64,000 nucleotides of DNA, from positions 1 through 64,000 of the forward strand of contig JAACFO010000008.1 in the NCBI GenBank assembly GCA_009937425.1, in the 5' to 3' direction. The notes below the pieces were generated by a model that worked only from the letters and a program-made list of their open reading frames with translations, ran no database searches and was not told the origin of the DNA. The position numbers and the translations under genes were made by a program. Within the stretch, counting starts at the first letter, position 1; each line of letters starts with the position of its first letter. Source of the DNA: Gammaproteobacteria bacterium (lineage in GTDB: Bacteria > Pseudomonadota > Gammaproteobacteria > HK1). Below are positions 1 to 64,000 of the stretch, piece by piece.

Positions 1-35
1 AAGGCAACACCGGTACCTCTTCCCTCCGCCTTGAC

Positions 36-1163
36 TTATAGGGACCGGCTGATGACCAGGCGTTGCACGTCGCTGGTGCCTTCGTAGATCTGGCACACGC
101 GCACGTCGCGATAAATTCGTTCGACGGGAAAGTCGGCGAGGTAGCCGTAACCGCCGTGTATCTGGATGGCATCGGAGCATACTTTCTCGGCCATCTCCGA
201 GGCGAACAGCTTGGCCATGGACGCTTCCTTGATACAGGGTCGACCGGTGTCCTTGCGTTGGGCCGCGCCGTGCACCAGGCCGCGGGCTGCTTCGATGCGG
301 GTCGCCATGTCGGCGAGCCGGAAGGCGACTGCCTGATGTTTCACAATCGGTGCGCCGAAGGCTTCCCGTTCGCGGGCATAGGCCAGCGCAAGCTCGTAGG
401 CCGCCCGTGCCATGCCGGTCGCCTGGGCAGCAATGCCGATGCGTCCGGATTCGAGATTCGCAAGCGCGATCTTATAGCCCTGGCCTTCATCGCCGAGCAT
501 CAGGTCCGGTGTCAGCTCCACATCCTCGAGCACGATCTGACAGGTATCGGAGCTGCGCTGGCCAAGCTTTTTCTCGACACTGGAAACGCGATAACCCCGA
601 GACTGCGTGGGCACCAGAAAGGCGCTGATGCCGTGCTTGCCGGCTTGGGTGTCGGTGACTGCGAATACCATCGCCACGTCGGCGATGGAGCCCGAGGTGA
701 CAAACTGCTTGGTGCCGTTGAGCACGAACTTGTTGCCGCGGCGCTCGGCTCGGGTGCGAAGATTCGCAGCGTCCGACCCCGCTTGCGGTTCGCTGAGACA
801 GAACGCGCCGATCATCTGCCCGCGAGCAAGCGGTTTTAAAAAACGTTCTTTTTGCGGGTCGGAGGCGAAGCTCTGGATCGCGGCACAGACCGGGGTATTG
901 TTGACGTTCATGATGGTGGAAACGCCACCGTCCCCGGCCGCGATTTCTTCCACCGCCAGGACTAAAGAGACGAAGTCCGCGCCGGCTCCTCCCCACTGCT
1001 CGGGCACCGTCATGCCGAGTAGACCCAGTGAGCCCATTTCCGCGATGACTTCTCGCGGTACATGTGCATCGCGATCCCACCGGGCCGCGTTGGGCGTCAG
1101 GCGCGTGGATGCGAAATCCCGCGCCATGTCGCGAACCATGCACTGCTCGTCGCTGAGGATCAC
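36..1163 (-). CDS. acyl-CoA dehydrogenase
   Basis: FAD-dependent acyl-CoA dehydrogenase of 375 residues, the normal length for short- or branched-chain members. It oxidises an acyl-CoA to the 2-enoyl-CoA and passes electrons to electron-transfer flavoprotein. Visible family features are the FAD/substrate motif AFCLSEPQAGSDAA near residue 120, the FVTSG stretch, the C-terminal signature IHGGYGYLADFPVERIYRD, and QIYEGTSDVQR, whose Glu is the usual catalytic base. Substrate chain length cannot be read from the sequence. It is the last visible gene on its strand, with a MocR regulator gene upstream and a strong hairpin between the two, so the two are probably transcribed separately. The rest of any downstream operon lies outside the window. 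Confidence 0.95.
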   Translation of the reverse strand: MILSDEQCMVRDMARDFASTRLTPNAARWDRDAHVPREVIAEMGSLGLLGMTVPEQWGGAGADFVSLVLAVEEIAAGDGGVSTIMNVNNTPVCAAIQSFASDPQKERFLKPLARGQMIGAFCLSEPQAGSDAANLRTRAERRGNKFVLNGTKQFVTSGSIADVAMVFAVTDTQAGKHGISAFLVPTQSRGYRVSSVEKKLGQRSSDTCQIVLEDVELTPDLMLGDEGQGYKIALANLESGRIGIAAQATGMARAAYELALAYAREREAFGAPIVKHQAVAFRLADMATRIEAARGLVHGAAQRKDTGRPCIKEASMAKLFASEMAEKVCSDAIQIHGGYGYLADFPVERIYRDVRVCQIYEGTSDVQRLVISRSL

Positions 1164-1262
1164 TGCTTCGGTTTCGGGTTCCAGCCGAATGTAATGTGGG
1201 CAACGGGTAGTGTGGCAGCGGCATGCAACCGGCGCCAGTCCCGTGGAAGCAGGGATCGGGTC

Positions 1263-1292
1263 GACAGGGCGGGTCCTTCGACCCGCCCTGTC
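1263..1292 (-). terminator. strong hairpin, probable terminator after mocR-like gene
   Basis: A perfect 13-bp stem (1263-1275 pairing with 1280-1292) closes a 4-nt loop, giving a very GC-rich hairpin ten bases beyond the MocR stop codon. No clear U-run follows on either strand, so intrinsic termination is likely but not certain. The hairpin could also act as a transcript-end stabiliser. Confidence 0.55.
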
Positions 1293-1301
1293 AGGGCCTT
1301 C

Positions 1302-2801
1302 CTAAACTGCCGCGCGCCGGGCTTCGGCGACGGGAATCAGGTGTCGGAGGACCTCGACACCTTCACGCATCTCGGCTTCCGGCGCTGCGGCGTAGCCGAG
1401 CAGCAGTCCCGGTTGCGGACATTCGCGTAGATAAAAAGTCGACAGCGCCGCAACGTTGATACCGGCTTCCTCGGCGCGCCGCGCGATCTCCCTGTCGTCG
1501 ATGGAGTGGGGTAGATAGGTGACGAGCTGCATGCCTGCGTCAACGGAACCGAGCTCCAGCACATGGCCCAGCTGCTCAACCAGCAATTTGCTGAAACGCT
1601 GTAGTCGATCCGCGTACAAGGCGCGCATGCGCCGCAGGTGTGAGGCGTAATGCCCCTCGGCGATAAAGTCGGCGGCCGCGGCCTGAATCGTGAGCGGCGC
1701 ATCCTGGCCCGTGTGACGCAGCGCGCGCCGGAACACCGGCACCAGGCCGCGGGGCACGACCAGGTAGGCAAGCCGCAAGGCCGGGAACATGGTCTTGGAA
1801 AATGTACCCACGTAGATGACACGCTCGGCGGTATCCAGACCCTGCAAGGCGGACAGGGGCCGGCCGCGATAGCGGTACTCGCTGTCATAGTCGTCCTCGA
1901 TCACCCACGAGTTTGCGCGCTGCGCCCACTCGAGCAATCGCAGCCGACGTTCCAGACTCATGGTCGTTCCCAGAGGGAATTGGTAGGACGGCGTTACATA
2001 GGCAAGTCGCGCCCGGGGTGCGGCGCGTTCACCGGCGCCCACGTCCAGACCATCATCGTCAACCGGTACCGGATGCAGGCGCGCGCCAGCTCCCAGCAGC
2101 GCTCCGCGAGCGCCCGGATAACCCGGTTCCTCCATCCAGACCGTGTCGCCCGGATCCAGCAGCATGCGCGCCACCAGGTCGAGGCCCGCCTGGGCGCCGC
2201 CAACGACGATCACCTGATCCGGCGAACAGTTGACGCCCCGGGCCGCGCCCAGGTAATCGGAGATGGCGCTGCGCAACGCCGGGAGCCCGCCGTTGTGGCC
2301 GTAGCCAAGCAGCTCCGGCGACGGTTTACGGCTGTGGCGGATCAGCAAGCGTGCCCAGGTGCTGAAGGGGAATTCGTCGAAGGCAGGTAAGCCCGGTTGG
2401 AAGGCCCGGCGCTTAGGGTCCGGAATGCTGCGCACGGTGCCGGCGAGAACCCTGCCGCGAGCCGACAGTGACAGCTCCGTAGGTCCCACTGTCGCGTTAT
2501 CGGTGGGTGCCGCGGCAATGTTCAACAGCATGTCGGGAGCGATGGAGGTAACGGTGGTACCGGAACCGACCCGCGCCTGAAGATAACCTTCGGCCACCAG
2601 CTGCTCGAAGGCCGCCATGACGGTGTTTCGTGCAACGCCCAAATCCGACGCCATCACCCGGGTTGACGGCAGGCGAGTGCCGGGTCGCAGTCGACCGGCG
2701 AGTATGGCCTGGCGCAGCGCGTCGAAGAGCTGACGATGAAGCGGCAAAGCACCCTCACGGTCGAGAGATACAGTACCCAGAATTACAGCTGGTGTAGACA
2801 T
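1302..2801 (-). CDS. MocR/PdxR-type GntR regulator with aminotransferase domain
   Basis: Transcription factor of 499 residues. It joins an N-terminal GntR winged helix (about residues 15-85, with PLHRQLFDALRQAILAGRL and LPSTRVMASDLGVARNTV) to a fold-type I aminotransferase domain (about 120-490). The aminotransferase part keeps the PLP-lysine motif VGTFSKTMFPALRLAY and the VIEDDYDSEYRY motif, so it should bind PLP or a PLP-amino acid adduct as effector. Family members control PLP synthesis, taurine, GABA or other amine pathways. No aminotransferase or pdx target gene is adjacent on the same strand, so the target is unknown. The leader upstream of 2801 holds the presumed promoter. Confidence 0.93.
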   Translation of the reverse strand: MSTPAVILGTVSLDREGALPLHRQLFDALRQAILAGRLRPGTRLPSTRVMASDLGVARNTVMAAFEQLVAEGYLQARVGSGTTVTSIAPDMLLNIAAAPTDNATVGPTELSLSARGRVLAGTVRSIPDPKRRAFQPGLPAFDEFPFSTWARLLIRHSRKPSPELLGYGHNGGLPALRSAISDYLGAARGVNCSPDQVIVVGGAQAGLDLVARMLLDPGDTVWMEEPGYPGARGALLGAGARLHPVPVDDDGLDVGAGERAAPRARLAYVTPSYQFPLGTTMSLERRLRLLEWAQRANSWVIEDDYDSEYRYRGRPLSALQGLDTAERVIYVGTFSKTMFPALRLAYLVVPRGLVPVFRRALRHTGQDAPLTIQAAAADFIAEGHYASHLRRMRALYADRLQRFSKLLVEQLGHVLELGSVDAGMQLVTYLPHSIDDREIARRAEEAGINVAALSTFYLRECPQPGLLLGYAAAPEAEMREGVEVLRHLIPVAEARRAAV

Positions 2802-3496
2802 GACAATACGATCCTCTAATTAATCCATTCGCCCAACAACAAAGCGACAGTTCATGCAGCGACAGGAGTTGCACGGCGCCATCAGACTACGTCCCCTCCC
2901 CCTCGCCTCGAGGGGGAGGGACAGGGTGGGGGTGTAGACAAGGAGCGCCGAAGCGAAGGCGACCACACGACGCACTTCAGCGTACGTCCCAGACAAGAAG
3001 CGCTAAGGCGAAGTCGATTGCCCGAGGGATCCCCCCACACGTCCAGAATAGGTCGGAGCGAATGGACATCGAGGGCATTGGCTGCCACCGAATCTATGGC
3101 CCGCGAACCATCCACTCCGACCCTGAAAACGTTGAATTTGATCCCTGTCCTCCTCGCTGCGCTGCTCATCACCCGGCAGTCGCCCGACGTCGTTGCGCCG
3201 GTTTGCAAAAGAGCAAAGCAATGGCCGTGCCAGCTTTTCCCAAGCTCAATTAAAACAATGCCTTGAGAAAGTGGCCGCGCTGATCAGGCAGGTCGAGGGC
3301 ACCTGGACGGGCCGGTTTTCGGGAAGAGTGTTTGCTGTGGGCGACGAATTCGCCCCAAATTGGCCCTATCCCGACCCCCTGGGCGTCGCTAATCGCCGAC
3401 ACCAAAGGGCCGATTTTGGCAAGTTACTGATCGGTAGAGTGATCCAATGTCGCCGAAATGCGACAGATTTCCGGTGGCCGGCCGCCAGGTGCCGAT
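2802..3496. other. 695-bp intergenic region
   Basis: Non-coding stretch between the start of the MocR gene and the end of glrR. It contains the 77-bp palindromic repeat at 2881-2957. A 27-bp motif at 2936-2962 recurs at 2991-3017 (22 of 27 bases identical, 55-bp period). The short open frames here have no recognisable protein features or ribosome-binding sites, and I treat them as spurious. From about 3020 to 3496 I see nothing I can name. Confidence 0.6.
2881..2957 (-). repeat. 77-bp palindromic intergenic repeat, copy 1
   Basis: The reverse complement of this stretch matches 6987-7063 with only about three differences over 77 bases. The core is a C-rich/G-rich palindrome able to form a long hairpin around a short AGG loop. 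The two copies are in opposite orientation and bracket the glrR-qseG-glrK operon. Confidence 0.85.
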
Positions 3497-4828
3497 TCAG
3501 GCTTTGAAGTCCGCCGCGTCCAGCCGGTGCTTCGACAACAGGCGATAGAAGTCCGTGCGATTGCGTTTTGCCATGCGCGCCGCCTTGCTGACATTACCCT
3601 GGCTCAGCCGCATGAGCTCGATGAGATAGCTGCGCGTAAACTCCTCCCGGGCCTCGGCGAATGGCCGCAATGCCGCCGATTGATCGCCAAGCGCGCGCTT
3701 GACCTGGCGCACGCTGATGACCGGTGACGACGCCAGTGCGGCAGTCTTCTCCACCAGGTTGAACAATTGGCGGACGTTGCCCGGCCATTCGGCGGAAATG
3801 AGCAGCTCCATGGCGCCGGGGGAGAAGCGCTTGGCGGATCCGGAATCTCTTGCCAGCTCCTCCAGCTTGTGGGTAACCAGCAGCGGAATATCCTCGCGGC
3901 GCTCGGTCAGCGTCGGCATTTGTAGCTCGAGTACGTTCAACCGATAGTAGAGATCCTCGCGGAAGCTGCCGTCGCGCATGGCCGTGTCGAGATCGTGATT
4001 GGTCGCCGAAAGGACCCGCGTGTCGATGGGTAGTGCGCTGTTGCTGCCCACCGGGCGCACCCGACGTTCCTGTAGCACACGCAGCAGTTTCGCCTGCAGG
4101 CTCAACGGCATGTCGCCGATCTCATCGAGAAACAGGGTTCCGCCGCTGGCGTGCTCAAACAATCCCGTGCGCTCGCGCAGCGCACCGGTAAATGCACCCT
4201 TGGCGTGACCGAAGAGTTCCGACTCCAGAAGCGCTTCTGGAATTGCGGCGCAGTTGACCGCCACGAATTCCCCGGTACGTTCGCTGGCGCGGTGAATAGC
4301 CCTTGCCAGGAGTTCCTTTCCGGTGCCGCTGGCGCCCGAGATGAGAACGCTGGATTCGGTTTTTGCCAGCCGCCGCGCCTGATTCAACAACTCGTCCATG
4401 CTGGCGCTGCGGCTCACGATTGCCTCCCGCCAACTGCGATCGCTTTTTCGACTGCCGCTTAATTGCAAAGCGCGCTGGACATGGTCGAGAAGGCTCGTCT
4501 TGTCCACCGGCTTGGTGAGAAAAGCGACGGCGCCTTCCTGGGTGGCGCTGACTGCCTCGGGAATTGTTCCGTGGGCAGTTAGAATCAACACAGGTAGCCC
4601 CGTGCATCGGCGATTGAGCTCGTCGAGAAGTTGCATGCCGTCCATGCGGTCCATGCGCAAGTCCGTGATTACCAGATCCGGGCGGTTAGTTTCCACTGCT
4701 TCCAGCGCAACCTCACCGCTTTGCACGGCGCGCACCTCGTAGCCCGCGGCGTTGAGACGAATGCTCAACAACCGAAGCAGCCCGGGATCATCGTCTACCA
4801 GAAGAATGTCACCACCTGTTGCCGCCAT
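3497..4828 (-). CDS. glrR: sigma-54-dependent response regulator GlrR (QseF-like)
   Basis: NtrC-family response regulator of 443 residues. The receiver domain (about 1-120) has the acidic pocket DDD at 12-14 and phospho-acceptor Asp56. The AAA+ domain (about 135-370) has Walker A GASGTGK at 165-171 and the sigma-54-contacting loop GAFTGA at 211-216, followed by the Walker B stretch TLFLDEIGDM. The C-terminal Fis-type helix-turn-helix (about 400-440) ends in KRNRTDFYRLLSKH. It should activate sigma-54 promoters when phosphorylated by GlrK. Its ATG overlaps the qseG stop by one base (TAATG), so the genes are probably translationally coupled. The assignment to GlrR/QseF rather than another NtrC paralogue rests on the conserved kinase-lipoprotein-regulator gene order. 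Confidence 0.93.
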   Translation of the reverse strand: MAATGGDILLVDDDPGLLRLLSIRLNAAGYEVRAVQSGEVALEAVETNRPDLVITDLRMDRMDGMQLLDELNRRCTGLPVLILTAHGTIPEAVSATQEGAVAFLTKPVDKTSLLDHVQRALQLSGSRKSDRSWREAIVSRSASMDELLNQARRLAKTESSVLISGASGTGKELLARAIHRASERTGEFVAVNCAAIPEALLESELFGHAKGAFTGALRERTGLFEHASGGTLFLDEIGDMPLSLQAKLLRVLQERRVRPVGSNSALPIDTRVLSATNHDLDTAMRDGSFREDLYYRLNVLELQMPTLTERREDIPLLVTHKLEELARDSGSAKRFSPGAMELLISAEWPGNVRQLFNLVEKTAALASSPVISVRQVKRALGDQSAALRPFAEAREEFTRSYLIELMRLSQGNVSKAARMAKRNRTDFYRLLSKHRLDAADFKA

Positions 4829-5517
4829 TATGGAAAAGTCTCCTTGCCTGTCGGTCCGATATTGCGTTCTATGTTCATGACTGCCTGCAGCTTGGCGTTG
4901 GCTTCCGCGAGCTCGGCTTCAATGCGCCGCACCCGTGTCAGCGCCTCGGTACGATCCCGGCTCGCGGTTTGGTTTGCCTGATGAGCCTTGGCAAGTTGTG
5001 AGCGCAGGGAGCGCAATTCGTCGTACAGGGCAACGCGGCGATCGATGTCGTTGACCTGCAGCTGGATAAATTTGCGAACCAGCGCCGGCGGCGGATCGGG
5101 GTTATGCATGGCGTCATTGAGTAGTTTGCGTGCATCGGTGAGCATGTTCCTGGTAACGCCAGGTTCCGTGGATTTTCTGTCCGCGCGGCTCATGACCAGT
5201 GCCAGGCGCAGGTGCCGTTCCCGTGTGGGATCCTCCTGAAATGCCTGCAATGTGTGCTGGAAGATCGTGTGCCAACCTTGCTCGTTGGTGTTGTCGAGCC
5301 CATCCAGGAAGTTCAGATAGTCGGCTACTTCCCGGCGTGCCGCATCCGAGCGGGCCTCGCGGGCGGCATTCGGGCCGGGTTGCGAAGATGCCGTGTCGTC
5401 TGATTGCTGGAACATCGTGTCACAACCGCCCGCCGCCACCAATACCAGCAGCAGCGATAGCGAAGCCCACAGGACTCGCCCCGGCAATAATCGACGCCTA
5501 TGCGGCTTGGGGTTCAT
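4828..5517 (-). CDS. qseG: QseG-like lipoprotein of the GlrK/GlrR system
   Basis: Lipoprotein of 229 residues with a basic N-terminus, a hydrophobic segment and lipobox AAGGC (Cys32). The mature part is mostly helical and charged, with a long coiled-coil-like C-terminal half (about 140-220). Position identifies it: in enterobacteria the QseG/YfhG lipoprotein is encoded between the GlrK sensor and GlrR regulator and is known to interact with the kinase. Sequence conservation in this family is low, so the call leans on gene order. The start codon at 5517 lies 20 bases inside the end of the kinase gene. Confidence 0.8.
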   Translation of the reverse strand: MNPKPHRRRLLPGRVLWASLSLLLVLVAAGGCDTMFQQSDDTASSQPGPNAAREARSDAARREVADYLNFLDGLDNTNEQGWHTIFQHTLQAFQEDPTRERHLRLALVMSRADRKSTEPGVTRNMLTDARKLLNDAMHNPDPPPALVRKFIQLQVNDIDRRVALYDELRSLRSQLAKAHQANQTASRDRTEALTRVRRIEAELAEANAKLQAVMNIERNIGPTGKETFP

Positions 5518-6943
5518 AGGTCACCGGTATTGTGATTCGGAAATGTGCGCCCCCGGTGGGTCGAATGCGCACGCCGATTTTTCCGCCGTGGGCTTCTACG
5601 CATTCGTGGACCACGGAAAGACCTATGCCCGTGCCGCGCACGTGCCGTCCCGTGGGCATTTTTCCCTGAAAAAAAGGCTCAAAAATGCGCTCGCGTTCGT
5701 CCTCCGGAATACCCGGACCTTCGTCCAGTATGTCGAGCACGACTTTTTCCGCCCGGCGCGCGACGCGAATGCCGATTCTGCCGCCAATCGGGGAGTACTT
5801 GACGGCATTGGAGAGGAGATTGTCGATGGCCATTCTCACCTTGTCCCGATCCGCGAGCAGGGTAACCGGCTTGAGACTCGTGCGTACTTTGAGCTTTTTT
5901 GTTACGACTTCCATGCGATGATTGTCGACAACGGTGTCGATAACGTTTGCGATCTCGAACTCGCCAACCGTCAATTCCCCCTTGCTTTGTTGCCAGGTGC
6001 TGAAACTGAGCAGGTTCTCTATACGCTGTTCCAGTTCCATCCCGCTTTCGCGGAGGATCTCGACGACCTCGGATTGTGTAGCGCTCAACTCCCCCACGGT
6101 TCCGTCGGATAACAACTCAGTACCTTCGCGTATGCTGGCAAGCGGTGTCTTCAATTCGTGCGACATTTGCCGCAGGAAGACGTTCTTCTCCTGCTCGAGT
6201 TCCATCAGTCGGCGGCGTAACCAATCCAGCTCTTCGCCGAGTGCAATCAATTCCGCCGGGCCGCTGACTGATACCGGTGTCGTGAAAGAACCGTCGCCGA
6301 GAAGATGAATGGCTCGACCCATCTGCCGGATGGGCCGCGCGATCAGAATGGTGAACAGAATCGCCAGCAGCACCGCGACCGGAACCAGCGCGGCGGATTG
6401 CCAGAACAGCGAACTGCGAGCATCGCTCGCCGTTATCTGCAGGGACGCCACCTGCTCGTCGATGGAGCGGATATTCTCGGTGCTGAGTGCCTGCACCATG
6501 TCACCGACGCGCGCGAATCCATCGATGTCGATAGGGGCGTCATCGGATCCGGGCACATAGCCAGCCACGCTGTCGCGCAGTTCGACGACTGCCGCGCGCA
6601 TGGCGGTGAGCCGCTCCATCATCGTGCCGTTGCTGTCCAACACCTCCAGCGTGCCCAGCGCCGCCAGAAACCCATTGTTCTTTTCCTCGTACAGTTGCAA
6701 AAGAGGCGTCTCGGCGAGAACTTCGTACTGGCGGGCGTAACGCTCCATGTCCGTGAGCAACTCGACCAACTGCTCGCTCTCGCGGGTCACCTGTACCGCG
6801 TGCAGCACCAGAGTCTCGCTGTGCAGCGCAAGCTGCTCAACATGATTGGCGCCGCGATAAACACCCCAGATGAGGGGCAGCGCCACCAGGGTGAAACCTG
6901 CGAGGATCAGTCCGAGGACCGATTTAGGACGGGCCAGGTGCAT
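5498..6943 (-). CDS. glrK: sensor histidine kinase GlrK (QseE-like)
   Basis: Membrane histidine kinase of 481 residues and first gene of the three-gene operon. One transmembrane segment lies near residues 10-30. A periplasmic helical sensor region of about 150 residues is followed by a second membrane segment (about 180-205) and a HAMP linker. The dimerisation/phosphoacceptor motif is SHELKTPLASIREG with His262. The HATPase domain follows, with N-box DNLLSNAVKYSP, DEGPGIPEDER and GTGIGLSVVHECVEAHGG. It should phosphorylate GlrR. In enterobacteria this pair controls envelope and amino-sugar genes. The ligand here is unknown. Confidence 0.93.
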   Translation of the reverse strand: MHLARPKSVLGLILAGFTLVALPLIWGVYRGANHVEQLALHSETLVLHAVQVTRESEQLVELLTDMERYARQYEVLAETPLLQLYEEKNNGFLAALGTLEVLDSNGTMMERLTAMRAAVVELRDSVAGYVPGSDDAPIDIDGFARVGDMVQALSTENIRSIDEQVASLQITASDARSSLFWQSAALVPVAVLLAILFTILIARPIRQMGRAIHLLGDGSFTTPVSVSGPAELIALGEELDWLRRRLMELEQEKNVFLRQMSHELKTPLASIREGTELLSDGTVGELSATQSEVVEILRESGMELEQRIENLLSFSTWQQSKGELTVGEFEIANVIDTVVDNHRMEVVTKKLKVRTSLKPVTLLADRDKVRMAIDNLLSNAVKYSPIGGRIGIRVARRAEKVVLDILDEGPGIPEDERERIFEPFFQGKMPTGRHVRGTGIGLSVVHECVEAHGGKIGVRIRPTGGAHFRITIPVTYEPQAA

Positions 6944-6986
6944 GCCAGTGCCTTAAGGTTTTGTGTAAATGTGAAGCATAGGTAGA

Positions 6987-7063
6987 TTCGCTTTGGCGCT
7001 CCTTGTCTACACCCCCACCCTGTCCCTCCCCCTCGAGGCGAGGGGGAGGGGACCTAGACTGAT
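6987..7063 (+). repeat. 77-bp palindromic intergenic repeat, copy 2
   Basis: Inverted counterpart of 2881-2957, with about 74 of 77 positions identical. The hairpin core is at about 7019-7052. It lies 43 bp upstream of the glrK start codon, so it may affect transcription into or out of the operon. Confidence 0.85.
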
Positions 7064-7310
7064 ACGCTTGTGCATCAAACCTGTGCCCGGGTGGCAATGG
7101 CGCGCGGCAGGGGTCCCTCAGGGGATCCGCACGGCGACGGAAACCCGCGACCACAGGTTTGCGGCGCCGGATACCGGGTCAATAGCCCCGGCAGGATGGC
7201 GCTTTTTCTGGTCAAGTCAGCGGCTCCGCAACGCACTTACTTGTCGGGACCTAGGATTAGGCGCAATCATTACCGAGTCAAGCACCTGTATCGCACTTTT
7301 AAGGAATCAT

Positions 7311-7351
7311 CTTCTCCCTCTCCCGCTGGCGGGAGAGGGCCGGGGTGAGGG
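7311..7351. repeat. REP-like palindrome of the CTCTCCCGC/GCGGGAGAG class
   Basis: A short palindrome with arms CTCTCCCGC and GCGGGAGAG around a two-base TG loop, flanked by pyrimidine- and purine-rich tails. Similar intergenic palindromes are widespread in proteobacterial genomes. It lies 34 bp before the aminotransferase start codon and could affect mRNA folding or stability. Confidence 0.6.
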
Positions 7352-7384
7352 AAAAAGCCCCAAACCAGGAGGAAAAACCGGCAA

Positions 7385-8680
7385 ATGCATCTCGAGGCAT
7401 ACAGCAAGAGCGACCTGCTGGCATGGTCCAGGGAGCTCGAGGAACACTATCGCGGCTTTCAGGCGAGCGGTCTCGACCTGGATCTTACCCGCGGCAAACC
7501 AAGCATCGCGCAACTCCAGCTGTCCGCGGCTCTCGATGGGATCCTCGACGGCGACTATTGTCTTGCCGATGGCAGCGATGCCCGCGGCTACGGCGGGCTG
7601 GACGGTATTCCCGAAGCTCGGGTCCTGGCGGCCCAGTGGCTGGGTCTCACGGAGGCGCAAGTGCTCGTCGCCGGCAACAGCAGTCTCACGCTCATGTATT
7701 TGTTCATGCTGTCCGCCCACGTGCTGGGTTTGCAGGGCGCCGAATCCCCTTGGTGCCGGCAATCCGGTGGCGCCAGGTTTCTGTGTCCCGTGCCGGGCTA
7801 CGACCGGCATTTCGCCATCTGCGAGGAACTGGGGATCGAAATGCTGCCGGTGCCCATGAACGCCGATGGCCCGGACATGGACGTCGTCGAGTCCCTGGTA
7901 ACGGCCGATCCCTCGATCAAGGGGATCTGGTGCGTGCCCAAGTTCTCGAACCCCACCGGCGTCGTCTACTCCGACCAGGTGGTGCGGCGGCTGGCGGAGT
8001 TACCCGGCAGGGCCGGTGACGGTTTCTTCATTTTCTGGGACAACGCCTACCGGGTGCACGAGTTCGACACGACGCCGGTGCCGCTGCTCAATATCATGGA
8101 CGAATGCCGCCGTCGGGGCAGTCAGGGCCGGGTGGTCATCTTCGGCTCCACTTCCAAGGTCACATTCGCCGGTGCCGGGCTCGCCTTCATGGGCGCCAGT
8201 GTCGATACTCTGAATGCCTTCCGCCGGCACTTGTCGGTATTGACCATCGGGCCGGACAAGGTCAATCAACTTCGACATCTGCGTTTTCTTCCCGACATGG
8301 CGGCGGTGCGGGATCTCATGGTGCGCCATGCGGCAATCTTGCGGCCAAAATTCCAATGCGTGCAGCAACGACTGCGCGAGGGCCTGGGCAATCACGGCAT
8401 GGGCACATGGACGGATCCCGCCGGCGGCTACTTCGTGTCCTTCGATGCATTACCGGGGCTTGCCGCACGCATCATCGAGCGGGCGGCGGCGGCAGGTGTC
8501 AAGCTGACGCCGGCCGGTGCGGCCTTTCCCTATGGCCGTGACCCGGAAGACCGCAACATCCGCCTGGCGCCGAGTTATCCATCCGTCGACGATGTGGACC
8601 GGGCGATGCAGGTATTCGTCACCTGTGTGCAGCTGTGCAGTGTCGAAAAACGCCTGGGCGAGCTCGGCGCCGATGGTTGA
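7385..8680 (+). CDS. class Ic aspartate aminotransferase (Corynebacterium AspT type)
   Basis: PLP enzyme of 431 residues interconverting aspartate and 2-oxoglutarate with oxaloacetate and glutamate. It is not the common AspC type. Markers of the class Ic subgroup are all present: LDLTRGKPS near residue 32, DARGYGGLDGIPEAR, FLCPVPGYDRHF, KGIWCVPKFSNPTG, the PLP-lysine segment FGSTSKVTFAGAGLAF, IGPDKVNQLRH, and the C-terminal FPYGRDPEDRNIRLAPSYP. Length fits the family. An AGGAGG ribosome-binding site precedes the ATG. The next gene starts 9 bp after the stop, so the two probably form an operon. Confidence 0.9.
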   Translation: MHLEAYSKSDLLAWSRELEEHYRGFQASGLDLDLTRGKPSIAQLQLSAALDGILDGDYCLADGSDARGYGGLDGIPEARVLAAQWLGLTEAQVLVAGNSSLTLMYLFMLSAHVLGLQGAESPWCRQSGGARFLCPVPGYDRHFAICEELGIEMLPVPMNADGPDMDVVESLVTADPSIKGIWCVPKFSNPTGVVYSDQVVRRLAELPGRAGDGFFIFWDNAYRVHEFDTTPVPLLNIMDECRRRGSQGRVVIFGSTSKVTFAGAGLAFMGASVDTLNAFRRHLSVLTIGPDKVNQLRHLRFLPDMAAVRDLMVRHAAILRPKFQCVQQRLREGLGNHGMGTWTDPAGGYFVSFDALPGLAARIIERAAAAGVKLTPAGAAFPYGRDPEDRNIRLAPSYPSVDDVDRAMQVFVTCVQLCSVEKRLGELGADG

Positions 8681-8689
8681 CGAACAACA

Positions 8690-9580
8690 GTGACGAAACA
8701 TGGGCGCACACCCGTGGAGGCGCGGCGTTCCTGGTACTTCGTCGAGGGGGCTAACGACGAAGCACTGGCCGCGGCGCTGGACAGTGGCGCCGACGTGCTG
8801 ATCCAGGAGTTGGAGGACTTCACGCCGCCGGCCCGTCGTCCCCACGCCCGGGCCATCAGCCCTGAGGTCATCGGGGGTTGGAAAGCGGCGGGCGTGGTGG
8901 CGGCGGTGCGGGTGAATCCCCTGGAAGACGGCGGACTCGATGATCTGCAAGCCGTGATGCGTGGCGCGCCCGACGTCATCCTGTTGCCGAAGGCCAACGA
9001 CGCCGATCAAATTCGGGCGCTGGATGCAGCGGTCACCGATTTGGAACGCAGCAACGGCATCGCCGCCGCAAGCACGGAGTTGGTACCCAACGTGGAACTG
9101 GCCCGCGGGCTGCTGAACACCTTCTCCATCTGCCGCGCCAGTCCGCGGGTAAGCGCCTGCCTGGTGGCATCGGAAGACATGGCGTCGGATCTGGGTGCGG
9201 AGCGCAGCCCCGGCGGCGGCGAACTCGATTACGTGCGCGCGCGTTTCCATCTCGAGTGTGTCGCGGCCGGTGTCATGTCCATCGATCGACCGTATACCTG
9301 GACGGACTCCCCGGGCGTCGAGGCCGAGTGCCTTGCGGCCCGCCGACTGGGCTACCGGGCCAAGAGCGCCGTGCATGCTGGGCACGCAACCATCATCAAC
9401 CGGTTGCTGACGCCGTCCGCCGCCGAGGTGGCCCGGGCCAGACGGCTGGTGGAGGCCTTCGAAGCCGCGCAGTTGGCGGGGCAGGCCAGGGTCGAAGTGG
9501 ACGGCTCGCTGGTGGAAGTACCCAGCTACCTCAACGCGCGCCGACTGCTGGAGCGGGCCACTGAGCTGGGTGTCGCGTAG
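8690..9580 (+). CDS. HpcH/HpaI (CitE-like) aldolase/lyase family protein
   Basis: TIM-barrel C-C lyase-family protein of 296 residues starting with GTG. Motifs of the CitE-like group are visible: ADVLIQELEDFTPPARRPHAR near residue 34 (acidic metal ligand and basic residues), VAAVRVNPLEDGGLDDL, DVILLPKAND, and VASEDMASDLGAERSP with a second acidic metal site. Relatives cleave citramalyl-, malyl- or beta-methylmalyl-CoA, or are malyl-CoA thioesterases. The substrate cannot be chosen from sequence alone. It is probably co-transcribed with the upstream aspartate aminotransferase, which hints at C4 keto-acid metabolism. Confidence 0.82.
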   Translation: MTKHGRTPVEARRSWYFVEGANDEALAAALDSGADVLIQELEDFTPPARRPHARAISPEVIGGWKAAGVVAAVRVNPLEDGGLDDLQAVMRGAPDVILLPKANDADQIRALDAAVTDLERSNGIAAASTELVPNVELARGLLNTFSICRASPRVSACLVASEDMASDLGAERSPGGGELDYVRARFHLECVAAGVMSIDRPYTWTDSPGVEAECLAARRLGYRAKSAVHAGHATIINRLLTPSAAEVARARRLVEAFEAAQLAGQARVEVDGSLVEVPSYLNARRLLERATELGVA

Positions 9581-9589
9581 GCTTGGCGC

Positions 9590-10231
9590 CTATCCCGGCA
9601 GCGCGCAGCGTACGCCGGTGCCGCCGTGACCGCAGTATCCGCTTGGATTTTTCGCCAGGTATTGCTGATGGTAGTCCTCGGCATAGTAGAACTCCGGCGC
9701 CGGTAGAATTTCCGTGCCGATGTCACCATAGCCGGCAGCGGACAAGGCCTTTCGGTAGTCGTCACGGGATGCCTCGGCGGCCTGCTGCTGGGCGTCTCCA
9801 TAGGTATAAATGCCGGATCGGTACTGGGTGCCCACATCATTTCCCTGGCGCATTCCCTGGGTTGGATCGTGGCCTTCCCAGAACAGCTTGAGCAGTTGGG
9901 CATAGGAAATCACGCTCGGGTCGAATACCACCAGCACCACCTCGTTGTGGCCTGTTTGACCGCTGCATACTTCCTGGTAGGTGGGATTGACCGTATAGCC
10001 GCCCGAGTAGCCGACAGCGGTCGTGTACACCCCGGGCTGTTCCCAGAAAAGTTTCTCCACGCCCCAAAAGCAGCCGAGGCCGAACATGGCTTGCAGCATG
10101 TTTTCGGGAAAGGGTCCTGACAGCGGCCGTCCGTTGACATAGTGCGTTTCCGGCACCGGCATGGGTTCATCGCGCCCGGGCAGCGCGTCCTGGGGTGAGG
10201 GCATGTAGGACTTCTTCTTGAATGAGAACAT
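9590..10231 (-). CDS. msrA: peptide methionine sulfoxide reductase MsrA
   Basis: Repairs oxidised proteins by reducing the S-epimer of methionine sulfoxide. It has 213 residues. The catalytic motif GCFWGVEK carries Cys54, and further family signatures follow: [52 protein letters not shown], and a C-terminal [10 protein letters not shown] segment with two cysteines suited to resolve the disulfide. The N-terminus is longer than in minimal MsrA, as in the E. coli type, and shows no signal peptide, so it is probably cytoplasmic. It converges with the CitE-like gene (9-bp gap) and diverges from the GNAT gene. Confidence 0.95.
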
Positions 10232-10285
10232 GAGTTACTCCAGGAAAAATCTTCCCGAAAAGCGGGCCCTTACTGGAATCGGAGA

Positions 10286-10320
10286 CTTGCAATGAACCAT
10301 CTCCCTTGTTGTATTGCAAG
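10286..10320. promoter_or_regulatory. inverted repeat in the msrA/GNAT divergent region
   Basis: Perfect 8-bp arms CTTGCAAT (10286-10293) and ATTGCAAG (10313-10320), separated by 19 bases, lie midway between the divergent msrA and acetyltransferase starts. This is an operator-like arrangement, but an 8-bp inverted repeat can occur by chance. Confidence 0.25.
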
Positions 10321-10358
10321 ACCTCGAGCCAGCAACGCTTTTCATGGCAGGGTAGAAC

Positions 10359-10859
10359 ATGAGTACCGCATCCGTCGTTATTCGCCCGGCCCGGTCCGAC
10401 GATGCCCAGGCGATTTGTGACATATATAACGAAGGCATCGAGGATGGCGATGCGACTCTGGAAACCCGCCTGCGTACCAGTGACGAACAACGGGCCTGGC
10501 TGGAATCCAGGAGCGAAGGTCATCCTGTGGTGGTTGCCGAAAGGGCGGGACCGGTAGTCGGGTGGGGCAGTCTGAACCGGTTCAATCCCCGTCCCGCATA
10601 CGACCACGTGACAGAGTTTTCAGTCTACGTCGCGCGTTCGTCGCGGGGTACAGGGGTCGGCCGCAGCCTGCTCGAGAATCTGGTCGAATCGGCACGTGTC
10701 ATCGGCTATCACAAGATGGTGCTCGCCGCGTTCGATTGGAATACCGCTGGAGTCGCGCTCTACAAACGCATGGGATTTCGTCAGGTGGGAATTTATCGCG
10801 AGCAGGGCCTGCTGAACGGCCGCTGGGTCGACACCGTGATTATGGAGAAGCTTCTCTAG
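10359..10859 (+). CDS. GNAT acetyltransferase, phosphinothricin/amino-acid type
   Basis: Single GNAT domain of 166 residues that transfers acetyl from acetyl-CoA to a small amine. Features of the phosphinothricin acetyltransferase/YncA group are IRPARSDDAQAICDIYNEGI at the N-terminus, the acetyl-CoA loop SRGTGVGRSLLENLVE (about 95-112), and the C-terminal NTAGVALYKRMGFRQVGIYREQG. Homologues acetylate methionine sulfone/sulfoximine or similar glutamate analogues. It lies divergent to msrA, and both are linked to oxidised or toxic methionine derivatives, which may be coincidence. Its last four bases overlap the end of the convergent small ORF. Confidence 0.88.
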   Translation: MSTASVVIRPARSDDAQAICDIYNEGIEDGDATLETRLRTSDEQRAWLESRSEGHPVVVAERAGPVVGWGSLNRFNPRPAYDHVTEFSVYVARSSRGTGVGRSLLENLVESARVIGYHKMVLAAFDWNTAGVALYKRMGFRQVGIYREQGLLNGRWVDTVIMEKLL

Positions 10860-11083
10860 GAGCGCGGCTTGCGAAGAATCAACTTGATGCGATTGGAAGC
10901 GACCATCCCGAGTTTTTTGCGCACCCGGGGGAGCACGTACTCGGGTGGAAATCCGCGCCTGTTCAGATCCACCATTATCTCTTTGATGAAGATGTCGGGT
11001 TTGCTGCGAGACAGCGCAATGTAGAGCAGGTCGAACTGGGTTTGAGACCAGAGGGTCTTTGGCTGCGTATCTTCATTGAGCAT
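10856..11083 (-). CDS. small basic protein of unknown function
   Basis: A 75-residue protein, basic in its second half (about 40-75), with no membrane segment, no cysteine and no family I recognise. An ACAGG-like ribosome-binding site sits about ten bases before the ATG. The reading frame ends exactly at the convergent acetyltransferase (4-bp overlap). The composition is ordinary and soluble-looking, unlike a random GC-rich shadow frame, which supports a real gene. Function unknown. Confidence 0.55.
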   Translation of the reverse strand: MLNEDTQPKTLWSQTQFDLLYIALSRSKPDIFIKEIMVDLNRRGFPPEYVLPRVRKKLGMVASNRIKLILRKPRS

Positions 11084-11163
11084 GATTCATGCCTGTTACA
11101 TTCGCGCACGAGCGTGAGCCTATATGAAGCTATCGACCGGGGCCGGCGTGAACTTTAGGGTTT

Positions 11164-11520
11164 CTAGATTCCGAAGGAAGAGCCACAACCACAGGTGGTC
11201 GTGGCGTTGGGATTATTGATGACGAACCGCGCACCCTGCAGGTCTTCCAGGTAATCGATCTCGGCACCCATCAGGTATTGAAAGCTCATGGGGTCTACCA
11301 GGAGTTTGACACCCTCGGTCTCGACAACCATGTCGTCCTGATTTTCCTGCTCTTCCAGCGCGAAGCCATACTGGAATCCGGAACAGCCGCCACCCTGGAT
11401 GTAAACACGCAACATGGAGCCGGAATTGTCCTGGCGGGCGCCCAATTCCTTCACCTTCTCGGCAGCGTGCTGCGTGAAAGCGAGCGCCTGCGGGGGGAGT
11501 GTGTCTTGCTCAGTGTTCAT
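11164..11520 (-). CDS. erpA: A-type iron-sulfur carrier ErpA
   Basis: Fe-S cluster carrier of 118 residues that delivers clusters to target apoproteins such as isoprenoid synthesis enzymes. All three cluster-ligand cysteines are present: Cys46 in [11 protein letters not shown], and Cys110 and Cys112 in TCGCGSSF. The family motif [10 protein letters not shown] is also intact. The [16 protein letters not shown] stretch favours ErpA over IscA. It lies 47 bp downstream of a MarR-family gene on the same strand, so the two may form an operon. Confidence 0.93.
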
Positions 11521-11567
11521 AGTTATCTCGTTGTTTCAAATTCGTCGGTCAATTTCACCTGGTTAAA

Positions 11568-12158
11568 TCAATGCCCCTGCCGGCAACGGTGGTCGACGCA
11601 AATCCTGCCGAGCTCCTGAGCGCCAAGCACTTCGTCCTGAAGGCGGCAGTGATGGCCGCAGCCTTCCTGGTGTTCAGTGTCGGCGGCACCCAGGTGTTCA
11701 CAGGATGTGCACACACCGAAAGGTCGTCGCGCGCGCTTCTCCAGGACCTGATCAAGCATAGCCCGCAGTCCCAGGACCAGCGCCGAGCACTGCTCCACCG
11801 GCAGGGCGCCGGCCGCGCTCACGAACTCACCCAGAGGGTCGGAAGCGAGTACCAGTTGCGCCTTTTCCGTGAGATCCAGTCGAAAGCTACGCTGATCGTG
11901 CTTTACGGGCAGGCGCTGCAAATAGCCCTTGTGCACCAGCGAGCGGATGGTCTGAGATGCCGTCCCGCGAGTCGTCCCGTGGTACTGCGCGAAGGCGCTC
12001 ACGGTACGGGAAAATCGGTTGGCGCGTTCGAAATAGCGCAGGGCCGACCATTGGGCGGGATGCAGACCGGCGCTGAATGCCTCGGAACAGGCACAGCGTC
12101 CAAGCTGCTCAACCAGCTCGGCCACCGCTTGCTCCGGCGTGGGGGATTGCTCTGGCAT
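11568..12158 (-). CDS. MarR-family regulator with C-terminal cysteine cluster
   Basis: Winged-helix regulator of 196 residues. The frame stays open far upstream, but only the ATG at 12158 begins the recognisable protein. The MarR core (about 10-145) includes GTTRGTASQTIRSLVHKGYL as recognition region and HDQRSFRLDLTEKAQ as wing. The C-terminal tail (148-196) carries six cysteines (150, 153, 167, 171, 187, 192) plus several histidines, in a pattern such as FGVCTSCEHL...GHHCRL...ICVDH that resembles metal- or Fe-S-binding tails of some MarR proteins. It sits just upstream of erpA, so a role in sensing iron-sulfur or redox state is a reasonable inference. Confidence 0.85.
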   Translation of the reverse strand: MPEQSPTPEQAVAELVEQLGRCACSEAFSAGLHPAQWSALRYFERANRFSRTVSAFAQYHGTTRGTASQTIRSLVHKGYLQRLPVKHDQRSFRLDLTEKAQLVLASDPLGEFVSAAGALPVEQCSALVLGLRAMLDQVLEKRARRPFGVCTSCEHLGAADTEHQEGCGHHCRLQDEVLGAQELGRICVDHRCRQGH

Positions 12159-12385
12159 ACGAAGATGGTAGCGAGTCGAAACTAAATGTTCAATCCCATG
12201 GCCGGGATTCCGTTCGATCAGGGGCCAATATGTGGGTCGCGTCGCTTCTCTGGGAGCACAAAAGCGATTACTTTTGACCCTGCGGGTAAGCATTCGGCGG
12301 TCAATTCTCCGAATCCGGCGGGTTTGCCGGGAAACCCCGGGCGGCACTGTGCTGTCGAATGGGAATGGTCTGACCAGCGAGAGCC

Positions 12386-13258
12386 ATGAACAAGAAATCA
12401 GTGACGGCATTGGCGGCGGCGTGTTTGCTGGTCGCCGGGTTTCTACCCGGCGGCGTGCAAGCGGCCAGCGACGGGGAGCTCCAGAAGGCGCGCGCGGAAC
12501 TGCGCCTGCGCGCGGAAACCGAGCGGCGCATGCGCCGGGATTTCGAGTCCCTGCTTGCCGGCGGCCGGATGTCGGCTGTTGACGTCGCCGATTTCGAGAA
12601 CTACCTGGCTCGCCTCGGTATGCTGGTGGACAAGCAGCGCAGGGTGGTCGCCAGCCTCGAGGGAGCCGGCTCGGAACGCCCCGCGGGTTCCTCCGATACT
12701 GATCCCCAGGCGGCGCTCCCCGCAGGCTTCGATCGCGGGCAGACCGATGCGGAGAAAATTGCATTATTGGATGCCGAGCTTGGAAACTCGCTGTCCGAGT
12801 TCGACGAGAAGTTGCTACGGGAGCAAAACGAACTTGCGGAGAAGTCTCGCGCGGCATCCACTGGCGAAAGCGGCGACAACCAGGAGTCCGGCGCCGGCGC
12901 GTCGGCAAAGGCCGGTGAAGGGCGGGGCGAAAAGACCGAAGGTGAGGCCAAGGACGGGACCGGCAAGAAAAACGGTGAATCCGCTGCCGAGAGCGGCGAA
13001 AAGACCGGTGACTCGGAGCAACAGGCGCAAGACAGCGCCGACGGTAACGATAGTGCCGGCGGAAACGACAAGGTGGCATCGGCCGGCAGCGCCGGCGGCG
13101 ACAAGGCCAAGACTTCGACGCCAGCGGACATACCGGATGGCAGGGACGACGATATCGTCGCGCGTCAGTTGCGCGAGGCCGCGGAGAACGAGCAGGATCC
13201 GGAGCTACGCGATAAGCTTTGGGAAGAGTATCGGAACTACAAGAATCGTACCCGGTAG
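12386..13258 (+). CDS. exported coiled-coil/low-complexity protein, first gene of the VWA-channel cluster
   Basis: No named family that I recognise. The 290-residue product starts with a clear signal peptide (cleavage near AQA-like VQAAS, residue 26). A helical, charged N-terminal region (about 28-95) comes next. A long Gly/Glu/Lys/Ser/Asp-rich linker (about 150-250) looks disordered. A compact helical C-terminus (about 255-290) contains DDDIVARQLREAAENE and KLWEEYRNYK. The folded ends with a flexible middle suggest a periplasmic tether or adaptor. It is 15 bp upstream of the lipoprotein gene and begins the run of same-strand genes ending at 21740. The start is supported by a GCGAGAG ribosome-binding site. 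Confidence 0.8.
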   Translation: MNKKSVTALAAACLLVAGFLPGGVQAASDGELQKARAELRLRAETERRMRRDFESLLAGGRMSAVDVADFENYLARLGMLVDKQRRVVASLEGAGSERPAGSSDTDPQAALPAGFDRGQTDAEKIALLDAELGNSLSEFDEKLLREQNELAEKSRAASTGESGDNQESGAGASAKAGEGRGEKTEGEAKDGTGKKNGESAAESGEKTGDSEQQAQDSADGNDSAGGNDKVASAGSAGGDKAKTSTPADIPDGRDDDIVARQLREAAENEQDPELRDKLWEEYRNYKNRTR

Positions 13259-13273
13259 ATTCGTGGACCCCAG

Positions 13274-14506
13274 ATGAAGCAGCTCACTCGCTTAATGGTC
13301 GCATTGCTGGCATTGGCGCTGCTCGGCGCCTGCAGCGGCGTCAAGCACAAGGATGTGGAACCCACCCGCATCAGCATGGCGGACAAAGAGCTCGCGGAGT
13401 CCGCGCTTCTCGATGTGGGTATTGCGACCTTCGATGCCGGCCTCGAGACTGCCGATGGCGACGCGCCTGAGGACGTGTTCCCCGACATTCGTAAGAGCGA
13501 GGCGCGGTTCATCCCGGTTCATTTGAAGAACACCATGCAGCGCACCGGGTACTGGGGCGCGGTACGGGTAATACCCAGCCGCACCGAGGCAACCGACGTA
13601 CTGGTCACGGGTAAAATTCTACGTTCTGACGGCGAGACCCTCGAGCTCGCCATCGATGCCTACGATGCCACGGGCAGGCACTGGTTCAGCCATGTTTACG
13701 AAGCATCCATGGAAGCCGAGGAATACGGGGTGTACCGGCGTGGCGAAGAGGATCCTTTCCAGGATCTCTACAACACCATGGCCAACGATCTCGCCAAGCA
13801 CAAGGCGAGTCTCAGCAGCGAAGATTTCGCCAATATTCGACAGGTCTCGGAGTTGCGATTCGCCGCCTGGCTGGCCCCCGACGTGTTCGGGCCCTATCTG
13901 ATGGAAGACGAAGACGGCATCTGGCACGTGAAGAGTCTCCCTGCCAGTAATGATCCCATGTTGCGGCGGGTGCTCAATATACGTGAACGGGAATACATGC
14001 TCATCGATACCCTCACCAGTCACTACGACGTGTACTACGCCAATATGTGGGATCCCTACGTGGGCTGGCGGAAGGCTCGAAGTGAACAGATGGAGTCGCT
14101 GCGCGAGCTGGAGAGCAAGGCATTCTGGCGCAAGCTCGGTGGCGCCGGGCTCATCGCCGGCGCCATTGCCCTGGACATACTGGTTGGCGGAAACAACACC
14201 AGGCTTTTGTCCAACACCATGGTCGTCGGCGGTGTCATGGCGGTGAAGAGCGGCATCGACCTGGGAAACCAGACGGAGATCCACAGAGTCACTATTCGCG
14301 AGCTGGGGACATCTTTCGAATCCGAAGTCAAACCCCTGGTGGTCGACGTGGACGGCGAAACCGTGGAGCTCACGGGCTCGGCGGAGGTCCAGTACGCGGA
14401 CTGGCGGCGTTTATTGAAGAGCATTCATTTTACCGAGACAGGTCTCGGCGAGGTTAACGCGACCATGGAGAAGCCGGTCGCACCGGAGCCCGCTCCCGTC
14501 TATTGA
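13274..14506 (+). CDS. lipoprotein of the VWA-channel cluster
   Basis: A 410-residue lipoprotein with signal peptide and lipobox LGAC (Cys20). Position +2 after the cysteine is Ser-Gly rather than Asp, which favours sorting to the outer membrane. An N-terminal alpha/beta domain (about 40-165) with VLVTGKILRSDGETLEL resembles lipoproteins that compute or bind in the periplasm, but I cannot assign a family. A glycine-rich hydrophobic stretch (about 287-330, GGAGLIAGAIALDILVGG) could insert into or lie on a membrane. It is followed by a beta-rich end and a proline-rich tail. The setting suggests the outer-membrane anchor of the neighbouring machine. Confidence 0.8.
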   Translation: MKQLTRLMVALLALALLGACSGVKHKDVEPTRISMADKELAESALLDVGIATFDAGLETADGDAPEDVFPDIRKSEARFIPVHLKNTMQRTGYWGAVRVIPSRTEATDVLVTGKILRSDGETLELAIDAYDATGRHWFSHVYEASMEAEEYGVYRRGEEDPFQDLYNTMANDLAKHKASLSSEDFANIRQVSELRFAAWLAPDVFGPYLMEDEDGIWHVKSLPASNDPMLRRVLNIREREYMLIDTLTSHYDVYYANMWDPYVGWRKARSEQMESLRELESKAFWRKLGGAGLIAGAIALDILVGGNNTRLLSNTMVVGGVMAVKSGIDLGNQTEIHRVTIRELGTSFESEVKPLVVDVDGETVELTGSAEVQYADWRRLLKSIHFTETGLGEVNATMEKPVAPEPAPVY

Positions 14507-14571
14507 CCCCCCGTGCATCGAGGCTCCGGTGAACTGGTTTCCGACCCGGGCTCAGCCAGGTTCTTACTCCC

Positions 14572-16086
14572 GTGAGTGATTCCATCGACAACGACAGCCA
14601 GCCCGTACCCGACATCGTTCCCGGTGCCGCCGGGACACGGGATCCCGGCGACCGGGGTCCACCGCGGCAACACAGGCCGACACTGCGCCTGGTTATCATC
14701 GCTTTGCTGTGCCTCATGTTGTTGCTGTTGATAGGCGTGGTCGTGGTACTGCCGGATCTGGTCGCCCAGCGCGTGACCGATGAGCAGAAACCCGCGGCGC
14801 CAGCGCCCCCGGTAGTGTCTCCTGTGCCGCCATCGTCCGCCGACGCCAAACGCCTGGCCAGGGAAAAACGTGAAGCCCAGAAGAGGCTTGGTATTGTTCT
14901 CAGAAAACAAACCGAGCTGGAGGCGGAGGGCGTCGCCACCTGGGGTGGGCAGGACTACGAGCTGGCTCTGGATAGCCTGGCCGAGGGGGATGCGGAGCTG
15001 CAAGCCGGGCGCTACGCACAGGCGGCGGACAACTACGGGAAAGTCGGTGCGCAGTTGGACGCGCTGCGCGCATCCATGGCCGACAGGTTGGCCTCAGCGC
15101 TCGGGGCCGGGGACGCTGCACTCGCTGCCAACGACGGTCCCACGGCGCGGCACAATTTCAACCTTGCCCTTGCCATCGCGCCGCTGAACGAGCGCGGGCA
15201 GCAGGGCATGGTGCGTGCCAGGGTATTGGAGCAAGTGCTCGACCTGATCGCCGCCGGCGCCGGGCACGAGTCGCGCGATGAGCTGGACGCTGCGAAAGCC
15301 AAGTATGCCGCAGCGCTCGCCCTCGATGGCCGCTCTCTGCAGGCAAGCGCGGCTCACGATTCCGTTACGGGGAGAATTCGCGATCGTGAGTTCAATGCCG
15401 CCATGTCGGTTGCACTCGCGGCGCTGGATAGAGGCGAATTTGCCGCTACGCGTGCAGCACTGACCCGGGCCGACGGGGTCCGGCCGGGGACCCCGGAAGT
15501 GGCCGACGTGGGCAGGCGCCTGCAAATCGCCGTTCAACACAGCCGCATCGATGCTCTTCGAAGTCAGGCGAAGGTGCTCGAGGGTGACGAGCACTGGAGC
15601 CAGGCCGGCGATCGCTATGCAGCGGTACTCGCCATCGATTCGAAGGCGGCATTCGCCCGCGCCGGCAGAGAAAGAAGCCTGGCCAGGGCGCGCATCCACG
15701 CGGAGCTGGACGCATATCTGGCGGCACCGGGGCGATTGAGTGCCTCGGGACCCCGGGACAATGCCCGGCAACTGCTCAGCGTAACCGCCGGCCTGGATGC
15801 GAAGACGGAACCAAAGCTCGCCGCCAAGGCCGAGCGGCTTGCCGGAGCGCTTGAAATTGCTGAAACGCCCCTGCAGCTTAGACTGCAGTCGGATAATCTC
15901 ACCGACGTTACGGTCTACAAGGTGGGGCGCTTTGGCCGCTTCGCCAGCCGGGACCTCGTTTTGCTACCGGGAAACTACGTGGCGGTGGGTACCCGGTCGG
16001 GCTATCGGGATGTGCGTGTCGAGTTCACGCTGACAGGTGGTCAGGAGCACCCCGACATTACTGTCCGCTGTCAGGAAAAAATTTGA
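14572..16086 (+). CDS. single-pass membrane protein with TPR-like region and PEGA-like end
   Basis: A 504-residue protein starting with GTG. A short proline- and arginine-rich cytoplasmic tail (1-38) precedes one transmembrane helix (about 39-62). The periplasmic part begins with a charged coiled coil (about 75-105). A long alpha-helical, alanine/leucine-rich stretch (about 115-420) follows, with TPR-like units such as GRYAQAADNYGKVGAQLDAL. The last 70 residues form a beta domain whose LLPGNYVAVGTRSGYRDVRVEF resembles PEGA domains. Positive-inside charge predicts the N-terminus in the cytoplasm. It overlaps the next gene by four bases (TTGA), implying coupled translation and a common complex. 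Confidence 0.8.
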   Translation: MSDSIDNDSQPVPDIVPGAAGTRDPGDRGPPRQHRPTLRLVIIALLCLMLLLLIGVVVVLPDLVAQRVTDEQKPAAPAPPVVSPVPPSSADAKRLAREKREAQKRLGIVLRKQTELEAEGVATWGGQDYELALDSLAEGDAELQAGRYAQAADNYGKVGAQLDALRASMADRLASALGAGDAALAANDGPTARHNFNLALAIAPLNERGQQGMVRARVLEQVLDLIAAGAGHESRDELDAAKAKYAAALALDGRSLQASAAHDSVTGRIRDREFNAAMSVALAALDRGEFAATRAALTRADGVRPGTPEVADVGRRLQIAVQHSRIDALRSQAKVLEGDEHWSQAGDRYAAVLAIDSKAAFARAGRERSLARARIHAELDAYLAAPGRLSASGPRDNARQLLSVTAGLDAKTEPKLAAKAERLAGALEIAETPLQLRLQSDNLTDVTVYKVGRFGRFASRDLVLLPGNYVAVGTRSGYRDVRVEFTLTGGQEHPDITVRCQEKI

Positions 16087-18482
16087 CTCGCGACGTCATC
16101 ATTCACGATATCCGCGGACGGCGTACCTGCACGGACGCGGAATTTCCGTTGGCCATAGGCGGCGGCTCCCAGGCGGACATCCGGCTGCCGGATACGCAAG
16201 AGAGCGTTACCTTTGCATTCGTCGGACGGTCCGAATCACACATCTTTATACAACCGGCCGACGAGTCGCTCCCGGTGATTCACAACGACAAAATCGTGTC
16301 TGAATCCCGCTGGTTGGAGCACGGCGACGTAATGCGCATGGCCAGCTCCACCGTGCGATACGAGGCGGGCGCTACGAGTATCACCTTCATGGTCGACGTG
16401 GAGGTGGTGGCGCCTTCGGTCGAGCCGCCAAAGGATCCACCACCGGCGCCGTCACCACCGTCGAAAGGCTCCGGGGGAACCGGATCCCGTACCCCTTTTA
16501 CGCGCCGGCGCATGGTAACCGGGCTCGCCCTGTCGGTGTTCCTGGCCCTGGTTGTGGTTGCCGGTTTTGTGTTCTTCGCCACATCGGTGTCGGTGCAGGT
16601 CACACCGACCCCGGATCGGGTGAGTATCGACGGTACGCTGCCGGTTATCAGCGTTGCTGAACGGCTGTTGGTGATCCCCGGATCGTATCGGGTACGCGCC
16701 AGCAAAGCGGGTTACCGGGCGCTTGACACCCGCGTCGAGATTGCCGGGTCCGAGCATCAAACGCTGACATTCGCGTTGGGCAAGTTGCCCGGCATCCTGA
16801 GCTTCGTGATTCGTCCCGACGTTGTCGCGACTGTGAGCATGGATGGCGTAATCCTCGGGGGCACGCCGCTGGAGCAGGTGGAAGCACCACCCGGCGAGCA
16901 CGACATCACCGTCGTGGCGGATCGTTATGCTCCGGCGTCACAGCGAATCGACGTACGTGGATTGGATGAGCGCCAAACTATCCATGTGGTGCTGTCACCC
17001 TTGTGGGCCGAAGTTTCCATCGACTCGCGGCCTGCGGGTGCGCGGGTCATGCTGGACGGCGAAGCAATCGGTGAGACGCCACTGCAGGTGGAGATCCTCG
17101 AAGGCACATACCGGCTGTTGCTGGAGCGCGATGGCTTCGACGCTGTTTCGAGCACGCTGCAGGTAACCGCCAATCGCGCCCAGGTACTGCCGGAATTCAC
17201 CCTGGTCGAGTCCGCCGGTGTGGTGAGCGTTCAAACCATCCCGGCGGGCGCCAATGTGACGGTGGCCGGAAAGTTTCTCGGCCGTACGCCCCTGGAACTC
17301 ACTCTCGCGCCGCGCCAGCATCATGCACTGGAGATCTCGAAGGCGGGTTATGAGGTGATAAGGCGCCAGATAAACGTAGAGCCTGCCACCAGCGAGAAGT
17401 TGTCGCTGACCTTATCGCCCCGCTACGGCACCCTGTTCATCACGAGCGTGCCCGTGGACGCGGAGTTGTATGTGGATGGCCGGCTGCGAGGCCCCGCCAC
17501 CGGCCGCGTCAAGCTGACCGCCAGGGCTCACCGGCTGGAAGTCAAGAAGGCCGGCTACGAAAGCTTCAGTGCGACGGTAACACCGCGGGCCGGCGTCAGT
17601 CAGGAAATTTCCGTAACCCTGAAGACCATCGCGCAGGCGACGGCGGCGGCGCGAAAACCGGTGATCACCACTGCAGAAGGTCAGACTTTGAAGTTGCTCG
17701 AACCGGCGCGCTTTTCCATGGGCGCATCACGGCGCGAGCAGGGCCGGCGCGCCAATGAGAGCCAGCGCCTGGTGGAGATCACGCGCCCCTACTATCTGAG
17801 CGTCATGGAGGTGAGCAACGACGAGTACCGGCGTTTCAAATCGAAACATAGCTCCGGAGCGATTCGCGGTAAGAGCTTGAATGAACCGTCGCAACCGGTG
17901 GCGGGAGTGACCTGGGAGGATGCCGTGGCTTATCTCAACTGGTTGAGCGCCAGGGACTCGCTGCCGCTGGCCTACCGGGAAGTGGGTGAAAGCTTCGCTC
18001 CGGTGCAGCCGCCGACCACCGGCTACCGACTGCCCACTGAGGCCGAATGGGCATTTGCAGCACGTTATGCGGGCAATGACAAGGCCCTGAAATATTCCTG
18101 GGGAGACAGCTACCCGCCCACCGGCTCGGCGGGGAACTTTGCCGACAGCTCCGCCAGAACGCTGTTGCCGAACACGCTCAGCGACTATGGTGATGGTTAT
18201 GTCGCGTCGGCTCCGGTGGGTAAATTTTCGCCAACGGGTCCGGGCTTTTTCGACCTTGGGGGTAACGTGGCCGAATGGTGTCAGGATTACTACGCGGTCT
18301 ATCCGAACGCGGCGAGCAGCGTGGAAACGGATCCCGCCGGCCCGGCGACGGGCAGGCATCACGTGGTGCGGGGATCCAGCTGGCGCCACGCCGGCATGAG
18401 TGAGCTGCGACTGAGCTACAGAGACTACAGTGAGAAGGCGCGCAACGATCTCGGTTTCAGGATTGCCCGTTATGCGGAATAG
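16083..18482 (+). CDS. FHA-like / transmembrane / PEGA-array / SUMF1-fold membrane protein
   Basis: A 799-residue mosaic starting at TTG inside the previous stop. Residues 1-105 look like a divergent FHA domain (LAIGGGSQADIRLP, then WLEHGDVMRMASSTVRYE). A proline linker (111-140) leads to one transmembrane helix (144-169). Periplasmic residues 170-525 hold about five PEGA repeats, for example SRPAGARVMLDGEAIGETPL and IPAGANVTVAGKFLGRTPL. Residues 534-799 form a SUMF1/FGE-sulfatase-fold domain with GYRLPTEAEWAFAARY at 647 onward, GNVAEWCQDYY at about 727 and VVRGSSWRH. The two catalytic cysteines of aerobic formylglycine-generating enzymes are absent, so a binding role is likelier than catalysis. 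The FHA part should face the cytoplasm and could bind a phosphothreonine partner. Confidence 0.88.
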   Translation: MTRDVIIHDIRGRRTCTDAEFPLAIGGGSQADIRLPDTQESVTFAFVGRSESHIFIQPADESLPVIHNDKIVSESRWLEHGDVMRMASSTVRYEAGATSITFMVDVEVVAPSVEPPKDPPPAPSPPSKGSGGTGSRTPFTRRRMVTGLALSVFLALVVVAGFVFFATSVSVQVTPTPDRVSIDGTLPVISVAERLLVIPGSYRVRASKAGYRALDTRVEIAGSEHQTLTFALGKLPGILSFVIRPDVVATVSMDGVILGGTPLEQVEAPPGEHDITVVADRYAPASQRIDVRGLDERQTIHVVLSPLWAEVSIDSRPAGARVMLDGEAIGETPLQVEILEGTYRLLLERDGFDAVSSTLQVTANRAQVLPEFTLVESAGVVSVQTIPAGANVTVAGKFLGRTPLELTLAPRQHHALEISKAGYEVIRRQINVEPATSEKLSLTLSPRYGTLFITSVPVDAELYVDGRLRGPATGRVKLTARAHRLEVKKAGYESFSATVTPRAGVSQEISVTLKTIAQATAAARKPVITTAEGQTLKLLEPARFSMGASRREQGRRANESQRLVEITRPYYLSVMEVSNDEYRRFKSKHSSGAIRGKSLNEPSQPVAGVTWEDAVAYLNWLSARDSLPLAYREVGESFAPVQPPTTGYRLPTEAEWAFAARYAGNDKALKYSWGDSYPPTGSAGNFADSSARTLLPNTLSDYGDGYVASAPVGKFSPTGPGFFDLGGNVAEWCQDYYAVYPNAASSVETDPAGPATGRHHVVRGSSWRHAGMSELRLSYRDYSEKARNDLGFRIARYAE

Positions 18483-18735
18483 ACCGCGAATCGGGGGGCT
18501 CTCTCTGGTGTTGCTGCTGGTTCTGGTCCCCTGCACCCACGCCATTGCGGATCCTGTTGCAGCGCAAGGGAGCGGTGACCCGGAAAAAGCTGCAGTGACT
18601 CAGCCGGAGGATTCCGACACCGCGCAACCGGGGAAGCCGCCCCGGGGGGTTGGCGAAATTTCGCCGTCGGAGCCTTTCATCCCCAGCGAAACCATTTCCG
18701 CAGACAGTGCCGTATCTTTTCCCGTGGACATTTGA
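18472..18735 (+). CDS. small exported proline/serine-rich protein of the VWA-channel cluster
   Basis: An 87-residue product with an N-terminal signal peptide (about 1-25) and a hydrophilic, proline-rich mature region. The C-terminus FIPSETISADSAVSFPVDI looks like a short conserved docking motif. The start at 18472 (ATG) overlaps the previous gene by 11 bases, and it is followed after 7 bases by the channel gene. This tight packing argues that it is real and functionally coupled. No family name is known to me. Confidence 0.65.
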   Translation: MRNRPRIGGLSLVLLLVLVPCTHAIADPVAAQGSGDPEKAAVTQPEDSDTAQPGKPPRGVGEISPSEPFIPSETISADSAVSFPVDI

Positions 18736-18742
18736 GCATCCT

Positions 18743-19540
18743 ATGAAAAAAAATTTTCCCACCGAGTTCGTCTATCAGGTGTTCTCACTGCTGATCGCGA
18801 TAATCATCGTGCACGCCATTTATGTAGCCGTCATCCGGCCGGATGCTCGCGCGTTCCTGGAGCAGGAAGCACAAGCAATGCAGGCTGACCCAAACTATGT
18901 CCCGGAACGATCACTGCCGGTGATCATCAAGGACTTCGAGCAGGAGGCATGCTTCATACTCATGTTCTGGGCGTTCGCGATCATCATTTTCAAAGGCGTA
19001 ATTACCCACAGGCAGCGGCTTCTGCTCGATAAGGAACTAATTCTGCTGTCCGAAGACATGCGCATCCTGCCCCAGGATACCCGCGAGTTGTCGCGCAGAA
19101 TTCAGGCACTGCCCGCGGCGGTGCAGTCCTTCCTGTTGCCGCGTACTCTCACCACCGCCCTGCAGCGATTCGCTGCCACCGAAAATATCCAGAATGTTTC
19201 CACATCGGTCCGTGAGATTTCCGAATCCGAGTCCGAGCGATTGGAGTCCGAATTGTCGATCATCCGCTACATCGCCTGGGCGATACCGTCCATCGGATTC
19301 ATCGGCACGGTGCGCGGCATCGGCGATGCCCTGGGGCAGACGCACAAGGCTGTCGAGGGAGATATTACAGGCGTCACCCAGAGTCTTGGCGTGGCATTTA
19401 ATTCCACGTTCATTGCGCTGGTAATCAGTATCGTGTTGATGTTTTTTATCTATCAGCTGCAGCTGATGCAGGAACGGCTGGTGTTGGACACGGAGTCTTA
19501 CTGCGACGAACACTTGATACGCCACCTGCAGGTCCCCTGA
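18743..19540 (+). CDS. MotA/TolQ/ExbB-family proton-channel subunit
   Basis: A 265-residue inner-membrane protein with predicted helices at about 11-31, 67-86, 172-193 and 214-238. About 85 cytoplasmic residues lie between helices two and three, a four-helix layout like MotA rather than three-helix ExbB. The family core is plain: AIPSIGFIGTVRGIGDALGQ in helix three (Thr189) and QSLGVAFNSTFIALVISIVL in helix four (Thr222). Such proteins form the pentameric ion-conducting barrel that turns around a dimer of MotB/ExbD-type partners. The partners here are most likely the two VWA proteins encoded next. The start was set at 18743, where homology-like sequence begins; the open frame itself extends upstream. 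Confidence 0.9.
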   Translation: MKKNFPTEFVYQVFSLLIAIIIVHAIYVAVIRPDARAFLEQEAQAMQADPNYVPERSLPVIIKDFEQEACFILMFWAFAIIIFKGVITHRQRLLLDKELILLSEDMRILPQDTRELSRRIQALPAAVQSFLLPRTLTTALQRFAATENIQNVSTSVREISESESERLESELSIIRYIAWAIPSIGFIGTVRGIGDALGQTHKAVEGDITGVTQSLGVAFNSTFIALVISIVLMFFIYQLQLMQERLVLDTESYCDEHLIRHLQVP

Positions 19541-19624
19541 TGGGATGCGAGGAAGGCGGAACAATGTGACTGCCAGCCAGCTCCGCGAGCCCCTCGCCGG
19601 TCATAAAGCGACGCATACGAGCCA

Positions 19625-20719
19625 ATGAAAAGGCGCCGCACCGTTAATCCGTTCGGCATGTCCTTTCTCGACGTCATGTTCTGCGGGTTCGGGTCGGTCG
19701 TGCTGTTGGTGATGATCGTCAATGCCAACGCCATTACCAAGCGACAGGAGCTTCACAAGGATCTGCGCGGCGAGGTGGACAGACTGGAGCGCGAGGTGCT
19801 GGCCGGGGAAAGGTTCCGGGTTGAACTTCGCGTGGTTCTTGACGAGATTGAAGATGATCGCGAAACCGTGCGCCAGATGTCGCGGGAGGTGAATCTGAAT
19901 ATCGGCAGATCAAAAGCCGATCTCAAACACATAAGAGAAGAGACGATTGCGCGGGCGTCGCACATCAACGAACTGCAATCGGATCTCAAAAGTCTGGATG
20001 CGGAAGCGAATGCTTTGCAGGCGAAGCTCGACGAGCAGGAAGGTGAGGGTGCACAGGTAAGGCAGTTCGTCGGCGCGGGCGATCGACAGTACCTCACCGG
20101 GTTGAAGATGGGTGGAAAGCGCGTTCTCATCCTGGTGGACGCGTCCGCGAGTATGCTCGACGAAACCATAGTGAACGTGATCCGGCGGCGAAACCTGTCC
20201 GATGACAAAAAACGCGCATCCAAAAAGTGGCAGAAGGCGATCATGACCGTCGAATGGCTCGTGAGTCAGCTGCCCGCGGATGCGAAGTTTCAAATGATTG
20301 TGTTTAACGTGCAGGCACAATCCGTGATGGGGGTGACCGGGCCCGATTGGGTCGATACCAGCGACACTGCATCACTGGACCGGGCCATCGACGGGTTACG
20401 CCAGGTGATCCCCGACCAGGGCACCAATCTCTACCGGGCCTTCATGGCGACAGGTGATCTCGAGCCGCGTCCGGACAACATCTACCTTTTGACCGACGGC
20501 TTGCCAACCCAGGGAGAAAGCAAGCCATCCGGTAGTACCGTGACGCCGAAACAGCGTCTGCGCTATTTCGAGAACGCGGTGGAAGAGTTGCCCGAGGGAA
20601 TTCCGGTGAACACGATTCTGTTTCCGATGGAAGGCGACCCCGCGGCAGCTCTCGCCTTCTGGCAATTGACGACAAAATCCAGGGGATCGATGATCAGTCC
20701 ATCGAGAGATTGGCCTTGA
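19625..20719 (+). CDS. VWA-domain protein with ExbD/TolR-like membrane helix (first paralogue)
   Basis: A 364-residue protein. Basic residues 2-5 precede one transmembrane helix (about 13-33) beginning MSFLDVMFCGFGSVVLLVMI. Asp16 sits where ExbD and TolR carry their proton-binding aspartate (pattern F-[IL]-D-V-M). Residues 36-145 form a long coiled coil. A von Willebrand A domain (about 160-350) has a complete MIDAS: Asp172, Ser174 and Ser176 in DASAS, Thr267 in DQGTNLY and Asp291 in LLTDGLP. The domain should face the periplasm and bind a divalent cation and a protein ligand. It follows the channel gene by 84 bp and precedes its paralogue by 13 bp. Confidence 0.9.
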   Translation: MKRRRTVNPFGMSFLDVMFCGFGSVVLLVMIVNANAITKRQELHKDLRGEVDRLEREVLAGERFRVELRVVLDEIEDDRETVRQMSREVNLNIGRSKADLKHIREETIARASHINELQSDLKSLDAEANALQAKLDEQEGEGAQVRQFVGAGDRQYLTGLKMGGKRVLILVDASASMLDETIVNVIRRRNLSDDKKRASKKWQKAIMTVEWLVSQLPADAKFQMIVFNVQAQSVMGVTGPDWVDTSDTASLDRAIDGLRQVIPDQGTNLYRAFMATGDLEPRPDNIYLLTDGLPTQGESKPSGSTVTPKQRLRYFENAVEELPEGIPVNTILFPMEGDPAAALAFWQLTTKSRGSMISPSRDWP

Positions 20720-20732
20720 ACAGTCCCGAATC

Positions 20733-21740
20733 GTGAAGCGTAGAAAGCCACCAGTGGAGATCTTCAGCATGTCGTTTCTCGACATAATCAGCTGTGGCTT
20801 CGGCGCAATCATTTTGTTGTTCGTCATCTCGAAGCAAGCCGAGCCCATGGTCATCGAAGGAATCCGCGAGAATCTCAATGGGGTCATAGCGGAGCTGGAG
20901 AGAACAATCTTCGAGTTGCGGGGCGAAGCGACGGTACTGAATCGAGAAAAGAACGCCAGGCGGGTCGATCTGAAACAGGACCGGGTCGCGCTCGAAGCCT
21001 TGCACAAGCAGCTGCAGGCGGTACACGGTGAGTATGCCGCGGCCGGGCAAACGCTGGATGCCAAGCGGGTGATAGAAGGCAGGCTCAGCATCGCGAGGCA
21101 GGAACTGAGCGAAGAAATGCGGCGTCTTCTTGGGGAAGACTTCAGGCGGCCGGCGGCGGACTCTACGATCGGCGGCGTTCCCGTGGACAGTGAATACATC
21201 ATCTTCATTATCGACACGTCCAGCAGCATGACTGGAAACGCCTGGCCATTGGTGATCCGCAAAATGACGGAAACACTGGAAATTTATCCGAAGGTAAAGG
21301 GCATTCAGGTTCTGAACGACAACGGCATCTACATGTTCTCCACATTTGCGGGTCAGTGGATATCCGACACGCCCGGAATGCGTAAGGCGATCCTGGATCG
21401 ACTCGTGGATTGGCGAGCGACCAGCTACAGTAGCCCCGTCAACGGCATAACCAAGGCGATTCGTACCTTCTATGCACCGGACAAAAAAATCAGCCTCTAC
21501 GTTTTTGGTGATGACTTGCAAGACAGCACTGTCGATTCCGTCGTCAAGAAAGTCGATGCAATCAACAAGGAAGATGCGCAAGGTAATCGACTGGTACGCA
21601 TCCATGCTGTTGGATTTCCGGTCAATGTGAACCGCGCCTTGAGTATGCAGGGTTCCGCAAGGCGATTCGCCTCGCTGATGCGTATTCTCAGCCAGAGGAA
21701 CGGTGGCACCTTTGTCGCGCTGAGCAGTAATAGCCCATAG
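20733..21740 (+). CDS. VWA-domain protein with ExbD/TolR-like membrane helix (second paralogue)
   Basis: A 335-residue GTG-start protein built like its neighbour. A basic N-terminus leads to a transmembrane helix (about 12-32) beginning MSFLDIISCGFGAIILLFVI with Asp17. A coiled coil spans about 40-135 and a VWA domain 150-330. The MIDAS has Asp161, Ser163 and Ser165 in DTSSS, a probable Thr230 in WRATSYS and Asp260/261 in VFGDDLQ. The sequences have diverged well beyond the shared helix, so the two VWA proteins probably do different jobs in one heterodimer. It is the last gene of the cluster. The 88 bp after it are AT-rich. Confidence 0.9.
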   Translation: MKRRKPPVEIFSMSFLDIISCGFGAIILLFVISKQAEPMVIEGIRENLNGVIAELERTIFELRGEATVLNREKNARRVDLKQDRVALEALHKQLQAVHGEYAAAGQTLDAKRVIEGRLSIARQELSEEMRRLLGEDFRRPAADSTIGGVPVDSEYIIFIIDTSSSMTGNAWPLVIRKMTETLEIYPKVKGIQVLNDNGIYMFSTFAGQWISDTPGMRKAILDRLVDWRATSYSSPVNGITKAIRTFYAPDKKISLYVFGDDLQDSTVDSVVKKVDAINKEDAQGNRLVRIHAVGFPVNVNRALSMQGSARRFASLMRILSQRNGGTFVALSSNSP

Positions 21741-21828
21741 ATAGAAAGCATTAATTCATCTATAAGTGCTATATGTTGGCGCTCCAGGTTCGCCGGCAGT
21801 CCCGCGGGACAGGGGTAAAGGACCAGCG

Positions 21829-22743
21829 ATGGTGGTATTGCGTTACATGATGTTCAGCCGCTATCTGGTTGTTAGCATGCTGTTCCTTGCACTTTGCTGG
21901 ACCACTCCTCAGGCCCTGGCCCAGACTGCATCCGCCGCAACACAGGCGACTCCGGGCAGCTTTCGGCAGCTGGTCACGGATATCCAACGCATGCTCACCG
22001 ATCTGGGATACCGCCCGGGCCCCGTGGACGGCTCCGTGGGCGAGCGCACCCGGCAGGCGATTCGGCGCTATCAGTCGAATACCGGCCTGGCGGTGGACGG
22101 GCACCCCAGCGCAAGCTTGCACCAGCACCTGCTTGTCACCACAGGCACTGCCGCTCCCCAGAGCGCCTCCCAGAGCGGCGCGAGCACCCAGGCGGCCGCG
22201 GCGAAAAGCAAGCGTAAAGCTGCCTGGCAAGGGCGAACGGTCTCGGATTCACTGCTGCGCATCGCCCCGTCCGGGGCATCGGCCAGCAAACAGCGGCTGG
22301 CCAAGGGTACGCAGCTGGAGATCATCCGCCGCCAGGGCGCCTGGTTGGAAGTCCGCGTCAAGAGCAGCGGTTCCGAGGGTTGGGTAAAGCAGGTGAGCGT
22401 GGTCGCGGCCACCGAGACAGCCCCGGCACCCAGCAAGAAAAAGAGCGGCGGCTTTTTCGCCAACCTGGCTCGCGGCGTGTCCCGCCTGTTGGGAGGGTCC
22501 AGTGACGCTCCCGCGGATCAGGGAAATGTAACCATAGGAATTCGCGGACTCGCGCCCGAGGATTTGGCCAGCGCCATACCGGATCCAGGCGAGTTGGACA
22601 AGATGGAAAGTTTTCGTGCGGATCGCGATCAGGCTTTCCGATTCGCCAGTGAGGAACGACTCACGGTGCAAACCGTCGAGTACATGCAGGCTGCCGGGGC
22701 CAGTTCCTCCAGTCCCGCCGTCTCCCGTGGCAGGGACGACTGA
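21829..22743 (+). CDS. exported peptidoglycan-binding/SH3-domain protein
   Basis: A 304-residue protein with a signal peptide (cleavage near residue 32). A PG_binding_1 domain (about 45-100: LVTDIQRMLTDLGYRPGPVDG, TRQAIRRYQSNTGL) is followed by a linker. A bacterial SH3 domain (about 135-190: TVSDSLLRIAPSGASAS, GAWLEVRVKSSGSEGWVKQ) and a conserved C-terminal segment (TIGIRGLAPEDLASAIPDP) complete it. It should bind the cell wall. The start at 21829 has a good AAAGGA site; the frame is open further upstream without support. The stop overlaps the M48 protease start by one base (TGATG), so the two are translationally coupled. Confidence 0.85.
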   Translation: MVVLRYMMFSRYLVVSMLFLALCWTTPQALAQTASAATQATPGSFRQLVTDIQRMLTDLGYRPGPVDGSVGERTRQAIRRYQSNTGLAVDGHPSASLHQHLLVTTGTAAPQSASQSGASTQAAAAKSKRKAAWQGRTVSDSLLRIAPSGASASKQRLAKGTQLEIIRRQGAWLEVRVKSSGSEGWVKQVSVVAATETAPAPSKKKSGGFFANLARGVSRLLGGSSDAPADQGNVTIGIRGLAPEDLASAIPDPGELDKMESFRADRDQAFRFASEERLTVQTVEYMQAAGASSSSPAVSRGRDD

Positions 22744-23594
22744 TGGGCTGGGTTCGACGGGTAGTCGTGGTGGGGTTTCTGATCTGGACGCCGTCGCTCC
22801 TATCATTCGATCTGGGCGGCCTGGATCCCCTCAAGATCACCGATATTCTCGTCAAGGGCGTGAAGTCCTTCGGCGATGTTCCCGAGGACAAGGAAATCCA
22901 GATTGGCAAGGATCTGTCCGCCGGCCTGCTGGGCGCCACGCCACTGGTGGATGACGCGGTCGCGCAAAATTACGTTAATCAGATCGGACGCTGGCTTGCC
23001 TTTCAAACCGAGCGTCCGGATCTTCCCTGGACCTTTGCCGTCATCGATACCGACACGGTCAACGCTTTTGCCGCGCCGGGCGGCTACGTCTTCGTCACTC
23101 GCGGGCTGTTTCTCATGCTGCGTAACGAGGCGGAGCTTGCGGGCGTCATCGGTCACGAAATTTCTCACGTTCTGCGCCGCCATCATCTGGTGGCTCTCGA
23201 GAAACAATTACGCGCCAGTCTCGCCACCGACATGGCCGGCATGCTGGTGGAATACGATTCGGAAATGGTCGACGCTCTGGTGGGAGCGGGTATGCAGCTC
23301 TACGGGAAGGGACTCGATCGAGACGACGAGCTCGAGGCCGATCGCATGGGTGTCGTCGTGGCTGCGCGAAGCGGCTACGACGCCTACGGCCTCCCGGCAA
23401 TGCTCATGACCTTACACAGCCGCAGCGAGAACGATCAGAATCTGACTTTTCTTTTCAGTACCCACCCACCCACGGTCGATCGCCTGGAACAGCTGGACCA
23501 GGAAATGCAGGGGCGCATGGATCAATACAGCGGCGCCGCCGGCCAGACGAAGCGTTTCCAGGAGATACAAGAACGCCTGCGCAGCGATGGTTGA
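22743..23594 (+). CDS. M48-family zinc metalloprotease, exported
   Basis: Zinc endopeptidase of 283 residues with an N-terminal hydrophobic export signal. The zinc motif is HEISH in VIGHEISHVLRRHH (about residue 137), and the third ligand comes from DELEADRMGV near 198. Further family marks are NAFAAPGGYVFVTRGL before the zinc site and FLFSTHPPTVDRLEQL near the end. Its organisation is that of the periplasmic LoiP/BepA group without the TPR tail, which process or quality-control outer-membrane proteins. Coupling to the peptidoglycan-binding SH3 protein suggests a cell-envelope maintenance role. Confidence 0.9.
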   Translation: MGWVRRVVVVGFLIWTPSLLSFDLGGLDPLKITDILVKGVKSFGDVPEDKEIQIGKDLSAGLLGATPLVDDAVAQNYVNQIGRWLAFQTERPDLPWTFAVIDTDTVNAFAAPGGYVFVTRGLFLMLRNEAELAGVIGHEISHVLRRHHLVALEKQLRASLATDMAGMLVEYDSEMVDALVGAGMQLYGKGLDRDDELEADRMGVVVAARSGYDAYGLPAMLMTLHSRSENDQNLTFLFSTHPPTVDRLEQLDQEMQGRMDQYSGAAGQTKRFQEIQERLRSDG

Positions 23595-23597
23595 CGT

Positions 23598-24191
23598 TCA
23601 GCGGCGCGTGTTGATGGCTTCGGCGATTTCCATACTGAGAACCGCCAGCGCCCGGCTGCTGGCTGCGACCAGGGCGTTGTAGCTGCCGTCCTCGGTAGAC
23701 TCGTTGACAATGGTTACCTTGCTGAACAGCGGCTCGCGGGTGTCACTGCCGTACAAGGTCCAGCGCGCGCCAAGAGTAGCCACCTCACCGAGCCGTCCAT
23801 CGAAGCGCCCGATGTCGATGGAAACCTGAAATTCCACTGCCACCTTTTGTCGTCTGGGAATGACGAATACGCGATTGGATTCCAGTATGTTCGACAGATT
23901 TATGGCGATTACCCTTGAGACGCTGTCTTTCAAGGGCTCGGCCCATTGATGGGATTCGGACAGGTCGAGTTGGTAGTCCGTAGCGCGGGTGACGATCTGT
24001 GAGCGGTTGAGGTGCGCGGGTAGCTCAATGGGGCCGACACCGACGGCGATGCCGCGCTCCACTCCGACGATGGATTCACTGGTTGTGGCATCCAGGACAT
24101 AGAAGTCCGGCGGCGGACCTTTGGCGCATCCCGCGCCAAGCACGAGCGTGGCGAGCAGGACATAAACAGAACCCCTCGAGATGACCGGCAT
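23598..24191 (-). CDS. PqiC/ABC-transport auxiliary lipoprotein of the MCE operon
   Basis: A 197-residue lipoprotein (lipobox LGAGC, Cys22) of the ABC-type transport auxiliary component group, the family of PqiC/YmbA. Characteristic points are PPDFYVLDA soon after the cysteine, VGVGPIELPAHLNRSQIVTR, and the repeated alpha/beta pattern to the C-terminus. It probably sits in the outer membrane and receives or stabilises the MCE protein across the periplasm. It is the last gene of the four-gene permease-ATPase-MCE-lipoprotein operon, 9 bp after the MCE gene. Confidence 0.85.
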   Translation of the reverse strand: MPVISRGSVYVLLATLVLGAGCAKGPPPDFYVLDATTSESIVGVERGIAVGVGPIELPAHLNRSQIVTRATDYQLDLSESHQWAEPLKDSVSRVIAINLSNILESNRVFVIPRRQKVAVEFQVSIDIGRFDGRLGEVATLGARWTLYGSDTREPLFSKVTIVNESTEDGSYNALVAASSRALAVLSMEIAEAINTRR

Positions 24192-24200
24192 CTGTTTCTC

Positions 24201-25283
24201 CTATTGCCCCTTGCCCTTGAGCAGCGCGTCCGGATTCTGCTCCAGGTAGTCCGCCATCAGCCGTACCGAGCGTGCCGCGGCTGCGAGTTCTTCCAGTGTC
24301 GTGTCGAGGTTGTAGCGGGTATGGGAATCCTCACCAATGAGAGTCTCGACGGCTTCCAACGTCAATGTGGCTTGATTCATCGTGGCCTTGGTGGAATCCG
24401 ACAATGGCTTGACTTGGGTGTCGAGATTGGTGGCCAGCGTGCGAACGGCGGACAGGGCTTTATCCAGCTTGTTGGCGACATGCTCCAGTCGTTCATCAGT
24501 ATTATTGCTCAGGCGAGAAACGTCCGAGAGTGCGGTCGTAAGCACCGTCTCGGCGGCCGCAACCGATTGCCGCGTTTGCTCGAGTGTTTCCATCGCCGTC
24601 TGTGAGAGCTTATGGGTATCGGTTTGAAGTTGCAGCACAAGTGCGTTAGCACCGCGGGCGGTCTTGTCGAGATTTTCGATTGTGCTGGCGAGGGCGGGCG
24701 AATTTACAAGCTTGCTGATGCCGTCGAGTGTAAGAATCGCCTTGCCGGCCATTTCGTCTAAATTGAGATTGTCGAACAGGCTGGTGAACTTGTCCAAGCG
24801 TGATGCGGTGCTGGGTATTTCGGGAATATTTCCGTCGACGCCCAATATTGTCGCCGGTGTATCCGGATGGAATTCCAGAGCCACGAACTTACTGCCTGTT
24901 ACGAGACTACGTATATCGAGTCGCGCACGCAGACCGAATTCGATCATCTTCTCGATCTCGAGTTGCGGCGACTCCTCGGGCTCATCCTCCCGGATGTTGG
25001 TGACGGAATCGCTGTCCAGCGACATGTAGACAGGGATTACGAAGGATGTTTTCTCTGGGTCGTAAAGCGCCTTGATGCTCGTCACCGTGCCCACGGGTAC
25101 GCCGCGAAATTCCACCGGCGATCCCACTTGCAGGCCTGTTACCGATCCCTCGAACACCGTCACCACGACAACGCGCTCATTGAAAAACTGTCCGGTGCCG
25201 AACAACATCACTGCGCCAAGAACCAGTGCGATGGCGCCGATGACGAATGCGCCGACGACCGTCGTATTCGCCCGCTTGCTCAT
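24201..25283 (-). CDS. MlaD/PqiB-type MCE-domain protein
   Basis: A 360-residue inner-membrane protein with one helix at about 8-30 and a single MCE domain (about 40-125, FEGSVTGLQVGSPVEFRGVPVG). A long helical periplasmic tail (about 180-350) rich in coiled coil follows. MCE proteins form hexameric rings that conduct phospholipids between inner and outer membranes. The tail is longer than in E. coli MlaD and may form part of a channel. The start at 25283 overlaps the ATPase stop by four bases (ATGA); the longer frame back to 25328 lies wholly within the ATPase gene. Confidence 0.9.
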   Translation of the reverse strand: MSKRANTTVVGAFVIGAIALVLGAVMLFGTGQFFNERVVVVTVFEGSVTGLQVGSPVEFRGVPVGTVTSIKALYDPEKTSFVIPVYMSLDSDSVTNIREDEPEESPQLEIEKMIEFGLRARLDIRSLVTGSKFVALEFHPDTPATILGVDGNIPEIPSTASRLDKFTSLFDNLNLDEMAGKAILTLDGISKLVNSPALASTIENLDKTARGANALVLQLQTDTHKLSQTAMETLEQTRQSVAAAETVLTTALSDVSRLSNNTDERLEHVANKLDKALSAVRTLATNLDTQVKPLSDSTKATMNQATLTLEAVETLIGEDSHTRYNLDTTLEELAAAARSVRLMADYLEQNPDALLKGKGQ

Positions 25284-26035
25284 GCTGCCCCTCGGGTCAG
25301 GAACTGGCGTACCCGCCGGTTTTCGCACTCGTCTCTCAATAGCCGTGGATTACCACTGGCCAGCATGGTCGAGGTCTCCGTATCGAGAAATACCGAGTTA
25401 TCACAAATGCTGAGTATGCTGTATAGCTCGTGGCTGACGATGACGACAGTGGTTCCAAGGCTGTCACGCAAGTGCACTACGAGCTCATCGAGCAAGCGTG
25501 AACTGATTGGATCGAGTCCGGCCGACGGTTCATCGAGAAACAGCGTGTCGGGGTCGAGTGCCATTGCTCTGGCGATGGCGGCGCGTTTTCGCATACCACC
25601 ACTGATCTCTGCCGGATAGTAATCCTCGAAGCCGGCGAGTCCCACAAAGGCCAGTTTGAGCATGGCAACTTCATATGCGTGATCATCTTCCAAGCCCACG
25701 AACTCCGTGAGAGGCAGAGTAATATTCTCCGCCAGTGACATTGAACTCCATAACGCGCCACCTTGATACATGACGCCAAATGATTGCATTAGAATCTTCT
25801 GTCGTTCCAGGTCCGCATCCCAGAAGCTTTCCTCACCGTAGAGGACGCGGCCCTCGAGGGGCTTGAGCAATCCCACGGCGCCGCGCATCAATGTGCTCTT
25901 GCCGCAACCGCTGGGGCCCATGATGGCGAAAATCTCGCTCCTTCCGATGGTGAAATCCAGATCCCGTTGCACGACCCGCTCACCGTAGCCCACCGAGACG
26001 CCCTCGAAACGGATGTGGGGCGCCGCGACCGCCAT
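25280..26035 (-). CDS. MlaF-like ABC transporter ATPase
   Basis: A 251-residue nucleotide-binding subunit of the MCE lipid transporter. Walker A is GPSGCGKST, the signature motif is EISGGMRKRAAIARAM and Walker B is DTLFLDEPSAGLD, followed by the switch HELYSILSICD. The GGMRKR form of the signature is typical of the MlaF/Mkl subgroup. It is coupled to the permease upstream (3 bp) and the MCE protein downstream (4-bp overlap). Confidence 0.95.
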   Translation of the reverse strand: MAVAAPHIRFEGVSVGYGERVVQRDLDFTIGRSEIFAIMGPSGCGKSTLMRGAVGLLKPLEGRVLYGEESFWDADLERQKILMQSFGVMYQGGALWSSMSLAENITLPLTEFVGLEDDHAYEVAMLKLAFVGLAGFEDYYPAEISGGMRKRAAIARAMALDPDTLFLDEPSAGLDPISSRLLDELVVHLRDSLGTTVVIVSHELYSILSICDNSVFLDTETSTMLASGNPRLLRDECENRRVRQFLTRGAA

Positions 26036-26038
26036 CGC

Positions 26039-27208
26039 TCAGATGCCCATGACGTCGTAGGCGACCGTCAGCACGGCGCACGCAACGACGATGAAAACGA
26101 TGCTCGTCACGACTGCGGAGGTGGTCGCGATGCCCACCGCCGCCGAGCTTCGGCCGCATTCCATGCCGCGCAAACAGCCCGAGATGGCGACGATTGCCCC
26201 GTATACCAGGCCCTTGAACATTCCGCCGAATACATCGAAGAGATCGATCGCGGAACGGGTTTGGCGAAAATACTCGTAGGTCCCGATATCGAACAGCGTA
26301 ACGCCCACCAGCGCACCGCCGAGAATCCCCATGAGGTCCGCGTAAAGCGTTAACAGCGGCATCATCAGTATCAACGCCAGAATGCGCGGCACCACGAGGA
26401 AATCGATGGGTGAGATACCCATGGTTCTCAGGGCATCGATCTCCTCGTTGACTGTCATGGTGCCGATCTCGGCGGCATAGGCGGCGCCGGTGCGCCCGGC
26501 CATGATGATCCCCGTCATCATCGCACCCATATCGCGCACCATCCCCAGGCCAACGAGATTCGCGATGAAGATGTCGGCGCCGAACTGCTCGAGCTGCACG
26601 GCGCCGACAAATGCAAGAATAAGTCCAACCAGTATGCTGATGAGGCTCACGATGGGTAGCGCCTGGGCCCCGACCTGCTGGACGACGAGAAACAAATCCG
26701 AAGGCCGGTAATGGGCGCGGCCGGTGAGCATGCGTCCCAGGGACACGGATACCCCTCCGACGAAACGCAAAATGTCGGCCGTGGAGCGGACGAAGCCGAT
26801 TGCCTCGCTACCCACATCGGCAAGAAAGGATGTGTCGGGTTGGTGGTCCCGGGTCTCCTGGTGCGCCGGCACGGTCTCGGCAAGATCGAGCAGATCCCGC
26901 AGTCCCCTGGGCAACCCGGACAGATCCAGGGCCACACCGGCGCTTCTGGACAGGCGCGCCAGTCTGTAGACGACGTTGACGAGGCTCGAATCCCAGCTTT
27001 CCAGACCGCCGGAATCGAAGCACAGCCGGGAAAGTCCGTCGCTGTCGACTGCTTGCTCCGCCTCGGCGGTGGAGGGCAGTCCACTCGCCAGGGTCCAGCT
27101 TCCGGCCACCTGAACCTGGAGGGTTCCGGCGCCCGGGTAGCTCAATCTCATTTGTGCTGCTGACATCCCTGGACCGATATTGTCCTGATTCAATGAATTA
27201 CGTCGCAT
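26039..27208 (-). CDS. MlaE-like permease with N-terminal STAS-like domain
   Basis: A 389-residue protein whose C-terminal about 260 residues are an MlaE-type permease. Several membrane helices are visible, as is the family signature GAMMTGIIMAGRTGAAYAAEIGTM near residue 240. The first about 110 residues (TLQVQVAGSWTLASGL to ALDLSGLPRGLRDLLDLA) look like a STAS domain. In the E. coli Mla system that regulatory role is a separate protein, MlaB, and here the two appear fused. It is first in its operon and diverges from the GGDEF-EAL gene. Confidence 0.9.
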   Translation of the reverse strand: MRRNSLNQDNIGPGMSAAQMRLSYPGAGTLQVQVAGSWTLASGLPSTAEAEQAVDSDGLSRLCFDSGGLESWDSSLVNVVYRLARLSRSAGVALDLSGLPRGLRDLLDLAETVPAHQETRDHQPDTSFLADVGSEAIGFVRSTADILRFVGGVSVSLGRMLTGRAHYRPSDLFLVVQQVGAQALPIVSLISILVGLILAFVGAVQLEQFGADIFIANLVGLGMVRDMGAMMTGIIMAGRTGAAYAAEIGTMTVNEEIDALRTMGISPIDFLVVPRILALILMMPLLTLYADLMGILGGALVGVTLFDIGTYEYFRQTRSAIDLFDVFGGMFKGLVYGAIVAISGCLRGMECGRSSAAVGIATTSAVVTSIVFIVVACAVLTVAYDVMGI

Positions 27209-27511
27209 ACGTCCAGCTGACTATGGCCTGCCGACCAGCCAACCTCAAGCCGAATCCCCACCGTTTTGCCGGTATAGGATATTCTTCGGCTACAATCTGC
27301 TTACGTGAAAATGTGGTTTGGTAACAATCGTTCTCCCCTTCCCCGAGGTGGCCGGCGTGCTGTGCTGAGTACGGGCTCAGGTATGGCGCCAGGTATTGCG
27401 CCAGGACCTCGGCATTTTCTGTCCAAGCGCCGGATGGTCTTCCGGTTTCCACCCCAATGCCGATGGATCGCTACTGGATTCGATAGCTTCGAAGTCTGAA
27501 CATCCAATAGC
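27209..27511. other. 303-bp divergent intergenic region
   Basis: Separates the MCE transporter operon from the GGDEF-EAL gene and must hold both promoters. I see no clear operator, repeat or small gene. The short frames here lack supporting features. Confidence 0.5.
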
Positions 27512-29869
27512 ATGTTGCGACGCAACTTACAGCTCGTTTTGGTCGGGACTCTGGTGCTGCTTCTGGCCGCCAGCCTGGTTTTCTCTCTTTCCAGGCTCAA
27601 CAGCCTCGAGGAGGTCGCCACCCGGGACATCAAGATCAGCATGTGGGTGGCCTCCCAGCCGTTGGTGGAGTTGCTCAAGCTGCGAAACGCCGTAGCGGGA
27701 TTCCAGGCCGGGATCGGCGGCGAAAACGCAACCTACACCGCCGAGGAAGTACAGGAACGCTTCGAAGCCCTGTGGAGCCGTATCCCGCTTCTCACCGAGG
27801 GTCGTCAGGGACAGATCCTGCGGGAAATCGCCGATGTAGAGGCTGCCAGCCAGAGCGTCTTCGCGGTGCTCGAGCAGATCAAGCCGGACATCCAGTCCAT
27901 CGATCAGGCGGATGCTCTGCGTCTCGGCTTGATCCAGGCCCGACTCAGTTTTCTGGAACCCATGTTGAACGAGCTGCACCTGAACGCATATCTGCAGAGC
28001 AACGCTCAGCACGACCTGCGTAGCTCTGAGCTGCAGGGGATCCGCACGCACATTGTCCTGACCCTGCTGGGCACGATTCTCAGCGCTGCCGTGCTGGTGG
28101 TACTGCTGGTTCGTCAATGGCGGCGCGCCACCACGTTGCTGGAGGACGCGCAGCGCACCGCCGAAGAGTTGCATCTCAGTCAGCGAGCGGTGGAGGCAAC
28201 CAGTAACGGAATTTTGATCACCGATCATCGCCAGGACGATCATCCCATCGTTTACTGCAATCCCGCGTTCGAGAGAATGACGGGCTACACCCGGGACCAG
28301 GTACTGGGCAGAAATCCGCGCTTTTTGCAGGGCGCGGACAACGAACAGGATGAACTCGGCAAGATGCGTGCCGCCATGGGGGCCGGCGGGGATTACCGCG
28401 GGGTGCTCAAGAACTACCGCAAGGACGGGACTCTGTTCTGGAATCAACTGAGAATGTCACCGGTATTCGATGATTCGGGACACCTGACCCATTACGTGGG
28501 AATTCAAACCGACATCACGGAGTCCTACAACCTCACCCAGCAGCTTTCCTATCAGGCGACCCACGATAGTCTCACGGGTCTTGTTAATCGGGCGGAGTTC
28601 GAACGCTATCTGCAGCGGGCATTGCGCCGGGCGCACACGGACGGCAGCGAGCACGCCCTGTGTTACCTGGATCTGGATCAATTCAAAATCATCAATGATT
28701 CCAGTGGACATATTGCCGGCGATGAGCTGTTGCGCCAGCTCGCCGAGGTTCTGAAGGTCAAGGTCCGCAAAAGTGATCTGCTGGCCCGTCTCGGTGGCGA
28801 CGAGTTTGCCGTCTTGGTCGGGCACTGCACCTTGGAAGATGCCGAGCGGGTGGCCGAAGGGCTGCGCAAAGCCATCTCCGAGTACCGATTCCAGTGGGAC
28901 GGAAAGAGTTTCGCGGTTGGCGTCAGTGTGGGGCTGGTTCCGATTACCCAGCTGACGGTGAGTATGACGGAGGTATTGAAAGCGGCTGACGCGGCATGTT
29001 ACGCAGCCAAGGACGGGGGGCGTAACCGCATCCACATATACCGAGAGGGCGATGCCGAGCTCAGCAAGCGTTACGGTGAAATGCGCTGGGTGTCGCGTAT
29101 AAATGAAGCTCTGGAAACGGAGCGCTATGCGCTGCGCTACCAACCCATCGTGCCGGTCATTGACCAGAACGACTCCGGCTGGCACTACGAGTTGCTGCTC
29201 TCCATGCGGGATCACGACGGCGCCATGGTGTCGCCAGGGGCATTCTTGCCGGCGGCCGAGCGCTACGGCCTCTCGGTAAAGATCGATCGCTGGGTGGTGG
29301 CGAACGCGTTATTGTGGCTGAGCACGCATCCCGCGGAGCTCGCCCAGACGGGGCTTTGCTCGATCAATCTGTCAGGTCCCAGCATCAGTGATAAGAATTT
29401 TCTCGGCTTCGTCATCGATCAATTGGAGGCGAAAGGCGTGCCTGCTGAGAAAATTTGCTTTGAAATTACCGAAACCGCGGCAATTACGAATCTCTCCAGC
29501 GCTTCGCGACTGATCTCTACTTTGCGGGGATTGGGATGCTCGTTCGCCCTGGATGATTTCGGCAGCGGGGTCTCGTCCTTCGCCTACCTCAAGAATCTGG
29601 CCGTCGACTCCATCAAGATTGACGGTGTCTTCGTCAAAGATATTTGCAGCGACCCCGTGAGCCGTGCGTTGGTCAAGGCCATCAATGATATGGGCCACGC
29701 GATGGGCAAAAGAACCATCGCCGAGGCCGTCGAGAGCCAGGAGGTCTTCGAGGAGTTGCGCCGTATCGGTGTCGACTACGCGCAAGGTTATGGCATAACC
29801 GCGCCGCGCCCACTCTCGACACTGGAAGCAAGCAGCGAAACCCGTACCCTGAAGGCCAAACGGGCCTGA
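27512..29869 (+). CDS. membrane PAS-GGDEF-EAL cyclic-di-GMP protein
   Basis: A 785-residue protein. Helix one (about 7-28), a periplasmic helical sensor region and helix two (about 187-206) precede a PAS domain (about 225-345, FERMTGYTRDQVLGRNPRFLQG). The GGDEF domain is intact (GGDEF at 428-432), with an inhibitory-site RKSD five residues before it. The EAL domain (about 530-770) has the variant motif ELL at 560-562, with Ser in place of the usual following Arg. It keeps the NLS, FEITET, DDFGSG and AQGYG motifs. It could make and degrade c-di-GMP; the I-site suggests product inhibition. It probably acts as a sensor at the inner membrane. Confidence 0.93.
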   Translation: MLRRNLQLVLVGTLVLLLAASLVFSLSRLNSLEEVATRDIKISMWVASQPLVELLKLRNAVAGFQAGIGGENATYTAEEVQERFEALWSRIPLLTEGRQGQILREIADVEAASQSVFAVLEQIKPDIQSIDQADALRLGLIQARLSFLEPMLNELHLNAYLQSNAQHDLRSSELQGIRTHIVLTLLGTILSAAVLVVLLVRQWRRATTLLEDAQRTAEELHLSQRAVEATSNGILITDHRQDDHPIVYCNPAFERMTGYTRDQVLGRNPRFLQGADNEQDELGKMRAAMGAGGDYRGVLKNYRKDGTLFWNQLRMSPVFDDSGHLTHYVGIQTDITESYNLTQQLSYQATHDSLTGLVNRAEFERYLQRALRRAHTDGSEHALCYLDLDQFKIINDSSGHIAGDELLRQLAEVLKVKVRKSDLLARLGGDEFAVLVGHCTLEDAERVAEGLRKAISEYRFQWDGKSFAVGVSVGLVPITQLTVSMTEVLKAADAACYAAKDGGRNRIHIYREGDAELSKRYGEMRWVSRINEALETERYALRYQPIVPVIDQNDSGWHYELLLSMRDHDGAMVSPGAFLPAAERYGLSVKIDRWVVANALLWLSTHPAELAQTGLCSINLSGPSISDKNFLGFVIDQLEAKGVPAEKICFEITETAAITNLSSASRLISTLRGLGCSFALDDFGSGVSSFAYLKNLAVDSIKIDGVFVKDICSDPVSRALVKAINDMGHAMGKRTIAEAVESQEVFEELRRIGVDYAQGYGITAPRPLSTLEASSETRTLKAKRA

Positions 29870-29880
29870 TGCCGTCCGCC

Positions 29881-29900
29881 CTGCGCCGGCGGCGCAGTTT
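29881..29900 (+). terminator. short GC-rich hairpin followed by T3
   Basis: Arms CTGCGCC and GGCGCAG around a GGC loop, followed by TTT, 12 bases after the GGDEF-EAL stop. This is a weak intrinsic-terminator shape. Confidence 0.45.
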
Positions 29901-29971
29901 CCCGTGGATATGAGGCTTTCGCTGCTGTAAATTTGCTCCCAATACAGCACTTTCAAGCGCGGGCTAACACC

Positions 29972-31354
29972 ATGAAATACGCAGAGAACATCCTCGGCCT
30001 GGTCGGTCACACACCGCTGGTAAAGCTCAACCGTTTGGCCGATTCGCGCATGGCCACGGTTTTGGCCAAGCTGGAAAACCTGAACCCCGGGGGATCGGTC
30101 AAGGACCGCATGGCGGTCAATATGGTGCGCGGCGCAGAAGAGGCCGGTCTGCTCGAGCCCGGCGCGACGCTGGTGGAGAGCACTTCCGGAAACACCGGCC
30201 TCGGGCTCGCGATGGTGGCGGCGGTGCGTGGTTACCGCTGCGTGTTCACCATCCCCGATAAGATGAGCAAGGAAAAAATCGACATGCTCAAAGCCTACGG
30301 GGCCAGAGTCATCATTACACGCACGGATCTGCCCCATGACCATCCGGACAGCTATGTGGAAGTCGCCAAGCGTATCGCCAGGGAGACACCCCGCGGTTTC
30401 TACACCGACCAGTACTACAACATGAACAACCCCGAGGCCCACTATCTCACGACGGGCCCCGAGATCTGGGAGGACACGGATGGCCAGATCGACTGTCTGG
30501 TGGGCGGTATAGGCACCGGCGGCACGATTTCCGGAGCCGGCAAGTTCCTAAAGGAAAAAGCCGAGGAGACGGGTCGTGAGATCCGTGTAGTTTGTCCCGA
30601 CCCCTTCGGCAGCATCTATCATGACGAGTTTTACAAGGGCAGCTCCGGCGAACCGGGTATTTATCGCGTCGAGGGCATCGGTCACGACTTCATGGTTGGT
30701 ACTCTGGACATGTCCGTCATCGATGAAGTGATGGAGGTGTCGGACAAGAACTCGTTTCTCACCGCCAGACGGCTCGCCCGGGAGGAAGGTATTTTCGCCG
30801 GGGGCTCCACCGGCACTGCCGTGTACGGTGCCCTGGAGGCGGCCAAGGAGCTTGGTCCCGGCAAGACCGTGGTGGTCATCATCTGCGACTCCGGCGATCG
30901 TTATTTGAGCAAATGCTATGACGATGACTGGATGAAGGACATGGGCTACCTGGGACCCGAGCAACTGCTGGGCACTGTGCGGGAGGTATTGCGCATGAAG
31001 GGCGACGGGGTCGAGTTTGCCCAGCCCGATGAAACTCTCGCGAGCGTCGCCAAACGCATGTCGGATCTGGGGATCTCCCAGATGCCCGTGGCGGGAACCG
31101 CCGAGAGCGGGTCGTTGAAAATGATTCACGAGGTGGATCTGCTCCAGAGTCTGGTGGATAAACAATGCACGCCCACCGACACGGTGGAGCGGGCGGCCGC
31201 GGATCTCGAGGGTCAGGTGAGCATCGATGATTCGCTTACCGCAGTGCAATCCGTGTTCGATGATCAAAATGTCGCCGTGGTGGTGGAAGACGGCGGAGTG
31301 ACCGGAGTTATCAGCAAGATCGATGTGATCGAATATCTCGCGACCCAGCGTTAA
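29972..31354 (+). CDS. cystathionine beta-synthase
   Basis: A 460-residue PLP enzyme that condenses serine and homocysteine to cystathionine, the first step of reverse transsulfuration. It has the PLP fold (about 1-320) with Lys44 in GGSVKDRMA, STSGNTGLGLAM, the phosphate loop VGGIGTGGTISG and ICDSGDRYLSK. A pair of CBS domains follows (about 335-460, ISQMPVAGTAESGSLKMI, VVVEDGGVTGVISKIDVIEY). The CBS pair and the SGNTGLGLA form distinguish it from plain cysteine synthase. The frame is open upstream to 29933 with TTG, but the family N-terminus starts at the ATG chosen here. Confidence 0.92.
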   Translation: MKYAENILGLVGHTPLVKLNRLADSRMATVLAKLENLNPGGSVKDRMAVNMVRGAEEAGLLEPGATLVESTSGNTGLGLAMVAAVRGYRCVFTIPDKMSKEKIDMLKAYGARVIITRTDLPHDHPDSYVEVAKRIARETPRGFYTDQYYNMNNPEAHYLTTGPEIWEDTDGQIDCLVGGIGTGGTISGAGKFLKEKAEETGREIRVVCPDPFGSIYHDEFYKGSSGEPGIYRVEGIGHDFMVGTLDMSVIDEVMEVSDKNSFLTARRLAREEGIFAGGSTGTAVYGALEAAKELGPGKTVVVIICDSGDRYLSKCYDDDWMKDMGYLGPEQLLGTVREVLRMKGDGVEFAQPDETLASVAKRMSDLGISQMPVAGTAESGSLKMIHEVDLLQSLVDKQCTPTDTVERAAADLEGQVSIDDSLTAVQSVFDDQNVAVVVEDGGVTGVISKIDVIEYLATQR

Positions 31355-31374
31355 CGCGTAGCGCCGAGGCGGAT

Positions 31375-33066
31375 ATGCACGATCTCGTCATCACCAATGC
31401 GCGCATCTGCGACGGCCTCGGATCTGCCCTTCGGCCAGGTAGCTTGGGCGTCAAGGACGGGCGCATCAGCGCGCTCGGGGAGGATGTGGGCAGTGGGCGC
31501 GAGAGTTTCGATGCCGGCGGCCTGGTGCTCGCCCCGGGTATTGTCGACACGCATACCCATTACGACGCTCAGATCACCTGGGACCCATCGCTGAATCCGT
31601 CTCCGGCGCTTGGCGTGACCACCGTGGTCATGGGCAACTGCGGATTCGCAATCGCTCCCTGCCGAGCGGCGGATCGCGATCTCACCATGCGCAACCTGGT
31701 GCGTGTGGAAGGCATGTCGCTGGACGCGATGCACGCTGGCATCCAGTGGCGTTTCGAAAGCTTTCCCGAGTACATGGATATGATTGCCGAGAGCGGCGTG
31801 GTCCCGAATCTGGCGGCCTTTGTCGGCCACTCGGCGGTACGCACCTACGTGCTCGGGGACGATGCACCCCGGCGGCAAGCCACGGTCGACGAGATTGCTC
31901 AAATGTGTGCCATCGTGCGTGAAGCCATGGACGCCGGCGCCATCGGATTCGCTACCTCCACGTCACCGTCGCATAACGGTGCCAGCGGTGAGCCGATGCC
32001 GTCGCGGCTCGCCAACGACGAAGAATTGCGCGCCCTGGTCGGTGTGCTCGGTGAAGCCGAGCGCGGAATATTCATGCTCACCAAGGGCGGCGGCACGAGT
32101 ATTCCTTTCCTCGAATCACTCGCCGCGGAGACTTCCCGGCCCGTCATGATTGCCGCGCTGCTGCACAACAGCACCAATCCCGACGGGGTTTTCCAGGAAC
32201 TCGATCAGATCCGCGACGCCCGCGAACGGGGGCACAAACTCTACGGCCAGGTGTCCTGTTGCCCGCTGACCATGGAATTCACCTTGGCCGCTCCGTACCC
32301 GCTGGAAGGTATTGCCGCCTGGTCGCCGGCCTTGACGGCGGCGCCCGGCGATCTTCCGGGGATTCTCGCCGACACGGGATTTCGCGATTCCGTCGAGGGC
32401 GACCTGAGCGAGCCCGCGCCGGTGCGTTTGTTCAATGGCGAGTGGCACAAGCTGCGCGTGCTGGAGGTGGTAAAGCCCGAGAATCGCTGCTTCGAAGGGC
32501 ACGACGTCGCCGAGCTCGCCGCCGCCGAAGGCAAGCGGCCCCTGGACTGGATGCTCGATCTGGCGCTCGAGGAGAATTTGCGCACCACATTCGTCGCGGT
32601 ACTGTTGAATTCGGACGATTCCGCTGTCGCCAAATTGCTCACCCATCCCGCCAGCGCCATCGCCTTATCCGACGCCGGCGCCCACCTGAGCTTTTTCTGC
32701 GATGCCGGATTCGGACTGCATCTTCTCGGATACTGGGTGCGCGAGCGCCAGGTAATGTCCCTGGAGGAAGGTGTCAGGCGCTTGACCAGCGAGCCCGCCG
32801 ATATCTACGGAATTCGCGATCGCGGCCGCCTGAGCGTCGGCGCCCACGCCGATCTGCTGCTTTTCGATCCCCAGCGCGTCGCCCGTGGATCCAGCCGGCG
32901 GGTGTTCGACCTGCCCGCCGGGGCGCCGCGCCTGACCAGCGACGCCATCGGTGTTCACGGCGTGTGGGTGAACGGTACTCGGGTCGTGGACGACAACGGA
33001 GTCAGCAGCGACGGCGCAGGGCCGGGACAACGGCCAGGGCAGTTGCTGCGGGAATTTGCCAGTTGA
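31375..33066 (+). CDS. N-acyl-D-amino-acid deacylase / D-aminoacylase family amidohydrolase
   Basis: A 563-residue metal-dependent amidohydrolase. The metal motif DTHTHYDAQITWD is near residue 60, followed by VVMGNCGFAIAP, where the cysteine bridges the metal ion in D-aminoacylases. DAGAIGFATSTSPSHNG and the late SDAGAHLSFFCD also match the family. The C-terminus GRLSVGAHADLLLFDPQ is the usual small beta domain. It probably hydrolyses N-acyl-D-amino acids or a related amide or dihydropyrimidine-like substrate. It follows cbs by 20 bp on the same strand, so co-transcription is possible. Confidence 0.88.
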   Translation: MHDLVITNARICDGLGSALRPGSLGVKDGRISALGEDVGSGRESFDAGGLVLAPGIVDTHTHYDAQITWDPSLNPSPALGVTTVVMGNCGFAIAPCRAADRDLTMRNLVRVEGMSLDAMHAGIQWRFESFPEYMDMIAESGVVPNLAAFVGHSAVRTYVLGDDAPRRQATVDEIAQMCAIVREAMDAGAIGFATSTSPSHNGASGEPMPSRLANDEELRALVGVLGEAERGIFMLTKGGGTSIPFLESLAAETSRPVMIAALLHNSTNPDGVFQELDQIRDARERGHKLYGQVSCCPLTMEFTLAAPYPLEGIAAWSPALTAAPGDLPGILADTGFRDSVEGDLSEPAPVRLFNGEWHKLRVLEVVKPENRCFEGHDVAELAAAEGKRPLDWMLDLALEENLRTTFVAVLLNSDDSAVAKLLTHPASAIALSDAGAHLSFFCDAGFGLHLLGYWVRERQVMSLEEGVRRLTSEPADIYGIRDRGRLSVGAHADLLLFDPQRVARGSSRRVFDLPAGAPRLTSDAIGVHGVWVNGTRVVDDNGVSSDGAGPGQRPGQLLREFAS

Positions 33067-33091
33067 TTTCCGGCCCGACGTCCAAGCCCCT

Positions 33092-33097
33092 TATAAT
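33092..33097 (+). promoter_or_regulatory. candidate -10 box before gcvT
   Basis: A perfect TATAAT hexamer lies 34 bases before the chosen gcvT start. The only -35-like sequence, TTGATT at 33063-33068, is 23 bases upstream, which is too far. This is a partial promoter call. There is no room here for a glycine riboswitch. Confidence 0.45.
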
Positions 33098-33131
33098 GTG
33101 ACAAAACAACAACCACACCGTGAAGTTCAGA

Positions 33132-34268
33132 ATGTCCACCACGCCCGAATCCGATAGCGAATCGCCAGCCAAAACGCCTCTTTACGACTTGCACCTGGAG
33201 CTGGAAGCCCGAATGGTGGCATTCGCCGGTTACTACATGCCGGTGCAGTACCCCGATGGGATTATTCGCGAGCACCAGCACACCCGTGCCGCCGCGGGCC
33301 TGTTCGACGTATCCCACATGGGGCAGGTGCGCATTTCCGGCGACAACGCCGCCCGCGGGCTGGAATCCCTCGCGCCCATGGATGCAGTTGACCTCGACAT
33401 CGGACACATGCGCTACGGCGTGTTCACCGGCGCTGGCGGCGGCATCCTCGATGACCTCATCATCAGCAACGCCGGCGAGTACTTTTTCGTGGTGGTCAAT
33501 GCGGCGTGCAAGGCAGACGACCTGGGAAGAATTCGGGCAGCCATGGCTGAGAGCTGCCAAATCGATGAGCTTGGCGACAGGGCCTTGCTGGCACTCCAGG
33601 GACCCGCGGCCCGTGATGTCCTGGCCGCCATGGCGCCGGCGGTTGCCCGCATGCCGTTCATGACCATGACGCAGGTGGAGTTGGCGGGAATTCCCTGCCA
33701 CGTTTCCTGTTCCGGCTATACCGGCGAGGACGGATTCGAAATTTCCGTGCCCGGCGCCGACGCCGAGGGCCTGGCGAGAATGCTGCTCGCCAATGATGCA
33801 GTGGCGCCGGTAGGGTTGGGCGCCAGGGACAGTTTGCGTCTCGAGGCGGGGCTGAGCCTTTACGGCAGCGACTTGGACAGCCAGACGACGCCGGTGGAGG
33901 CGGGCCTCACGTGGACCATCGGTAAGGCAAGGCGCAGTGGTGGTGAGCGTGCCGGAGGCTTCCCGGGGGAAGAGCGGATTTTCGAGCAACTGGCCGGCGG
34001 CGCCACCCGGCGGCTGGTGGGGTTGCGGCCCCAGGGTCGGGCGCCGGTTCGCGCCGGCGCCGATCTCGTGGACAACCATGGCGTGAGCATCGGCAGCGTG
34101 ACAAGCGGCGGCTTCGGTCCCACGCTCGGTGCTCCCGTGGCCATGGGCTATGTTGGCGCCGACTACCGGAAAGCGGGCACCATTGTGCAGGCCGTGGTTC
34201 GCGGCAAGCAGCTGGCAACGGAGGTAGTACGGCTTCCTTTCGTCGAAAGGCGTTATTATCGAGGCTGA
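33132..34268 (+). CDS. gcvT: glycine cleavage system T protein (aminomethyltransferase)
   Basis: Transfers the methylene group from lipoyl-GcvH to tetrahydrofolate and releases ammonia. The product has 378 residues from the ATG; an in-frame GTG at 33120 is the alternative start. Family features are GLFDVSHMGQVRISG near residue 56, the catalytic-aspartate region MDAVDLDIGHMRYGVFTG, SCSGYTGEDGFEISVP with the folate-binding Glu/Asp residues, and GARDSLRLEAGLSLYGSDLD. It begins the gcvT-gcvH-gcvP cluster. Confidence 0.95.
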   Translation: MSTTPESDSESPAKTPLYDLHLELEARMVAFAGYYMPVQYPDGIIREHQHTRAAAGLFDVSHMGQVRISGDNAARGLESLAPMDAVDLDIGHMRYGVFTGAGGGILDDLIISNAGEYFFVVVNAACKADDLGRIRAAMAESCQIDELGDRALLALQGPAARDVLAAMAPAVARMPFMTMTQVELAGIPCHVSCSGYTGEDGFEISVPGADAEGLARMLLANDAVAPVGLGARDSLRLEAGLSLYGSDLDSQTTPVEAGLTWTIGKARRSGGERAGGFPGEERIFEQLAGGATRRLVGLRPQGRAPVRAGADLVDNHGVSIGSVTSGGFGPTLGAPVAMGYVGADYRKAGTIVQAVVRGKQLATEVVRLPFVERRYYRG

Positions 34269-34309
34269 AGAGCTTGGGCCCAGTCAGTTACACCAGGGGG
34301 TAAGGGATC

Positions 34310-34687
34310 ATGAGCGCGGTGAGATACACAAAAGATCACGAATGGATTCTGATGGAGGACGGTGATGTCGGCGTTATCGGCATTACCGATTATGCCCAGG
34401 AGCAGTTGGGGGAGCTGGTGTACGTGGAATTGCCGGAGCTGGATCAGGAAATTGGCGCCGGCAGTGACGCCGTGGTCATCGAATCCGTAAAGGCTGCCAG
34501 CGAAGTGAAGGCCCCCGTGAGCGGTGCGGTCGTTGAGGTCAACGAGGCGCTCGTGGACGAGCCCGAGAAGGTCAATAACGATCCCATGGGAGAGGGGTGG
34601 TTCATCAAGATAAAAGTCGCGAATACGGGTGAGCTCGACGAACTCATGGATGAGGATGCGTACAAAGCATACACCGACGATCTGTAA
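34310..34687 (+). CDS. gcvH: glycine cleavage system H protein
   Basis: A 125-residue lipoyl carrier that shuttles the aminomethyl intermediate between GcvP and GcvT. The lipoylation site is Lys61 in IESVKAASEVKAPVSG. The N-terminal KDHEWI and the C-terminal GEGWFIKIKV are typical. An AAGGGA ribosome-binding site precedes the ATG. It lies 41 bp after gcvT. Confidence 0.96.
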   Translation: MSAVRYTKDHEWILMEDGDVGVIGITDYAQEQLGELVYVELPELDQEIGAGSDAVVIESVKAASEVKAPVSGAVVEVNEALVDEPEKVNNDPMGEGWFIKIKVANTGELDELMDEDAYKAYTDDL

Positions 34688-34744
34688 ACAGATCGCCTGA
34701 CCGGGACGCTCCGGCAACCCAAACCCAAGAGAGAACTGCAACAA

Positions 34745-37651
34745 ATGCCCGAACAAACCGGCTCGTTGGATGACCTGGAAACCCACGACGAATTCATCGC
34801 CCGTCACATCGGACCCGATGAAGAACAAATAGCGGAAATGTTGCGCGCGTTGGGCCTGGATTCCGTCCAGGCACTGGTGGACCAGACGGTGCCCCGGGCA
34901 ATCGTATCCGACACACCATCCGGTCTTCCCCGTGGACTTAGTGAGCAGCAGACCCTGGAACGTTTGCGCCGGCTTGCAGACGGGAACCGAAATCTCGTCT
35001 CCATGATCGGCATGGGTTACTACGACACCGTGCTGCCTGCGGTCATTCAACGCAACGTGCTCGAGAATCCCGGCTGGTACACCGCGTACACGCCCTATCA
35101 GGCGGAGGTCAGTCAGGGGCGCCTGGAAGCCGTGCTCAATTATCAGCAGATGGTGATGGATCTCACCGGCATGGATCTCGCCAACGCATCCCTGCTCGAC
35201 GAGGGATCCGCGGCGGCGGAAGCCATGACCATGGCGAAGCGCTTGTCGAAGAGCAAGTCCATGCAATTCTTCGTCGACGCCGATTGCCATCCTCAGACCA
35301 TCGCCGTGATCCATACTCGTGCACGCCCCCTGGGGATCGAGGTTGTCGTTGGCGATGCCGATGCAGATCTGGATGGATTGCAGATTTTCGGCGCACTGTT
35401 GCAGTACCCGGGATCCAGCGGCCTCGTGCGCGACATCGCACCCGCCATCGCCCGGGCCAAGCAAGTCGGGGCGCTGGTCTGCGTGGCGACGGATCTGTTG
35501 AGCCTGTGCCTTCTTACGCCGCCCGGGGAGCTTGGTGCCGATGTCGTTCTCGGAAACTCTCAACGCTTCGGCGTTCCCATGGGTTACGGCGGCCCGCACG
35601 CGGCTTTCTTCGCCACCCGCGATGCCTACAAGCGTTCCACGCCGGGGCGCATCATCGGCGTATCCGTGGATTCCTCCGGCCGGCCGGCATTGCGCATGGC
35701 GCTGCAGACCCGGGAGCAACATATACGCCGTGAGAAAGCCACCAGTAATATCTGCACGGCGCAGGTGCTGCTGGCTGTAATAGCGGGACTGTACGCGGTC
35801 TACCATGGCCCCGACGGTGTAAGACGCATCGCCGAGCGGGTGCACCGGGTAACGCGCATTCTCGCCGCTGGGCTTTCGAAACTCGGCTTCACGCCGGTTC
35901 ACGGTGCGTATTTCGATACGCTTACTGTGAGCGCGCCCGGGCGCGCGGCGAGCATCGTCGAAGCGGCGTGCAAGGCAGGTATTAATATACGGCCCGTGGA
36001 TGCGGACACTCTGGGGATCTCCTGCGACGAGACCACTACACGTGAGCACCTGACAAAGTTGTGGGAAGTCTTCGCGGACAAGGGACAGCCCCCGTCCGTG
36101 GATGAGCTCGATGCGCAACTCGATGCGTGTATTCCGGATAAGCTGCGCCGCACCAGCAGCTATCTCAGCCACCCGGTGTTCAGTCTCTATCACGCAGAAA
36201 CCGAGATGCTGCGCTATCTGCGCCGCCTGGCGACCAAGGACATCGCTCTGGATCGGTCCATGATCCCCTTGGGATCGTGCACCATGAAGCTCAATGCCAC
36301 CACCGAGATGATTCCCATAACCTGGCCGGAGTTCGCGGGACTACATCCGTTTGTGCCCGCGGATCAGGCGGGTGGTTATCGTGAGCTCATGGCCGAGCTC
36401 GAAGCCATGCTCTGCGAGCTGACGGGATTCGATGCCGTATCCCTGCAACCCAACGCGGGTTCCCAGGGTGAGTACGCGGGGCTACTGGCCATTCGCAAGT
36501 ATCACGAGGATCGCGGCGAAGGCGGCCGCAATGTGTGCCTGATCCCCTCATCGGCCCACGGAACTAATCCCGCCAGCGCTCATATGGCTGGCATGAAGGT
36601 CGTAGTGGTCGACTGTGATGAGAACGGAAATGTCGAAGTCGCCGATCTGCGCGCAAAGGCAGAACAGCATGCCGACACTCTCGGTGCGTTGATGATTACC
36701 TATCCGTCCACCCACGGTGTGTTCGAAGAGGCGATTCGTGAGATCTGCCAGATCATTCACGACCACGGTGGCCAGGTTTACCTGGACGGCGCGAACTTGA
36801 ATGCCATGCTCGGGATCTGCAGGCCCGCCGAGTTCGGCGCCGATGTGTCCCACATGAATCTGCACAAGACTTTCTGCATTCCCCACGGCGGTGGTGGTCC
36901 CGGTGTGGGCCCCATCGGTGTGGTTGCGCATCTGGCGCCCTACTTGCCGGATCATCCAGTGGTGGACGGGGTCAACCCGGAGCGGGCGGCGTCCGGCACC
37001 ATCGGCGCCATTTCCGCCGCACCCTGGGGCTCGGCCTGCATTCTGCCGATCTCCTGGGCCTACATTGCGCTGATGGGGGCCGCGGGATTGCAGCGCGCCA
37101 CGGAGATCGCGATACTGAATGCGAACTACGTGGCCCATCGTCTCGATCCGCACTTCCCGGTGCTGTATACGGGCAAGAACGGCAGGGTCGCCCACGAGTG
37201 CATCATCGACCTGCGCCCGGTAAAAGCTTCCTGCGGCGTGACCGTCGACGATGTCGCCAAGCGGCTGGTGGACTATGGATTCCACGCACCCACCATGTCC
37301 TTCCCGGTGGCCGACACCATGATGGTGGAACCCACCGAGAGCGAATCAAAATGCGAGCTGGACCGATTCTGCGACGCCATGATCGCCATACGCGGGGAAA
37401 TCGCCGCCCTGGAATCCGGTGAGAGCGACCCGGAAAACAATCCCCTGCGCAATGCCCCCCATGCCTATGAGTCACTTGTCCAGGAGAAGTGGGATCACCC
37501 GTACTCACGGGAAGTGGCCTTCTTCCCGGCAGCGCAGGTGCGGGAAGACAAATTCTGGCCACCGGTAGGCCGCATCGACAACGTCTACGGCGACAAGCAC
37601 CTGGCATGCGCCTGCCCGCCAATGGAAGCCTACAGCGACGCCGCCGACTAA
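34745..37651 (+). CDS. gcvP: glycine dehydrogenase (decarboxylating), full-length P protein
   Basis: A 968-residue PLP enzyme that decarboxylates glycine and loads GcvH. It is the single-chain form with both halves present. The N-terminal half begins [20 protein letters not shown]. The second half carries [33 protein letters not shown], and the PLP-lysine stretch [18 protein letters not shown]. Length agrees with bacterial GcvP (about 950-970). It is the last gene of the cluster and converges on mcd with only 8 bp between stops. Glycine, possibly including that derived from creatine or sarcosine, would be oxidised here. Confidence 0.97.
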
Positions 37652-37659
37652 CAACCGGG

Positions 37660-39066
37660 TCAGAGCAGCTTTTTCACGGCGGGTCCCGCGGTGACCTCGC
37701 CCTTGCCGGTGTAGGCTTCGTGATTGCGCTCGATTTCCTCGAGCTTGTAGAGATAGTTGACCATCAGGCCGGCGGATTGGGCCAGGCCCCGGGGAGCGGT
37801 ATCGGCGAGCCAGTCGATGCGCTCGATCCTGGCGCCGTTGGAGAGATGAAAATGGGCGACGCGGTTTCGAGCGCGTTGCCCGTCCCGGGATTGCACGAGG
37901 TATTGTGCGCACAGGCGCATCAATATCGGCTCCAGCACGGACGTGAGATCCATTCTGTTCATCCAGTCGGGTTGTTCCAGCAGTGACTCGATTGCGGCGA
38001 CGGGGTCTGCCACACCGGTAATGGTTTCCAGCGATTGAAACTCGTCGTCTTCGAACAGCGTCATCTGGCCGCCGTTGGAATGCTCGCGCACCCAGTCGCG
38101 AAATCCCGGAATCGGCGAAAGGGTCGCGAAATTCTTGAGATTCGGCAGATCCCTCACCAGATCGTCTACCACGCGTTTGATCAGGAAGTTGCCGAAGTTG
38201 ACGCCGGCCAGGCCAAGATGGCAATTGGAAATGGAATAGAAAATTGCCGTGTCTGCATCTTCCGGATCGCCGGGGGGCGCGTTTTCGTCCAATAATCCCT
38301 GAACGTTATCGGACATGCCTTCGACAAGGGCCACCTGGACAAAAATCAGCGGCTCGTCGGGCATGTGCGGGTGAAAGTATGCGTAGCAGCGGCGATCGTC
38401 ACCGAGACGGTTCTTGAGATCGTCCCAGGATCGGATTGCGTGCACGGCTTCGTATTCGATGAGCTTCTCGAGAAGCGTTGCCGGGGTCTCCCAGGTGATG
38501 CGCTTCAAGTCCAGAAAGCCAATGTCGAACCATGAAGCGAGCAACGCATGAATGTCGGAATCCAGTGCCTGCAGGCGTACGTCCTCGGCCGCAAACATCA
38601 TCAGCTCGGCGCGCAGGTCCACCAGAAATTTGACGCCCTGGCTGAGTTCGTTGAACTGGCTCAGGAGCTTGACCCGCGGGGGGACCAGGGCTTCGCGCAG
38701 ATAACTCTCGGCGCGTCGCAGTTCGACTTCGTCTTCGGCTTCCTGCCGCGCCACGATTGCGGCGTCTACCGATTCGGTGCTCACGTCGTAGTCCCGCGCC
38801 AGAATCTCGAGGAAGCGCCGCCGCCCCTCGGGATTCAGGACCAAGTAGGTTTCGCCCAAATCTGCCCCGCGGGCCCGGGCTGATACCTGGCCGCCGCGGG
38901 CTTCCAGGCAGGCGTCGATCTGTCGCCGCAGGCGATCGGCGTCGGCATCCGGTAGATCCGGTGCCACGCCGTCCTTGAGCAGGCCGCTGCCCGTACCGCC
39001 CAGGCGCCAGGCACGTCGGAATCGCCTCAGGGTGCGATCCAGTATGCCTGGTGCGTGCTCATTCAT
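37660..39066 (-). CDS. mcd: malonyl-CoA decarboxylase
   Basis: A 468-residue enzyme converting malonyl-CoA to acetyl-CoA and CO2. The catalytic regions are recognisable: the serine in ATLSPIPGFRDWV and the histidine in ISNCHLGLAGVNFGNFLIKR. The helical N-terminal domain (about 80-190) is also present. No mitochondrial- or peroxisomal-type extension exists, so it is cytosolic. It sits downstream of an enoyl-CoA hydratase on the same strand (117-bp gap) and opposite the propionate operon, suggesting a role in odd-chain or malonate breakdown. Confidence 0.92.
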   Translation of the reverse strand: MNEHAPGILDRTLRRFRRAWRLGGTGSGLLKDGVAPDLPDADADRLRRQIDACLEARGGQVSARARGADLGETYLVLNPEGRRRFLEILARDYDVSTESVDAAIVARQEAEDEVELRRAESYLREALVPPRVKLLSQFNELSQGVKFLVDLRAELMMFAAEDVRLQALDSDIHALLASWFDIGFLDLKRITWETPATLLEKLIEYEAVHAIRSWDDLKNRLGDDRRCYAYFHPHMPDEPLIFVQVALVEGMSDNVQGLLDENAPPGDPEDADTAIFYSISNCHLGLAGVNFGNFLIKRVVDDLVRDLPNLKNFATLSPIPGFRDWVREHSNGGQMTLFEDDEFQSLETITGVADPVAAIESLLEQPDWMNRMDLTSVLEPILMRLCAQYLVQSRDGQRARNRVAHFHLSNGARIERIDWLADTAPRGLAQSAGLMVNYLYKLEEIERNHEAYTGKGEVTAGPAVKKLL

Positions 39067-39183
39067 TTCTACTGCTCTCCCACCGATCTACATGGGCCGC
39101 ACAAACGGACCCATAGTCTCAATAGTAGCGATCGCAGGCCGCAGATATGTGACACGTTACCCAGAAGACCAGGTCGCCCAGCC

Positions 39184-39960
39184 TCAAGAATGAGTCCATT
39201 CCGGCGCCCGCTTTTCGAGAAAGGCGCGCATCCCCTCGCCCTGGTCTTGCATGGCGAATGCCGCGTGAAACAGCCGGCGTTCGAAATGCAGGCCCTCGCT
39301 GAGGGTGGTCTCGTAGGCGCGATTGATCGCCTCTTTGATCATGTAGAGAGCAGGGCGCGACATGCCGGCGATCTCGGCGGCCAATTTCATCGCCTCGACC
39401 TCTAATACGTCCGCGGCATACACGCGGCTCACGAGACCGGCGCGTTCCGCCTCCCGGGCGTCCATGGTCCGTCCGCTCAAGCACATGTCCATGGCTTTGG
39501 CTTTGCCGACGGCGCGAATCAGGCGTTGCGTACCGCCTATTCCCGGTAGCACACCGAGTTTGACCTCGGGCTGACCGAAACGCGCGTTGTCGGCGCAGAT
39601 GATGATGTCGCACATCATGGCAAGCTCGCAACCGCCGCCTAACGCATGCCCCGCCACGGAGGCAATGATTGGTTTACGGCATTTCGATATCCGCTCCCAG
39701 TTGCGGGCGAAGTGGTCCGACATGTACATATCGACGGAAGTCTTCTCCACCATTTCCGCAATATCGGCGCCGGCGGCGAATGCTTTTTCATTTCCAGTCA
39801 GGAGAATGACGCCGATGGCGTCGTCCGCCTCGAAGCCGTCGACGGCGTCGGCGAGCTCCGTCATCATGTCGTGACTGAGGGCGTTCAGAACCTTCGGCCG
39901 GTTCAAGGTCACGATTGCCACCGCGTCACGAACCGACGTGTGAATGTTTTCGTATTTCAT
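39184..39960 (-). CDS. enoyl-CoA hydratase
   Basis: A 258-residue crotonase hydrating 2-enoyl-CoA to 3-hydroxyacyl-CoA. The oxyanion-hole region [11 protein letters not shown] lies near residue 60. Both catalytic glutamates are present, in [11 protein letters not shown] and [20 protein letters not shown]-terminal [10 protein letters not shown] is typical. It is divergent from the propionyl-CoA synthetase gene. Confidence 0.94.
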
Positions 39961-40075
39961 CTGGCGGGGTCTCCTCTGGCTTTGCCGCTCATTCCATCAT
40001 AAGCGCCATCCGACCGCGGATGCACGGGGGCGGCATTTCGGGTAAAAAGTCCCTGTCGGTGCCGGTCGGCCGGCT

Positions 40076-40104
40076 TTGGTGCAGCGCACAATTTAAGCTA
40101 TATT
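40076..40104 (+). promoter_or_regulatory. sigma-70-type promoter of the propionate operon
   Basis: TTGGTG at 40076-40081 and TATATT at 40099-40104 are separated by exactly 17 bases, and lie 35 bases before the ATG of the synthetase. A GGGGAG ribosome-binding site follows. Good spacing and position support a real promoter for the six-gene operon. Confidence 0.65.
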
Positions 40105-40138
40105 GCGTATCAAGTCACGAACAGCGGGGAGTTGGACA

Positions 40139-42040
40139 ATGACGAGTCGCTACGATGATATTCACGCACGTTCCATCAGCGACCCTGATGTTTTCTGGGG
40201 AGAGGCGGCCGAAGCCGTGCATTGGGTTAAGCCCTGGGACTCGGTGCTGGACGCAAGCAACAAGCCCTTCTACCGCTGGTACACGGGCGCCGAGGTCAAC
40301 ACCTGTTACAACGCCCTGGACGTGCACGTGGAGAACGGCCGCGGGGATCAAGCGGCGCTCATATACGACAGTCCCGTAACCGACACGGTCAAAACTTTCA
40401 GCTACCGCGAACTCCGCGACAAGGTGGCGCGCTTTGCCGGTGTGCTCGCGGCCCAGGGGGTCGGCAAGGGCGATCGCGTCATCGTTTACATGCCCATGAT
40501 CCCCCAGGCTGTCGTCGCGATGCTTGCGTGTGCGCGTCTTGGTGCGGTGCACTCGGTGGTGTTCGGTGGCTTCGCCTCTAACGAACTCGCCGTGCGCATC
40601 GATGACGCGCTGCCAAAAGTGATCGTATCGGCATCCTGTGGAATCGAGCCGGGGAGAATCGTCGAATACAAGCCGCTGCTCGACAACGCCATCGAGCTCG
40701 CCAATCACAAACCGGATAAGTGCATCATCGTGCAGCGCGCAGCCAAGCACGCCGAGCTTACTGCCGGTCGCGATATCGACTGGAAGGAGCAGATGGCCAA
40801 CGCAACGCCCCATGATTGCGTTCCCGTGGCCGCCACCGATCCGCTCTACATCCTGTACACCTCGGGTACCACAGGCGAGCCCAAGGGCGTGGTTCGGGAT
40901 AACGGCGGCCACATCGTTGCGCTCAAGTGGAGCATGAAGAACATATACGGTGTAGAGCCCGGAGAAGTGTACTGGGCCGCCTCCGATGTGGGCTGGGTGG
41001 TCGGCCACTCCTACATCGTCTACGCACCGCTGTTCAACGGCAACACCACCATCCTCTATGAAGGCAAGCCCGTCGGTACGCCTGACGCCGGTGCATTCTG
41101 GCGCGTCATCGCCGAGCATAAAGTGACGGTCATGTTTACCGCGCCCACCGCATTCCGCGCCATCAAGAAGGAGGATCCGGAGGGCAAGCTCATCGGTGAG
41201 TACGACCTCAGCCACTTCCGAACCTTGTTTCTCGCCGGCGAGCGCACCGATCCCGATACGCTGCAGTGGGCCGAACAAAAACTCGGCGTACCGGTAATCG
41301 ATCATTGGTGGCAGACCGAGACCGGTTGGTCGATCTGTGCCAATTGCATCGGCATCGAGCGGCTGCCCGTAAAGCAGGGTTCGCCCACGAAGGCCGTGCC
41401 TGGCATGGATGTGCGTGTGCTCGATGAGAACGCCGAGCCCGTTAAACCGGGTGACGTCGGTGCATTGGTGATCAAGCTGCCGCTTCCGCCAGGCACCTTT
41501 CCAACCTTGTGGAATGCCGATGATCGTTTTGTCGAGGCGTATTTATCCGAATTTCCCGGCTATTACAAAACCGCGGACGCCGGATACATTGATGACGACG
41601 GTTACGTATTCGTCATGTCGCGCACCGACGACATCATCAACGTCGCCGGACACCGATTGTCCACAGGTGCAATGGAAGAAGTGCTGGCGGCACATCCTGA
41701 CGTTGCCGAGTGTGCGGTTGTGGGTGTCGCCGACGCGCTGAAAGGACAGCTCCCCGTCGGCTTTCTTGTGCTCAATGCCGGCGTCGATCGCGAAGAGGCG
41801 GATATCGTCGGCGAGGTAGTGAAAATGGTACGCGGTAAAATCGGACCAGTAGCCGCATTCAAGACGGCAACGGTAGTTAATCGGCTGCCCAAGACCCGGT
41901 CCGGGAAGATCCTCCGTGGTACGATTCAAAAGATTGCCGATGATGTGACATGGAAGATGCCGGCAACCATCGATGACCCGGTGATTCTCGACGAGATCAC
42001 CGAAGCGCTGCAGGGGTTGGGCTACGCAAAGGGAGCTTGA
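40139..42040 (+). CDS. prpE: propionyl-CoA synthetase (PrpE-like)
   Basis: A 633-residue AMP-forming acyl-CoA synthetase that activates propionate. Motifs are the AMP/phosphate loop LYILYTSGTTGEPKGVVRD, the WWQTETGW motif, and the C-terminal domain with VMSRTDDIINVAGHRLSTG and the acyl-adenylate lysine in LPKTRSGKILRG. The N-terminal FWGEAAEAVHWVKPWDSVLD and the GHRLSTGAMEEV form match PrpE/ACSS3 rather than acetyl-CoA synthetase. The position before mutase and carboxylase genes supports propionate as substrate. The start at 40139 was chosen by the ribosome-binding site and homology. Confidence 0.9.
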   Translation: MTSRYDDIHARSISDPDVFWGEAAEAVHWVKPWDSVLDASNKPFYRWYTGAEVNTCYNALDVHVENGRGDQAALIYDSPVTDTVKTFSYRELRDKVARFAGVLAAQGVGKGDRVIVYMPMIPQAVVAMLACARLGAVHSVVFGGFASNELAVRIDDALPKVIVSASCGIEPGRIVEYKPLLDNAIELANHKPDKCIIVQRAAKHAELTAGRDIDWKEQMANATPHDCVPVAATDPLYILYTSGTTGEPKGVVRDNGGHIVALKWSMKNIYGVEPGEVYWAASDVGWVVGHSYIVYAPLFNGNTTILYEGKPVGTPDAGAFWRVIAEHKVTVMFTAPTAFRAIKKEDPEGKLIGEYDLSHFRTLFLAGERTDPDTLQWAEQKLGVPVIDHWWQTETGWSICANCIGIERLPVKQGSPTKAVPGMDVRVLDENAEPVKPGDVGALVIKLPLPPGTFPTLWNADDRFVEAYLSEFPGYYKTADAGYIDDDGYVFVMSRTDDIINVAGHRLSTGAMEEVLAAHPDVAECAVVGVADALKGQLPVGFLVLNAGVDREEADIVGEVVKMVRGKIGPVAAFKTATVVNRLPKTRSGKILRGTIQKIADDVTWKMPATIDDPVILDEITEALQGLGYAKGA

Positions 42041-42065
42041 TTAGCGAATCAGGAGGTTAACGGTC

Positions 42066-44219
42066 ATGGCGGAGTTCAAAAAGCCGTCTCTGGACGACTG
42101 GGCGGTGCGTGCGGTCGAGGAGCTGAAGGGGCGGGGTGTCGATGAACTCGTATGGCCGACCCCGGAAGGGATTGATGTAAAGGCTCTCTATTCGCAGGAA
42201 GATCTCGAGAACATCGAGCACCGCGACGGGCTACCGGGATTTGCACCCTTCATGCGCGGGCCGCGGGCAACCATGTACGCGGGCCGGCCCTGGACCCTGC
42301 GTCAATACGCGGGTTTTTCAACCGCCGAAGAATCCAACGCCTTTTTCCGCAGAAATCTCGAGGCCGGCCAGACAGGGCTGTCGGTAGCTTTCGATCTGGC
42401 TACCCATCGCGGCTACGACTCGGATCATCCCAGGGTAGAGGGCGACGTGGGCCAGGCCGGCGTCGCCATCGATACGGTCGAGGACATGCGAATTCTCTTC
42501 GATGGCATTCCCCTGGATCGCATATCCGTATCCATGACCATGAACGGTGCGGTGCTGCCGGTGATGGCCATGTTCATCGTGGCGGGCGAAGAGCAGGGCG
42601 TTTCTCAAGCGCAACTGTCGGGCACGATACAAAATGACATCCTGAAAGAATTCATGGTCCGCAACACGTATATTTATCCGCCGGCACCGTCCATGCGCAT
42701 CGTATCCGACATCATCGGTTATACAGCGAAGCACATGCCGCGTTTTAATCCCGTGTCCATTTCCGGATACCACATGCAGGAGGCGGGAGCGACTTCTGTT
42801 CAGGAACTCGCCTATACGATTGCCGATGGCATCGAGTACGTGCGCGCCGCAATTGCATCCGGACTGGACGTGGACGAATTCGCGCCGCGACTGTCCTTCT
42901 TTTTCTGCCTCGGCATGAACTTTTTCATGGAGATTGCGAAACTGCGCGCCGCACGGATTTTGTGGGCGACGAATATGCAGCGCCTGTTTTCCCCAAGCGA
43001 TGAACGATCATTGCTTCTGCGCACTCATTGCCAGACTTCGGGTGTCAGCCTGACCGTTCAGGATCCTTATAACAACATCGTGCGCACCACCATCGAAGCC
43101 CTCGCCGGTGTGCTAGGCGGAACGCAGTCACTGCATACCAATGCCTTCGATGAAGCGCTGGGGCTGCCCACCGATACTTCCGCGCGCGTCGCACGCAATA
43201 CACAACTGATACTGCGAGAGGAAACGGGTGTCACGAAGGTTATCGATCCACTGGCGGGCTCCTATTATCTGGAGTCGTTGACGGCAAGCATGGTAGAAGA
43301 AGCGACAAAGCTCATCGACGAGGTCGAGTCCCTGGGAGGCATGACCAAGGCCGTGGAGTCCGGTCTGCCCAAACGCCGCATCGAGGAAGCAGCCGCCCGC
43401 CGTCAGGCGCGCGTGGACCGCGGCGAGGACGTCATAGTCGGTGTCAATAAATACGAGCCCGGGCAAGATACCGATGTCGAGGTTCTCGCAATCGACAACT
43501 CTGCGGTGCGCAAATCTCAAATCGAACGCTTGGTGCAGGTGCGCCGGGATCGCGAAGAGAAGAGCTGCCGGGAGGCATTGACGGCCTTGACGTCTGCCGC
43601 CGATGGAAGTGCGGAAAATCTGCTCGCGCTGGCCATCGATGCGGCCCGGGCCCGGGCTACGGTGGGTGAAATATCCGACGCCCTGGAACAGGTTTATTCA
43701 CGCCATCGCGCCGTCAGCCATTCTATTGCCGGTGTCTACGGTTCGGCCTATGAAGGCGATGAAGGTTTCGCCAGGATTCAGCAGGAAGTGGCCCGATTCG
43801 CCGAGGACGAGGGCCGTCGACCGAGGCTTCTGGTGGTCAAGCTCGGCCAGGACGGCCACGATCGGGGAGCCAAGATTATTGCCACGGCCTTCGCCGATGT
43901 CGGCTTCGACGTGGACGTGGGACCGTTGTTTCAGACCCCCGAGGAAGCCGCAAAGCAGGCGATGGAGAACGATGTGCACATTGTCGGTGTCTCCTCCCAG
44001 GCTGCCGGGCACAGAACTCTGGTACCGCAACTCATCGAGGCGCTCAAACGCGAGCGAGCCGGTGATGTTGTCGTCGTATGTGGTGGTGTGATCCCGCCCC
44101 AGGACTACAGCGTGCTTCAGGACGCAGGCGTTGCGGCCATATACGGACCCGGCACCAACATACCGTCCGCCGCCAACGAAATACTGAAGCTGATCAAGCG
44201 ACGACGGCTGGTGGCCTGA
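42066..44219 (+). CDS. methylmalonyl-CoA mutase, full-length catalytic chain
   Basis: A 717-residue adenosylcobalamin enzyme isomerising (R)-methylmalonyl-CoA to succinyl-CoA. The N-terminal substrate barrel contains [38 protein letters not shown] and [18 protein letters not shown]. The C-terminal B12-binding domain (about 580-710) contains the cobalt-ligand motif DGHDRG with His598. It is the catalytic type that works as a homodimer or with a small subunit; no small subunit gene is seen. It is preceded by a strong AGGAGGT site and followed by a REPIN-like repeat. Confidence 0.97.
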
Positions 44220-44222
44220 TAA

Positions 44223-44327
44223 CCGGGTTAAAAAAACCGGGTCAGAGACCCTTTTCCCCCAGCGTGACAGAAAGGCTGACCAGTTTGGAGAAGAAAAAGG
44301 GTCTCTGACCCGGTTTTTTTAACCCGG
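44223..44327. repeat. REPIN-like pair of inverted 33-bp repeats
   Basis: Perfect 33-bp inverted repeats at 44223-44255 and 44295-44327 surround 39 bases. Each arm itself contains a small palindrome, GGGTC-AGA-GACCC, next to an A/T-run. This nested arrangement is that of REP doublets mobilised by RAYT (TnpA-REP) transposases. It fills the space between the mutase and carboxylase genes without breaking either. On the transcript it would fold into a very long hairpin 34 bases before pccB. Confidence 0.85.
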
Positions 44328-44360
44328 GTTTTTGACCTCATTTTTTTGGCAGGAGATCCG

Positions 44361-45893
44361 ATGCAAGAGATTCTTCGAAAGCTCGAGGCGATGCGTGAGG
44401 CGGCCCGCCAAGGTGGCGGCGAACGGCGTGTGACGGCCCAACATGCCAAGGGCAAGTTGACGGCGCGCGAACGCATCGATCTGTTGCTCGATGAGCGCAG
44501 CTTCGAGGAATGGGACATGTTCGTCGAACATCGCTGCTCGGACTTCGGCATGGATGAGAATGTGGTCTCCGGCGATGGGGTGGTCACAGGCTACGGCACC
44601 GTAAACGGCCGGCTGGTATTCGTTTTCAGTCAGGACTTCACGGTATTCGGAGGCTCACTGTCCGAAGCCCATGCGGAAAAAATCTGCAAGATCATGGATC
44701 AGGCCATGAAGGTGGGCGCACCGGTCATCGGTCTCAATGATTCCGGCGGCGCACGCATCCAGGAAGGCATCGCATCTCTTGGTGGCTATGCGGAAGTATT
44801 TCAACGCAACGTGCTGTCATCCGGTGTAATCCCCCAAGTGTCGATGATAATGGGACCGTGCGCGGGGGGCGCGGTCTATTCTCCGGCCATGACCGACTTC
44901 ATCTTCATGGTCAAAGACAGCTCCTATATGTTCGTCACCGGCCCGGAGGTGGTGAAAACCGTTACCCACGAAGAGGTGACTCACGAGGAGTTGGGTGGCG
45001 CCGTTACCCACTCCACACGTTCCGGTGTCGCCGACGGCGCCTTCGAGAACGACGCCGAAGCGCTGCTGATGTTGCGTCGGTTCATTGACTTTCTGCCTTC
45101 GAATAATCGCGAAAAGCCGCCGGTGCGCAGCACCGAGGATCCTGAAGACCGTGTCGAACCGTCGTTGGACAGTATCGTGCCGGGCAATCCCAACAAGGCC
45201 TATGACATCAAGGAGTTGATCCTCAAGGTCGTCGACGAGGAGGATTTCTTCGAGCTGCAGGCGGACCATGCCGAGAACATCGTCATCGGTTTCGCCCGGA
45301 TGCGTGGTTCCACGGTGGGTATTGTCGCCAATCAGCCCATGGTCCTGGCCGGTTGCCTGGATATCAAGTCGGCCATCAAGGCGGCACGATTCGTTCGATT
45401 TTGCGATTGTTTCAATATACCCATCGTCACATTCGTGGATGTCCCCGGGTTTTTACCGGGAACTGCGCAGGAATACGGTGGCATCATCAAGCACGGCGCC
45501 AAGCTGCTTTACGCGTACGCAGAAGCGACGGTACCAAAAGTCACGGTGATTACCCGCAAAGCCTATGGCGGCGCCTACGATGTGATGAGTTCCAAACATT
45601 TACGCGGTGATGTGAACTTCGCCTGGCCGAGCGCCGAGATTGCTGTCATGGGACCCAAGGGCGCGGTGGAAATTATTTTTCGTCAAGATCTGGAGGACGA
45701 AGAGAAGATAGCCAGACTCACGGAAGAGTACCGCAGCAAGTTCGCGAACCCATTTATCGCGGGACACCGCGGCTATATCGACGATGTCATCCAGCCGAGT
45801 ACGACGCGGCAGCGAATTTGCCGTTCGCTTGCCATGCTCGCAGGCAAGAAGCTGGAAAATCCATGGCGCAAGCACGGAAATCTGCCGCTTTAG
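44361..45893 (+). CDS. pccB: propionyl-CoA carboxylase beta subunit (carboxyltransferase)
   Basis: A 510-residue carboxyltransferase moving CO2 from carboxybiotin to propionyl-CoA to give methylmalonyl-CoA. It shows the two crotonase-like halves: [24 protein letters not shown] and [20 protein letters not shown] in the first, [26 protein letters not shown] and [16 protein letters not shown] in the second. An in-frame TTG at 44346 precedes the ATG, but the ATG has the GGCAGGAGA ribosome-binding site. It is separated from the alpha gene by one base. Confidence 0.95.
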
Positions 45894-45894
45894 C

Positions 45895-47877
45895 GTGTTC
45901 AACAAGATACTCATTGCAAATCGGGGTGAAATCGCCTGTCGTATCATCAGGACGGCGCGCAGACTCGGTATCGCTACGGTCGCCGTGTACTCGGAAGCGG
46001 ATCGGGAAAGCCTGCATGTAGAGATGGCCGACGAGGCCGTGTGCATCGGTCCGCCGCCGTCGACCGAAAGCTATTTGCTCATCGAGCGCATCGTCGAAGC
46101 ATGCCGCTCGACGGGCAGTGACGCCGTGCATCCGGGCTATGGTTTTCTGTCGGAAAATGCCGCCTTTCCCCAGGCCCTGGCCAAGGCCGGGGTAAGCTTT
46201 ATCGGACCACCCGTGGCCGCCGTTAATGCCATGGGTGACAAGATCACCTCGAAGAAAATTGCCGAGCAAGCCGGCGTCAATAGCGTTCCCGGACACCTGC
46301 AATCCCTGTCGGGCGCGGATGAAGCCGTGGAAATTGCCCGCGGCATTGGTTATCCGGTCATGCTCAAGGCGAGTGCCGGCGGCGGCGGCAAGGGAATGCG
46401 CATTGCCAACGACGATGACGAATGCCGGGACGGCTTCGAACGCGCACGCAGCGAGGCGAGTTCGAGTTTCGGCGATGACCGGATATTCGTCGAGAAATTC
46501 ATCACCGATCCCCGTCACATTGAAATTCAGATCCTGGCCGATACTCACGGGCACGTCATCCATCTGGGAGAGCGTGAATGCTCGATTCAACGCCGCCATC
46601 AGAAGGTGATCGAGGAGTCGCCCTCACCCTTCGTCGATGCCGATATGCGCGCCGCCATGGGGGAGCAGGCGGTCGCCCTGGCGCGTTCTGTCGACTACCA
46701 CTCGGCCGGAACCGTGGAGTTTATCGTCGGCGCGGACCGTAGCTTCTACTTCCTCGAAATGAATACGCGGCTTCAGGTGGAGCATCCGATAACCGAGGCT
46801 GTGACCGGCCTCGATCTCGTCGAGCTGATGATCCGCATCGCCGCGGGTGAAGCCTTGGAGATCGCACAGGCGGACGTGAAAATGACTGGCTGGGCGGTAG
46901 AGGCGAGGATCTATGCCGAGGACCCGGCACAGGATTTTTTGCCTTCCTGCGGGCGGTTGGTGCGTTATCAGCCGCCGATTGCCGATTATGTGAGGCTGGA
47001 CAGCGGCGTTCGTGAGGGCGGCGAGATCCCGATTTACTATGATCCAATGGTCGCCAAACTGGTCACGCATGCCGATGACCGGCCCGCGGCGATCGCAAGA
47101 ATGCAGCGTGCTCTCGACGAGTTCTATTTGCGGGGGATCTCTCACAATATGAATTTTCTTGCCGCCATCGTCAAGAAACCCCGCTTTGCTGCCGGGCAAT
47201 TGACGACGAATTTCATCGCCGAGGAATTTCCGGACGGCTACGACGCGGAAAACATGGATGAACAGGAGTGGCGAAGATTCGTGTGCGTGGCGGCAAGTGT
47301 GCATCAACGCTTGCGTCGAAGAGCAAAAGGGATGAGCGGCCGGATGTCGACCGGCTCCCTCGATTTGCCTCGGCAATGGGTTGTTTGCCATGGCGAGAAG
47401 CGCAGCAGCGTAACGATGTCCAGTACCGGTGACTACGATGAGGTCGTCGTTGATGACATGCGGATGAAAGTGGCGTCGAATTGGCCACCGGGTGCGCGAT
47501 TGTTCAAAGGAGCAATCGACGACGTCATTGTGTGTGTGCAGGTCGAGCGTGCCGGTATTGCTTATCGACTGGCCATGGGCGGAGTCATTGCCGAACTCAT
47601 GGTTCTCTCACCGCGCTCGGCCGCCCTGTATGCGCTGATGCCCGTCAAAGAAGCCACCGATTCGTCGCAGTTCTTGCTCGCGCCGATGCCGGGTCTTCTG
47701 GTCTCCGTAGCAGTGCAATCCGGCGACGAGGTGGATGCGGGGCAGGAACTCGCCGTCATCGAGGCGATGAAGATGGAGAATGTTCTGCGCGCCAGCGATC
47801 ACAGAAAGGTAGCGTCGGTGCTGGTGTCCCCCGGAGAGAGTGTTAGCGTCGACCAGCCAATCATAGAGTTCGTCTAG
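45895..47877 (+). CDS. pccA: propionyl-CoA carboxylase alpha subunit (biotin carboxylase + BCCP)
   Basis: A 660-residue biotin-dependent carboxylase subunit. The biotin carboxylase domain begins FNKILIANRGEIACRI and includes the ATP-grasp glycine loop SAGGGGKGMRI, EKFITDPRHIEIQILAD and EMNTRLQVEHPITE. A linker (about 450-585) leads to the biotinyl domain, with biotin-Lys626 in EAMKMEN. The reading frame is open well upstream into pccB, but the recognisable protein starts at the GTG at 45895, one base after the pccB stop. Confidence 0.94.
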   Translation: MFNKILIANRGEIACRIIRTARRLGIATVAVYSEADRESLHVEMADEAVCIGPPPSTESYLLIERIVEACRSTGSDAVHPGYGFLSENAAFPQALAKAGVSFIGPPVAAVNAMGDKITSKKIAEQAGVNSVPGHLQSLSGADEAVEIARGIGYPVMLKASAGGGGKGMRIANDDDECRDGFERARSEASSSFGDDRIFVEKFITDPRHIEIQILADTHGHVIHLGERECSIQRRHQKVIEESPSPFVDADMRAAMGEQAVALARSVDYHSAGTVEFIVGADRSFYFLEMNTRLQVEHPITEAVTGLDLVELMIRIAAGEALEIAQADVKMTGWAVEARIYAEDPAQDFLPSCGRLVRYQPPIADYVRLDSGVREGGEIPIYYDPMVAKLVTHADDRPAAIARMQRALDEFYLRGISHNMNFLAAIVKKPRFAAGQLTTNFIAEEFPDGYDAENMDEQEWRRFVCVAASVHQRLRRRAKGMSGRMSTGSLDLPRQWVVCHGEKRSSVTMSSTGDYDEVVVDDMRMKVASNWPPGARLFKGAIDDVIVCVQVERAGIAYRLAMGGVIAELMVLSPRSAALYALMPVKEATDSSQFLLAPMPGLLVSVAVQSGDEVDAGQELAVIEAMKMENVLRASDHRKVASVLVSPGESVSVDQPIIEFV

Positions 47878-47888
47878 CATGTGACATC

Positions 47889-48902
47889 ATGGCAAAGTCA
47901 TCGACGGACAAGAACCCGGAACCGGTAAAGCTCGCCGAGGCTGTCTTTGCCGGTGATCGCCGTGCCCTGGCGCAAGCCTTGACCCTGGTGGAGTCCTCGC
48001 GCAAAGATCACCGGGTTCTCGCCGCAGAGCTGATAGAGCATCTGGCTCCGTTCGCCGGTACTTCCATACGTATCGGAATATCCGGCGTTCCAGGCGTTGG
48101 CAAGTCGACATTCATCGAGGCTTTCGGGATCCATCTGCTGGGACTGGGTCATCGTGTGGCGGTCTTGTCCGTGGATCCAACTTCCGTCTTGAGTGGAGGC
48201 TCGATTCTCGGAGACAAAACCCGCATGCCCGGGCTCGCGCGGGAGCAGGCGGCGTTTATTCGCCCGTCTCCTGCCGGCGGCACACTGGGGGGCGTCGGGC
48301 GGCATACACGGGAAAGCATCGTCGTCTGTGAGGCCGGCGGATTCGATGTGGTGATCGTCGAAACCGTGGGCGTCGGGCAGTCGGAGATGGCCGTGGCCCA
48401 CATGACCGATATGTTCGTGTTGTTGCTGCTGCCGGACGCCGGTGACGAGCTTCAGGGTATTAAGCGCGGCATAGTCGAGGTCGCCGATCTGCTGTTGGTC
48501 AACAAGGCGGATGGGGAGCTGGAGAGCCACGCGCAGCGTACCGCGGCGGAATACGCCAACGCCTTGCGATTGATACGCCCGCGCTCGCGTCATTGGACGG
48601 TTCCCGTGAATACCTGCTCGGCATTGACCGGCAGCGGCGTGCCGGAGGTCTGGTCGCTGGTGGAGAACTACCGGGCAAGCCTGGCCGACAGCGGCGAACT
48701 TTCCGCCCGGCGTGCCGAGCAGGCGCGCGCCTGGTTGTGGGAAGAGATCTCGGCGAATTTTATCGACGCGCTCAAGGCCGACGCGGGTGTCAACAAGCGC
48801 TTGCCCGAAATAGAGCAACGTGTGATCGAGGGTACGCTCACGCCGGCGGCCGCAGCCGGTCGCCTGGTCGAGATCTTTGTTGGACGCGCCGATGATCGGT
48901 AG
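47889..48902 (+). CDS. meaB: methylmalonyl-CoA mutase-associated GTPase MeaB
   Basis: A 337-residue G-protein chaperone that protects the mutase and gates adenosylcobalamin loading. Walker A is GVPGVGKST (about 66-74), followed by VDPTSVLSGGSILGDKTRM, the Walker B-like VIVETVGVGQSE and the base motif NKAD. A helical dimerisation tail closes the protein. Its place in the mutase operon supports the MeaB assignment over the former ArgK label. Confidence 0.95.
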   Translation: MAKSSTDKNPEPVKLAEAVFAGDRRALAQALTLVESSRKDHRVLAAELIEHLAPFAGTSIRIGISGVPGVGKSTFIEAFGIHLLGLGHRVAVLSVDPTSVLSGGSILGDKTRMPGLAREQAAFIRPSPAGGTLGGVGRHTRESIVVCEAGGFDVVIVETVGVGQSEMAVAHMTDMFVLLLLPDAGDELQGIKRGIVEVADLLLVNKADGELESHAQRTAAEYANALRLIRPRSRHWTVPVNTCSALTGSGVPEVWSLVENYRASLADSGELSARRAEQARAWLWEEISANFIDALKADAGVNKRLPEIEQRVIEGTLTPAAAAGRLVEIFVGRADDR

Positions 48903-49296
48903 GCTGAATCACATCGCCATTGCCGTGCCTGACCTGGCGGCCGCCAGCGCCACCTATCGAGATTCCCTGGGTGCGCGGGTTTCCGAGCCGCTGGATTTAC
49001 CGGAGCACGGCGTGACCACCGTGTTCGTGGAACTTGCCAACACCAAGATCGAACTGCTGTATCCTCTGGGAGCGGAATCGCCCATTGGCCGATTTTTGGA
49101 ACGTAACCCCGCAGGCGGTGTGCATCACGTGTGTTACGAAGTGGAGGATATTCATGCCGCCCGGGATCGATTGATGGATCGCGGCGCGCGGGTGCTGGGG
49201 GGTGGCGAGCCCACGATCGGCGCCCACGGTAAACCCGTTCTGTTTCTGCACCCGAAGGATTTCAGCGGTACGCTGATCGAGTTGGAGCAGGCTTGA
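48892..49296 (+). CDS. mce: methylmalonyl-CoA epimerase
   Basis: A 134-residue vicinal-oxygen-chelate enzyme converting (S)- to (R)-methylmalonyl-CoA, the step between carboxylase and mutase. Metal ligands are in LNHIAIAVPDL (His), in the GGVHHVCYEVEDI segment, and at the C-terminal TLIELEQ Glu. It overlaps meaB by 11 bases. It completes the pathway encoded by this operon and is its last gene. Confidence 0.93.
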   Translation: MIGRLNHIAIAVPDLAAASATYRDSLGARVSEPLDLPEHGVTTVFVELANTKIELLYPLGAESPIGRFLERNPAGGVHHVCYEVEDIHAARDRLMDRGARVLGGGEPTIGAHGKPVLFLHPKDFSGTLIELEQA

Positions 49297-49308
49297 GATC
49301 CGGTCGCG

Positions 49309-50643
49309 TCAGGATTCCGGCAAATCGCGCACTATTCGTGGGAACCAGATCCCCAGGGTAATTGCCCGTGTCCCCATGAGCACTATGAGCGCTGCCCACA
49401 GCCCATGATTTCCCCACAAAGGCAGCAGTAGCCACACGGCCGCTAAAAAGACCGCCAGGGACACCAGCATCGCGTTTCTCATGGCGACGGCCCTGGTGGT
49501 ACCGACGAAGATGCCGTCGAGCTGAAAGCTCCACACGGAAACAACAGGTGCAACTACCAACCATGGAAGATACTCCCCGGCTGTCGTGCGTACTTCGGCG
49601 ATTCCTGTGATCAGCGCGACGATGGATGAACCGAAGCCAGCGTAAACGGCGCAATAAACAATCGATACCAGGAACGCGCAAGCGGTCGACGCACGCACCG
49701 CGCTCACGAATGCCCGGCGGTCCCTGGCCCCGTAGGCAGAGCCTGCGAGTGCCTCCGCGGCGTGGGCGAATCCGTCCAGACTGTAGGCCATGAAGGTGTA
49801 AAGATGCATGAGCACGGCGTTCGCCGCGAGAATGATGTCCCCGAGCTTGGCGCCGGTGGAAGTGAAGTGGAAAAATGCGAAGAGCAGGCACAGAGTACGT
49901 ACAAAGATATTCAGATTAACGCCCAGTAGTGTTTTCAGCCGATGGCGGTCGAACAGGCGATAAGGTTGCCAACGACCGCCCAGCCGCGAGAGCATCTGGC
50001 GCATCAGTAGTAAACCGAAAAGAGCAGCGATGTATTCGCTGATGACCGATGCTGCCGCAACACCTTCCACGCCCCAGCCGAAACCTATGACGAAAAGCAA
50101 ATCGAGTAAGACGTTGGTGATATTCAGGAGCAACATCAGCGCCAACGCGGCGCGGGTATTCTGAACTCCGATGGCAAAGCCGAGAATCACGTAGTTGACA
50201 AGGGTGGCCGGGGCAGCGAAAACGCGCACTCGGTAGTACTGTTTCGCGAAGCCTTCCACCATGGCGCTGCCGTCCAGTGCCCAGAAGGCGAGCTCGCCGG
50301 CGGGATTGCGAAGGGCGAGGATTACGAGCCCCAGGGTCAGGGCGAGTATTAACGACCGGGTGAGGGTTGCGCGGAGTTCGTCAAAGTCCCGCGCCCCCAT
50401 GTCCTGGGCAACCAACCCCGTTGTTCCCATACGCAGAAATCCGAATCCCCAATAGAGAAAGCTGAACACCACGGCGCCAAGGGCGACGGCGCCGATGAAC
50501 GTGGCATTCGGCAGGTGCCCGACCACCGCCGTATCCACGATCCCCACCAGCGGCACCGACACGTTGGACAGCATGATTGGCCACGCCACGGACCAGACGC
50601 GGCGATACCAGCCAGCACTGGTGGTTGGCAGAGTCGTATTCAC
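49309..50643 (-). CDS. MATE-family efflux transporter (DinF-like)
   Basis: A 444-residue inner-membrane protein with about twelve hydrophobic segments in two related halves. It belongs to the MATE superfamily, which exports drugs or metabolites using Na+ or H+. The first half begins SVAWPIMLSNVSVPLVGIVDTAVVGHL, with a membrane Asp typical of the DinF branch. The second half repeats the pattern with FAFFHFTSTGAKLGDIILAANAVLMHL. It converges with the propionate operon (12-bp gap). The substrate is unknown. Confidence 0.92.
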   Translation of the reverse strand: MNTTLPTTSAGWYRRVWSVAWPIMLSNVSVPLVGIVDTAVVGHLPNATFIGAVALGAVVFSFLYWGFGFLRMGTTGLVAQDMGARDFDELRATLTRSLILALTLGLVILALRNPAGELAFWALDGSAMVEGFAKQYYRVRVFAAPATLVNYVILGFAIGVQNTRAALALMLLLNITNVLLDLLFVIGFGWGVEGVAAASVISEYIAALFGLLLMRQMLSRLGGRWQPYRLFDRHRLKTLLGVNLNIFVRTLCLLFAFFHFTSTGAKLGDIILAANAVLMHLYTFMAYSLDGFAHAAEALAGSAYGARDRRAFVSAVRASTACAFLVSIVYCAVYAGFGSSIVALITGIAEVRTTAGEYLPWLVVAPVVSVWSFQLDGIFVGTTRAVAMRNAMLVSLAVFLAAVWLLLPLWGNHGLWAALIVLMGTRAITLGIWFPRIVRDLPES

Positions 50644-50714
50644 TGAAGCAGGGGGTTTACTTGCCTATCGAACTCGATAACGCCGACAAGAGTGACAAGT
50701 TGGCTGATCGGTCG

Positions 50715-51197
50715 TCACGCACTGCGGAAGAATGCTTTCAATGCGCTCAGGGTTTTGTTGGTGACATAATAATCGCCGTCGATGATTTCCGTATGTTTCT
50801 TGTTCCATTTGGTCGACGCGTAGTCCCACCCGATGAGAAATGTCTTTTTCTCGCTATCACCGAGAATGCGCCGAAGTTTTCGGGTGACGACGCTCTGAAA
50901 ATAAGACAATACTTTGGAATCCTTATCGCCGGTTACTTTGAGAAGCTGTTTCATGGCAATGCGGCCATTATTGCGGGCAAAAGCTTCGAGGCGTCGCCGG
51001 TGGTTGTCCGCGAGCCCATGCATGAGTTGCATGGTGAGGTCGTGGTTAAGGTCTATGGGTTCGCGCCATTCGTACTGACCTCGGCGACGGCCGTTTCTGG
51101 CCTCCAGAAAGCTTCGCCCCGCGAAATGGCGAATGAGCTCCTTCTGTGTATCCGTCGAAAGGCGCCGGAAGTCGCTGGCCTCAATGACGAGTCTCAT
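50715..51197 (-). CDS. hypothetical basic protein
   Basis: A 160-residue soluble, strongly basic and helical protein with no signal peptide or membrane segment. No family is recognised. The stretch ARNNGRIAMKQLLKVTGDKD (about 93-112) looks like a helix-turn-helix-sized unit, and the C-terminus is lysine-rich. It lies 19 bp downstream of the repeat-containing membrane protein gene and probably shares its transcript. The spacing and the absence of a competing frame support a real gene. Function unknown. Confidence 0.65.
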   Translation of the reverse strand: MRLVIEASDFRRLSTDTQKELIRHFAGRSFLEARNGRRRGQYEWREPIDLNHDLTMQLMHGLADNHRRRLEAFARNNGRIAMKQLLKVTGDKDSKVLSYFQSVVTRKLRRILGDSEKKTFLIGWDYASTKWNKKHTEIIDGDYYVTNKTLSALKAFFRSA

Positions 51198-51216
51198 GGT
51201 GCAGTCCGTAGGAGCG

Positions 51217-52251
51217 CTAGCCTTGCTCAGCCACGAAGTGCTTATAAATGCCGATAAGCTCTTCGGGTTCGAAGTTGATTATGACAATCTCCTGACCCGG
51301 CGAAATGAGGTCCGGATTCTGTCCCATGCGGTTCTTCTTGAAATTGTAGACGTAGGATTCCGCAGCCTTTCTATGAATCAGACTGCCCAGAAATGAACTG
51401 GATTGATCATTGAGTAACTCGTCGGCGTCACGCGGAATCTCAACCTTGTACGTATTTACTTGTTTGCCGCGTCGAATCGCCATGCCCTGAGCGAAGTTAG
51501 TCATTATCCCGTCGTGAATTATGCCCCAGATCCCCTGATCGTCGGTGTCGCGAATCGTGCGCACATAAAATATCGAGTCCGGATCGAACTTACCTTCACG
51601 CATCAGCAATTCGGCGATGGTGGCGGCTTCGAGACGGTATGGCTTGGTGATGATCTTCAGCTCTTGATTCGGTGCAAGGGTCGTATCCTGTGCGATCTCC
51701 GCCGGCGTCGTTATCTCGAAGTACTGGACCTTCTTGACCACCGAGATGGGATCGTCGGGGTTTTCCGCATAACGTTGCAGTACTTCACGTACGGTGAGCT
51801 TCCGCTCCTTGTCACCGTCGAGGATTGTTACAATCTTGTCCAGATCACCGCCTGCTTCGGCGATGATCTTCTCCGGTGTGGTCAACTCGACCTGCTCCGC
51901 CTCCCGGATAACGGTTATCGGTGTGTCCGGTTTGAGATCAGGGTTGCGCTCGATGTCTCGCAGCGTCGTGAGCTCGATGGTGGACTCGGGCAGCAGGGAA
52001 ATAACCTGGTCCTTTAATACGAAGTGATCGGCGCTTTTTGCCGGGACCGGTTGCGGCTGGGTCTCGGTGAGCTTGGCGATGAAGGATTCGGCCTGGCTGT
52101 CGACGCTGGGCGCCGGCTCGTCGGCAGTCTGGGTAGCGGGCGCCGGCGTATGGGCGGTGACCTCCTCCCTCGGGAAGAGACTCTCGCGGAACAGAATGCC
52201 GAGGACTACCAGAACCACTGCGAGTCCGACGACGATCAGTGCGGTGCGCAT
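51217..52251 (-). CDS. membrane-anchored periplasmic protein with five 29-residue repeats and LysM-like end
   Basis: A 344-residue protein with an N-terminal transmembrane anchor (about 4-23) and a Pro/Ala-rich linker (30-75). Residues 92-235 are five tandem units of 28-29 residues, starting at 92, 121, 150, 178 and 207. The loose pattern is [hydrophobic]-E-L-T-T-x-x-E-I...D-x-x-I-T-V-I. The C-terminus (about 285-344) includes NPDLISPGQEIVIINF, which resembles the end of a LysM module and may touch peptidoglycan. I know no family with these repeats. It is first in a two-gene operon. Confidence 0.75.
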   Translation of the reverse strand: MRTALIVVGLAVVLVVLGILFRESLFPREEVTAHTPAPATQTADEPAPSVDSQAESFIAKLTETQPQPVPAKSADHFVLKDQVISLLPESTIELTTLRDIERNPDLKPDTPITVIREAEQVELTTPEKIIAEAGGDLDKIVTILDGDKERKLTVREVLQRYAENPDDPISVVKKVQYFEITTPAEIAQDTTLAPNQELKIITKPYRLEAATIAELLMREGKFDPDSIFYVRTIRDTDDQGIWGIIHDGIMTNFAQGMAIRRGKQVNTYKVEIPRDADELLNDQSSSFLGSLIHRKAAESYVYNFKKNRMGQNPDLISPGQEIVIINFEPEELIGIYKHFVAEQG

Positions 52252-52548
52252 GGATTACCTCCTTCCGCCTCGTGGCGGCCCTGTTCACCGCATCCGGCTG
52301 GCGATGGCGGTCACGGCGAGCCCTGGGGTCTCTCCCATCTCCCTGCATTTCCTGGCGTGGAAAAGTGGAAATGGCTGCCCGTATGCTCCGCACGGCGCCG
52401 CGATCAGGCGTCCATCATAGCCCATTTGGCCCAGCACACGAAGCCATGAAAGATCCGCGCCCCAGACCCGAGTGGACGCTCCCTCGCGGGCGAAATCCCA
52501 GTATCATAGCGGCACTTCGGACAACGACCACGCGAGGATGACTTCATC

Positions 52549-53355
52549 ATGACCTGGATGTTTTCGAGAATCGGTTGCGCCTGCCTGATTGCGGCATTCT
52601 GGCTCACGGGTTGTGCCGTTCCGGTGGAAGAGGACGGCAAGGCAGCCGAGAGCGCCATGTCGAATGCCTCGCTGCGGGTTGGCTTGACCGCGAACTATCC
52701 GCCTCTGATCGACAGGCAGGGAGACGAACTCGTTGGTATCGAAATCGATCTCGCCAACGAGGTGAGCAAGGGCCTCGACAAGCGCATCGAGTTTGTGGAG
52801 ACCCCATGGGAGCAGCTCATTCCGGCGCTCGTTCGCGGGGACATCGATGTCATCATGTCCGGCATGTCCATCACGGCCGGGCGCAAGCAGGAGATATCCT
52901 TCACCGAGCCCTATCTGCACATCGGCCAGATGGCGATCACACGCATAAACGAGATTCAGAAACTCGGGAGTTTGACCGCCTTGCTCAACGCTCCTATAAC
53001 CGTGGGGTTCGAATCGGGAACCACGGGTGAAAGCTTCGTCAAAACGAATATGCACAATGCCAGGCCCCTAGCCTTGGCCTCCATCGACGCCGCCGTCGAG
53101 GCCCTCAGAAGCCGCAAGATCGACGCCTTTATTCATGACGCCCCAACGGCCTGGCGCATCGGCAGCGATCCCGCCTATCAGGACCTCATCGGGCTTTATT
53201 GGCCGTTAACCGATGAGTCTCTCGGTTGGGGTGTGCGTACCTCCGATTCAGCGCTGCGCACCGCACTGAACGAGCAGATCGCGCTAATGCAAAAAGATGG
53301 ACGGCTCTCCCGTATTACCCGCAAGTGGATCAAGGTGCGAGTCCAGGTGCGGTGA
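52549..53355 (+). CDS. periplasmic solute-binding lipoprotein (SBP family 3)
   Basis: A 268-residue lipoprotein (lipobox LTGC, Cys22) with the amino-acid-type periplasmic binding fold. LRVGLTANYPPLIDRQGDEL begins the domain. The signature GIEIDLANEVSKGL and DVIMSGMSITAGRKQEISFTEPY follow, then LNAPITVGFESGTTGE and the late DGRLSRITRKW. It would bind an amino acid or a related amine or peptide fragment. No ABC permease or ATPase gene is adjacent, so it may work as an orphan receptor or with a distant transporter. Its stop overlaps the next start (GTGA). Confidence 0.9.
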   Translation: MTWMFSRIGCACLIAAFWLTGCAVPVEEDGKAAESAMSNASLRVGLTANYPPLIDRQGDELVGIEIDLANEVSKGLDKRIEFVETPWEQLIPALVRGDIDVIMSGMSITAGRKQEISFTEPYLHIGQMAITRINEIQKLGSLTALLNAPITVGFESGTTGESFVKTNMHNARPLALASIDAAVEALRSRKIDAFIHDAPTAWRIGSDPAYQDLIGLYWPLTDESLGWGVRTSDSALRTALNEQIALMQKDGRLSRITRKWIKVRVQVR

Positions 53356-53993
53356 GTGCACGCGGCACTTCTGCATGGCGCCGGTCCACGTCGACGTTCC
53401 GCTCTCCGCCGCTGAATCTGGCGGAGATTGTCGAAACGCTCGCGCAGGCGGGTGCACTGGCGGTGCCGTTGCTCGAGGAAACATTCAGGCTTTCGTTGCT
53501 CGACGCAGCACGTGCCAGCCCATTTCGAGCCGCCCGATCACTGGTGGGCCAGGGCGAGCGTCAAGTGTGTCAACGCATGGAGGTGTGCGAGCATTTTTCC
53601 GATGACAGCATCTTTCGCGCCTTCACCGGGGAGTTTCAAGAACTCTGGGACGAACTGCTATCGGAGGCGTCATGCAATCCCTTCGAGGGCCGGCCGCTCT
53701 TCAACGACCTCATGCTGCAAAGATACAGCGTTGGCGAGGTGGGTATCACACCCCACCGGGATCGCACGGGCTATCGAAATCTCGTATGCCTTTTCGTCCT
53801 CGAAGGACAAGGGCGGTTTTACGTTTGTAACGACCGGCAAGGGCGCGGCGCGCGGGAAATCCCCCACGCCCCCGGCGACGTACTGCTGATGCGGGCTCCG
53901 GGCTTTCAGCGGTCCGCGGAACGCCCCTTTCATTTTGTGCGCGATATCCAGTCCCCGCGCTACGTATTCGGTTTGCGCCAGGAACAGGTCTGA
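53352..53993 (+). CDS. predicted 2-oxoglutarate/Fe(II)-dependent oxygenase-like protein
   Basis: A 213-residue protein from the GTG that overlaps the previous stop by four bases. The open frame is longer, but upstream of this GTG it is a shadow of the binding-protein gene. The second half looks like a cupin/jelly-roll dioxygenase. It has GITPHRDRTGYRNLVCLFVL with an H-x-D pair, a distal His in RPFHFVRDI, and Arg in SPRYVFGLR suited to bind 2-oxoglutarate. The exact family is not recognised. Coupling to a solute-binding lipoprotein is unusual. Confidence 0.6.
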   Translation: MSARGTSAWRRSTSTFRSPPLNLAEIVETLAQAGALAVPLLEETFRLSLLDAARASPFRAARSLVGQGERQVCQRMEVCEHFSDDSIFRAFTGEFQELWDELLSEASCNPFEGRPLFNDLMLQRYSVGEVGITPHRDRTGYRNLVCLFVLEGQGRFYVCNDRQGRGAREIPHAPGDVLLMRAPGFQRSAERPFHFVRDIQSPRYVFGLRQEQV

Positions 53994-54132
53994 GCCACCG
54001 GTCCAGGCTCCGCGGGTTGCCTGTCTGGAGCGACGGGGTTGCGCCGCTTGCCGGGCTCCGCTACCGTTCCCCTTTTAACCCCCCGTGCCGTGCCAGGTGA
54101 ATGCCTGCGCGTGCCTCGGCGAGGAGAGTTTC

Positions 54133-54759
54133 ATGTCCGCTGACGAGAATATCCGGCAACGTATCGACGCCCTGGTCGCCTCAGACCAGGTAGTGCTTTT
54201 CATGAAGGGCACCCGTGAGCAGCCCCAGTGCGGATTTTCCGCCACCACCGTGGGTATCCTGGACTCACTGGTGGCGGATTACGTGACTGTCAACGTGCTG
54301 GAGGATCCGGCTATTCGCGATGGCATAAAAACCTATTCCGATTGGCCGACCATCCCGCAACTCTACATCAACAAAGAGTTCACCGGCGGTTGCGACGTGG
54401 TCAAGCAGTTGTTCAACTCCGGTGCGCTGCATGAGGCACTGGGCATGGAAGCACCGGACCGCACGCCGCCGCATATCGAGATCAGCGATGCTGCCGCTGA
54501 GGTAATGCGCAATGCCCTGGGTGGGCAGCCGGGGATGTCGGTGCATCTGTCTATCGATGGGCGTTGGCAGCACAATTTCGCTCTGGGGCCCGCCGAGGGT
54601 CATGAGGTGAAAACCGAGTCAAACGGCGTGGAGATTCTCCTGGACGTGGGTTCAGCGCAGAAAGCGCGCGGTCTCAAGGTGGACATGGTCGAGACCTTGC
54701 AGGGTACGGGCTTCGAGATAAAAAACCCCAACGCCCCGGGTGCCAGTGCCGAAGCCTGA
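54133..54759 (+). CDS. CGFS monothiol glutaredoxin fused to a cysteine-less A-type carrier domain
   Basis: A 208-residue fusion. Residues 1-105 are a Grx4/GrxD-type monothiol glutaredoxin with active-site CGFS (Cys33) and the glutathione-binding WPTIPQLYINKEFTGGCDVV, a class that holds bridging Fe-S clusters. Residues 112-205 align by pattern with ErpA/IscA/HesB: IEISDAAAEVMRNAL, then VEILLDVGSAQKARGLKVDMVE and GTGFEIKNPNAPG. No cluster-ligand cysteines remain in this part. It may act as a dedicated interaction module for Fe-S delivery. The start at 54133 is preceded by GAGGAGAG. Confidence 0.85.
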   Translation: MSADENIRQRIDALVASDQVVLFMKGTREQPQCGFSATTVGILDSLVADYVTVNVLEDPAIRDGIKTYSDWPTIPQLYINKEFTGGCDVVKQLFNSGALHEALGMEAPDRTPPHIEISDAAAEVMRNALGGQPGMSVHLSIDGRWQHNFALGPAEGHEVKTESNGVEILLDVGSAQKARGLKVDMVETLQGTGFEIKNPNAPGASAEA

Positions 54760-54775
54760 TTGCGGGCTTTAGACC

Positions 54776-55984
54776 ATGGACCGGCCACGCAGTCTGACCA
54801 TCGAGAACGGTGGGAAGGCGGCACCGACGTTTTCGCAAGGGGAAATGTCCGGCCGCTTGAGGCGGCTGCGCGCCCATATGGCGACGGCGGACATCGATGC
54901 CGTTCTGTTCACCTCGATCCAGAATATCAACTACTTCACGGATTTCGTCTACTGTTCCTTCGGGCGTTCTTACGGCTTGGTGGTGACCCAGGATCGCTCT
55001 ACCACTATCAGTGCAAATATCGATGGCGGGCAGCCGTGGCGTCAGAGCTTCGGTGATCAGCTCGTCTACACCGACTGGCAGCGCGACAACTACTTCGCCG
55101 CGGTAAAAGAGCTGACTCCCCGGGCCCGGCGGGTCGGTGTCGAGTTCGACCACCTGAGTGTCGAGAATCACGGCAAACTGACCGCTGCGCTGGCGCAAGC
55201 GGAACTGGTGGACATCGGTGCCGCCAGCATGGGAATGCGCATGATCAAGTCTGCCGAGGAGATCGCCCTCATCACCGAAGGCGCGCGCATTGCCGACATC
55301 GGCGGGTGGGCCTGCATCGAGGCCATCGGCGAGGATGTGCCCGAGCACGAGGTGGCCCTGCATTCCACCGCCGCCATGGTGCGGGAGATTGCCAACACCT
55401 ATCCGGACTCCGAATTGATGGATACATGGACCTGGTTTCAATCGGGTCTCAACACCGACGGCGCCCACAACCCCGTCACCACGAGACGCATTCGCCGGGG
55501 CGACATTCTGAGTCTCAACTGCTTTCCGATGATCTCCGGTTACTATCACGCCCTCGAGCGCACCCTGTTTTTCGATTCTGCCACTGAGCGGGAGATCGCG
55601 CTCTGGGAAATCAATTGCCAGGTGCACCGGCGCGGCATCGACCTCATCGCACCCGGTGCGCGCTGCGCCGATATCGCTGCCGAGCTCAACGAAATTTATC
55701 GGGGTCACGATCTTCTCCAGTTTCGCACCTTCGGTTACGGTCATTCGTTCGGTACGCTCTGCCACTACTACGGCCGGGAGGCGGGGCTGGAATTGCGCGA
55801 AGACGTCGATACCTTGCTGGAACCCGGCATGGTGGTGTCCATGGAACCCATGATCATGCTGCCCGAGGGCCTGGAAGGCGCCGGGGGCTACCGGGAGCAC
55901 GATATCCTGGTGGTCAACGAGGACGGCGCCACCAACATCACCAAGTTTCCCTTCGGGCCGGAGCACAACATCGTTCGCATTTGA
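54776..55984 (+). CDS. creatinase (creatine amidinohydrolase), M24 fold
   Basis: A 402-residue pita-bread-fold enzyme. It matches what I remember of Pseudomonas creatinase along its whole length, not just the M24 core: INYFTDFVYCSFGRSYGL, ISANIDGGQPWRQS, TDWQRDNYFAA, MDTWTWFQSGLNTDGAHNP, FRTFGYGHSFGTL, YYGREAGLELRED and MEPMIMLPEGLEGAGGYR. His231 in DGAHNP corresponds to the catalytic histidine. It should hydrolyse creatine to sarcosine and urea without metal. No creatininase, sarcosine oxidase or urease is in the window. Another M24 activity such as a DddP-type lyase is possible but less likely. It follows the glutaredoxin gene by 16 bp. Confidence 0.87.
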   Translation: MDRPRSLTIENGGKAAPTFSQGEMSGRLRRLRAHMATADIDAVLFTSIQNINYFTDFVYCSFGRSYGLVVTQDRSTTISANIDGGQPWRQSFGDQLVYTDWQRDNYFAAVKELTPRARRVGVEFDHLSVENHGKLTAALAQAELVDIGAASMGMRMIKSAEEIALITEGARIADIGGWACIEAIGEDVPEHEVALHSTAAMVREIANTYPDSELMDTWTWFQSGLNTDGAHNPVTTRRIRRGDILSLNCFPMISGYYHALERTLFFDSATEREIALWEINCQVHRRGIDLIAPGARCADIAAELNEIYRGHDLLQFRTFGYGHSFGTLCHYYGREAGLELREDVDTLLEPGMVVSMEPMIMLPEGLEGAGGYREHDILVVNEDGATNITKFPFGPEHNIVRI

Positions 55985-56052
55985 CGTGGATCCCGGCCAT
56001 GGGTGCTGCAAAAGGGCGGGGGCATGTGTGCATACGGCGGCGGGCTCCCGCG

Positions 56053-56066
56053 AGAGAAATTTCTCT
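56053..56066. promoter_or_regulatory. perfect 14-bp palindrome before the nitrilase gene
   Basis: AGAGAAATTTCTCT is self-complementary. It overlaps the first base of a possible -35 box (TTGGAT, 56066-56071) whose -10 candidate (TATCCT, 56091-56096) has a long 19-bp spacer. It is placed as an operator would be for the gene starting at 56136. Confidence 0.35.
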
Positions 56067-56135
56067 TGGATTTTGAAAACGACGTAGTGCTATCCTCGAC
56101 CGCAATACCACAGCGTTCACGAATGAAGTAGGACC

Positions 56136-56987
56136 ATGGCCCAAGCTTTTACAGTTGCCCTCGTTCAGAATCGCGCCGGCAAGCATATGGACGCCAATAT
56201 CGCCGAGTGCAGTGATCTGGTGCGCCAGGCCCATGCGCAAGGCGCCGATTTGATTTGCCTGCCGGAAATGTTCTCTTGTCTGCATTCCAGCGACGGCCAG
56301 TTGCATGTGGGCCCGCACCCGGAGGATAGCCACCCGGCGCTGCAGCACTTCAGTAATTTGGCCTCGGAGCTGGGCACCTGGATACAGCCGGGCTCGGTTG
56401 CAGTGGAGATGCCCACGAAAAAGCTGCGCAATCGCGCCGTGATGATCGACCCGACCGGCGCCCTGGTAGCGCAGTACGACAAGGTGCACATGTTCGATGT
56501 GGATCTCGCCGATGGAGAAAGCTATCGGGAATCCGAGGTCTTCGAGAGCGGTGACGAAGCGGTGCTGGCGCCGACGCCCTGGGGCCTGGTCGGATTGACC
56601 GTGTGCTACGACCTGCGTTTTGCCTATCTCTACCGAAGCCTCGCCCAGGCGGGCGCGAGTTACCTGACCGTGCCGGCCGCGTTCATGCGCACGACCGGCA
56701 AGGCCCATTGGCACGTATTGTTGCGTAGCCGTGCCATCGAGACCGGGTGCTATGTGTTCGCTGCCTGCCAGTGGGGTAGCCACGGCGATGCCGTGACATA
56801 CGGACACTCATTGGTGGTGGCGCCCTGGGGCGAAGTGATCGCCGATGGCGGCGACAGTGGCGGGGTCGTCATGGCCGAGGTGGACCCGGCGCAGGTGGAA
56901 GCGGCCAGAGCCATGGTCCCGGCCCTGCGCCACGATCGGTCATTGCGTTCGCCCAAGCCCGTCAGTGTGGGCCGTGCCAGCGGCTGA
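56136..56987 (+). CDS. carbon-nitrogen hydrolase (nitrilase superfamily, Nit-type)
   Basis: A 283-residue amidase-fold enzyme. The catalytic triad is complete: Glu44 in ICLPEMFSC, Lys116 in YDKVHMFDVDL and Cys157 in LTVCYDLRFAYLYRSLA. The spacing and the KVHMFDVDL motif match the Nit1/Nit2 group. Members hydrolyse deaminated glutathione or omega-amides such as 2-oxoglutaramate. It lies 151 bp after the creatinase gene on the same strand, with its own probable promoter, so a link to creatine breakdown is only suggestive. Confidence 0.9.
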   Translation: MAQAFTVALVQNRAGKHMDANIAECSDLVRQAHAQGADLICLPEMFSCLHSSDGQLHVGPHPEDSHPALQHFSNLASELGTWIQPGSVAVEMPTKKLRNRAVMIDPTGALVAQYDKVHMFDVDLADGESYRESEVFESGDEAVLAPTPWGLVGLTVCYDLRFAYLYRSLAQAGASYLTVPAAFMRTTGKAHWHVLLRSRAIETGCYVFAACQWGSHGDAVTYGHSLVVAPWGEVIADGGDSGGVVMAEVDPAQVEAARAMVPALRHDRSLRSPKPVSVGRASG

Positions 56988-57016
56988 GTAGCGATGCCAG
57001 CCCGGGAGAGCCTTAA

Positions 57017-57721
57017 TTAACGCTCGATTTCGAGTTCAATACTCCCCGACACCTGCACCGTAATCGATTGGACGCCGGCCTCCAGGGTCGGCGCCGCGAC
57101 GCGGCTGCTTTCCGCCATCGCAACGGCACGCATGCGCACCGGCTCCGGTGATCTGCCGGACGTAACGACGTCCAAGTTCACGATACGATAGTTTGCACGG
57201 CCCAGCTCCGTGGAGATCAGCTCACCGCGTTGCCTGAACCGGTCCAGTGCCCTGGCGATGAGCACGTCTTCGATCTGTTCGCGTACATCCGGTGACACCG
57301 TGTAGCGCAAGGATGCAACCGACAAGCGCTTCTGCAATTCGCCGATCAGCGTGCTGAGCGCCGCGGCATCGATGCTTTCCAGGCGAATCGATTGGCGCAC
57401 TTTCCAACCAGTGACGGTCTGATTCTTATAAAGAGGATTCTGCCTGTAATTGAGAGTCTGAACTTTTACAGCACTGTTTTTCTTCGCCAGCTCCACGGCC
57501 CAGGCAATCGTCCGATTGACCTCATCGGCCATGGCGGTCGGCTGTTGACCGCTGCGTTCCTGGTACATGACCGCCACCAGGGTATCGTTTTCGACGTCCT
57601 GGCTCGCGCTGACCCGGAAGTTGACCCGATCGTAAGTCGGGGCCACATCATGGGCGATGGCGGATGTCGCGTTGAAATACACGAGCAACAGGGCGACGGC
57701 CTGAAAAGCTTTTTTGAACAT
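57017..57721 (-). CDS. exported SIMPL-domain (DUF541) protein
   Basis: A 234-residue protein with a signal peptide (about 1-23) and one SIMPL domain. The domain pattern is visible in VNFRVSASQDVENDTLVAVM near the start, VQTLNYRQNPLYKNQTVTGWKVRQSI in the middle and AGVQSITVQVSGSIELEIE at the end. These periplasmic or outer-membrane proteins (BP26/YggE relatives) form ring-like oligomers and are linked to oxidative stress, though the mechanism is unclear. It is encoded 11 bp downstream of the aminotransferase and is probably co-transcribed. Confidence 0.85.
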   Translation of the reverse strand: MFKKAFQAVALLLVYFNATSAIAHDVAPTYDRVNFRVSASQDVENDTLVAVMYQERSGQQPTAMADEVNRTIAWAVELAKKNSAVKVQTLNYRQNPLYKNQTVTGWKVRQSIRLESIDAAALSTLIGELQKRLSVASLRYTVSPDVREQIEDVLIARALDRFRQRGELISTELGRANYRIVNLDVVTSGRSPEPVRMRAVAMAESSRVAAPTLEAGVQSITVQVSGSIELEIER

Positions 57722-57732
57722 TCGTATCTACC

Positions 57733-58902
57733 TCAGGCCGTGCGCTCGGCGAAGTGCGTGCTCAAACACTCGATGGCGGCGTTGAGCACTTCGTCGCGCT
57801 TGCAAAAACAAAAGCGCACCAGATGGTCGATGTCGTCGGAGGCATAAAGCGCGCTGACAGGTACCACGGTAACACCCGCTTCGACAGTCAAGTAACGGCA
57901 GAATTCCACATCACCTTCGTTGAATCCCAGGGGACGGAAATCCACATTCATGAAATAGGTGGAGTGACAGGGCAATACGTCGAATCCAATACTGCGTAAT
58001 CCCTTCTCCAGAAGATCCCGCTTTGCCTGCAAGTCCCGTCCGAGCTGTGTGTACCACTCTTGCTCTTGATCGAGTCCATAGGCGACCGCGCGTTGCAGAT
58101 TGGGTGGGGTCGTGAAGACGAGAAATTGATGCGCTCTGGCGATAATGCTGAGTAACGCGGGAGCCGCGGTGATGTATCCGACCTTCCAGCCGGTCATGGA
58201 GAAAGTTTTTCCCGCGGAAGCGATGCGAATGCAACGCTCACGCATGCCGGGCAGTGTGATCAACGGAATGTGATCGCGGCCATCGAAGACCAGATGCTCG
58301 TAGACTTCGTCGCAGATGGCGTAGCAGTCGAATTTCTCCAGCAAGTCGCCCAACGTGGTGAGCTCGTCGTGGCTGAAGACCTTGCCAGTGGGGTTCATCG
58401 GCGTGTTGAAGAGAATGCATTTGGTTTTGTCGCTGAAAGCGGCCTCCAGCTCATCCCAGGGGATCCGCCAGTCCGGGGGCTCCAGGCGCACCAGACGGGG
58501 ATTACCGCCGGCGCGTTTCACCATCGGCAGGTAGCTGTCGTAAAGAGGCTCGAAAAGTACGACGTCGTCGCCGGGTTCCACCAGCGCCAGAATGCTCGCC
58601 GCCAGCGCCTCGGTGGCGCCGGAGCAGACCATGACCTCGGTCTGCCAGTCGGCCTCCAGATCATAAAAGCGTCCATCGTGGGCGGCCACGGCCTGGCGAA
58701 GCTCCGGCACGCCCATCATCGGCGGGTACTGATTGGGAAACTGCCGGGTTGCATCGTCCAGGGCCTGCAACATGGGGGCAGGGCCTTCCTCGTCGGGAAA
58801 CCCCTGGCCGAGGTTTATGGTCTTGTGCTGCATAGCGAGCCGTGACATCACCTCGAACACGGTCGTCCCGAAGCCTGCGAGGGTGCTGTTAAATGCTTTC
58901 AC
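57733..58902 (-). CDS. class I/II aminotransferase, YbdL/kynurenine aminotransferase type
   Basis: A 389-residue PLP enzyme. MQHKTINLGQGFPDEEGP near the start, the ATEALAASILALVEPGDDVV motif, LFNTPMNPTGKVF and the PLP-lysine motif ASAGKTFSMTGWKVGY identify the methionine/kynurenine aminotransferase subgroup. It transfers amino groups from methionine, glutamine or aromatic amino acids. In some genomes such an enzyme works with an omega-amidase of the Nit2 type, and such a Nit-type gene lies nearby at 56136, which would fit glutamine transamination. Length is normal. Confidence 0.92.
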   Translation of the reverse strand: MKAFNSTLAGFGTTVFEVMSRLAMQHKTINLGQGFPDEEGPAPMLQALDDATRQFPNQYPPMMGVPELRQAVAAHDGRFYDLEADWQTEVMVCSGATEALAASILALVEPGDDVVLFEPLYDSYLPMVKRAGGNPRLVRLEPPDWRIPWDELEAAFSDKTKCILFNTPMNPTGKVFSHDELTTLGDLLEKFDCYAICDEVYEHLVFDGRDHIPLITLPGMRERCIRIASAGKTFSMTGWKVGYITAAPALLSIIARAHQFLVFTTPPNLQRAVAYGLDQEQEWYTQLGRDLQAKRDLLEKGLRSIGFDVLPCHSTYFMNVDFRPLGFNEGDVEFCRYLTVEAGVTVVPVSALYASDDIDHLVRFCFCKRDEVLNAAIECLSTHFAERTA

Positions 58903-58989
58903 GCTTGTGTCCCCAACCGGAACATGCTGGATATTTCATAGGCTTAAACTAGACTCATGACATAAATTATAAGACTCCAGCGAGTCCCC

Positions 58990-60378
58990 ATGGGTCCTCC
59001 CGTCAACCGAGCCAGCCGCCAGGACAGCGGCGGCCGGTGGGGGTATTGCCGCCCCCATTTCGCCGTCACTGCCGTTGTGCTTATTCTCGCGCACCTCGCG
59101 CTCGTGCCCGTCCACGCCCAGAATACTCTGCTGAACCAGGCACGTGCCCACATGGCGGACGGCAACCCCCAGGCGGCCTACGACCTGCTCAGGTCTCAGG
59201 AAGCCAGCCTCGCCGGCGACCCGGGCTTCGACTACCTGCTCGGCATCGCTGCCATGGACAGCGGCCATCTCACCCACAGCGTCTTCGCGCTGGAAAGGGT
59301 GCTCGCCGTGGAACCGGACAACCTGCTGGCCCGGGCCGAGATTGCCCGAGTCTATCTCATGCTGGGTGAGCTGAGGACCTCGCAGCAGGAATTCGAGACG
59401 GTGAGTAAGAGCGAGGACCTGCCGCCGGCGGCACGCAACACCGTCGAGCGCTACCTGACGGCATTCCGGGCAACCCCGGAAGAAGGGGCGGATTTCAAAG
59501 CCTTCCTGGCGGTTACCGTCGGCTGGGACTCCAATGTCAACGCGGCCAGCGATATATCGAGTGTCGCGATCCCCGCGACCGGCGGCGCCATTTTCATTTT
59601 GGACCCGGGCGCCCGTGAGGTCGACGACGCTTTCACCACCGTCGCCGGCGGCGCCAGCGTCAGTGTACCGCTCACCGACAAGCTGCGAGCCAACGCCGGC
59701 CTCAATGTCTATTCGAAGTTTTTATCGGATCAGACGCAGTTCGAAACCCAGTCGCTCAACGGCTACGCGGGACTGGATCTGGTCCAGGGGGACACGATTT
59801 TCACCGTGGCGGCCCAGGGCGAGCATTTTCTCCTGGATCGCGATACCTACCGCAATGCCCTGGGCGGGCTGCTGCAGTTACGCCACGTGATCAGTAACGT
59901 GAATCAGTTCACAGGTTATGCCCAGTACGCCCGCCTCACGTATCCGACCCAGTCATTTCGTGATGGCAATCGCTTTACACTGGGTGGCGCCTATTCCAGC
60001 ATACTGCCAGGGCGATTTGCGCCCAGCGGGTTTATCGGTGGATTCGGTGGACTCGAGGAGCCGGACAGCACCGGCTTCGACTATCTGAAGTACCGGTTCG
60101 CCGGCATACGCATGGGCGGTCAGCTACGGTTCAACCAGCAGACGTCGTTGTTCGGATTCTTCAACTACGAGCGGCGCCGCTACGACGCTCCTGATCCGTT
60201 GTTCAATGAGCGGCGCGAGGACAACCACTACGGCGTGCGTATCGGCAGCGACTACGCCTTTGCACGCCAATGGACGTTGACGCCGGCGGTGGATTACATA
60301 CGCAGTGATTCGAACGTGCCGATTTTCACTTACGATCGATGGATCGTCTCGGCGACGATGCGGGTCGATTTCGACTGA
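58990..60378 (+). CDS. Slam-like outer-membrane protein (TPR + beta-barrel)
   Basis: A 462-residue protein with a signal region ending near PVHAQN (residue 44) and a TPR domain (about 45-155, QARAHMADGNPQAAYDLL and LERVLAVEPDNLLARAEIARVYLMLGE). A C-terminal beta-barrel (about 165-462) shows alternating strands from FLAVTVGWDSNVNAAS to WIVSATMRVDFD. TPR followed by a 14-strand-sized barrel is the plan of the surface lipoprotein assembly modifier family (DUF560), which exports cargo through the outer membrane. The next gene, 10 bp away, probably encodes its cargo or partner. A generic TPR-barrel porin is the alternative. Confidence 0.72.
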   Translation: MGPPVNRASRQDSGGRWGYCRPHFAVTAVVLILAHLALVPVHAQNTLLNQARAHMADGNPQAAYDLLRSQEASLAGDPGFDYLLGIAAMDSGHLTHSVFALERVLAVEPDNLLARAEIARVYLMLGELRTSQQEFETVSKSEDLPPAARNTVERYLTAFRATPEEGADFKAFLAVTVGWDSNVNAASDISSVAIPATGGAIFILDPGAREVDDAFTTVAGGASVSVPLTDKLRANAGLNVYSKFLSDQTQFETQSLNGYAGLDLVQGDTIFTVAAQGEHFLLDRDTYRNALGGLLQLRHVISNVNQFTGYAQYARLTYPTQSFRDGNRFTLGGAYSSILPGRFAPSGFIGGFGGLEEPDSTGFDYLKYRFAGIRMGGQLRFNQQTSLFGFFNYERRRYDAPDPLFNERREDNHYGVRIGSDYAFARQWTLTPAVDYIRSDSNVPIFTYDRWIVSATMRVDFD

Positions 60379-60388
60379 CGAGGTATGG

Positions 60389-61810
60389 ATGATGAATAGC
60401 TCAGGAACGAGACGCGCGTTGGGCGCGATGTTCATAGCCGTAATCATCATGGCCGCGGCGCCGCCGCAAGCATTCGCTGATGTCGGGCGCATCGTATTCA
60501 GCGTCGGTGACGTAGTCGGTATCGACAGCGATGGAAGGCAACGGCGGCTCGCCAAGGGTTCCAAGCTGAGCGCCGGCGACACGGTGCGCACCCAGCGCGG
60601 CAGGGCTCAGATTCGATTTACCGACGGTGGCTACACTTCGTTGCAGCCGAACACCGAATTTCGTATCGACGATTTTCATTACGATGCGAAGAGGGTGGAG
60701 GAATCCGTCGGCTTTTTCAGTCTTCTGAAAGGCGGGCTTCGCACCATAACCGGCATCGTCGGAAAGATCCGTAAGAAGGCCTACCAATTGAGAACGCCGG
60801 TGGCGACGGTTGGTATTCGCGGCACGGAGTACCTGGCGGTACTCGGCAACAGTCTTACGGTGCACGTGGGGGACGGCGAAATCGAGGTCTGCAGTAACGC
60901 CGGCTGCACCCCCTTCGGCGCTCACCAGACCGGCTATGTGGCCAGTGCCGACTCGCGAGCCGTTCGCGTCGCCCATCCGCCGAGCCTGGCGCCGCCCCAG
61001 GAGCGGCAGGTGTACGCCTATAACGGCGGCTATCAGGCGCAGTTCGATGCAGGTGCCCGGTTCAGCAGCAGCGATACTCGTACCCCGCTGCCGGATGGGC
61101 CGTTCTACGCGCTGGCAGTCTCCTGGGGAGACAATGTCTCCCTCCCCGATTTGTTCGCCACGGGCCTGCTGTCGCCGCCCGGTGAGCTCACCAATGCGGG
61201 CTTCGACAGCCAAGGCGGTTTGTCGGAGTACTCCAATAACAACCTGGGCAGCATTCCCATCACCGGCGACGTGGGTTCGGCACAGCTCGCGGATCTGGGC
61301 TTTGCCGGGCCCGTCAGTTGGGGTCGCTGGACCATGGGCAGCGCCACCGCCGGTTCCAGTAGCGGCGGCAGCGTGCCCGTCAATTTGGCGGGATCCAGCA
61401 GCCATCACTATGTCATCGGCTTTCCCACCGCCGTCATGCCCACCAATACCGCCACCTATTCGCTGGCGGGAGCCACCAGTCCTACCCTTGCCAGCGGCAC
61501 CGGCGGTCCGGGGACCATGAACAGCGCCGACCTGGTCGCCGATTTCGGCAAGGGTACGATGGCGCTGAATATGGACATGACCGTTAACGGCAGCAACTAT
61601 GTGACGACAGACTTGCGCATGAGTCTGGATTCACCCGGCACCTTCTCCGGAAGCGGCTCGACCATCTCCTCCGGTTGCGTTTCCAGTTGCTTCACGAATG
61701 TCGAAGGATTCTTTGCCGGCGATGACGCCTCCCACGCGGGGCTCGGGTACAAGACGGACATCAGCGGCACCGACTATATCAACGGGGCCGCCGCCTTCAA
61801 GAAAGACTAA
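60389..61810 (+). CDS. exported FecR-domain protein with C-terminal barrel-like domain
   Basis: A 473-residue protein with a signal peptide (cleavage near AFADV, residue 30) and no lipobox. A FecR domain (about 45-170) contains GDTVRTQRGRAQIRFTDG, LRTPVATVGIRGTEYLAV and VHVGDGEIEV. The central part is Gly/Ser/Thr-rich. The C-terminus has strand-rich repeats ending NVEGFFAGDDASHAGLGYKT, which resembles the small barrel of TbpB-type Slam/T11SS cargo. The start ATG at 60389 has an ACGAGG site; 60392 is an alternative. It is coupled to the Slam-like gene and is probably secreted or surface-exposed. Confidence 0.78.
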   Translation: MMNSSGTRRALGAMFIAVIIMAAAPPQAFADVGRIVFSVGDVVGIDSDGRQRRLAKGSKLSAGDTVRTQRGRAQIRFTDGGYTSLQPNTEFRIDDFHYDAKRVEESVGFFSLLKGGLRTITGIVGKIRKKAYQLRTPVATVGIRGTEYLAVLGNSLTVHVGDGEIEVCSNAGCTPFGAHQTGYVASADSRAVRVAHPPSLAPPQERQVYAYNGGYQAQFDAGARFSSSDTRTPLPDGPFYALAVSWGDNVSLPDLFATGLLSPPGELTNAGFDSQGGLSEYSNNNLGSIPITGDVGSAQLADLGFAGPVSWGRWTMGSATAGSSSGGSVPVNLAGSSSHHYVIGFPTAVMPTNTATYSLAGATSPTLASGTGGPGTMNSADLVADFGKGTMALNMDMTVNGSNYVTTDLRMSLDSPGTFSGSGSTISSGCVSSCFTNVEGFFAGDDASHAGLGYKTDISGTDYINGAAAFKKD

Positions 61811-61912
61811 GACGCGAGTTTCCTGGAAAGGCCCGATGGCAGGCATCCGTGGCCTGCCCTGATTGCCTCCAACCGCCGTCCGTGTTAAGAAATCCCCATA
61901 GATTTGCGTTAG

Positions 61913-63661
<1,749 letters not shown>

Positions 63662-63676
63662 AGAGTTTTGCCGCGA

Positions 63677-64000
63677 TCAGTGAATGCTGGCCGATTTGAG
63701 GCAAGCGTCGCGATCGGCGGAGTGCACAGTAACACTCATCGACTCGCGGTTACGCATGATTGTCAGCGATACGTCCACGCCTGCCTCGCCGGTCTGCCAG
63801 ATGCGTCGAAATAACTCTGCCAGTCCGCTGACCGGCTCACCTTCGATTTCGCGAACAACGTCACCCACCTGCAATCCGGCGACCTCCGCGGGACACTCAT
63901 CGTAGATCCCCGAGACCACCAGGTGGTGACTTACCTCCTGGACGAGAAACCCGAGCCACGGGCGCGCCGGCGCGTTACGCTTACCGTACATGCGCAAGTC
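63677..64000 (-). CDS. C-terminal part of an S1C (DegP-like) serine protease, PDZ domain
   Basis: Partial gene cut by the window edge. About 107 residues remain and form a PDZ domain: PWLGFLVQEVSHHLVVSGIY, ECPAEVAGLQVGDVVREIEG, the beta strands of VSLTIMRNRESMSVTV, and a short basic tail. This matches the end of trypsin-like S1C proteases with one PDZ domain. The catalytic triad would lie beyond position 64000. The frame is open through the edge, so the apparent start near 63997 is not the true one. Confidence 0.7.
   Translation of the reverse strand, partial: DLRMYGKRNAPARPWLGFLVQEVSHHLVVSGIYDECPAEVAGLQVGDVVREIEGEPVSGLAELFRRIWQTGEAGVDVSLTIMRNRESMSVTVHSADRDACLKSASIH

Follow-up and report, generated by a model that had tools for sequence, protein, structure and literature searches.

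A conserved gene cluster that may encode a proton-driven trans-envelope machine with paired VWA proteins

Genes A to H, at positions 12386-21740 of the DNA analysed here, are a real and conserved multi-gene syntenic unit. The cluster probably encodes a proton-driven trans-envelope machine of the 5:2 type. Machines that use the proton motive force (PMF) and reach the outer membrane are few; the usual list is Ton, Tol, T9SS and Agl-Glt. The cluster would be a further example. It occurs in several phyla and in cultured marine Halieaceae, its part list is defined, and the residues of its ion path can be named.

The DNA is from Gammaproteobacteria bacterium (GCA_009937425.1, contig JAACFO010000008.1, positions 1 to 64,000 of the forward strand). 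We refer to this whole 64,000-nt stretch as the window. A previous sequence-only reading had described an eight-gene run on one strand, with short junctions and overlaps. Our ORF check of the window agrees; the coordinates are right, all eight genes are on the + strand and all reading frames are open. The genes, and two neighbours, are as follows.

12386..13258, + strand: gene A, exported low-complexity protein (ORF; orthologues at the cluster head)
13274..14506, + strand: gene B, lipoprotein (lipobox C20, predicted structure, fold matches)
14572..16086, + strand: gene C, predicted single-pass inner-membrane protein with periplasmic TPR-like repeats and a PEGA-like C-terminus
16083..18482, + strand: gene D, protein with a degenerate FHA domain, a transmembrane segment at 148-166, five PEGA domains and an FGE-like domain
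18472..18735, + strand: gene E, short exported protein of 87 aa (ORF)
18743..19540, + strand: gene F, TolQ/ExbB/MotA-type channel (Pfam, invariant Thr residues)
19625..20719, + strand: gene G, single-pass protein with a transmembrane helix, coiled coil and VWA domain
20733..21740, + strand: gene H, paralogue of G with a transmembrane helix and VWA domain
21847..22743, + strand: neighbouring gene for a peptidoglycan-binding and SH3 protein, membership unproven
22743..23594, + strand: neighbouring gene for an M48 (BepA-like) peptidase (profile match)

Junctions measure 15 bp (A-B), 65 bp (B-C), 7 bp (E-F), 84 bp (F-G) and 13 bp (G-H). C and D overlap by 4 bp. D and E overlap by 11 bp given an E start at ATG 18472, which is most likely the start rather than 18430. 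The A and E products are exported and, by eye, of low complexity. In A, the conserved part is a short C-terminal block of about 41 residues. For E, comparison of the window with five relatives gave one orthologue (49% over 51 aa), and E was left out of conservation tracking as too short. A scan for promoters and terminators at the cluster gave a signal no higher than shuffled sequence.

Genes lying apart in most carriers would have refuted a single unit; instead, we found them kept together. Relatives were collected by scanning GTDB genomes with an alignment of H; the scan gave at least 550, and the top 80 were used. This H-anchored sample is thus made of the best matches to the window and lies close to it. 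The order of A-D and F-H is kept in hundreds of genomes. Between the window and five relatives, A-B-C-D-F-G-H are collinear down to about 32-40% identity. Per-gene profiles placed the other genes around H in nearly all of the 80 relatives. Where the sequence upstream of H extends for 9.3 kb or more, as in 52 loci, all of B, C, D, F and G were detected in 49. Runs of N are present in L099 and L103; gene C of L043 starts at base 431, placing B at or beyond the locus edge. A further sample consisted of 229 genomes drawn evenly from the class. Here, B was found in 15 genomes, the VWA pair G/H in 17 and both in 14, where about 1 is expected (Fisher p=1e-18, a statistic that ignores kinship). Together, the synteny and the strong co-occurrence place the cluster beyond chance. 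Co-occurrence of the genes does not imply contact between their products. Full clusters were also recovered at L120-L126 from the class draw and at all five loci of a phylum draw (L163-L167). Pairwise distances correlate between families with r=0.80-0.93, values to which relatedness alone contributes. The taxa with the cluster are Gammaproteobacteria, Desulfobacterota, Acidobacteriota, Myxococcota, Planctomycetota and Kiritimatiellia. Cultured carriers include Seongchinamella unica, Exilibacterium tricleocarpae and Parahaliea mediterranea (loci L059, L082 and L097).

Some loci depart from this arrangement. Locus L069 has its A-D half inverted and downstream, and L120 has gene F at the cluster end; the genes are still grouped in both cases. 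L116 (G200:C1:1838000-1857000) is a decayed remnant with fragments of B and C only. The other genes are gone from the locus, and F was not found elsewhere in that genome. In genome G228 (loci L117 and L130), A, C, D, G, H and a further gene, X (see below), are at the locus and F is on another contig. B was not found anywhere in G228; hence, B may be dispensable.

The distribution is patchy: within the class, 13 of 197 good-quality genomes carry the cluster. Such a pattern is one expected of anti-phage defence, in which a Zorya-like motor would sense or act on infection, and F has a weak match to ZorA (3.3e-4). Conversely, the cluster has no ZorB-type partner or nuclease, A-H have no strong PADLOC match to Zorya parts or other defence genes, and H has no match in phage and plasmid collections. 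The conserved flanks hold housekeeping and envelope genes. We regard a defence role as highly improbable; neither PADLOC nor the phage and plasmid collections support membership of Zorya or other defence systems.

The motor core is formed by F, G and H. Pfam identified MotA_ExbB in F (E=8e-16) and VWA_2 in G (3e-6), as the sequence-only reading had listed. The Pfam match of H to VWA is weak (0.07), and its VWA assignment comes from homology to G (E=2.8e-26 by profile comparison); the DxSxS motif of H is intact. In the aligned F family, T189 and T222 are Thr in 62/62 sequences. The F profile aligns without gaps to TolQ residues 104-212 (E=0.0066), with T189 on T145 and T222 on T178, and TolQ is the best solved-structure match of F. 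In TolQ, T145 and T178 line the proton path and meet TolR D23 (PMC12583513). A tree of F with MotA, ExbB and TolQ paralogues left the deep branches without resolution, and we base no claim on it. On the partner side, Asp16 in the transmembrane helix of G is invariant (68/68), as is Asp17 in that of H (66/66). DxSxS is complete in both families. The VWA domain also has T267 and D291 in G, and D260 in H. F therefore has the pore Thr residues of a 5:2 motor channel, and G and H have the ion-binding-type Asp in a single-pass helix of its partner. The assignment of F as a MotA/TolQ-type channel, with G and H as its MotB/TolR-like partners, is well supported by the invariant Asp and Thr residues and by published AlphaFold 3 models (PMC12204202), and the earlier proposal that the VWA proteins partner the channel holds. 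These residues and the gene content are directly observed; the stoichiometry and rotation we infer.

In D, Pfam detects five PEGA domains (4.8e-58) and an FGE-sulfatase domain (2.6e-39). The FHA-like domain noted earlier has no Pfam match in the window protein; it was recovered with the D family profile, which matches FHA structures (GarA, 2.2e-6), and by profile comparison of the D N-terminus with the FHA domain of X (95.4% probability). By these profiles the N-terminus is a degenerate FHA domain, presumably cytoplasmic. No SxxH-type pThr-binding motif is conserved in the D alignment; several X proteins have one. The active-site Cys pair of FGE lies in the C-terminal segment. The corresponding segment of D contains no Cys, and across the family the final 280 residues mostly hold 0-1 Cys. 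The FGE domain is thus predicted to be non-catalytic, and may serve in docking. Loss of the usual binding and catalytic residues from the two domains had not been noticed in the sequence-only reading.

GldK is the best NCBIfam match of D (1.4e-29). This raises the alternative that the cluster serves surface motility or protein transport, as in T9SS and gliding, with the G/H motor pushing on a ring or track made of the FGE domains of D. In PorK, a ring protein of T9SS, a non-catalytic FGE fold without active cysteines is the docking hub of a ring linked to a PMF motor (PMC12421860), and the missing Cys pair of D fits this precedent. However, the GldK score of 103.7 bits is far under the cut-off of 350, and D as GldK is rejected by score. 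Among PDB sequences, D has stronger matches to FGE enzymes (1.8e-19) than to PorK (3.2e-14). Furthermore, D is anchored in the inner membrane, and no translocon, adhesin or cargo marker was found in the conserved flanks. This explanation seems unlikely to us.

C has a transmembrane segment at 41-59 and no Pfam match in the window. Its assignment as a TPR-like/PEGA protein, made in the sequence-only reading, is supported through the family; an orthologue matches TPR_2 (1.4e-6) and, only weakly, PEGA, and the C-terminus is conserved. The fold and topology of D and C, which are the evidence here, are consistent with a periplasmic scaffold anchored in the inner membrane.

B has its lipobox cysteine, C20, in 47 of 50 aligned family members, which bears out its earlier description as a lipoprotein. 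Its AlphaFold model (pLDDT 84.3) has an N-terminal alpha/beta domain at about residues 43-186, resembling TolB-N, PelC, FlgT and LptE, and a long helical hairpin at 228-351. TolB is the top Foldseek match (E=1.4e-3) and LptE chains are also in the top rows. VIA-align matched FlgT (Z 9.0), DUF330 (Z 8.2) and PelC (Z 8.0; 2.2 A over 112 residues). These scores are middling, with no Foldseek E under 1e-3, and mutually consistent, all over residues about 31-186. Many further rows were long-helix matches and were discounted. A sequence search with B against the PDB gave nothing useful. The fold suggests, though it does not prove, that B is an outer-membrane part, acting as a hub and perhaps a ring. 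Thus, the earlier proposals of a PEGA/SUMF1 and TPR scaffold, and of a lipoprotein reaching the outer membrane, agree with fold and topology, and stand at that level.

TolB among the top fold matches of the B N-terminal domain, and TolQ as the best solved match of F, are what a second Tol-like system would show. Here, the motor would act on the outer membrane or cell wall, in stabilisation or division, with B in the place of TolB/Pal. The M48 BepA-like gene that often adjoins the cluster fits too. Against this, Pfam and NCBIfam profiles found no TolR, TolA or Pal homologue among A-H, the distribution is patchy, and all 12 carrier genomes tested have a TolB of their own. Replacement of Tol-Pal is ruled out by this last result, and the cluster is hence an additional system, not a substitute. 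On balance, we think a second Tol-like system rather unlikely, if a little less so than the motility or transport reading.

The sequence-only reading did not include a ninth gene, X, found in most relatives. An ORF of at least 350 aa lies between F and G in 52 loci, and the profile derived from it matched further loci. X encodes an Hsp70-like ATPase domain and an FHA domain. The X protein of locus L060, which was modelled, has a nucleotide-binding domain of the Hsp70 type (Z 29.3; rmsd 3.0 across 321 residues), and the FHA domain comes after it. The predicted folds of X and B are both confident models. Across relatives, the cluster numbers seven to nine adjacent genes. Neither the window nor the assembly it comes from, which is 96.5% complete, yielded X. 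By gene content and D length, divergent carriers such as L163-L165 and L167 have neither X nor the D FHA domain. The FHA/X layer is therefore not universal among carriers.

FHA and Hsp70 domains could belong to an envelope sensor, where VWA domains bind a ligand, FHA/Hsp70 proteins signal, and ion flow energises or gates a conformational switch. Distant relatives that join an F-like channel and TPH-VWA protein to a PP2C, a trypsin-FHA protein and a Ser/Thr kinase with PEGA point in this direction. Yet kinases and phosphatases are missing from the core clusters, divergent carriers do without the FHA layer, and the FHA domain of D is without the usual pThr-binding motif. We judge a sensor to be improbable.

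We return to the proton-driven machine, which we favour. F would form a TolQ-like inner-membrane ring, presumably a pentamer. G and H would probably pair as a heterodimer and place their Asp-bearing helices in the F pore in place of TolR/ExbD, forming an axle turned by proton flow. Coiled-coil stalks would pass the motion to the paired periplasmic VWA domains. The MIDAS sites of these domains may engage the scaffold, comprising D, with its PEGA and non-catalytic FGE docking domains, and the TPR/PEGA-like C. Lipoprotein B would be reached through the D/C scaffold or directly, as an outer-membrane hub and perhaps ring. X, in most relatives, and the D FHA domain, in many, would provide a cytoplasmic control layer, absent from the most divergent carriers. 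The output would be force on the outer membrane. We likewise infer the contacts and localisation. The fullest version, a widespread trans-envelope rotary machine with a VWA heterodimer axle, PEGA/FGE inner scaffold, outer-membrane lipoprotein hub and optional Hsp70-FHA module, is more tentative, and we put it a little short of an even chance.

The surroundings of the cluster, and related loci, provided additional observations. Genes of the M48 family adjoin the cluster in 19 sources, the window included; the flank survey of relatives did not bring up the peptidoglycan-binding/SH3 gene as a conserved neighbour. In the window, positions 23598-27208 (- strand) resemble a Mla/Mce-type lipid-transport operon by ORF sequence (lipoprotein, MlaD-like protein, ABC ATPase and permease). 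Halieaceae loci (e.g. L093:3-533, L106:5692-6384) have, immediately upstream of A, a gene whose end looks TonB-C-like by eye, and two lipoprotein-like genes between H and the M48 gene; none has a Pfam match. In a single genome (G158:C15), the distance between TolB and the cluster is about 9.3 kb. An F-like channel, a single TPH-VWA protein and a PP2C-type phosphatase are encoded together at L031 (G051):8494-17952 and L118 (G106):7122-11750; L031 additionally has the trypsin-FHA protein and PEGA-bearing Ser/Thr kinase. These two systems are of a different but related kind.

Several known systems share parts with the cluster. Zorya (ZorAB) also has a MotA-type channel with a single-pass partner, whereas the cluster is without ZorC-E and F matches ZorA only weakly. 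GldKLMN (PorKLMN) of T9SS and gliding likewise combines a PMF motor and a non-catalytic FGE-fold protein; however, D is anchored in the inner membrane with FHA and PEGA domains, and the cluster has no GldL, GldM or GldN. PelC, FlgT, LptE and DUF330-type domains have, by predicted fold, a counterpart in residues about 43-186 of B, to which B adds the long helical hairpin. With TolQ-TolR-TolA/Pal the cluster shares the T145/T178 channel residues, an Asp-bearing partner helix and, in B, a TolB-N-like domain. It differs in having a VWA heteropair for TolR and in coexisting with TolB.

The closest counterpart is a motor reported in 2025 from gene neighbourhoods and AlphaFold 3, in which a TolQ-like gene accompanies heterologous TPH-vWA pairs in Proteobacteria and Verrucomicrobia (PMC12204202, Mol Biol Evol, Fig. 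4c,d; Idiomarina proteins were used). By description and gene content, on which our comparison is based, that core and the cluster have in common a TolQ-like gene, two different vWA proteins, a conserved transpore-helix Asp, a polar Thr ring and no TolR/ExbD. Gene content and paralogy confirm that the cluster combines a heterologous Asp-bearing vWA pair and a TolQ-like gene without TolR/ExbD. The sequence-only reading had called the machine undescribed. This does not apply to the F/G/H core, which is already published in silico. It apparently does apply to the full composition and to the function, as we found no description of the whole cluster in a literature search that left out preprints and most subscription journals. 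The text and legend of the 2025 report deal with the motor genes only, and do not cover B, C, D or the Hsp70-FHA gene X. The cluster thus extends the motor core to outer parts, and it is these conserved outer parts that are new.
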